32,428 nt of DNA from Balneolaceae bacterium (GTDB taxonomy: Bacteria; Bacteroidota; Rhodothermia; Balneolales; Balneolaceae): NCBI GenBank assembly GCA_007123715.1, contig SKKO01000359.1, forward strand, positions 1-32,428, given 5' to 3'. Below are positions 1-32,428 of the stretch, one piece after another. The notes below the pieces were generated by a model, which was given only the letters and a program-made list of their open reading frames with translations, ran no database searches and was not told the origin of the DNA. The position numbers were made by a program, and so were the translations under genes. Position 1 is the stretch's first letter. Each line of letters starts with the position of its first letter.

Positions 1-873
1 ACCGAAATCTTCTGCCAGGTTGATACCTTTTGTTTTCACTTCCACAAGGCTCTTGCTCCTCAAATCTTTGGTAATCCACCCAAAAAGAAGCCAAAACTCT
101 CGGTCAGCGAAGTCATGACCCTGATGATCTTATTCCATCACAGCGGGTATCGCACCATGAAGGGATTCTACAACCATTATGTAAAGGTACACATGCGGCA
201 CCTTTTCCCCAAGACTGTTTCCTATAATCGGTATGTAGAATTGATGGCTTCCGCCAACCTGCCCCTGGCACTATTTTTAAAAACCTGCTGTATGGGCTCA
301 TCCACAGGCATTTCCTTCATGGATTCGACACCGCTTCGGGTGTGCAAAAACAAACGCATTTCACGAAACAAAGTCTTTGATGGAGTGGGCGCACTGGGCA
401 AGTCCACCATTGGGTTTTTCTTTGGCTTTAAGTTGCATCTGGTCGTCAATGATAAAGGGGAACTGCTCAATTTTATGCTGACTGCCGCAAATGTGGATGA
501 CCGCCAGCCGCTGAAGGATCCGGCCTTTATCAAGGCCTTTACAGGCAAGCTATACGCCGATAAAGGATATGTCTCCGCAGAGCTGACCCATGCGTTGTTT
601 TGCGATGGCATTCATTTGGTAACGCAGATTCGGAACAATATGAAAAACTGCCTGATGGAGCTCAAAGATAAGATCCTGCTACGGAAACGATCCATTATTG
701 AGACCATTAATGATGAGCTAAAGAACATGTGCCAAATAGAACATTCACGCCATCGATCCCTGGCAAACTTCCTGTCGAACCTACTGGCCGGTCTGGCTGC
801 CTATTCATTCTTTCCTAAAAAACCAGCCATCAAGTACGATTCCGTTCATACAAATCAATTAAGCCTGATTTAG
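1..873 (+). CDS. IS982-family transposase, 5' end outside window
   Basis: DDE transposase that would cut and paste its own insertion sequence. The frame is open from base 1, and its first residues (TEIFCQVDTFC) look like the start region of IS982 transposases, so only about the first 10-15 residues should be missing. The first internal ATG is at 115 but homology-like sequence precedes it. Visible motifs are FMDSTPL and YADKGY, which carry the two catalytic aspartates, and the tail block RSIIETINDELKN with the glutamate. The family-typical segments FFFGFKLHLVVNDKGE and QIEHSRHRS are also present. The end is complete, stopping 14 bases before the inferred right end of the element. Family assignment is from motif memory, not a search. 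The element lies inside a parE gene (see 888-932). Confidence 0.9.
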   Translation, partial: TEIFCQVDTFCFHFHKALAPQIFGNPPKKKPKLSVSEVMTLMILFHHSGYRTMKGFYNHYVKVHMRHLFPKTVSYNRYVELMASANLPLALFLKTCCMGSSTGISFMDSTPLRVCKNKRISRNKVFDGVGALGKSTIGFFFGFKLHLVVNDKGELLNFMLTAANVDDRQPLKDPAFIKAFTGKLYADKGYVSAELTHALFCDGIHLVTQIRNNMKNCLMELKDKILLRKRSIIETINDELKNMCQIEHSRHRSLANFLSNLLAGLAAYSFFPKKPAIKYDSVHTNQLSLI

Positions 874-887
874 AATCGAACTCAGGT
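871..887. repeat. IS982 right-end terminal inverted repeat (inferred)
   Basis: The bases ATCGAACTCAGGT end at 887. Read inward from the right they give ACCTGAGTTCGAT, the ACC-type start expected of IS982-family ends. The boundary is supported independently: parE codons read cleanly on the minus strand down to 888 and stop making sense at 887. The left end and the target-site duplication lie outside the window. Confidence 0.65.
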
Positions 888-932
888 TATTAGATCTTCT
901 TTAGCCTGATTACTTAATTTATAGCTGGCCAT
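888..932 (-). pseudogene. parE: parE toxin, 5' fragment truncated by IS982
   Basis: On the minus strand an ATG at 932 opens a frame reading MASYKLSNQAKEDLI, a typical ParE/RelE-superfamily N-terminus. It overlaps the last 14 nt of parD, the usual antitoxin-toxin coupling. After exactly 15 codons, at 888, the frame enters the IS982 end and hits a stop at once. The remaining roughly 80 residues of a ParE toxin, including its catalytic or gyrase-binding part, are therefore missing here. They may persist on the far side of the insertion sequence, beyond the left edge. No functional toxin can be made from this fragment. The fragment is short, but its position, overlap and sequence agree. Confidence 0.75.
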
Positions 933-1170
933 CCCTACGTAACTGATTCTTTGACTCAGCTAAAATCTCATCACGTTTTTGATTGGTAAACCCGCTGGCT
1001 TCTGCTGCAATTAATTTTGCACGAATCCAGTTAATTTCTTCCTGCTGGTTCCGTTTTCTTCGAATAAGATCATTAATCAGTTCACTTTTGCTGGAATACT
1101 CCTCTTTATCCACCTGGGCTTTTAACCAGTCATCATTGGGTTTGGTAAGGGTTATGCTTTGTCGTGTCAT
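919..1170 (-). CDS. parD: ParD-like ribbon-helix-helix antitoxin
   Basis: An 83-residue antitoxin of a type II ParDE system. The N-terminal MTRQSITLTKPNDDWLKAQV forms the DNA-binding beta-strand and first helix of a ribbon-helix-helix. SSKSELINDLIRRK is the second helix, and the C-terminal part (RAKLIAAEASGF ... RDEILAESK) is the toxin-wrapping region usual for the CC2985/ParD branch. The start at 1170 is chosen because AGGAGG lies 4-9 bases upstream of it; a longer reading to 1221 would run through the palindromic operator. The gene is full length. Its partner parE overlaps the 3' end but is destroyed by an insertion sequence, so this antitoxin is an orphan and probably now acts only as an autorepressor. 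Confidence 0.85.
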   Translation of the reverse strand: MTRQSITLTKPNDDWLKAQVDKEEYSSKSELINDLIRRKRNQQEEINWIRAKLIAAEASGFTNQKRDEILAESKNQLRRDGQL

Positions 1171-1180
1171 GTATCCTCCT

Positions 1181-1208
1181 AATATTGGTGTAAATTTACA
1201 CCAATATT
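1181..1208. promoter_or_regulatory. Perfect 28-bp palindrome, ParD operator
   Basis: Both strands read the same across 28 bases, with arms AATATTGGTGTAAA and its exact complement, centred at 1194/1195. It lies 10 bases upstream of the parD start and just before its ribosome binding site. Ribbon-helix-helix antitoxins repress their own operon through such palindromes. A TTGCAC box upstream on the minus strand, 17 bases before the TAAATT in the palindrome centre, could form the promoter, so that repressor binding would cover the -10 region. The operator role is inferred from position and family. Confidence 0.75.
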
Positions 1209-1236
1209 GTATCACGTGCAATGATGGTGGTTGTAA

Positions 1237-1443
1237 TCATTTAGGACTGTAACTCGCAGTCATGAAACTGAACGACCAGACGTTGGCAACGGTGATGAAA
1301 AAGAAGAGAATCCATCCAAAGATGACACCGGGGGGGATTATTCGATTACGATGTTTTAGGCCCGGGTCACAGATTAAATTGGAATTATGAATGAAGTCGT
1401 TTTTTCGTAATAAAAAAAAGGCATACATTTTCATGTACGCCAC
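1237..1443 (-). other. Gap 1209-1411: doubtful small membrane ORF only
   Basis: No convincing gene lies between the parD operator and the terminator at 1412. One minus-strand frame of 68 residues has a single hydrophobic stretch (VIFGWILFFFITVANVW), but it starts inside the terminator hairpin, has no ribosome binding site and no recognisable family. It is more likely a relic or chance frame than an expressed gene. Confidence 0.15.
1412..1441 (-). terminator. Rho-independent terminator, minus strand
   Basis: A 9-bp stem (1420-1428 with 1433-1441, one G-U pair) and a 4-base loop are followed on the minus strand by eight T residues (1419-1412). It is oriented to end transcripts from the 1546-1989 gene and from the AbiE/protease region upstream of it. 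Confidence 0.7.
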
Positions 1444-1473
1444 TTACTTTTGCTTAAAAGAACTTTAACTCAG

Positions 1474-1542
1474 TTATTTCTCTTCAGCTTCAAGAGCAAA
1501 TTCTACACTTGCTCGCTCTTCATTAATTTCAACTTCCTCCGC
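1474..1542 (-). pseudogene. Short acidic coding-like tail after a double stop
   Basis: Directly after the tandem TAA TAA that ends the 1546-1989 gene, the same minus-strand frame stays open for 22 codons and reads AEEVEINEERASVEFALEAE plus EK before a TAA at 1474. The composition is that of a protein C-terminus, not of random spacer. It may be the leftover tail of a deleted gene. There is no start codon of its own with a ribosome site. Confidence 0.25.
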
Positions 1543-1545
1543 TTA

Positions 1546-1989
1546 TTAATCATGCATTGACTGCAGATGCACCGTATCCGGCCCGGCGATTTTGAAAACA
1601 CGATCGTCTTCTCTCCCCACGACGAAGTCCTGCCGGAAAAAGAGCGAATCAAGTTTTCCTTCCACAACAAGATCGATCCTGTTATTCATCCGGTCTGTCA
1701 GGCCGTCATGAAAAATAAAATATATACCACAACATCCGGGTTTTCCATTTAAGCATAAACCGGTTGGCGGTTTACATAAGTCAATTTCTTCCAAATTATT
1801 TTTTTTAAAAACACGGATTTGAACAGAATCGGCCGGCTCATTATCCGGCATCAAAATGGTTACCGGTACAATAGGATTCGGTTTATCGAGTACAGGAACT
1901 TCTGCCTGATCACAATGGGTAAATATTCCCAAAGCTAAGATCAACACTCCTATGTAAAAACACCGCGTAAGATTATTTATTTTATTCAT
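1546..1989 (-). CDS. Small exported protein, possible lipoprotein, function unknown
   Basis: A 147-residue protein with an N-terminal export signal: basic MNKINNLTR followed by a hydrophobic core FYIGVLILALGIF. A cysteine at residue 26 follows Thr-His, which is a poor lipobox, so lipid attachment is uncertain. The mature part starts with a proline-rich linker and then has alternating strand-like segments (PVTILMPDN, SVQIRVFKK, RIDLVVEGKLD, DRVFKIAG) that suggest a small beta-sandwich. Four clustered cysteines (CKPPTGLC, CC) could form disulfides. It starts 17 nt after the end of the protease reading frame on the same strand, with AGGAT upstream, so it was probably co-transcribed with the protease. 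No family recognised. Confidence 0.6.
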   Translation of the reverse strand: MNKINNLTRCFYIGVLILALGIFTHCDQAEVPVLDKPNPIVPVTILMPDNEPADSVQIRVFKKNNLEEIDLCKPPTGLCLNGKPGCCGIYFIFHDGLTDRMNNRIDLVVEGKLDSLFFRQDFVVGREDDRVFKIAGPDTVHLQSMHD

Positions 1990-2006
1990 CTTATCATCCT
2001 GATCCT

Positions 2007-4028
2007 TTAGTACGTTGTCTTGGGTTCTCCGTTTTGCAACAAATCAGCACGAATACCGGGAATACGGCTGAGATAAGATCTTGTTTGAAGTGGAGCTGTA
2101 GATCTGCCCCAAAGCAAACCTACCAGCAGTGCCGGCGACTCATAATCAGGCGAATCAACCCAAAATACAGGAGACCCACTGTCACCACTTCTGGCATAAG
2201 CATTACTTCGGATTTGGCATGCCAGTGTCCAGCCCGACAGGCCTGAAATATTACTTATATTTGTACAGTTACTCCTTATTGTACCTATAGTTCATCCTGT
2301 TCGTTGTCCTATTTTGTGTATTTGCAGGCCTTGAAATAATGGAGCGTAATCCTCGAATTCTCCCAAAATTTCTGCCCGGGCATAATCGTTTTGATAAGGT
2401 ATAAGGTCAATAGAGCCGTGATCTCCCCAAACCATTCCGGGATATTCTGTCCACAATATTTCATTAAATGCCAACTGCTGCCCTCCACTGTGATCGATTA
2501 TCGCAGTATCACTGAACCGTACACTGCCACCTCCCTCATAATCCCGGTATTCTATTCCAATGAAATGCGTGGACAGCGGAACCGATTGTTGATAGAAAGG
2601 AGTATTTCCTGTATGGCTGAAATCGTATGTACAGTGAGAATTGGTAATCCACTTATTAACACCATTTAATTTTATGTTAAAACCGAAAGTGCAATTTCGC
2701 ACATAATTTGATTCAGGGATTGGCCTTCTTATCAGCAAACCCCCTCTAAGTGGCCGGACTCTGTCTTCGAGTGTATGATTGCTTCTGAAAAGCATATTAT
2801 GAGTCATTGGATTGGATGCCACTTCAACTGGTTCGCTTTCATAAATGATAACGCCATTTTCAGAAATGGAGTATGTTCTCAATAGATTCTGGTAGTCTAT
2901 TCTGTTGGCAGTTTTTAAAATAGCTATGGAGAATGCATTTTCTTCCACATTGATGTAAGACTCCACAATATCATCACGCTCATGAATTACCGGGGTCAGC
3001 ACATCACGGATATATTGCAATTCATGGAATGTGTACCCGGTCTCTTTGATTCTGAATGACTCCACGTTTATACCGATATTTACTGAGTCAAATTTTTTCA
3101 GTATTTGGGAAGTTATTTCAGATAAAATGGATTCTCTTTGAGCTGCAAAACTCTCTTGTTCAACCAATGATACAACCATTTCTTCACGTTCCGGTTCGAA
3201 CCAAATACCTGCAAAACCGTCATATATTTCACTCAGTTTGTTTTTCATGCGTTCCGCTTTTTGTACAACCGGCAACTCACTGAAAGGCTTATTTTCATAA
3301 AATGTTGCTGTAAAAACGGTTGGTAGCACCGATGGTATGGCCGTCTTTCTCCGTTGAAATGTCTGTTCTATCGCTTTCTGAAGAAGCGCTCCTTCAAACG
3401 GAAGGTTCTGACACAAAAAATAGATATCGTAGAAATCCTTCATTCGGCTGTTAAGCATGTCCAGATCAATCATCGCCTGGTACTTTTCTGCAATGGCACT
3501 GACTAACGTATATGCTTGAATTTTGGGTTTTTCTCCATCCAGAATGGATGGAAACTCAATCCACAAAGGTTCCGGTGTAACAATATCCCCAAACCCTATA
3601 TCTATCTGGATTAATATCCGGGCGCTTCCCAGGCTCCCCTTAATTTTATATCGATACCTATCATACGCCTGGTTCTTCCGGATCTCATCTTCCTCTATCT
3701 CACCCGGGGCAAACTCCAATCCATCTTCTGGTACGCTCACAGTACAGCATTCTGCAATCATCCTTTTGATTTCGCTAATGGTTCTTTTCCCCGGACCGAG
3801 TAGATCAATGTCCCGGGTCGATCGTATCTCTGAAATACCTGTTGTACGCAGTAAAAGTGCGCCCTTCAGAACAAACTGATCTACATATTCAGATTGGCTT
3901 ATTCTGAATAGAAACCGCTCCATGGCATAATAGCCCAGCAGTTCATTGAATGGCCGCCCGGAACTCTTTGCCAGGTTTAACAGCAATTGATGAACAGATG
4001 CAGCTTTCTGTTGCCTAATTTTACTCAT
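2007..4028 (-). pseudogene. AbiEii toxin / S1-type protease chimera with in-frame TGA
   Basis: One frame of 673 codons broken by a TGA at 2292-2294. Residues 1 to about 245 are an AbiEii/DUF1814 nucleotidyltransferase toxin: FVLKGALLL (52-60), STRDIDLLG with metal-binding aspartates 73 and 75, DIGFGD (143-148), EKYQAM (181-186), SRMKDFYD (194-201). The usual last ~45-50 residues are absent. From about 250 the sequence becomes a secreted trypsin-fold protease without its signal peptide: pro-region-like FAGIWFEPE (272-280), WITNSHCT with catalytic His465, RFSDTAI with Asp507. The first stop follows HKIGQRTG, where the chymotrypsin-like pattern expects Trp. Reading on in frame gives 94 further codons including ARSGDSGSPVFW (Ser617, codon 2178-2180) and a TAA at 2007. 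The 578-residue product therefore lacks the catalytic serine. Its ATG overlaps the AbiEi stop as ATGAGTAA, the usual AbiE coupling. Confidence 0.8.
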
Positions 4029-4641
4029 ACGCCAGGGCCTCCATATAGGGTTTGATCACGGACTCTACCCTGCAAATATGGGCATATCGTATAATATCTT
4101 TATAGGTGGCCCTCCCTTGGGTAACGCCTTCCCGCAAAGCTTCAATGGCAATCTCTTTGCCGATTTGATTGCGAAATTTAAAGCAGTCCGCAATGGTCTT
4201 CGCGGGGTTGTATACCTGAATGGCCAGCCCGTCTACTGAATGCTTCTCAACCCCCTCTGTGAGGCTTTCATCTGAAAACCGGTAGACCTGAAGAGGAGGA
4301 TGATCAATTTTTGGGTCCCGCTGTGTTCGGGCAATGGCGATATGAACCCTGTGAGGAATCTCTTTTGTCATGTCGTGAAAATCAAGAGCCGAAAGCAGGC
4401 AAATCGTAGCCGAGGGTATCTTAGCTGCAACAATTACCAGATCCGGGTTGGATAGGGGTTTATCATCATTAAGTTTGTACAGTCCTCTTTCAAGCCGGAT
4501 GATCAACCCTTCATCCCGAAGTTTGTACAGAGTCCGGGGATGAATACCAGCCGAAAGGAGCTCAGAAGTACGCAGAACACCCCCCCTATTTTTAAACAGT
4601 TTGAACGCCTCATGGATTTTTTGATCATTGAGAATTGTCAT
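4021..4641 (-). CDS. abiEi: AbiEi-type antitoxin, transcriptional regulator
   Basis: Antitoxin and autorepressor of an AbiE (type IV) toxin-antitoxin system, about 206 residues. The N-terminal winged-helix part is clear: GGVLRTSELLSAGIHPRTLY, then GLIIRLERGLYKL. The C-terminal antitoxin domain follows, with the typical VYNPAKTIADCFKFRNQIG and IAIEALREGV. The ATG at 4641 is preferred because an upstream ATG at 4659 lies inside the inverted-repeat operator; neither has a strong ribosome site. The stop overlaps the start of abiEii by eight bases. The partner toxin is damaged by fusion and a nonsense codon, so this antitoxin has probably outlived its toxin. AbiEi proteins neutralise the toxin without stable binding and repress their own operon. 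Confidence 0.85.
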   Translation of the reverse strand: MTILNDQKIHEAFKLFKNRGGVLRTSELLSAGIHPRTLYKLRDEGLIIRLERGLYKLNDDKPLSNPDLVIVAAKIPSATICLLSALDFHDMTKEIPHRVHIAIARTQRDPKIDHPPLQVYRFSDESLTEGVEKHSVDGLAIQVYNPAKTIADCFKFRNQIGKEIAIEALREGVTQGRATYKDIIRYAHICRVESVIKPYMEALAYE

Positions 4642-4688
4642 GGATAATAAAGCATACATTTATCATTAAGTATATGCGTTATTATCCA
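4641..4688. promoter_or_regulatory. Inverted-repeat operator of the abiE operon
   Basis: Two 16-base arms in inverted orientation, TGGATAATAAAGCATA at 4641-4656 and its complement with one mismatch at 4673-4688, lie across the start of abiEi. The arms are separated by 16 bases, placing their centres 32 bp (about three helical turns) apart, so two repressor units could bind on one face. AbiEi of the streptococcal AbiE system is known to repress through paired inverted repeats at its own promoter; the same role is inferred here. Confidence 0.65.
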
Positions 4689-5182
4689 GATTGGCAACTC
4701 ATCTTCACGGTGTATTTTTTTATAAAAGAAGTGAGTCTTCATGGTTCAATAATCCATAAGATTATCATACCATCGCCCCGGAGCGTTTGTGTTACTAATT
4801 AAATTATAACTTTTATGTAACCACCCACATCCCCTCCCCTGTTGCGATATGGCAGATAATTGCGGTTATTGTTATAATTATTCTCACACAATTAAATAGT
4901 AACAATATGGCAGCCAATGAAGGTAAAATATAACCGGGTATCAACCACCGGCCTTTGCTTCATCTTCTATAGGATAAGCAAGACACACCATTTCAGCCCG
5001 GGCTAGTGTTTCAAATTACCGGAGCCATAGATCTAAAAGAAAAAACTATCAAAACTATTGCTTTGCAATTCAACGTTTCAGACCCACAGTGATGAGCCTG
5101 AAACTTATTCTATCTGGCCTAACTTTTTCCAGGCGATGCGAGCCGGTTAAAACAGATCGCACATTTATATGGCAGTCTTATC
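4689..5182. other. Gap without gene; hairpin at 5075-5104
   Basis: No coding frame of substance was seen. A 7-bp stem (GTTTCAG at 5075-5081 pairing with CTGAAAC at 5098-5104, 16-base loop) lies about 80-110 bases past the hflC stop and might help end that transcript, but there is no T-run. The short motif ATATGGCAG occurs three times (near 4847, 4906 and 5168) and looks coincidental. The promoter of the abiE operon must lie at the left edge of this gap. Confidence 0.4.
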
Positions 5183-6121
5183 CTAATCCAGTGATTTTAG
5201 ATATTTGAAAAATTCACTGTCTGTTGAAAGGAAGATGGATGTGTTTTCATCAAACGACACTTCGTATGCTTCCATCGCTTTGATAAAATCATAAAATTCC
5301 CTTGTGCTGGCATTTCTGTTATAAGCTTCGTTATAAATGGATGCTGCCATGGCATCACCACGGCCGCGTATTTCTCTGGCTTCACGGAAAGCAGCCGATT
5401 GTATTTCGAGTAATTCTCTCTCCTTTTCACCCTCTATGCGAGAAGCTGCGCCCTGTCCTTCCGACCTAAACAGATCCGCAATTTTATTGCGTTCACTGAT
5501 CATTCTGTCATAAACCGTAATTCGGACTTCCTCCACATAGTTAATTCGTTTAAACCGAAAGTCAAGGATGGCAATGCCGAGATCTTCTGCTCTTTCATTT
5601 GCCAATTGGAGCACAATTTCCTGGATTGCGATTCGCCCTACGTGTATTGTTTCAAGGGAATCCTCAATCACTTCGAAAATTTCTGCACCAAGATCCGGTT
5701 CTCTGTTTGAGGTTCTGACAAGTTCAACCAGATCGTGTGAAGCAACAGCGTTTCGTGTTTCACCGTCCAGAATATCATCAATTCTGGATTGAGCTCCTCT
5801 TTCATCCCGAAGCCTTATAAAAAACTGAAGAGGATCTGTAATATGCCATCTCGCATAGGAGTCTACAAAAATAAATTTTTTGTCCCTGGTTGGAACCTGG
5901 TTTTGATCTCCATCCCATTCAAGAAACCTTTTATCGAAACGATTTACTTTTTGAATGAATGGTAACTTTACTTTTAAGCCTGGGTTGGATACTGTTGAAC
6001 CCACCGGTGCACCAAACTGAGTAAGGATTACCTGCTCAGTTTCATCTACCGAATAAAAACTGTTGCTGGCTATGATGATTGCAAATACTGCAATTATGAT
6101 AATTATGCTATTCTTTTTCAT
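5183..6121 (-). CDS. hflC: HflC, SPFH-family modulator of FtsH protease
   Basis: 312-residue membrane-anchored prohibitin-like protein that, with HflK, forms a periplasm-facing cage around the FtsH protease and restrains degradation of membrane proteins. One N-terminal membrane helix (about residues 5-22) is followed by VDETEQVILTQFGAPV, the typical opening of the SPFH domain. Later markers are LPFIQKVNRFDKRFLEW and DSYARWHITDPLQFF, with LGIAILDFRFKRINYV towards the domain end. A charged helical region (RIEGEKERELLEIQSAAFREAREIRG) and the conserved FYDFIKAMEAYE follow. The length is usual for HflC. It starts 10 nt downstream of hflK on the same strand with a GAGG-type ribosome site, so the two form an operon in the standard K-C order. 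FtsH is not in the window. Confidence 0.95.
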   Translation of the reverse strand: MKKNSIIIIIAVFAIIIASNSFYSVDETEQVILTQFGAPVGSTVSNPGLKVKLPFIQKVNRFDKRFLEWDGDQNQVPTRDKKFIFVDSYARWHITDPLQFFIRLRDERGAQSRIDDILDGETRNAVASHDLVELVRTSNREPDLGAEIFEVIEDSLETIHVGRIAIQEIVLQLANERAEDLGIAILDFRFKRINYVEEVRITVYDRMISERNKIADLFRSEGQGAASRIEGEKERELLEIQSAAFREAREIRGRGDAMAASIYNEAYNRNASTREFYDFIKAMEAYEVSFDENTSIFLSTDSEFFKYLKSLD

Positions 6122-6131
6122 TCTTACATCC

Positions 6132-7148
6132 TCAGTTATTTTGCGGATTGGGGTTAACCGTATTTACGCTATTCATCTGCATTTGCAGCAGCGGTAATAC
6201 ATTTGCACCATCCTGGTCAGTAATGACTTTGTTACCGATTTTCGGCAGCAGGGTTTGCATCGTTTCATAATATAATCTCCGCTTCGTTATTTCTTGTGCC
6301 ATTACATATTCTCTGTGCAGAGCAATAAATGCGGCAACTTCACCTTCGGCTGTATTTGTTCTGTTTATTGCATAACCTTCGGCCTGCTGTATGGTTTGCT
6401 GTGCTTCGCCACGAGCCCGGGGTATCACACGGTTATATTCCGACCTTGCCTGGTTAATAAGTGTTTCTCTCTGTTGCTGAGCTTCATTAACCGCATTAAA
6501 GGAAGGTTTTACAAGCTCTGGCGGATTGATATCCTGGAGTACCACCTGCTCAATTCGCACACCGGTTTCATATTCTATATTCAACTGCTGCAATATTTCC
6601 TGGACCCTTGCAGCTACAGACGCACGGCCTATCGTAAGAACTTCGTTAACCGTTCTGTTGCCAACAACCTGGCGCATAGCTGCCTCAGACATATCCCTGA
6701 GGGTCTTATCAGGGTTCCTCACTTTAAACAAATAATTGTAAGGATCTGTAATTCGATACTGAACAACCCACTCTACGTCAGCAAGGTTCAAATCGCCGGT
6801 TAACATGAGCGATTCATCAACAAATCCTGCCTTAGTGTATCTTGTTTGTACCCCCGTTTCTAAGGTTCTGTAACCGAACTCCTGTTTCAGTTGTCTTTCG
6901 ACAGGCACGATTTTGACTGATTCTGTGAAAGGAATTTTAAAATTAAGACCGGATTCAGCCGTTCTTACATATTCACCGAATCTCTGTACTACCCCGACCT
7001 CCTCGGGTTCTACAGTATATATAGAGGAAAAAAGAAGTATTACCCCAATGATACCTATAGCGATCACTCTAAAATTTTCCAATAATTTTTTTACTTGCGG
7101 AGGGACACTGATGTCACTGCCGTCAAAAGGGTTCTTTATTTCAGACAT
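6132..7148 (-). CDS. hflK: HflK, SPFH-family modulator of FtsH protease
   Basis: 338-residue partner of HflC. A short cytoplasmic N-terminus (MSEIKNPFDG...) precedes one membrane helix (about 29-48, VIAIGIIGVILLFSSIYTV). The SPFH domain opens with VEPEEVGVVQRFGEYVRT and contains GLNFKIPFTESVKIVPVE, TGDLNLADVEWVVQYRI and DPYNYLFKVRNPDKTLRDMS, all strongly HflK-like. The repeat-like helical region EAQQQRETLINQARSEYNRV and a Gln/Asn-rich tail complete it. It is shorter than the enterobacterial protein, mainly because the glycine-rich N-terminal extension is missing, which is common outside the gamma-proteobacteria. It is the first gene of the hflKC pair; the 7149-7463 gap upstream must hold its promoter. 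Confidence 0.95.
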   Translation of the reverse strand: MSEIKNPFDGSDISVPPQVKKLLENFRVIAIGIIGVILLFSSIYTVEPEEVGVVQRFGEYVRTAESGLNFKIPFTESVKIVPVERQLKQEFGYRTLETGVQTRYTKAGFVDESLMLTGDLNLADVEWVVQYRITDPYNYLFKVRNPDKTLRDMSEAAMRQVVGNRTVNEVLTIGRASVAARVQEILQQLNIEYETGVRIEQVVLQDINPPELVKPSFNAVNEAQQQRETLINQARSEYNRVIPRARGEAQQTIQQAEGYAINRTNTAEGEVAAFIALHREYVMAQEITKRRLYYETMQTLLPKIGNKVITDQDGANVLPLLQMQMNSVNTVNPNPQNN

Positions 7149-7367
7149 ATATTATTAATTGTTTTAGCTAAAATGGACAACAAAACATACGAATAGATTA
7201 ACTGATTTGGTACGTCTCATTATAACAATTCCCGTATGAGGTAATTAGCAAACTTTGAATTCAAATCAGGGATTTAAGGGGATAAAAGTTGAGTTAATCC
7301 ATATTAGAACTTAGCCCGGATTGCTATATCAAAAATGGGGCAAGTCCAATACTACATGAATTGATAT

Positions 7368-7386
7368 TTATGTTAGTTTAACATAA
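7368..7386. promoter_or_regulatory. Short perfect inverted repeat in hflK upstream gap
   Basis: TTATGTTA and TAACATAA are perfect 8-base arms separated by GTT. The repeat lies about 220 bases upstream of hflK and 80 bases before the alkaline phosphatase relic. It could be an operator half-site pair or a leftover of the dead gene's control region. The rest of 7149-7463 shows nothing recognisable. Confidence 0.3.
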
Positions 7387-7463
7387 GTGCATGGTAAATT
7401 TCTTCTTTCGTTGAAAAGAGAAACACTCATTAAAGTTTAAAAATCACGAATTATTAATCTTGA

Positions 7464-7667
7464 AGAAATTTTATTAAAACCGGTGCCCTTGGCTCATTGT
7501 TACTTGGAACCGGAATGTTAGCCGGAAAGGCATGTACTCCTGTAACTCAAAGGGACAAGGCAAAAAATGTGATCTTTTTTGTGAGTGATGGCATGAGTGT
7601 AGGTGCACTCACTATGGCCGATCAAGTACTCAGACGGTGGGATGGACGAGATAAGATTTCTAAGTGA
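7464..7667 (+). pseudogene. Alkaline phosphatase N-terminal relic with Tat-like signal
   Basis: A 67-codon frame opening right after a TGA and lacking a start codon reads RNFIKTGALGSLLLGTGMLAG, a Tat-type lipoprotein signal, then KACTP with a possible lipidated Cys. It continues KNVIFFVSDGMSVGALTMAD, the first metal-binding aspartate block of alkaline phosphatases, and then QVLRRWDGRD. It stops at a TGA (7665), where an intact gene would continue for about 400 residues. Nothing further from the family was recognised downstream. Both the start codon and most of the body are gone, so this is a dead remnant of an exported phosphatase gene, not a small gene. Family call is from motif recognition. 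Confidence 0.7.
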
Positions 7668-7795
7668 GCTGCATAAGATACCTGTGAGGATCTTTTTTGG
7701 CTTTGAAAAAATAAAGACCCAAAAACCTGCCTGCACAGTGACAGTATGTTGTCACTTACCGTGATTATACTGCTGTATAACCAGATAATTCACCT

Positions 7796-8071
7796 ATGAA
7801 TGCAGACAACTACGAAGCGATTAATGTTCTGAATATAAGCAAGGGGTTTAACCGGGAGGGATTGCAGCATCAGATTACACCTTACCGGTTTCATCGCAAG
7901 GATGGAAGCACACATCACATTTCGCAGATAAGGCACTTTCATCAACAGAGAAGCGGCAGGCGGCACCAATACCATTAACACGTGTTGACCCGGGATGGTT
8001 TGCACTGCCGTCTGCTGTTAGATATGCATACACTAACCTGGCGATTGGTGGAAGTAAAAGAATCTGTATAA
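7796..8071 (+). pseudogene. Small conserved protein (~91 aa) with in-frame TAA
   Basis: The frame from ATG 7796 reads MNADNYEAINVLNISKGFNR and on through TPYRFHRKDGSTHHISQIRH to RSGRRHQYH, then meets a TAA at 7976-7978. The same frame stays open afterwards for 30 codons (HVLTRDGLHCRLLLDMHT, then LTWRLVEVKESV) to a TAA at 8069. The pattern resembles, from memory, an unnamed family of about 90-residue proteins with an HYHYV core and a WxLVE-like end; the stop falls exactly in that core where Tyr is expected. One substitution (TAT or TAC to TAA) would explain it. A 60-residue truncated product is possible but would miss the conserved end. No ribosome site is evident. Confidence 0.55.
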
Positions 8072-8519
8072 AAAACTGTAAGGAATTCCGGTTTTTTGGT
8101 TCATATATATGAGAACATGAACTGAAGTTTTGGTTGAAATCCACAGCTTCTACTTTTAACTAATTGGCCACAACAATTGAGCGATATTGTCAGATTAACC
8201 GAGCAAATAGATAAATTTGTACGCAACCAGCTTACCTGAGATGAGCCGCTGAAACTTATGGATGGGCGATGAACAGATTCAGTATCAGTACTCTTTTTTT
8301 TGTAGTTTTTTATGGTTGTGGTATTAGGTTTTTGGGATAAACACTTCCTGCCCTCCCCTCACAAACCTGTCCAAGTTTTGGATAAATTTAATCATCGACA
8401 AAACATTAGTTTAAATTTATTAATAAACCATTTGCTTAATTCCATGAGTCTTTTAAATTGGTAAAAATCATAATAATGTCTGTCACCTGTATCTGACTAA
8501 TAACCAATAACCTGTAAAT
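8072..8519. other. Gap with coding-like scraps, no intact gene
   Basis: Only scraps were found. A plus-strand frame reads QLSDIVRLTEQIDKFVRN near 8175-8230 before a TGA. An ATG at about 8271 opens 23 hydrophobic codons (MNRFSISTLFFVVFYGCG) resembling a signal peptide before a stop. Both may be gene relics. The last 100 bases are AT-rich and should hold the promoter of the DUF2235 gene. Confidence 0.3.
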
Positions 8520-9620
8520 ATGAAAACATTAATACTCTGCTGCGACGGAACCTGGAATAGTGCGGATCAGCAAAAAGATGAAGTTTTGTGCCCTACCAAC
8601 GTGGTGAGAATGGCATACCGCATTGCCAAAAGAAATCAGGATTTAGCACAAATCGTCTATTATGTGCAGGGGGTAGGTACAGGCAATCGCCTCGACCGCC
8701 TTGTTGGCGGAGCGTTGGGCAGGGGTGTAGAAGATAATATTTTTAAAGCTTACCGTTTTTTGATCGCCAACTATGAACCGGGTGACGAGATTTACCTTTT
8801 TGGTTTTAGCCGCGGTGCGTTTACAGCCCGGAGTATCGCGGGCATGATCAGAAAATGCGGAATACTTGGCCGCGAATATATTGACAAGTATGGCGAGGCG
8901 TTGGCTCTTTACCAAAATGATGAACATCCGGATGAGAACGGGCCTGAGGATTTTCGAAAAAATTATACTGTGAACAGGGATGAACCGACTCCCATCAAAT
9001 TTATTGGTGTTTGGGATACGGTTGGCGCTCTCGGTATTCCAGTAAGAGGCCTTCGCCGTTTATCTTACAAAAAACACAGGTTTCACAACACGGAACTCAG
9101 CAGTTCAGTAAAGTATGCTTATCACGCTCTTGCAATTGATGAACGCCGCACCCCCTTTAAACCAACATTGTGGGAGTATATACCAAAAGTAGCGCTTGAT
9201 GGGAGTGATCAAATCGTGGAGCAGGTGTGGTTTGCAGGAGTACACAGCAATGTTGGAGGCGGATACCCAGACCGGTCTCTTGCAGATATTACACTGAACT
9301 GGATGATTGAAAAAGCCAAGCTGGCAGGGCTTGGGTTTGACGAAAATGTGGAAAAACTTCATATTTGTACACCAGACTGTAATGGAAAGTTATACAACTC
9401 AAAAAAAGGTATTTATCGCTTAAGCCGGGGGTATGACAGGATCATCGGACGTTCTGAAAAATTTGAATCAGATGAAACGTCCATAGACAAAGGTGCAGAT
9501 CCTACTCAATCTGTTCATCAGAGTGCCCTTGACCGATGGGATATCGAATCTAAATATCGGCCGGTAAATCTTGTCGAGTATTTAAAAGCAACAAATAATG
9601 ACCGGGTTAAAGACATGTAG
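8520..9620 (+). CDS. DUF2235 alpha/beta-hydrolase-like protein
   Basis: 366 residues of the DUF2235 fold (related to the Tle1 phospholipase effectors and to free-standing bacterial hydrolases of unknown substrate). It opens with the hallmark LILCCDGTWNSA (residues 4-15). YLFGFSRGAFTARSIAGMI carries the nucleophile elbow, with Ser98 in G-F-S-R-G. FIGVWDTVGALG and VHSNVGGGYPDRSLAD supply the expected acid and histidine blocks. No signal peptide, so it is predicted cytoplasmic. The next gene, a membrane protein, starts at the last base of its stop codon region, which suggests translational coupling. No type VI secretion genes are nearby, so an effector role is not supported; a housekeeping or lipid-related hydrolase is more likely. 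Confidence 0.85.
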   Translation: MKTLILCCDGTWNSADQQKDEVLCPTNVVRMAYRIAKRNQDLAQIVYYVQGVGTGNRLDRLVGGALGRGVEDNIFKAYRFLIANYEPGDEIYLFGFSRGAFTARSIAGMIRKCGILGREYIDKYGEALALYQNDEHPDENGPEDFRKNYTVNRDEPTPIKFIGVWDTVGALGIPVRGLRRLSYKKHRFHNTELSSSVKYAYHALAIDERRTPFKPTLWEYIPKVALDGSDQIVEQVWFAGVHSNVGGGYPDRSLADITLNWMIEKAKLAGLGFDENVEKLHICTPDCNGKLYNSKKGIYRLSRGYDRIIGRSEKFESDETSIDKGADPTQSVHQSALDRWDIESKYRPVNLVEYLKATNNDRVKDM

Positions 9621-9625
9621 TGATC

Positions 9626-10336
9626 ATGATAAATCGCCATGACCAAATTCTGATTCGTGCTTCAGCTTTTCTTGGAATGGCGATTATTACTCTTGCCGGC
9701 ATCATGATGTTCATCTATCCAAAAACCGGAGATTTACCGGAAGGATACAGATCAGCCGTTCTGGCGTTTGAATTTGCTACAGAAGAAGCCGATCTCTTGT
9801 TCATGACCGGGACAGAAGAGAACGCCCGCCAAAATCGAAGTGATATGAACCGTGGTCAGAATGTGGATATGCTGTTTCCTTTTGCATACGGTGGTCTCAT
9901 CCTTTTCCTTCTTCTGAATCTTACACGGATGGGTTTGCTGGTGCCAAAAATCGGAATACTGTTTGCGATAGCAATTATACCGGCCGATTTGTGGGAAAAC
10001 CTGGTGATGTTCAGCATTACCGCCCGCCTGGATGAAGGGCTGCCGGCTGCCGACCTTTTGCCGCGCCTGAACGTTGCAACCTGGCTTAAATGGTGGGCGA
10101 TCAGTCTCGCCGCGTTTTGCCTTTCTGTGGGGTATTTTCAGAAAAAGAAGATTCTAAATGGTGTAATCAGCTTGTTAGCTTCTGGTGGAATTGCAATTGC
10201 GTGGATATCCGGCGCGAATCCACCCGTTGTTGAGGGAATGGTTTTGATGCTGTCAGTTTTTTTCGGCTATTTTTCTTTCTTGTCGATCTACCGGTATTGG
10301 CGCTGGAAAAAGACGGGAATTGTACAAATACGGTGA
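9626..10336 (+). CDS. Integral membrane protein coupled to DUF2235 hydrolase
   Basis: 236 residues from the ATG at 9626; a GTG at 9620, overlapping the previous stop, is the alternative start. About six hydrophobic segments are visible: near residues 12-32, 87-105, 112-130, 155-175, 180-195 and 205-222. A polar loop (ATEEADLLFMTGTEENARQN) follows the first helix. The C-terminus is basic (RYWRWKK). No family is recognised. Position, orientation and overlap make it a partner of the upstream DUF2235 protein, perhaps anchoring it or working on the same lipid or substrate; this is inference. It converges with the kinase gene, whose stop is only 10 bases away. Confidence 0.7.
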   Translation: MINRHDQILIRASAFLGMAIITLAGIMMFIYPKTGDLPEGYRSAVLAFEFATEEADLLFMTGTEENARQNRSDMNRGQNVDMLFPFAYGGLILFLLLNLTRMGLLVPKIGILFAIAIIPADLWENLVMFSITARLDEGLPAADLLPRLNVATWLKWWAISLAAFCLSVGYFQKKKILNGVISLLASGGIAIAWISGANPPVVEGMVLMLSVFFGYFSFLSIYRYWRWKKTGIVQIR

Positions 10337-10346
10337 AATTACAGGA

Positions 10347-13070
10347 TTAATTACCAGTAACATAATTACCGGAAACCGGCCTGTATTTATCAGCTAATTC
10401 CGGTTTACCCCATTTTTCGTAGAGGTATATTAATCGGCCAAGGTTTTTTTTTACCATTTCATCATCTTCATTCCTTACCAGCCGAAATGAATTAAGGCTA
10501 TTCTTTAAAATATGTTCTGCATGTTCGAACCGACCTGTTTCTGTAAGATAGGCGCCATATTCACTTTGAATAAAAGAGAGTACTATATGGTTTTCGGCTA
10601 AAGTACTCTCGGCAATTTTATGAACTTCTTCTAAATAGATACCGGCTGACTTAAAATCACCTCTCTGATTATGAATTGCACCGAGATTATAGATGCTTAT
10701 AATAACATCTAAATGATCATCACTAAATAGTTGTCTCCTCGTTCTTAAGACATCCAGTAATATTGGTTCAGCGTCATCAAGGTGTCCACGGGCCCACAAG
10801 AGTATAGCAAGGTTGCTTTGAGTTAATATTGTGCTTGGATGCTGACTGCCCAGATGATTCATTTTTGAATCGAGCGCTTTTCTGTAATAAATCTCAGAAT
10901 CATCAAATTCTTCCAATTCTTTCAATACCCAGCCCATGTTGTGGAAAAAAAAGGCAGTCCTTGAGTGATCATCCCCCATCAATCGCAGCTGGATATCAAG
11001 AGCATTGGAGAAAGCTTCATGAGCCTCATCATAGCGGCCGGTTTCCATAAGAACTACACCCAGATTAGACAGTACATCAGCATACTGAAAGTGTTCACTG
11101 CCAAATAATTCTTCCGTTTTAATTTTGAGTGTACTAAGTATGTTTATTGATTCATCATATTTACCTAATCTGAATCTAATGATCCCAAGGTTTTCTAATG
11201 CCCTGGCTTCCTCCTGAATAGGCTTTCTGTTTGAGTTTGCGTAATAATTAACTGCAATTTGTGCAAGTGAATCCGAGGTTTGCAGGTTTCCCATACGTTG
11301 GTAAGCAATCGAAAGATTATGATAATTTTGTGCAAGCAGAGTAGATTGATCTGATGCCAGCTTTTTTCTTGTAGTGAGAGCTTGTGTATGTAATTCAAGT
11401 GAATTCTCGTATAAACCTCGCTCCCATTGCAGTATTCCAAGGGTTGTCTGGCTTTCAGCAACTTCAAGATGTTCCGGCCCATAGATTTCATTGCGTAATA
11501 TGAGTCCCTCACGAACCACTTTGTCTGCAATATCAAAAAGGCCTAGATTTATATAGACAGTTCCAATCACATTCAGCAAGCGTGCTTTTAGCTCTGGCTG
11601 TTCATAAAAATCCACGCGTATGGAGGAAAGGCTGTAATCAAGAAATTCACGTACAGTAAGTGAATCAAGTTTTTGTGGGGATGTGGGATCTGATGCGTTA
11701 AAAAGATTTACCATAAGATTTGTGATTTCTTCAGCCCGGTCACGTTCTATTTCTGCCCTGTCGCGTTCTTCCGCCGTAATTTTTAACTGGTAACTGACGG
11801 CTGCTATAAAGGTTACAATCAATAAAAATATGCCAATTGTAGTGACCACTGCTGCCTTATGTCTGGAAATAAACTTTATTATCCTGTAGCGTGTAGAGCC
11901 TTTCCGGGCAGTAACCGGCATATGATTCAGGTAGTTCAGTATATCTTCTTTGAGCATTTCAGCAGACCTGAAACGACCCCCGGGCTCTTCTCTCAATGCC
12001 GTCAGTATAATGGAATCGAGGTCTCCTTTTAGTTCACGGCTTAGTTTTTCGGGTGTTGAAGAACGGCTAATTGCTATCTGAGCAACAGTATCGGATGGAA
12101 TTTCCTCCTTATTTATCCCCGGGCTTTTCAGAATCCTGACAGAAGGTTTTACAGGATTTTTCCACATGGCTGCAGGAACCGGGCCCGTAAGTAACTCGAG
12201 CAGAAGTACACCGAGTGTATATATATCTGTTGCGGTTGAAATTTGTTCAAATTTTACCTGTTCGGGTGCAGCATACTCTGGGGTCATCAGCCGTAATCCG
12301 GCTCTTGTAACAGGCACGGTTAACATTGAGTGTTCATCATCGAGAATCCTGGCAATTCCAAAATCCAGAAGTTTTACCGTACCGTTTTCTGTAACAAGGA
12401 TATTTGATGGTTTGAGATCGCGATGTACGACAAGCTGCTGATGTGCATATTGAACCGCATCACATACGTGTGCAAAAAGCTTTAGCCGCTCACGGATGGT
12501 CAGCTTTTTTAAGTCGCAATACTCATTAATGGGTATGCCATCAACATATTCCATTGCGAAAAAAGGCTGTCCGTCTTCAGTGAGTCCGCCATCGAGCAGG
12601 GTGGCAATATTCGGATGCTGGAGCCGGGCAAGAACTTGTCTTTCATAGCGAAAACGCCTGAGAATTTCTTCGGAATCCATTCCTTTTTTGATGCATTTCA
12701 GTGCAACTTCTTTCTTAAAAACACCATCATCACGCTGGGCAAGATACACCTGTCCCATTCCCCCTTTGCCAATCAGTTTTATGATGCGATATTTACCAAC
12801 CAGCGTGTTTTCTTTAAATACAAAATCTGCGTCAGGCGGCTCTCCTTCAAGGATAGGCTTCAAGGGTTCAAGAAAGTCAGTCAGGGTTTCGCCAATAAAC
12901 GACAGGGATTCATCATGATATTGAAGAAGCCTGTAGACATCTTCTATTAGTGTAGGGTCGTGAGACGTAGCATCGGTAAGATAGCTAACTCGTTCCTCCA
13001 GTGGAAGATCCAGCACCTGTAGGAGCAGTTTATCAAGCTGATGGTTTCGTTTGTTGTCAGGTTTGGGCAT
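10347..13070 (-). CDS. Membrane-anchored Ser/Thr protein kinase with TPR tail
   Basis: 907 residues. The Hanks-type kinase domain spans about 94-385. Visible motifs: glycine loop GKGGMGQVY (101-109), VALKC with ATP-binding Lys125, HRDLKPSN with catalytic Asp218, and DFGIAR with Asp236; then TPEYAAPEQ and DIYTLGVLLLELLTG. One membrane helix (about 405-425, AVVTTIGIFLLIVTFIAAV) is followed by a charged Glu/Arg/Asp helix (TAEERDRAEIERDRAEE). Many TPR units follow to the C-terminus (recurring LGxxxxxxGxYDEA and HPSTxxxxxNLA patterns). It belongs to the receptor-like kinase-TPR proteins commonly paired with ECF sigma genes. Here the sigma gene ends 161 bp upstream on the same strand. A 7-bp inverted repeat (13093-13114) lies just before the start. 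Likely substrates are the sigma factor or its partners (inference). Confidence 0.93.
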   Translation of the reverse strand: MPKPDNKRNHQLDKLLLQVLDLPLEERVSYLTDATSHDPTLIEDVYRLLQYHDESLSFIGETLTDFLEPLKPILEGEPPDADFVFKENTLVGKYRIIKLIGKGGMGQVYLAQRDDGVFKKEVALKCIKKGMDSEEILRRFRYERQVLARLQHPNIATLLDGGLTEDGQPFFAMEYVDGIPINEYCDLKKLTIRERLKLFAHVCDAVQYAHQQLVVHRDLKPSNILVTENGTVKLLDFGIARILDDEHSMLTVPVTRAGLRLMTPEYAAPEQVKFEQISTATDIYTLGVLLLELLTGPVPAAMWKNPVKPSVRILKSPGINKEEIPSDTVAQIAISRSSTPEKLSRELKGDLDSIILTALREEPGGRFRSAEMLKEDILNYLNHMPVTARKGSTRYRIIKFISRHKAAVVTTIGIFLLIVTFIAAVSYQLKITAEERDRAEIERDRAEEITNLMVNLFNASDPTSPQKLDSLTVREFLDYSLSSIRVDFYEQPELKARLLNVIGTVYINLGLFDIADKVVREGLILRNEIYGPEHLEVAESQTTLGILQWERGLYENSLELHTQALTTRKKLASDQSTLLAQNYHNLSIAYQRMGNLQTSDSLAQIAVNYYANSNRKPIQEEARALENLGIIRFRLGKYDESINILSTLKIKTEELFGSEHFQYADVLSNLGVVLMETGRYDEAHEAFSNALDIQLRLMGDDHSRTAFFFHNMGWVLKELEEFDDSEIYYRKALDSKMNHLGSQHPSTILTQSNLAILLWARGHLDDAEPILLDVLRTRRQLFSDDHLDVIISIYNLGAIHNQRGDFKSAGIYLEEVHKIAESTLAENHIVLSFIQSEYGAYLTETGRFEHAEHILKNSLNSFRLVRNEDDEMVKKNLGRLIYLYEKWGKPELADKYRPVSGNYVTGN

Positions 13071-13231
13071 TCGTGTGCGTATCGGAGATTTTATTCATTG
13101 CAACTCTAATGAATATCGTAATACAGCATAAAGACGTATCAAAAATTTGTGTTTAACCAATATCACAAACATTTATCATTCCACGGTTCAACTGCGGTTT
13201 CACCAAAAACAGATTCATAAAACCTATCAAT

Positions 13232-13804
13232 TCAGCTGTTTTCTGAGTCTTTCATTGCACTGTAAAGCCAGGTTCGGGCACGTGCCCAGTCCCGTTTCAG
13301 TGTAGGTTCCGATAAACCTGTAACCTCGCTGATCTCTTCATAAGTCATACCTCCAATGAAACGGTATTCCACCAGTTTACCGAGCCGGTCATTCCATTCC
13401 AGTAGTTTTTCGATGGCACTATTCAGTGAAATAAATTCTTCAATTCGTTCTTCCACCCCGAGTGATAGCCCGCTTAAGGTTAGATCATCACTGTTTCCGC
13501 CCCTTTTTTGTGCGGTTTTTGCACGCAAATAGTCTACAAGTATAAAACGCATGGCGCGTGAAGTGGCAGCAAAAAAATGGGCGCGGTCTTTCCAGTCGTG
13601 ATCAGAAGCCTGGATTAATTTCAGAAAAGCTTCATGAACAAGTGCAGTAGTATTCAGGGTTTCACCCCGTCTGAAACCTGCAAGCCTCTGATGGGCAATT
13701 TTTTTCAGGTCGTCATACGCAAGCTCGTAGACCAGCCTGAAGGCATCATCATCACCGTTTTTGGCTTCGGACAGGTACCTTGTAATGGCATTTGCTTGTT
13801 GCAT
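13232..13804 (-). CDS. ECF-type RNA polymerase sigma factor
   Basis: 190 residues. The region-2 block (LVYELAYDDLKKIAHQRLAG) and the block containing TTALVHEAFLKLIQ, with AHFFAATSRAMRFILVDYLR, are typical of the TIGR02999-like ECF group found with kinase-TPR genes. Region 4 is RFIGGMTYEEISEVTGLSEP followed by TLKRDWARARTWLYSAM, the helix-turn-helix that reads the -35 element. The ATG at 13804 is chosen; the upstream start at 13822 would be a TTG and has no better ribosome site. No anti-sigma gene is adjacent; the kinase downstream probably takes its place as the input device. The divergent envelope module starting at 14427 is a plausible target. Confidence 0.9.
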   Translation of the reverse strand: MQQANAITRYLSEAKNGDDDAFRLVYELAYDDLKKIAHQRLAGFRRGETLNTTALVHEAFLKLIQASDHDWKDRAHFFAATSRAMRFILVDYLRAKTAQKRGGNSDDLTLSGLSLGVEERIEEFISLNSAIEKLLEWNDRLGKLVEYRFIGGMTYEEISEVTGLSEPTLKRDWARARTWLYSAMKDSENS

Positions 13805-14426
13805 ATTATTTCCAGTTGACAAGAAAGCTGCTCTGGTTGAATTTTACACATTTTAATAAAGCAGGCTGAAAGATGCTATTTTTTAAATAAATGAAAAACA
13901 GGGAATATTAATGATGATGTGCATACCCCTTACGGTGATACTCTTTTTCATTTTTTCCATAAAGGATATATAAACCTGAGTTCTATTATAATAATCTGAC
14001 AATCAAATCAGCAATCAGGTTAAGAGTATAAGGCGGTGTTGAAGCCGAGTTACATGGTGGTAATTACAGGATAGTAATTGATCCGGCTATTTTCACAGAT
14101 TAGATGCCTGAGGAGCATCTTGACCCTCTCCGGGATCACGATTGCCACCCGCTCGGCTGATAAGCCTGCTTGGGCAGGTTTTATATTATTCGGAAAAATT
14201 GCACTGCCTGCATAGTTATCACAATGCTTTATGCTGTTAAAAATCAATTTAGTGTACTATAGTGCCATAGTGCCATAGTGTTTTCGTGGCAAAACACTCC
14301 GAGACTCCCAAAAAGGTTGACTATGTCAAAGAATCTCCCCGTACTGGTGAATTTCTTTTAAAAAACTGATACCCACCTCCCTTCTTTTCCGATGTTGTAA
14401 GAAAATATTCAGAAAATTCATGACTC
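13805..14426. other. 600-bp divergent gap with hairpins and a short tandem repeat
   Basis: The gap separates the sigma gene from the envelope module and holds no convincing gene. A 65-residue minus-strand frame at 14050-14247 has no family or ribosome site. From left to right there are a 6-bp hairpin (AGATGC/GCATCT, 14100-14118), a terminator-like hairpin (14162-14182), an 8-bp unit ATAGTGCC repeated almost three times ending at 14280, and an 8-bp perfect hairpin AGTGTTTT/AAAACACT (14277-14298). The density of structure suggests a leader RNA or control region for the downstream genes. Confidence 0.45.
14162..14182 (+). terminator. Terminator-like hairpin in the leader of the envelope module
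   Basis: AAGCCTGC pairs with GCAGGTTT (one G-T pair) around a TTGG loop and runs into TTTT on the plus strand. No plus-strand gene precedes it, so if real it ends a small RNA or acts as an attenuator about 245 bases before the barrel gene. Confidence 0.4.
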
Positions 14427-16523
14427 ATGCATCAAAATAGTTGGAGATCATTCCTCTATAGTTTCCTGATTCTTGTGGTGGTTATGCTCACTTCCAATAC
14501 AGTTTACTCCCAGCATATTATCGTGGAACCAAGCTTCGATGGGGATGAGTGGGTGAACCGAAAAACCCCAATTTATTTTGAATTTGACCAAATAGTGACC
14601 CCGGATGAGGGACGATTGGCCCTATGGATTGGCACGGATGATGTAACCGGAATTACGCGGATCGAAGAAAACAGAATGATCTATCCAGCCGACCGGATTT
14701 CTTTGCCATCAGGCAGGCACACGGTTAAATTGTTCTTGGTTGAAGACGGTGATAACTGGTCAGAGATTGCCCAATTTCCTCTGAATGTGCGAACCATCGG
14801 AGGTATCGAGGAATTGTCAGCAACGCCAGGCCTTACGCTCACCAATAAAGGGCAGTTTGTTGAGGAAAAGCGCCCCATTATTCCCGAGAGTGAGCGCCCC
14901 ACCTTCCAGGATATCACCGGCCAGTTGAATATCAAGGCGCTGGCTACAAGAAACGACTGGCAGATTGATCTTGAAACACAGATCCTGGGTGTCTCTTTCG
15001 AACGTGAAGCCCTGCGTTTTCGCGATCTGGGAGAAGATGCCCCGCGTATTGATCTTGCCCGATACCAGGTAAGTGCAACGAATCGCGGAGCAAAAATATC
15101 GGCTGGTCACCTTCGACATGGTCAGCACCAGCACTTGCTCAACAACTTTCAGAGCCGCGGATTGATGTACCGCCAGGAAATTGACGATTATCTTGATATA
15201 ACCGTTGCCGGAACGTATGCAGGGAACGTGGTGGGATGGAGTAATCTGGCCGGTTTTACTGATCCCGGTCATCGCATTATCAGCGGCACCGTAGGTTTTG
15301 ATGCGATTGAAAATGCTCCCGGAGCCCTCAGGCTGGAAGCAACCTCTGTATTTGGGGCAAGGGAGCCCAGAAATTCTTTCAACCAGGAGGCTATTCTCGA
15401 TTCGGAGACCAGCCGCGGGGCTGGCCTTCGACTACTGAGCACTCTTTTGGACCGGCGCATCAGAACGGAAGCCAGTGTAGCCCTGAGCAGCTTCAAAAAC
15501 CCGAACGATCCCAATCTAAGCCAGGGACAGGAACTGGTTCCAGTATTCACGGAAAACCGGATGGCATGGCATGCCGATATGAGTGCCCAGCTGCTCAGAA
15601 ACATGAAATTTATGCCGCGCGCCCCACTTAATTTGAGAACAGGCTACAAGTTCACACGAATTGATCCGCTATATGAGACTGTTGGCGTATTTGTACGGGG
15701 TGATATCGAAGAACACCTGTTCAGTGCGATGACAAGTGCCGGCCCCCTCAGCGTGAACCTCCAGCACAGACGTAACGAAGACAACCTTGATAACCTGCCA
15801 TCCGTACTCAAAACCCTTTCCCGGCAGCATAGCATACAAGTGCAGCTGAATACATCATCCCTTGTTGGTTTTGACAGTACAATCCCATCATGGATTTTAC
15901 CGAATCTTGGTTATAGCTATAATTATGTGCACCAGTTTGGGGCAGGCGTACCGCCCGAAGGCGGTTTTAATGAATCGCATGTGCCAGACCAGAAAAATTA
16001 TGTGTACCAGTTTTCCACAGCATGGCAAAAAAGCAGCTGGTCGTTCAGTTACCGTTTTCAGAACTCCTTCCAGGATAATCGACAGCCCGGCAGGGAAAAC
16101 AATGATTTTATCAGGAACAATCATGTGGTCGCCTTTCGTATTGCTCCCGTCCGGCAACTTGATCTTGGTACAAACCTCAACTTTGACCTCAATAAAAACA
16201 GGGCCATCAACGAAACAGAAATTGCCCGAAGGCTTGGGTTTAATGTACAATTACGGCCTTTCGACAGTCTGAATCTCAGGGGATCATATCAGCCGTCGCG
16301 CAGGTTCGACAGGGCTGACACACGCCTGCAGACCCAGACGCAAATCAGCGCTGAAGCAACCTGGAGGTTCAGTTTTTTTACCTATATGCAAAATCCTCCG
16401 GGGGCAAGCATTTACCTGCGATTTTCACGGCAGGAGACATTCCGGATGGACCCTTTTCGCGATGAACCCGATGAAAATATGATCTGGACACTTCAGTCCG
16501 GCATAACCCTTAACCTGTTCTGA
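14427..16523 (+). CDS. Outer-membrane beta-barrel protein
   Basis: 698 residues. A signal peptide (about 1-28, hydrophobic core LYSFLILVVVMLTS, cut after NTVYS) is followed by an Ig-like or carbohydrate-type domain (about 29-125: strands IIVEPSFDGDEW, GRHTVKLFLVEDG, FPLNVRT). A long stretch of alternating amphipathic strands then reaches the end (for example LNIKALATRNDWQIDLETQI, FDSLNLRGSYQPSRRFD). The final residues WTLQSGITLNLF end in Phe, the outer-membrane insertion signature. No transporter or TonB plug motif was found. It ends two bases before the next gene, so the two are translated together. The barrel probably exports, anchors or receives the secreted partner; function unknown. Confidence 0.75.
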   Translation: MHQNSWRSFLYSFLILVVVMLTSNTVYSQHIIVEPSFDGDEWVNRKTPIYFEFDQIVTPDEGRLALWIGTDDVTGITRIEENRMIYPADRISLPSGRHTVKLFLVEDGDNWSEIAQFPLNVRTIGGIEELSATPGLTLTNKGQFVEEKRPIIPESERPTFQDITGQLNIKALATRNDWQIDLETQILGVSFEREALRFRDLGEDAPRIDLARYQVSATNRGAKISAGHLRHGQHQHLLNNFQSRGLMYRQEIDDYLDITVAGTYAGNVVGWSNLAGFTDPGHRIISGTVGFDAIENAPGALRLEATSVFGAREPRNSFNQEAILDSETSRGAGLRLLSTLLDRRIRTEASVALSSFKNPNDPNLSQGQELVPVFTENRMAWHADMSAQLLRNMKFMPRAPLNLRTGYKFTRIDPLYETVGVFVRGDIEEHLFSAMTSAGPLSVNLQHRRNEDNLDNLPSVLKTLSRQHSIQVQLNTSSLVGFDSTIPSWILPNLGYSYNYVHQFGAGVPPEGGFNESHVPDQKNYVYQFSTAWQKSSWSFSYRFQNSFQDNRQPGRENNDFIRNNHVVAFRIAPVRQLDLGTNLNFDLNKNRAINETEIARRLGFNVQLRPFDSLNLRGSYQPSRRFDRADTRLQTQTQISAEATWRFSFFTYMQNPPGASIYLRFSRQETFRMDPFRDEPDENMIWTLQSGITLNLF

Positions 16524-16525
16524 TC

Positions 16526-17779
16526 ATGAAACGAATTTTTCTTATCTCTTTTATCTTGATATTTTTTTTTCAGCCTGCCTTCGGCCAGATAGCCGTTAAT
16601 CCGGTGGGTGTAAATGTAAATGCAAGCGGTCCTACGGTTGTCTTTCTTACATACGGAAATATTGAGGGATACCGGCCATCTGAAGCACTTTGGTGCGGCG
16701 AAATGGAAAATGCATTTCCGCATGTGGGTACCCGCTGCCGTCCGGGTACCATATACGGTTCGCTTCCCTTTGCATTCGATCAGTCAACAGAAAGCGGGGT
16801 GGGTGGTTTTACGGACATTATGTCTATACCATCATCGGTTGCCCGCCGGGCTTACCAGGAGGCAGCCCGTGGTGGTGTGGGTACGTTTTTTTACGTCCGT
16901 CGTTTTGAAAGCCTTATTGGGGGTCGCGATGTCTATGTGAATGTAACCTGCAGACTTGCCGGTGGTGGTGCCCGTGTGCCTTTTGCTCTTACCGGAGTTC
17001 AGATGTCATTCGCCGATGATGTGCCGGTTTTGAGTATCATGCGCGGTGAGCAGTTACAGCCATTTTCGGCAGAAATCCGTTATAACGGAACCGGCCAGCT
17101 TCAGGGGCGCTGGGAAGTGGTAAGGCCCGGTGATGAACTGCCGTTGATCGAGGATCTTCTTACAGAAGCAACGCTGCCTGCAGAAAGAAGAGGGTTGCAG
17201 CGCCGTTACCTTGAACTGGAACGTTTCAGCTATTTTTTGCCCCCTTCGTCAGATTCGTTCATCCTGCCCGGCCCTGATGTTTCTGCCATACCAAGTGATT
17301 TTGAAGGAATGTACATGATTCTTCTCCGGGTTGAAGCTACCGACGATAAAGAGGGAGACAGCAGTCTGGATGAAGTGAGTGCAGGCTTTGGAACGGTAAA
17401 CAGTGGTGGTGTAGCCGGTTTTCCGATACCTCCATTGAGGTACTTTGTAGGCAGTACCCCGGCCGGAATGACGGCATCTAATACCGGCGCCATCAAGCCG
17501 CTTTTTCCTGAACCTGATGCAGCATGGTATCCGGGAGAACCGATAGATTTTAGCTGGACGGATGTTATCGGTGCGGCTATCTACCAGCTTGAACTGGAAG
17601 ACCGCTACGGAACCGAACTGCTTACTGCATGGATGGAGCCGGGTATTTTTTCCTACCGCGCGCCGGGCTGGGTTTTTGCCCAAACCCATAGCAACCAGCT
17701 TAAGTGGAGGGTATCCGCGCTGAATCAAAACGGTGTTCTGCTCAGCCGTACTGCATGGCGGCTGATGATGAAGGAGTAA
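16526..17779 (+). CDS. Secreted protein coupled to the barrel, function unknown
   Basis: 417 residues with a clear signal peptide (MKRIFLISFILIFFFQPAFG, cut before QIAV). The mature part has a motif-rich N-terminal half: YRPSEALWCGEMENAFPHVG with Cys57, then TRCRPG with Cys71, a block around GGFTDIMSIPSSVARRAY, and VTCRLAGGGARVPFAL with Cys142. AEIRYNGTGQLQGRWEVVRP looks like one strand set of a beta-domain. The last 80 residues (PDAAWYPGEPIDFSWTDVIG and AAIYQLELED) look like a fibronectin III-type domain. It follows the barrel gene by 2 nt. A decayed second copy of this family lies at 22513-22723, so the family has been duplicated in this genome. No enzymatic motif was identified; an adhesive or surface-complex role is a guess. 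Confidence 0.7.
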   Translation: MKRIFLISFILIFFFQPAFGQIAVNPVGVNVNASGPTVVFLTYGNIEGYRPSEALWCGEMENAFPHVGTRCRPGTIYGSLPFAFDQSTESGVGGFTDIMSIPSSVARRAYQEAARGGVGTFFYVRRFESLIGGRDVYVNVTCRLAGGGARVPFALTGVQMSFADDVPVLSIMRGEQLQPFSAEIRYNGTGQLQGRWEVVRPGDELPLIEDLLTEATLPAERRGLQRRYLELERFSYFLPPSSDSFILPGPDVSAIPSDFEGMYMILLRVEATDDKEGDSSLDEVSAGFGTVNSGGVAGFPIPPLRYFVGSTPAGMTASNTGAIKPLFPEPDAAWYPGEPIDFSWTDVIGAAIYQLELEDRYGTELLTAWMEPGIFSYRAPGWVFAQTHSNQLKWRVSALNQNGVLLSRTAWRLMMKE

Positions 17780-18262
17780 ATTTTTTTTATGAATATAAAG
17801 TAGGTATAAGATTTATGAGGGAAAGGCAGAAATTCATCGCCGTAGTTAACGCCGGCGCCATCCCAATTTTGAAGTACCGGAATACCGATTAATTTCTCCG
17901 TGAACTTAATTTGCTCAGGACATGCCTGCGGCGGAAGAAAAAAAAGCTTACTCAGGGTACTGCAGGTACTCCTCCGTCGCTTCTTCCTCTTTACCTTTCT
18001 CACAGCAAAATTTCGCTTTCACGTACAAAAATGAGATGGCGAATTATTCGGTTTAAATCTTTGCCATCGGGTATTGGGTATAATATTGAAATTTGACCGG
18101 ATACCCCGGAGCCCTGAATCGTAAAAGTTTTCTTTTGAACCACAAAAAAAGGATATTGGGAACAGAGGAATACAAAAAAGGCAGACAGATGATGCTGCTC
18201 TGAGAAATATGAATTTGACAGGTTTTACGGACAGAATTCAAATCATAAGATCAATGAAAATC
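17780..18262. other. Gap with no intact gene
   Basis: No full gene was found. A minus-strand frame around 17830-17920 reads PEQIKFTEKLIGIPVLQNWD and continues coding-like for a few residues, which may be part of a dead gene, but no family was recognised. T-rich bases straight after the 17779 stop are not preceded by a clear hairpin. Confidence 0.3.
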
Positions 18263-18360
18263 ATGAAAAGAAAAAGATATCTGAAAACAAGCAAACCGGG
18301 TTTGCCGGCCTGGCGACAGGTACATTTCTCACGAATCCTGTAAAAATTTTTGCTAAATGA
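18263..18360 (+). pseudogene. Frameshifted Tat signal-peptide relic
   Basis: ATG 18263 reads MKRKRYLKTS and then, one frame over from 18295, TGFAGLATGTFLTNPVKIFA followed by K and a TGA at 18358. Joined, these make a typical Tat signal of the kind found on exported oxidoreductases and isomerases. The frames differ and no body follows, so it is the N-terminal stump of a lost exported enzyme, lying immediately before the intact Gfo/Idh gene, which has a similar signal of its own. Confidence 0.55.
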
Positions 18361-18382
18361 AAATTATCATCTATTTAAAACT

Positions 18383-19639
18383 ATGATGGACCGAAAGAAT
18401 TTTATTAAAAAATCGATACTTGGCATTGGGGCATTTACCATTTTGCCGAGGCATGTATTGGGTGGAAACGGTTTCACGGCACCGAGCGATCAGCTTACCA
18501 AAGCTGTTATCGGTGTGGGGGCAATGGGACGCGGCCATTTAAATTATCCTGGTTCGCGCCTTGTTGCCGTTTGTGATGTTGATGCCAATCACCTGAATCG
18601 TGTACTCTCCATCACTCCAGCCGGAGTGCGTAGTTACCACGATTACAGGGAAGTGCTTGAACAGGATGATATAGATATCGTACATATCGTAACCCCGCCG
18701 CACTGGCATGGTGTGATGGCTGTAGATGCAGCTAATGCCGGTAAAGATATCTGGTTAGAAAAACCAATGACCCGAACCATTGGAGAAGGTCAAAAAGTGG
18801 TTGATGCGGTTCGCAGAAATGGTTCCATTTTCCGACTAAATACCTGGTTTCGGTTCCGGGGTAATTTTTATGGCATGGGAACAACGGTGAATCCCATCAA
18901 AAATCTGGTGGAGAATGATGTGTTTGGCTGGCCGCTGAAAGTAACACTAAGCGAAACAACCGGGTTTGACTGGAAATTTGACTGGAGAGGCAGAACCGAC
19001 CTTACACCGCAATGGATTCCAGAATCGCTGGATTACAATATGTGGCTGGGGCCGGCTCCATACAAACCGTATCATCAGCACAGGGTTCACGATACTTTTC
19101 GCGGATACTGGGATTATGACGGCGGTGGCTTGGGTGACATGGGCCAGCACTATATGGATCCGGTTCAGTACCTGCTGGATAAAGATGATACAAATCCCGT
19201 GTATATAGATGTAGATGCCCCGCAGCAACACCACGATGCAGCATCAACCTGGCGCCGGGTTGAAATGACGTACAGAGACGGTTGCAAAATAGTGCTGGAC
19301 GGTGAAAACAGAGATAAAGATGCAGCATTTATCGAAGGGCCAAAAGGCAAGCTCTACAGGGGTTTCCGTTCTGATATTCCAAACATCAGGGAATTGGCAA
19401 GGTCGCTGCCGGAATCTAAACCACAGGTAACGGATTTCAGCGAAGCAGTGAGAGAAAGAAAAACATTTGCACTCAATGAGATGAATGGACACAGATCGTG
19501 CAATCTGGTGAATCTTGGAATTATTGCCATCCGCCTCGGCCGGTCGCTAGAGTTCGACCCTGAAAATGAACGATTTGTAAATGATGACGCGGCAAACCGG
19601 CTGATTAACCAGCCGATGCGCTCACCCTGGAAAATTTAA
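18383..19639 (+). CDS. Exported Gfo/Idh/MocA-family oxidoreductase
   Basis: 418 residues. The start at 18383 (ATG ATG) puts MMDRKNFIKKSILGIGAF, a Tat-like signal with a single arginine-lysine pair, at the N-terminus; a longer reading to 18350 would need TTG. The Rossmann domain shows AVIGVGAMGRGHL (dinucleotide motif), VAVCDVDANH, and the family signature WLEKPMTRTIGEG with the EKP lysine. The C-terminal half has GLGDMGQHYMDPVQYLL and ends in QPMRSPWKI. Such proteins oxidise or reduce sugars using a tightly bound NAD(P). The next gene, 44 nt downstream, carries a DUF1080 domain, so a 3-keto-glycoside or related sugar pathway in the periplasm is likely (inference from context). Confidence 0.9.
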   Translation: MMDRKNFIKKSILGIGAFTILPRHVLGGNGFTAPSDQLTKAVIGVGAMGRGHLNYPGSRLVAVCDVDANHLNRVLSITPAGVRSYHDYREVLEQDDIDIVHIVTPPHWHGVMAVDAANAGKDIWLEKPMTRTIGEGQKVVDAVRRNGSIFRLNTWFRFRGNFYGMGTTVNPIKNLVENDVFGWPLKVTLSETTGFDWKFDWRGRTDLTPQWIPESLDYNMWLGPAPYKPYHQHRVHDTFRGYWDYDGGGLGDMGQHYMDPVQYLLDKDDTNPVYIDVDAPQQHHDAASTWRRVEMTYRDGCKIVLDGENRDKDAAFIEGPKGKLYRGFRSDIPNIRELARSLPESKPQVTDFSEAVRERKTFALNEMNGHRSCNLVNLGIIAIRLGRSLEFDPENERFVNDDAANRLINQPMRSPWKI

Positions 19640-19683
19640 ATCAAACCGTATCAAAAAACGATAAGAGATTGAACAATAATAAG

Positions 19684-22467
19684 ATGAAACATATTTACAA
19701 GATAACTTTTTATTCCCTGATGTTTACCCTGCTGTTCATTTCCTGCAGAACAACGGAGGTGATTCGGGAAGCAGAATATCCATCTGTTGAGACTCAACAG
19801 GATGTAATCAGGCTTATTGCCGATATGCCGGCCGATGCAGGGGAAGAAGAAATTTGGGTAAATGAGCAGTTCGTTGAAATAGGCAGTGATGCCGTTCAGA
19901 TACTTGCCGGTTTACTTTCTGACCCCTCAGCAGGCAGCGATGTTCAGGCAAGATATGCGATTAGCAGCCTGGCCAATTATGTGGCACGGCCAGGCGCAAA
20001 GAATGAAAAAGACACGTTTGAAGCGGCAATGCTGGTTGAGATTCAAAAAAATTACCCTGTGGAGGTGAAACGGTTTCTGATCGATCAGCTTAAACCGGTG
20101 GCAAGTGATCAATCCGTGCCTGTATTGGTGCCGCTTTTAAGCGATCCGCAATTTTATCAATCGACTTTGGATGTGTTATTTATTATTGCATCGGATGAGG
20201 CTATTCAGGCAATCCGAAACACTGTTTCGGAGATAGATGGAAATCAGAAAATTGCCGCCATCAAAATCCTTGGCGAGTTGCAGGACGCTGCCTCAGTTAA
20301 CATTTTTGAAATGTACGCAGCATCCGATCGCTGGCAGTATCAGCGAATGGCGCTGTTTGGGCTGTCTGAAATTGGCCAACCGGGTTCATCCAGGCTCTTT
20401 CGTGATGCAATTGAACAGCAGAACGGCTTCAGAAAAACAGAACTGATGGGGTACTACCTGAACTATGCCGGAAATCTTGTTGAAAATGGATATCAATCTG
20501 AGGGCAGCAGCAATGCCAGCTATTTCCTTGATGAGACATATCCGGTCAATATTCAAATTAATGCGCTGGAAATCCGGTTTAGGGCTGAAGGTGAAAATAT
20601 GCTGGATGAATTGCTTGAGACGGCTCAAACAGCAGAAAAAACCATTGTAGTTTCATCGCTAAAATTGGCAAATTCTTTGCGGGGTGATGAAGTGACGAGT
20701 CAAATGGCCTCAGCGATGAAACGTGCACCTGATTCCAGAAGAACCCTTTTCATAAATGCACTCGCAGAGAGAAATGATGCCACAGCATTATCTGAAATCA
20801 GGAATTTCCTTGAGGATAACAACAGTGCAGTACGGATTGCTGCATTGAATGCCGTTCACCGGCTGGATGAAAACGTTGATCCGATGGTTGCATTCGCTGC
20901 TATCAGCGGTGCAGAATCATACGAAGAAATAGAAGCCGTTGAAGTTGTTCTTCGACAGATAGAAACAGAAAAATTAATTCCGGCCATCACCGGATATCTG
21001 CCGGCTGCCGAAGCTCATTCAAAACCGGTGCTGATTGGAATTTTAACTGATAGAATGGCGGGAGATGCCCGCAATTACATTGTGAATGAATTAAATTCGG
21101 AAAGAGAGGATGTTCGGATTGCAGCGTTGAATTATTTGCAGCTGTTTGGAGAAGAGGGTAACCTTGATTCTTTATTCAGTATGATGGACAGCAGGTTATC
21201 CGATGATGAAAAACAGGCTGTATTAAATACATTTACAGACATATTAAACAGGATAGAGCCAGAAGCAGTTCGATTAAACCGATTTAATCCATTTCTTAAT
21301 CATGCAACTTACCGACAGAGGGCGCGGCTTGTGGAAGCTTCAACGCATGTTGAGGGCGTACCAAAAGCTGAATTAATCAGGCAGGGTTTGAATCATTCTT
21401 ATGGTGAGTTGAAGGAAGCATCGCACAACAGTTTAATCCGATGGGATGACCCGCAGGCACTGCCCTTAATTATTGAAGCTGTAACTTTGAACCCCGGCAC
21501 GCAAAAGAGAAACGAACTTGCAGATTCGTATATCCGAATTGTGAATAGACTGGATGAGCCTATGGAAAAGAAAGCCGCACATTTGCGCAAACTGGTTGAT
21601 GCCGTAACAAATCAAGATGGAAAAGCAGCAATAGTGAGTCGTTTTACACACGCTGATGATCTTTTGGCACTGCAAGCATCAAGCGCCTATTTTGATGCAT
21701 CCGGGAATGCTCTTCGAAATGCGGCGTTCCGCGTTTTTGCTTCGGTTTTGCAGCCACATTATGTTGAAGATTCCAATCAGTTCAGCACGGCCGGTGCTGT
21801 ACTTTCCATTCTTGATGAATCAGCAAGAGAAGAAATAATATCGATTTTGAATGATCAGATAGTAACACCGGCGGGTATGCCTGAAGAAGCTGTGGAAAAA
21901 TCTGTGTATGGTGAGCTGTTTAACGGTGAGAACCTGGATGGGTGGAATGTAATTGGTGAATCGGAATCCTGGGCTGTGGAAAACGGCATACTCTATACCG
22001 ATGGTGTTGGCAGCGGCTGGCTTTCAACAGCTTCGAAGTATGATGATTTTATATTGGATCTGGAATACCGTGTTCCTGTTGGTGGAAATAGCGGTGTTTT
22101 TATCCGTGCACCCCTCGGGGGCAATCCAGCTTACCAAGGACTGGAAATCCAGATTTTGGATGACTATGCTGAAAGATATGCCAATTTGCAGCCGTGGCAA
22201 TACACCGGGAGTATTTACGATGTATTGGCTCCGTCTAAAAGGGTAACTAAACCTGCAGGTGAATGGCAACAGATGAGGATTGTGGCAGAAGGGCCGAAGA
22301 TTCAGGTAACTCTGAACGGGGAAATGATTTTGAGTGCCAATCTTATCAACCATTTAGAAAAAGCAGACGGCCATCCGGGGTTGGTACGGCGTTCGGGATA
22401 CATCGGCCTGCAGAACCACAGCGATCGTGTAGATTTCCGGAATATTACGATTTCACCGTTACAGTAA
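19684..22467 (+). CDS. Lipoprotein with HEAT repeats and C-terminal DUF1080 domain
   Basis: 927 residues from the ATG at 19684 (a TTG at 19669 is the alternative). The signal MKHIYKITFYSLMFTLLFIS ends at Cys21, a lipoprotein-like site. Residues roughly 40-700 are helical repeats of HEAT type (for example VLVPLLSDPQFYQSTLDVLF, NSAVRIAALNAVHRLDE, EDVRIAALNYLQLFGEEG). The last ~190 residues are a DUF1080 concanavalin-like fold: GELFNGENLDGWNVIGE, SGVFIRAPLGGNPAYQGLEI, QILDDYAERY, GEWQQMRIVAEG, GYIGLQNHSDRVDFRNI. DUF1080 members include 3-keto-glycoside hydrolases and lyases; with the upstream Gfo/Idh gene this suggests a surface or periplasmic 3-keto-sugar step. The catalytic residues cannot be confirmed by eye. 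Confidence 0.85.
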   Translation: MKHIYKITFYSLMFTLLFISCRTTEVIREAEYPSVETQQDVIRLIADMPADAGEEEIWVNEQFVEIGSDAVQILAGLLSDPSAGSDVQARYAISSLANYVARPGAKNEKDTFEAAMLVEIQKNYPVEVKRFLIDQLKPVASDQSVPVLVPLLSDPQFYQSTLDVLFIIASDEAIQAIRNTVSEIDGNQKIAAIKILGELQDAASVNIFEMYAASDRWQYQRMALFGLSEIGQPGSSRLFRDAIEQQNGFRKTELMGYYLNYAGNLVENGYQSEGSSNASYFLDETYPVNIQINALEIRFRAEGENMLDELLETAQTAEKTIVVSSLKLANSLRGDEVTSQMASAMKRAPDSRRTLFINALAERNDATALSEIRNFLEDNNSAVRIAALNAVHRLDENVDPMVAFAAISGAESYEEIEAVEVVLRQIETEKLIPAITGYLPAAEAHSKPVLIGILTDRMAGDARNYIVNELNSEREDVRIAALNYLQLFGEEGNLDSLFSMMDSRLSDDEKQAVLNTFTDILNRIEPEAVRLNRFNPFLNHATYRQRARLVEASTHVEGVPKAELIRQGLNHSYGELKEASHNSLIRWDDPQALPLIIEAVTLNPGTQKRNELADSYIRIVNRLDEPMEKKAAHLRKLVDAVTNQDGKAAIVSRFTHADDLLALQASSAYFDASGNALRNAAFRVFASVLQPHYVEDSNQFSTAGAVLSILDESAREEIISILNDQIVTPAGMPEEAVEKSVYGELFNGENLDGWNVIGESESWAVENGILYTDGVGSGWLSTASKYDDFILDLEYRVPVGGNSGVFIRAPLGGNPAYQGLEIQILDDYAERYANLQPWQYTGSIYDVLAPSKRVTKPAGEWQQMRIVAEGPKIQVTLNGEMILSANLINHLEKADGHPGLVRRSGYIGLQNHSDRVDFRNITISPLQ

Positions 22468-22512
22468 TACATTTGGGTTTTGTGAGTAAGTCAAATCGAT
22501 CGCCAGGTTAAA

Positions 22513-22723
22513 GCACATCGGCGAGGAGAGATGGATGGTGTATTTCCACATATGTGTACACGTTGCCGTCCGGTCAACATTTTGGAATTGCTTACCTTTG
22601 TATTCGGCCGGTCAACTGAAAGCGGTGGTCTGCTGAGCCGATCAGAATGCTGATAAAAGAGGGAAATCTATTTGTCAAACTGAAATACCATTTAATGGTA
22701 CAGGGAGCGCAAATGGGATCCGG
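22513..22723 (+). pseudogene. Decayed paralogue of the 16526-17779 secreted protein
   Basis: From 22513 one frame reads AHRRGEMDGVFPHMCTRCRP and then GRSTESGG, matching residues 54-91 of the intact protein (ALWCGEMENAFPHVGTRCRP, DQSTESGV). A stop follows at 22651. After a jump in frame, 22679-22723 reads TEIPFNGTGSANGIR, matching AEIRYNGTGQLQG (residues 182-194). The part between is deleted. Weak further resemblance may extend to about 22850. No start, signal peptide or continuous frame remains. The remnant lies straight before the 745-residue exported protein, hinting that a second envelope locus stood here. Confidence 0.65.
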
Positions 22724-22974
22724 TAGGATCGGGGCAGGCTTTTTGCATGATCATTGATTCGTACATCTATTTTCCGCATCCCGAATACTTTTCCAGTACG
22801 AACCAGAATAAAGCCAAAAAAGTGAGTCTACACTGCGGAGAAGGTGCAACATTTTTTCGGTATTTATGATACCCCACTCACCTGCTTTGCGATAACATAA
22901 ATAGGTTTCCGACTTCAGTGCAGTAAAAACTGACGGATGTCCAAAAAACAAGAACAATTAAACAGTTATAAAAA

Positions 22975-25212
22975 ATGAAAACAAGAATTAATTTAATGAG
23001 ATATGCATTGAAAAGGATAGAAACTGTAGTATGGACAGTTCTGGTATGGATTGCATTGATGGTGGCTGGTAATCAGCAGGTACATGCACAGCAACTGCCG
23101 CAAATACCCCCCTGCCCTTCTGATTTTCTTGGTACTCCGGTATGTGACACGCTGGATCTGTTAAAATCTCTTAGCGATCCTGCAGTATTTAATGATTTAA
23201 ATAACTTCACAAGTGACCTTTTTTCTGTTGCAGAAAATGAATTCAGGAAACGGGTAGAGGAAGCCGCCGGGGATGTGAGGATGGGGACTGCTATAACTTT
23301 TTTCAATGAATCAGTTCAACTTTCACAGCCGATATTAGATGCCACCGATGAATTTTTAAATCATCCGGTTTGCGGCTCCGAAGCTGCACTGAACGAGCTG
23401 GAAGGTTTTTTTCACGAATTGGGTAATACTTCGGTGGCAGTTTTGAATTTGGCTATTCAGATGGGTGAAGCTGCTCTCTTGCTTGAACCAACCATTGGTA
23501 GTTCTATGAACATTGCCACACAAATGGGAAATATTGCCAACAAGCCGGTAGTACCCGGTTCGGATGCAGCAATAAAACGCCAACAACTGGAACTTGCTAC
23601 GGCTGATTTGGCTGATGCCCTGCTTTATATCGCCGAAAAAGAGGGCTTTAAAACAATAATAACCGGTATTGAGGCTGCAGAAAAAATAGTTCCGTTTACA
23701 CTGGCTTGTATCGGCTGTACTATAAGTGTTGCAACCGGTTCAAAAGGAACAGGCCAGGCGGCAACCGGGGCTACTGCTGTAACCACTACATGTCCGCAAA
23801 CCGCGGTGGCTTATGGGGGTTCATGCTGGACAAGTGCAATTATCCCACAGGGATTGCTTGAAGCACTGGTTGGGGTTGCTGCAAGTTTACCAACCTGTGC
23901 CGATGTTAAGAAGAAAATTCCCACCATTCCTATGATGGTGCTGAAAACGTATAAATTTGCCGAGGCAAGCTGGAATTTGGGTGTGGCCTTGTCGGGTACT
24001 TACGAAAAATGGAATGCAGCGGGAGTTGCATTGGCTGAGTTTGCGGACGCATGGGAAGAAGATTCCCAGCAGGAGTTTCAAACCATCCAGAACGAAATGA
24101 ATGCAATTGGTCAGGCATTAGAGAGTGCCATAAACGGACTGGAACCGATTATCAATGAATCAGCTCAAATAGCAATGCAAACTCTTGAACAAACAGGCGG
24201 AAAAGTGGGCGATTTGATTGATTGTTATAACCTCATGAATGAAATGGTGGCCGCTGTAAGTATTGAAATGCTTGAAGCGATAGAAGACAGAATACCTCTG
24301 GCTGCCAGTAACCTCACACAAGGTGCCGCTGGTTTTGACAATCTGCTTGATCAGTTAAATGTTGCTTTACAGGCTTCGGCCTCTGCAGCCCAATCTGAAA
24401 GCCAGGGAATGTTGAACGACATACAAAGCATTGCTACCCTCCTTATAGGCAGCCAGCCATATAATCTTTTTGAACACTTTACTGAAAATCTTTTGAATTT
24501 AAATTGGCTGCCAGATATTCAGCAGCAACTTATGGCTTTGCAGATGCGATATTCTATGCTGCCGGTTGTGCTTCTGAATGCCGGCCTTAATGCATTAGAT
24601 CAGCTGGATGAACTGTCAACCACATCAAATCAGGATTTTAGTAATGCCCGAATTGAAAGTATAGCGGCAATCCAGATTTTAAATAAACCTCCATCACCAC
24701 CGATGGCATCTTTGGACCTTATAGATAATCCCGGTTTTCCTTTCGATCCGCCACAACTTGCATCCGGAAATATCATACCGGTTAACTGGAACCCTCTTAA
24801 TATCAATTTTGATCCGGGTATTGTAGATCTCGAAACAACTACGTTGCGCGATCATCTTCATGAGCTTCAATCCGTAAAATACATGGAAGTACAATCTTCA
24901 AGGAGACTGGCGGGAAGCATAGATCAATGCCTGAATTGTGCCCGGGATTTTGAACTCAGTCCGGTGAAGGAAACGATGCAGAAAGCACCGCCAAGAGGTG
25001 GAGTATCTGTTGTTATTCTGAATCAAAGAGGAGCAGAAGTTATCAATATCGGATCCTATTCTTCCATCGAATTAATTCCTGAAATTCAGAGAGTTGAAGC
25101 TCCCAGAGGAGGATTTGCCGAAGATTCTATTGGATGTAATATGACAATCGAAATCAGAGACTCAGGCGGGCGATCGCTGGCCAGCGCTCCTGTTTGTGTG
25201 GATTCAAAGTAG
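22975..25212 (+). CDS. Large exported helical protein with 13 cysteines, unrecognised
   Basis: 745 residues. A long signal peptide (about 1-38, basic start then VVWTVLVWIALMVAG, cut after QVHA) exports it. The body is mostly alpha-helical, with long amphipathic stretches (such as QEFQTIQNEMNAIGQALESA and ASASAAQSESQGMLNDIQSI) separated by two hydrophobic patches (around VPFTLACIGCTISVATG and LLEALVGVAASLPTC). Thirteen cysteines include paired motifs CIGC and CLNC, so disulfides or a metal site are possible. The last 110 residues look like a beta-domain with a duplicated turn (APPRGGVS and EAPRGGFAE). No known family or T9SS sorting tail was recognised. The upstream relic at 22513-22723 suggests a former link with the barrel/secreted-partner family. 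Confidence 0.65.
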   Translation: MKTRINLMRYALKRIETVVWTVLVWIALMVAGNQQVHAQQLPQIPPCPSDFLGTPVCDTLDLLKSLSDPAVFNDLNNFTSDLFSVAENEFRKRVEEAAGDVRMGTAITFFNESVQLSQPILDATDEFLNHPVCGSEAALNELEGFFHELGNTSVAVLNLAIQMGEAALLLEPTIGSSMNIATQMGNIANKPVVPGSDAAIKRQQLELATADLADALLYIAEKEGFKTIITGIEAAEKIVPFTLACIGCTISVATGSKGTGQAATGATAVTTTCPQTAVAYGGSCWTSAIIPQGLLEALVGVAASLPTCADVKKKIPTIPMMVLKTYKFAEASWNLGVALSGTYEKWNAAGVALAEFADAWEEDSQQEFQTIQNEMNAIGQALESAINGLEPIINESAQIAMQTLEQTGGKVGDLIDCYNLMNEMVAAVSIEMLEAIEDRIPLAASNLTQGAAGFDNLLDQLNVALQASASAAQSESQGMLNDIQSIATLLIGSQPYNLFEHFTENLLNLNWLPDIQQQLMALQMRYSMLPVVLLNAGLNALDQLDELSTTSNQDFSNARIESIAAIQILNKPPSPPMASLDLIDNPGFPFDPPQLASGNIIPVNWNPLNINFDPGIVDLETTTLRDHLHELQSVKYMEVQSSRRLAGSIDQCLNCARDFELSPVKETMQKAPPRGGVSVVILNQRGAEVINIGSYSSIELIPEIQRVEAPRGGFAEDSIGCNMTIEIRDSGGRSLASAPVCVDSK

Positions 25213-25280
25213 GAGATGAAGAGTGCTTTTAAAAAAAAGTATGATCTGACTCTACTGATTCGATTAAAGCATAGAAACCG

Positions 25281-25352
25281 TCGTTACATTGGTAATATCA
25301 AGAATCGTAAATTGAACGTATATGCGAATTTTAAAAACTACCGATGTAACGA
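25281..25352 (+). terminator. Long inverted repeat after the 745-residue gene
   Basis: Arms TCGTTACATTGGTA (25281-25294) and TACCGATGTAACGA (25339-25352) pair over 14 bases with one G-U pair and enclose 44 bases. TTTTCGATTTTTTT follows on the plus strand. This could be an unusual long-loop terminator about 70 bases after the stop, or a structured RNA. Confidence 0.45.
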
Positions 25353-25443
25353 TTTTCGATTTTTTTATGATTCATAGTTTATCAAATAAATGCTTCAAAT
25401 TGGAGAATAAGTGCCGGAGCAGATTTTGGTGGATAGTGATTGA

Positions 25444-25581
25444 GCAGTCCTGGAAAGAAAAGATCCACTCGGTCTCAGTGGCTGCGGCTTTTTCCGGATT
25501 GTGAATGGCAAATTAGTGTTTCAGCGCAGGTAGTGGGATCAGCTAACTTTTCTGAGGCAACACATCCTACCCTTACCTAAA
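25444..25581 (+). pseudogene. SnoaL/NTF2-like protein, C-terminal relic with TAG
   Basis: A plus-strand frame opening after a TGA reads DPLGLSGCGFFRIVNGKLVF then QRR, a TAG at 25531, and WDQLTFLRQHILPLPK. The pattern GCGFFRIxNGK...FQR.YWD.L.FL...LPLP is typical of the end of SnoaL-like (nuclear transport factor 2 fold) proteins, and the stop falls where an aromatic residue would be expected. The N-terminal two thirds are missing. Family call rests on motif memory. Confidence 0.5.
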
Positions 25582-25600
25582 AGTAATCAGGTTTCAGACA

Positions 25601-26020
25601 ATGGCAGAAAGTATCTTCGAAGACAAAACCAATCAACCCAGCCTGAGCGATCTCTATGAAGCATTGAAAGAGAGTTCGGCTATCCTTAAAGAGATTGAAG
25701 CTTTTATCATTGAGAAATACGGCAGTATTGAATGGGAGTGGAAATTTTACGGTAAACAAGCGGGATGGACAGCCGCCTGTCGGAATAAAAATCGACGATT
25801 GTTTCATTTGATTCCTAATTACGGTTACTTTAAAATTGTTTTTACACTCGGGAAAAATGGCGTTGCGGAGTGTCTCGAAAGCAGCCTGACTGAAGATATC
25901 AAACAGATTATCAGGGACGCCCCGGTTTATGCGGAAGGCAGAACTTTCCGGTTCGATGTAAAAGAATCGGGTCAGATAGAAGCAGTGTGTGAGCTGGTTC
26001 GATCAAAAATTCTGTATTGA
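25601..26020 (+). CDS. DUF3788-family protein
   Basis: 139 residues, normal length for the family. Recognisable blocks are WEWKFYGKQAGWTAACRNKN (about 46-65), LFHLIPNYGYFKIVFTLGKN and the end region IKQIIRDAPVYAEGRTFRFD. No signal peptide, so cytoplasmic; molecular function is unknown. Related proteins are small single-domain proteins of the YdhG/DUF1801-like iron-chaperone fold group, but a role in iron handling is not established. The start ATG at 25601 directly follows the SnoaL relic. The cupin gene begins 50 bases after its stop on the same strand, so they may share a transcript. Confidence 0.7.
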   Translation: MAESIFEDKTNQPSLSDLYEALKESSAILKEIEAFIIEKYGSIEWEWKFYGKQAGWTAACRNKNRRLFHLIPNYGYFKIVFTLGKNGVAECLESSLTEDIKQIIRDAPVYAEGRTFRFDVKESGQIEAVCELVRSKILY

Positions 26021-26070
26021 TTAATTGGTGCCATTCAACTCAACTCAAACCTGATTCAGTCTGCAACATT

Positions 26071-26646
26071 ATGGAAACTATCCACCTCGAAAAACAGGGG
26101 GAAACCCTTCGCTTTCTTTCACCTGAAGATCCCGATACCGGCCGTCTTGATATTGAACTTATAATGGCGCCTGGTAAAACTGGCCCGACTCCTCATATAC
26201 ATACCGTTTCTGACGAAGGTTTTGAGGTTATTTCGGGAATTCTTGCAGTAAGCATTGACAGAAAAGAGACTATTTTACATGCCGGTGAAAAAGCAGTGGT
26301 AAAGGCCGGCCAGGTACATACTTTTCGAAATGGAAGCAATACCGAACCGGTAATCTGCAGGGGATACATTACTCCGGCACGCAATTTCAGATATTTAATC
26401 CGTGAAATGGCCAGATCTGCAAATGAGAGGGGTGGCAGCTGGGACGATGTATCTCTTTTACAAGCCGGTTATGTTCTTTTTTTACTTCGGAAAGAATACA
26501 GGCTTGGAGGTTTGCCGTTTTTCATGCAGGATATCCTTTTTGGAATTCTGGCGGGTATTGCAAAACTAACCGGCCAGGCAAAATTGATAGCACCGCTTCC
26601 ACCCCAAAATATAACAGTGACCGTTACGGCAGGTGCTGCCAGGTAA
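26071..26646 (+). CDS. Cupin-domain protein
   Basis: 191 residues from the ATG at 26071; a reading from TTG 26017 would overlap the preceding stop and adds no family sequence. The cupin core shows the metal-site pattern: PTPHIHTVSDEGFEVISGIL gives His-x-His and Glu, and GQVHTFRNGS gives the later His. HAGEKAVVKAGQ is the turn between the two motifs. A C-terminal extension with a hydrophobic stretch (DILFGILAGIAKLTGQAKLI) is also seen in related single-cupin proteins of unknown function and may contact the membrane. The 3' end overlaps the oppositely oriented PIG-L gene by 23 bases. Substrate unknown; a dioxygenase or isomerase role would be a guess. Confidence 0.75.
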   Translation: METIHLEKQGETLRFLSPEDPDTGRLDIELIMAPGKTGPTPHIHTVSDEGFEVISGILAVSIDRKETILHAGEKAVVKAGQVHTFRNGSNTEPVICRGYITPARNFRYLIREMARSANERGGSWDDVSLLQAGYVLFLLRKEYRLGGLPFFMQDILFGILAGIAKLTGQAKLIAPLPPQNITVTVTAGAAR

Positions 26647-27406
26647 TTCTCTTTCCGAATTCATCAATGGCAAAAGTGATGGCATAGGTTGAACGTGCCA
26701 GTGCCCCGCGCACCCGTGCCAGGGATGTGTAATAATCGTAGTAGGGAAATGCGGAGATGTCACCCGAGATGAACTCATACCGGCTGATTGCTTCTTTCCA
26801 TACATCGAATGAATCGGTGATATCCACAAAAATGTAGGGCTGGTAATCCTGCATATCTTCCCAGTTTTCGGCAAAGTAGATGCCTCTGACACCTCTGTGT
26901 CGAGAATAATCGCTCTCTACCCCTTCCAGTGAGGCCAATAAAACCGCGTCAGTCACAATCCGGTGTGTGATGCTGTGGTCTTTGTGAATACTGTTTTTCC
27001 AGTGAGTGATAATGTGTGTGGGCTGAATCCGGCGAATTACATCATTCACATATCTCCTTGCTTCTTCGGTATCGGGAATTTCACCGTCAGCATACGGACC
27101 GAAGATAGGTTCCGCACCAAGTATTATTGCGGCCTCTTCTGCTTCGCTTCTTTTTTGAGTGGCATACTGTTCCGGAGTCATGGCCGGGTTACCCCGCTCG
27201 CCGGGTGTAAGGTGAAGTATTACCACCCGGTCGCCTTTGGCAGAGTGTTTCGCAAGCAGTGCTCCGGTTGTGATCTCCATATCACCGGCATGGGCACCGA
27301 TTGCGAGAATGGTTCGGTCCTGAGCCGCTAAAGGCTCATATTGCAATAGAAAAAATACAAAAGCACTAGAAATGAGGAGTTTCAAAAAGAATCGAAATGT
27401 TATCAT
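26624..27406 (-). CDS. Exported PIG-L-family zinc deacetylase
   Basis: 260 residues from the ATG at 27406; a much longer frame upstream has no family sequence. A signal peptide (MITFRFFLKLLISSAFVFFL ... LAA) is followed directly by ILAIGAHAGDMEITTGALLA. In the classical family the zinc motif is AHPDDE; here it reads AHAGDME, keeping His39, Asp42 and Glu44 but replacing the Pro-Asp pair. SIHKDHSITH provides the second zinc histidine block (usual HPDH). VVILHLTPGERGNP and the block AEEAAIILGAEPI are also family-typical. The likely reaction is removal of acetyl groups from N-acetyl sugars outside the cytoplasm. Its 3' end overlaps the cupin gene on the other strand by 23 bases. Confidence 0.85.
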   Translation of the reverse strand: MITFRFFLKLLISSAFVFFLLQYEPLAAQDRTILAIGAHAGDMEITTGALLAKHSAKGDRVVILHLTPGERGNPAMTPEQYATQKRSEAEEAAIILGAEPIFGPYADGEIPDTEEARRYVNDVIRRIQPTHIITHWKNSIHKDHSITHRIVTDAVLLASLEGVESDYSRHRGVRGIYFAENWEDMQDYQPYIFVDITDSFDVWKEAISRYEFISGDISAFPYYDYYTSLARVRGALARSTYAITFAIDEFGKRITWQHLP

Positions 27407-27520
27407 TACGGTATCATTAAGGGTATTTATTAAAAAAGATTGTATGTAATCGCCTCTTGCTATTTTAATACAATTTAAACAGTATAAAAAAAGTGAAAAG
27501 ATTATATCCATGAAGCCAAC

Positions 27521-27623
27521 ATGGGAAACGTAACGGGAATCAGCGGTTTCATCTTTACAACAAAAAACCCATAAGCTTGAGGAGTGGTATAAAAAACATT
27601 TAGGCATCCGCATGCCTCATACC
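27521..27623 (+). pseudogene. VOC/glyoxalase-family N-terminal relic, frameshifted
   Basis: ATG 27521 reads MGNVTGISGFIFTTKNP and hits TAA. Shifting frame at the CCCATAA (27570) continues HKLEEWYKKHLGIRMPHT. Together these match the first strand-helix unit of VOC-fold dioxygenase/glyoxalase-like proteins (pattern VTGIGGxFFxxKDPxxLxxWYxxHLGI). The resemblance stops near 27610-27623, where unrelated sequence starts. The gene is dead through a one-base frameshift and loss of everything beyond about residue 35. Confidence 0.65.
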
Positions 27624-27770
27624 TTTGAGGAGGTTCCTGGTGGCATAAACGAAGGGCCTGTCTTTTGCCCTTGTATTTTTAGCAATGTTCCAATCCCCTT
27701 CATAATGTTGTTGCAAAATTTGTGGTAAAACCAATTTTTTAATTTGCAGCAATCCGGGGAGTATGTACAT
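27600..27770 (-). other. Gap 27624-27861: unexplained 56-residue minus-strand frame
   Basis: An open frame of MYILPGLLQIKKLVLPQILQ continuing EGDWNIAKNTRAKDRPFVYA to HADA occupies the segment that follows the point where VOC similarity ends. Its end contains a perfect hairpin, AGGCAT-CCGC-ATGCCT, at 27602-27617. The composition is protein-like, but there is no ribosome site and no recognised family. It could be an inserted repeat element or chance. The remaining bases to 27861 are AT-rich leader of the next gene. Confidence 0.25.
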
Positions 27771-27861
27771 TTCATAGAGGAGTGGTTTATTATAATTGGC
27801 GCATTTATAAAAAAAGAAGCTGTTTAACCGGTGCTGAAATAAAAATCTAACAGATATAACC

Positions 27862-28560
27862 ATGACGAAAAAAGTCGTACAGATCATAGAGGAACAGATA
27901 AGCGCATGGAAACACAGTAATTCCCTTGCACGCTCACGGGCATCTGTAAAAAAAATGTACCCGGTCATCACCATTTCACGTGAGTTTGGTGCCCGGGGAG
28001 CTGCACTTGCTGCCCATCTTGGAATAAATATCGGTTTTAAAGTATGGGACAAAGACCTGCTTCAGGCAATTGCGAAAGAGCTGGGCGGAGGTATGAGAAC
28101 CATCGAAGTATTGGATGAAAGGCGCCAGCAAACGGTAGAAGACACCGTATCCGGTTTTTTGATGAACATTCCAACAAATATGAATTATCTGCGCTCTTTA
28201 ACCCGTGTTATTAAAACGATTGAAGAATATGGAAACAGTATCATTGTTGGAAGAGGTGCAAATTATATCTGCAAAAATCCAAAATCTCTACATGTGAGAG
28301 TGGTTTGCCCGCTGAATAAGCGAATTGCGGAATATGCAGGTAAAATGAATCTCTCACAACCGGAAACCAAAGAGATTATCGAAAGAAAAGACAGGGAGCG
28401 GGAAGATTTTGTAAACCAGAATTTTCACAAAAATTTAAATACCCCAACCGATTACGACCTTATCATAAATTCAGACAGGTTTACAATCGATCAGATGGCT
28501 TCCATCATAGTACAGGCATACGAAAAGAAAACCGGCATGAAGGTGGCTGTTCACGGGTGA
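27862..28560 (+). CDS. Cytidylate kinase-like family protein
   Basis: 232 residues. ITISREFGARGAALAAHLG (about 37-55) is a P-loop-type block of the cytidylate-kinase-like family, followed by VWDKDLLQAIAKEL, SIIVGRGANYICK (core strand and turn) and LHVRVVCPLNKRIAEYAGKM. ERKDREREDFVNQNFHKNLN then supplies the lid arginines. YDLIINSDRFTIDQMASIIV closes the fold. These proteins are found beside true Cmk in many bacteria and their phosphate acceptor is unknown. No signal peptide; cytoplasmic. It stands alone, with no gene overlapping on the same strand. Confidence 0.85.
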   Translation: MTKKVVQIIEEQISAWKHSNSLARSRASVKKMYPVITISREFGARGAALAAHLGINIGFKVWDKDLLQAIAKELGGGMRTIEVLDERRQQTVEDTVSGFLMNIPTNMNYLRSLTRVIKTIEEYGNSIIVGRGANYICKNPKSLHVRVVCPLNKRIAEYAGKMNLSQPETKEIIERKDREREDFVNQNFHKNLNTPTDYDLIINSDRFTIDQMASIIVQAYEKKTGMKVAVHG

Positions 28561-28634
28561 TCATATGAATTTCTGTATGATCTTTTTTCAAGTAGTGTCA
28601 TGTGAAGGGAAAAGAGTTCGGGTAAAGGAAGAAA

Positions 28635-28740
28635 GCTATCCCCATTGGGAGAGGCTCACGGATTTTTTCGAAAAAAGACTCATATAAAATATGGAGAAAA
28701 TCCCGGGTCGACACGTCCGCCAGCTCCTGATGGGGATAGC
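28635..28740. repeat. 17-bp imperfect inverted repeat flanking ~70 bp
   Basis: Left arm GCTATCCCCATTGGGAG (28635-28651) and right arm CTCCTGATGGGGATAGC (28724-28740) pair with two mismatches. Inside lies a perfect 14-base palindrome TTTTTTCGAAAAAA (28663-28676), and just at the right edge GGGG-ATAGCA-CCCC could form a second hairpin (28732-28745). The arrangement looks like a small non-autonomous repeat element or a structured RNA between the kinase-like gene and the hydrolase. It occupies most of the 28561-28831 gap, which has no gene. Confidence 0.5.
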
Positions 28741-28831
28741 ACCCCTGCCATTTGTACTTTTGAAAACATGAGCATGCTTTGTGATCTTTATTAACTCATT
28801 TTTTGGTATTATCGGCAATTGATGATTTTGT

Positions 28832-29752
28832 ATGGATCAATCATTTAACCAATCTATAATATTTCAGATGGATACCGCAAAGAAAGCTAACCTTTTTAAA
28901 AATGAAACGGCCCGAACCGAACTCCGCGATTGGTACGGCCGATTTCTGAAAAAAATTGAAACCCCGGTAAAAAGGGAGCAGATTTCAACATCCATCGGGG
29001 CGAATCATGTTCTGTTTGCGGGAGATGAATCGAAGCCGCCGCTGGTCGTTATGCATGCCATGATGAGCAGTTCGGCTCATGCCGTTTCCGAGTTATGGAA
29101 ACTTACAGAACATTTTCAAATCATCGCCCCCGATATTCCGGGACAGTCTGTCGTAGGCCCGGAATTGCGGCTGCCCTTTGACGATTACGGTTCCTGGCTA
29201 AATGAAATCACGGAACAATTGGGATTAAACTCATTCAATCTGATGGGCATTAGCTGGGGTGGATTTGTAGCGCTGAAATATTCGCTTTTGTATCCTGAAA
29301 ATGTGAAAAAACTGGCAGTTCTTGTGCCCGCCGGTGTTGTAAGGGGTAAGGTTGTGGCAGGGCTTTTAAAAATGGCAATTCCGGCAATCAGCTATAAAAT
29401 GAAGCCCAACGAAAAACGGCTGAAGCGCCTGATTGAACCTATCATGACGACATGGGATGATGACTGGTCAAATTTTATGGGTGATATGTTCCAAAACTTT
29501 AATCCCGACATACGGATTCCTCCGTTGCTCAGTAACGCGGAACTTGGCGGCATCATTACGCCATCATTGGTAATCGGAGCCGAAAATGATATTTCATTTC
29601 CCGGTAATGCACTGTTGGAAAGGGTGAACAAACAGATGCAAAATGTGGAAACAGAGCTGATAGAAAACAGCAGGCACTGCCCCCCAACAACGGATGAGTT
29701 CAGGCAATGGCTTGCCGGCCGGATTGGCACATTTTTTCGTGATGAAACATAG
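28832..29752 (+). CDS. Alpha/beta-fold hydrolase
   Basis: 306 residues (ATG 28832; MDTAKKANLF at 28868 is an equally plausible start). The fold is clear: LVVMHAMMSSSAHAVSELWK is the oxyanion-hole strand and loop, IIAPDIPGQSVVG the second core strand, and FNLMGISWGGFVALKYSLLYP the nucleophile elbow with Ser141. LVIGAENDISFPG is the aspartate strand, and the region around ENSRHCPPTTDEF gives the catalytic His. No signal peptide. The His-Gly dipeptide usual after the first strand is replaced by His-Ala. The substrate cannot be told; esterase and C-C hydrolase members share this outline. It is monocistronic. Confidence 0.85.
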   Translation: MDQSFNQSIIFQMDTAKKANLFKNETARTELRDWYGRFLKKIETPVKREQISTSIGANHVLFAGDESKPPLVVMHAMMSSSAHAVSELWKLTEHFQIIAPDIPGQSVVGPELRLPFDDYGSWLNEITEQLGLNSFNLMGISWGGFVALKYSLLYPENVKKLAVLVPAGVVRGKVVAGLLKMAIPAISYKMKPNEKRLKRLIEPIMTTWDDDWSNFMGDMFQNFNPDIRIPPLLSNAELGGIITPSLVIGAENDISFPGNALLERVNKQMQNVETELIENSRHCPPTTDEFRQWLAGRIGTFFRDET

Positions 29753-30149
29753 ATTTGGCAGTGTTGAGTTAGTAAGCAGGAGAGTAGTGAGAACTTTAGT
29801 TAAGATCAGACAAAGAATTCGCAGGGGTGAAAATGTTGAATACGGGTTCATGTTTTAATGAGAAATGCGAAAATCACGAAAATAGTCCCTGATGTGATAA
29901 AAATCATCTGAAGCCCGCATTACAATCAATCCCGATTTCTACCTTCTTGGTTTTTTTGAAACCTCGTTTGAATGATATCCGATATGTGATTTTCGATCCC
30001 GGACACTTCAAATAGCTGCAATCGGACATTGCATATCAAATTAACAGACCTTTGTCTTTTTCATTTCGAGTGAATGATTCATAAGTTAGATGCCCCGGTC
30101 TGGCTCAATGATTATCTTCCGAACTAACATTTGATTTATACGATTCTAG
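29753..30149. other. Gap without gene
   Basis: About 400 bases were examined. No coding frame, strong hairpin or repeat was found on either strand. The right half is AT-rich and must contain the promoter for the App1-type gene at 30150. Confidence 0.4.
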
Positions 30150-31259
30150 ATGGTTTCATTAAAAATCCTCTCCTTCATACTGATTTTGATGAATCTGTCA
30201 TTGTTTTTCGTACAAAACAATACAGAAAAAAAAGTCATTTTTTTTCCGGCGTATGGATATTTCGATGAAGAAAGATCAGAATGGGTAATACCGATTCGAA
30301 TCTATGTTTATGAATACCGCCCGCGAACACAGCGCACCATTACCCGCTTTTTTAAGCGTTACCGGGATCTGAATGAGGAGCAGGCAGAGATATTTGAATC
30401 GCGAATAAGAGATTTTGTTGTGGACAGTGAATCACGGCAATCCGTTCTCTTTCAGTTTTACCGCGATCCGGAAAGGGAAGTTTTCACACTGATGAACAAC
30501 GGAAGTGAACCTTTAAGAACAAATCTGAACGGAATGGTGGAGGGTAAGTTTCGTCTTTCTGCATTACGGGCAGAGCAACTTCTGAAAAACCAGCCTGATG
30601 AAGATGGATGGCTGAGAATTCATGCTATATCGCACGGTCATGCGGGTGTCGGGATGGTTAAACTGGTTCCGCCGGATGGATTATCAGTCATTTCTGATAT
30701 TGATGATACCGTGAAAGTCACCGAAATCCCGGCAGGCTCATCCGTTGTTGTCAGGAATACTTTTTACAAGGAATTCACACCGGCACCCGGCATGGCCCAA
30801 TTTTACAGGGACTATGGCAAGGATGCAATGTTTCACTACGTATCGGGTTCACCATGGCAGCTTTACAGGCCCCTGTCTCAATTTTTATTCAGTGATGAGG
30901 CCGGTTTTCCAGTAGGGACACTTCACATGAAAAGCGTCACAAAGAATTTTTTGAGTATAAATACGTGGCGTGATTTGCGTGAACTTGTTATGAACGAAGA
31001 TGTGACATTCAATCAGAAAATCAGGCAGATCTCTCAAATATTAGAACACTTTCCGATGCGGAATTTTATTCTTATTGGCGACTCCGGGGAAGCGGATCCC
31101 GAAGTATTCAGTGAAATCCGCAGACGGTTTCCCGGCCAGGTGAAAGAAATTTACATTCGTGATGTGGTGAATGCGAGAGAAGATGATCCGGAAAGGCTTG
31201 CCAATAAGAAGATTATCCCCGCACCCACAGTTTTTCACGGAGTTTCTCAGTTCGATTAA
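30150..31259 (+). CDS. Exported App1-type phosphatidate phosphatase (DUF2183)
   Basis: 369 residues. The N-terminus SLKILSFILILMNLSLFFVQ is a hydrophobic export signal or anchor. The middle part (about 30-175) has beta-rich segments (EWVIPIRIYVYEYRP, LFQFYRDPEREVF). The C-terminal App1 catalytic domain shows VISDIDDTVKVTE, the DxDxT motif with nucleophile Asp183 and Asp185 of HAD phosphatases. It continues with APGMAQFYRDYG, FHYVSGSPWQLY (second motif, the Ser-Gly-Ser), GTLHMKSVT and FILIGDSGEADPEVFSEI (late acidic motif). All catalytic blocks are present. The yeast family member removes phosphate from phosphatidic acid; in bacteria the substrate is unproven. The signal suggests work at or outside the cytoplasmic membrane. 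Confidence 0.88.
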   Translation: MVSLKILSFILILMNLSLFFVQNNTEKKVIFFPAYGYFDEERSEWVIPIRIYVYEYRPRTQRTITRFFKRYRDLNEEQAEIFESRIRDFVVDSESRQSVLFQFYRDPEREVFTLMNNGSEPLRTNLNGMVEGKFRLSALRAEQLLKNQPDEDGWLRIHAISHGHAGVGMVKLVPPDGLSVISDIDDTVKVTEIPAGSSVVVRNTFYKEFTPAPGMAQFYRDYGKDAMFHYVSGSPWQLYRPLSQFLFSDEAGFPVGTLHMKSVTKNFLSINTWRDLRELVMNEDVTFNQKIRQISQILEHFPMRNFILIGDSGEADPEVFSEIRRRFPGQVKEIYIRDVVNAREDDPERLANKKIIPAPTVFHGVSQFD

Positions 31260-31324
31260 TCCGTGAATATCGTTGGATTATACTGAGGAAAACATGTAAA
31301 ATAGACAGAGCTTCATGCCCCTCA

Positions 31325-31347
31325 TTTCAGGCTGTACAACCCTGAAA
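31325..31347. promoter_or_regulatory. Inverted repeat between App1 and dehydrogenase genes
   Basis: TTTCAGG (31325-31331) pairs perfectly with CCTGAAA (31341-31347) around a 9-base loop, 23 bases before the dehydrogenase start. There is no T-run, so an operator or a leader hairpin for the downstream gene is more likely than a terminator. Confidence 0.35.
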
Positions 31348-31369
31348 GAAAAGATGATACCTTAAAAGA

Positions 31370-32428
31370 ATGGCTAAAAAAATTTACAAAGCTGATGTTA
31401 CCATAATAGGAAGCGGTTTGGCCGGAATTGCTGCTGCCATCGAGTTGTTGGATAACAACAAGGAAGTGTTGCTGTTAGATCGCGATACGGAAGATGAATT
31501 TGGAGGGCTTGCCAGATGGTCGTTCGGCGGTATTTGTATGATCGGAACCCCGGAACAAAAAAAAATGGGGATTAAAGATAGCCCTGAACTGGCTCTGCAG
31601 GATTGGATATCCTTTGCGGAATTTGAAGAGGATGCTCTCTGGCCAAAAAGATGGGCAAAATATTACAGCGAAAACTCCCTTGAACTGATCTATACCTGGC
31701 TAAAAAGACGGTATGTCACCTTCCTGGGCATGGTAAACTGGCCGGAGCGCGGTTTGTTTGTTCCTGGAAATTCCGTTCCGCGATGGCACATCACCTGGGG
31801 TACCGGCCAGGGATTGATTGAAGCCCTGGCCCACCATTTAAAATTTCACCCGAACCAGCATAAGCTTACACAAAAGTTTAACCACAGGGTAATTGACCTG
31901 GATGTAATTGACGGTAAAGTTTCCGGTTGTCACGGATTAATCGAGTCATCCGGGGAAGAATTTATCACACAGTCTGATGCCGTAATAGTCGCATCAGGCG
32001 GGATTTGCGGTAATCTGGATCTTGTGCGAAAACACTGGTATAAACCCTGGGGCGATCCGCCTCAAAAAATGCTGACCGGTTCACACAAATATGCCGATGG
32101 CGACATGCATGAAAAGGTGGAAATTATGGGTGGCAATATTACTCACCTTGAGAAACAGTTCCATTATGCCGCAGGAATTCATCATCCCAATCCACGAAAG
32201 CCCCATCATGGACTGAGCCTTATCCCGCCAAAATCTGCGCTTTGGGTAAACGCTCACGGCAAACGAATCGGGTCGGTACCGCTCATTACCGCCTACGATA
32301 CACGCTACCTTGTGGAACAGATCACCAAACAGCCGGGCCAGTATTCATGGCAGATTCTAAACCGTAAAATCATGAACAGGGAATTGGCAGTTTCCGGTTC
32401 TGAATACATGACCGATTTTCGTGACAAG
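31370..32428 (+). CDS. FAD-binding dehydrogenase, 3' end outside window
   Basis: 353 codons from ATG 31370, open to the right edge. The N-terminal dinucleotide fold is clear: ADVTIIGSGLAGIAAAIELL (G14-x-G16-x-x-G19) and VLLLDRD. GGLARWSFGGICMIG, GIKDSPELALQDW and PERGLFVPGNSVPRWHITWG with TGQG are typical of the COG3573-like branch of the flavoprotein family that includes 3-oxosteroid 1-dehydrogenase and fumarate reductase. VIVASGGICGN is the second nucleotide strand. Full members run to about 550 residues, so some 200 are missing. No signal peptide, so cytoplasmic. The substrate is unknown; steroid activity should not be assumed. Confidence 0.88.
   Translation, partial: MAKKIYKADVTIIGSGLAGIAAAIELLDNNKEVLLLDRDTEDEFGGLARWSFGGICMIGTPEQKKMGIKDSPELALQDWISFAEFEEDALWPKRWAKYYSENSLELIYTWLKRRYVTFLGMVNWPERGLFVPGNSVPRWHITWGTGQGLIEALAHHLKFHPNQHKLTQKFNHRVIDLDVIDGKVSGCHGLIESSGEEFITQSDAVIVASGGICGNLDLVRKHWYKPWGDPPQKMLTGSHKYADGDMHEKVEIMGGNITHLEKQFHYAAGIHHPNPRKPHHGLSLIPPKSALWVNAHGKRIGSVPLITAYDTRYLVEQITKQPGQYSWQILNRKIMNRELAVSGSEYMTDFRDK

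What the first reader, a model, noticed from the sequence alone, without database searches (positions are those of the whole stretch)
2007..4028. AbiEii toxin fused in frame to a secreted trypsin-fold protease
Residues 1-245 are an AbiEii nucleotidyltransferase with its catalytic aspartates, and residues from about 250 are a chymotrypsin-like protease with His465 and Asp507. Neither part is complete at the junction (near 3280-3310): the toxin lacks its C-terminus and the protease lacks its signal peptide. A deletion most likely joined two genes in frame. If similar joins exist elsewhere, this would instead be an unusual toxin-protease architecture.
Basis: partly seen in the sequence, partly recalled or inferred. 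Interest (0 to 1): 0.75.

Follow-up and report, generated by a model that had tools for sequence, protein, structure and literature searches.

The report
Chimeric toxin–protease pseudogene from a deletion
A deletion has stuck the front of a toxin–antitoxin gene onto a beheaded secreted-protease gene, and a stop codon then cuts the protease off before its active site, so this is an ordinary broken gene and not a new toxin–protease design.

Summary
The chimera is real in the assembly. It lies on the minus strand: abiEii starts at 4028, homology switches at codon ~247-251 (window ~3275-3290), and the open frame ends at TGA 2292-2294 (578 aa). The TGA sits in a Trp column invariant in 11 intact relatives, upstream of the GDSGSP serine, so the protease lacks its nucleophile as well as its signal peptide. 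AbiEii relatives (300-315 aa) match residues 1-247 and continue ~58 residues; protease relatives (alpha-lytic/streptogrisin-like secreted lipoproteins) match from ~250 and begin ~45-50 residues earlier with a lipobox. None of the hits inspected joins the two, in GTDB r220, IMG/VR, plasmids, phages, or whole genomes from genus to phylum. Each half keeps its native outer neighbour: abiEi overlaps abiEii; a small lipoprotein follows the protease, as in two relatives. The missing toxin tail is absent from the 98%-complete genome. Best reading: an in-frame deletion between two co-oriented operons plus a nonsense codon, in a variable TA-rich spot next to hflC. A misassembly cannot be fully excluded. 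Low interest.

The parts
4641..4688 (.). Palindrome (22-nt arms 4641-4662 and 4667-4688, 86% complementary) at the abiEi start; probable AbiEi operator
   Evidence: AbiEi autorepression through inverted repeats is known from PMC3985639 and PMC7319586; operator role here is inferred
4021..4659 (-). abiEi antitoxin, intact; homologues suggest the true start is the ATG at 4641 (206 aa); its 3' end overlaps the abiEii start
   Evidence: PF13338 AbiEi_4 E 7e-13; PADLOC AbiEi E 4e-75
3288..4028 (-). 5' part of abiEii (residues 1-247) with motifs I (KGA 55-57), II (DID 73-75), III (EKYQAM 181-186), IV (KDFYD 197-201); last ~58 residues missing
   Evidence: motif definitions from PMC3985639
3272..3302 (-). 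Junction: AbiEii homology ends at codon ~247, protease homology starts at codon ~247-254
2007..3287 (-). Protease remnant: most of the pro-region, mature start RPLRGG, His465, Asp507 and (after the TGA) Ser617; signal peptide and ~45-50 N-terminal residues missing
2292..2294 (-). In-frame TGA in a column that is Trp in all 11 intact relatives; truncates the protein at 578 aa
2169..2186 (-). GDSGSP catalytic-serine motif, downstream of the TGA and so not translated
1546..1989 (-). Small lipoprotein gene (147 aa, lipobox-like FTHC); probable native neighbour of the protease, as in two relatives

Best explanation
Two neighbouring, co-oriented operons, abiEi-abiEii (a type IV toxin-antitoxin/abortive-infection pair) and a secreted S1-type protease plus a small lipoprotein, were joined by a deletion that removed the last ~58 codons of abiEii, everything in between, and the first ~45-50 codons of the protease (start, signal peptide, lipobox). 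The join happens to be in frame. A nonsense mutation, before or after, ended the frame ahead of the catalytic serine. The product, if made, is a 578-residue cytoplasmic hybrid: an AbiEii core with all four catalytic motifs but no C-terminal tail, followed by an inert pro-region and part of a protease. It is most likely non-functional, with the intact AbiEi antitoxin able to neutralise any leftover activity. Shown: anatomy, missing ends, stop codon, absence of fused relatives among hits inspected. Inferred: the deletion event, its order relative to the TGA, and loss of function.
For: AbiEii relatives match only residues 1-247 and have 300-315 aa frames in the order; protease relatives match only from ~242-264 on. 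Beyond 247 the few AbiEii alignments that run on (to 264-274) are gapped and near-random. The aligned ends show the missing toxin tail and missing signal peptide. Each half keeps its outer native neighbour: abiEi overlapping upstream and the lipoprotein downstream, found next to the protease in G052 and G036. The missing AbiEii tail is nowhere else in the 98%-complete genome, while the same query finds 10 of 12 control loci. TGA falls on an invariant Trp; the protease half also changed 4 further residues invariant in relatives (P143S, A146G, C257V, G276N), the most of any row. The neighbourhood is variable: the nearest relative has a PIN-domain TA-like pair after hflC instead.
Against: No close relative with both genes intact and adjacent in this order was found, so the ancestral arrangement and the exact breakpoint are inferred. 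Protease relatives are only 24-31% identical. Raw reads were not available, so a misjoin or a base error at the TGA is not excluded.
Confidence: 0.84

Rival explanations
1. Assembly chimera: the metagenome-style assembly (390 contigs) misjoined an abiE contig and a protease contig, so no cell carries the hybrid.
For: 390-contig assembly with an IS982 transposase at the contig end; no independent assembly of the same junction found.
Against: The missing AbiEii tail is not found elsewhere in the genome (control), nor is a second copy of the protease; no long repeat at the junction that would cause a misjoin; a misjoin landing in frame has a one-in-three chance.
Confidence: 0.12
2. A functional new toxin-protease architecture in which the AbiEii nucleotidyltransferase gained a protease module.
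For: In-frame join and all four AbiEii motifs present.
Against: No listed homologue spans both halves in any collection searched; the long AbiEii frames checked have no C-terminal extension; no signal peptide; TGA before the catalytic serine; poor predicted fold of the hybrid (mean pLDDT 56, shallow alignment).
Confidence: 0.02
3. The TGA is read as Trp (recoding or read-through), so a full 673-residue hybrid is made.
For: Relatives have Trp in this column and the frame continues open through GDSGSP to TAA 2007-2009.
Against: Seven of 22 window ORFs listed end in TGA, this one included, and TGG codons are common; HflK ends in TGA at the same length (338 aa) as in its nearest relative; the signal peptide is missing in any case.
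Confidence: 0.02

Closest known systems
AbiE type IV toxin-antitoxin system (AbiEi/AbiEii; PF13338/PF08843)
   Same: Two overlapping genes in the standard order, intact antitoxin, toxin core with motifs I-IV, palindrome at the start of abiEi
   Different: Toxin lacks its last ~58 residues and runs into an unrelated gene
Alpha-lytic protease/streptogrisin-type S1 serine proteases (profile hits 1hpg, 1sgd, 1p01)
   Same: Pro-region, mature start xPLxGG, His-Asp-Ser order, trypsin fold
   Different: No start or signal peptide of its own; stop codon before Ser; relatives are lipoproteins of this class of bacteria with no Pfam hit above cut-off
Chimeric pseudogenes formed by intergenic deletion
   Same: In-frame join of two truncated genes whose outer neighbours are preserved, plus a nonsense codon
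   Different: Nothing notable

Membership tests
AbiE type IV toxin-antitoxin system | AbiEi antitoxin gene directly upstream, overlapping or abutting | tested here: met
AbiE type IV toxin-antitoxin system | AbiEii/DUF1814 nucleotidyltransferase motifs I-IV | tested here: met
   KGA 55, DID 73-75, EKYQAM 181, KDFYD 197 (motif definitions in PMC3985639)
AbiE type IV toxin-antitoxin system | Full-length toxin (about 300 aa with a C-terminal tail, QW..F in most relatives aligned) | tested here: not met
   homology stops at residue 247
AbiE type IV toxin-antitoxin system | Toxicity neutralised by AbiEi | not testable with these tools
   needs expression assays
Alpha-lytic/streptogrisin-like secreted S1 protease | Trypsin fold related to solved members | tested here: met
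   profile hits to streptogrisin and alpha-lytic protease E 3e-5 to 6e-4; Foldseek E down to 5e-11 (NAL1) and 3e-7 (alpha-lytic) with a model of mean pLDDT 62
Alpha-lytic/streptogrisin-like secreted S1 protease | Complete His-Asp-Ser triad in the translated protein | tested here: not met
   Ser617 lies after TGA at codon 579
Alpha-lytic/streptogrisin-like secreted S1 protease | Signal peptide or lipobox | tested here: not met
   N-terminal ~45-50 residues of relatives absent

The most novel reading that the evidence does not exclude
The 578-residue hybrid is expressed and still acts as an AbiEii-type toxin whose C-terminal tail has been replaced by the folded pro-region of a protease.
Probability: 0.03. 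Interest if true: 0.45.

Novelty: already known. Interest (0 to 1): 0.1.

Why it matters
It matters mainly as a caution: annotation of this frame would report a toxin-protease fusion that is a decayed gene. It also shows that TA modules next to hflKC in this group are gained and lost. If the hybrid were active, it would show that the AbiEii C-terminal tail is replaceable.

Tried and rejected
Fused homologues: searched genus-to-class relatives, an even phylum sample, GTDB r220, IMG/VR, plasmids and phages with the hybrid; none of the listed hits spans the join; rows cut from the outputs were not inspected. Long AbiEii frames elsewhere (495, 509, 536 aa): the AbiEii match ends at the C-terminus and the extra length is N-terminal stop-to-stop read-through; two further frames of 401-414 aa fetched gave no hit with my subfamily HMM and were not resolved. 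AbiEii homology past residue 247 (hits to 264-274): gapped, low identity. TGA recoding: rejected, TGA is a normal stop here. Missing AbiEii tail elsewhere in the genome: not found, control positive. Ancestral arrangement next to hflC in relatives: neighbourhood variable, neither abiE nor the protease in the stretches read. Breakpoint microhomology: not definable without parental sequences; repeats near the join are unremarkable. NCBIfam has no model for the hybrid or the protease relatives. The structure of the whole hybrid was low confidence (mean pLDDT 56) and was not searched.

Full report
What is there. The feature is on the minus strand. An ATG at 4026-4028 opens a 578-codon frame ending at TGA 2292-2294. 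Residues 38-253 match AbiEii (PF08843, E 6e-39, profile 1-199 of 238; PADLOC AbiEii E 1e-79, residues 7-246). Upstream, overlapping the start, is an intact abiEi (PF13338; PADLOC E 4e-75). The four AbiEii motifs defined by Dy et al. (PMC3985639) are all present: KGA at 55, DID at 73-75 with the 15-residue spacing, EKYQAM at 181, KDFYD at 197-201.

The second half. From about residue 250 the protein matches a family of lipobox-bearing proteases of this class of bacteria. An intact member used as query matches window 2010-3290 with one stop inside, from its residue 45 on (E 3e-28); a 12-row profile matches 2034-3290 from model position 48, the only copy in the genome. The profile reaches streptogrisin B and alpha-lytic protease by sequence (E 4e-5 to 6e-4), and the model of the read-through half (mean pLDDT 62) matches trypsin-fold structures. 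His465, Asp507 and Ser617 fall in TNSHCT, SDTA and GDSGSP, but Ser617 is after the TGA.

The junction. Relatives of the toxin half match 1-247 and have frames of 300-315 aa in the order; relatives of the protease half match from about 242-264 on. A few AbiEii alignments run to 264-274, but that tail is gapped and near-random. The missing pieces are the ~58-residue toxin tail (QWRAF...GW in the nearest relative) and the protease's N-terminal ~45-50 residues with signal peptide. The tail is not elsewhere in the 98%-complete genome, although the same query finds 10 of 12 control loci at genome-sized E-values up to 0.001.

The second lesion. The TGA falls in a column that is Trp in all 11 intact relatives. 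TGA is a normal stop here: seven of the 22 window ORFs listed, including this one, end in it, and HflK ends in TGA at the same length as in its nearest relative. The protease half has also changed four more residues invariant in relatives, besides the absent N-terminal Met and lipobox Cys, more than any other row; this is suggestive only, since it is also the most divergent row.

Neighbours. Downstream of the protease lies a 147-aa lipoprotein; a profile of its family finds a counterpart directly downstream of the protease in G052 and G036 (E about 1e-10 and 1e-11 in a small set). So each half keeps its own outer partner: abiEi on one side, the lipoprotein on the other. Most other protease loci read have different neighbours. 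Next to hflC, relatives carry varied genes; the nearest (92% identical HflC) has a PIN-domain TA-like pair.

No fused relatives. None of the listed hits spans the join in GTDB r220 (80 best of 355 confirmed), IMG/VR (6 loci), plasmids (632 records, none covering 80% of the query), phages (16 records, none covering 80%), 119 relatives and 394 phylum genomes. A class-wide AbiEii search over 245 genomes gave this as the longest frame among the matches listed; three other long frames are N-terminal stop-to-stop read-through.

Interpretation. A deletion between two co-oriented operons, in frame by chance, plus a nonsense codon, explains all observations. A misassembly is the main rival and needs reads. 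A functional toxin-protease is very unlikely. The finding is an ordinary chimeric pseudogene.

Noticed in passing
919-1221 (minus): ParD-like antitoxin gene (PF03693 E 6e-6; TIGR02606 E 1e-8, below cut-off) with no ParE partner beside it; an IS982 transposase (1-873, plus) sits where the toxin would be expected.
   Followed up: partly
4641-4688: Palindrome (86%) overlapping the annotated abiEi start; fits an AbiEi operator, and homologues suggest translation starts at the ATG at 4641 rather than 4659.
   Followed up: partly
1546-1989 (minus): Unnamed family of ~145-aa lipoproteins (pattern YxIxHDG) found in 10 other genomes of 119 searched, on its own in the loci read but next to the protease in two others; no Pfam or NCBIfam model.
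   Followed up: partly
L166 (own genome C35), L168 (own genome C221): The same genome has four other AbiEii-like matches; one (C35) gives only a 194-codon frame covering profile 52-221 and may be another decayed copy; C221 is cut by the contig end.
   Followed up: partly
L108:637-1314: PIN-domain toxin-antitoxin-like pair directly after hflC in the nearest relative, where this window has abiE: a variable spot for TA modules.
   Followed up: partly
L172, L173, L174, L175, L176, L192 (protease relatives): Several intact relatives of the protease have GTSGSP instead of GDSGSP, an unusual change next to the catalytic serine.
   Followed up: no
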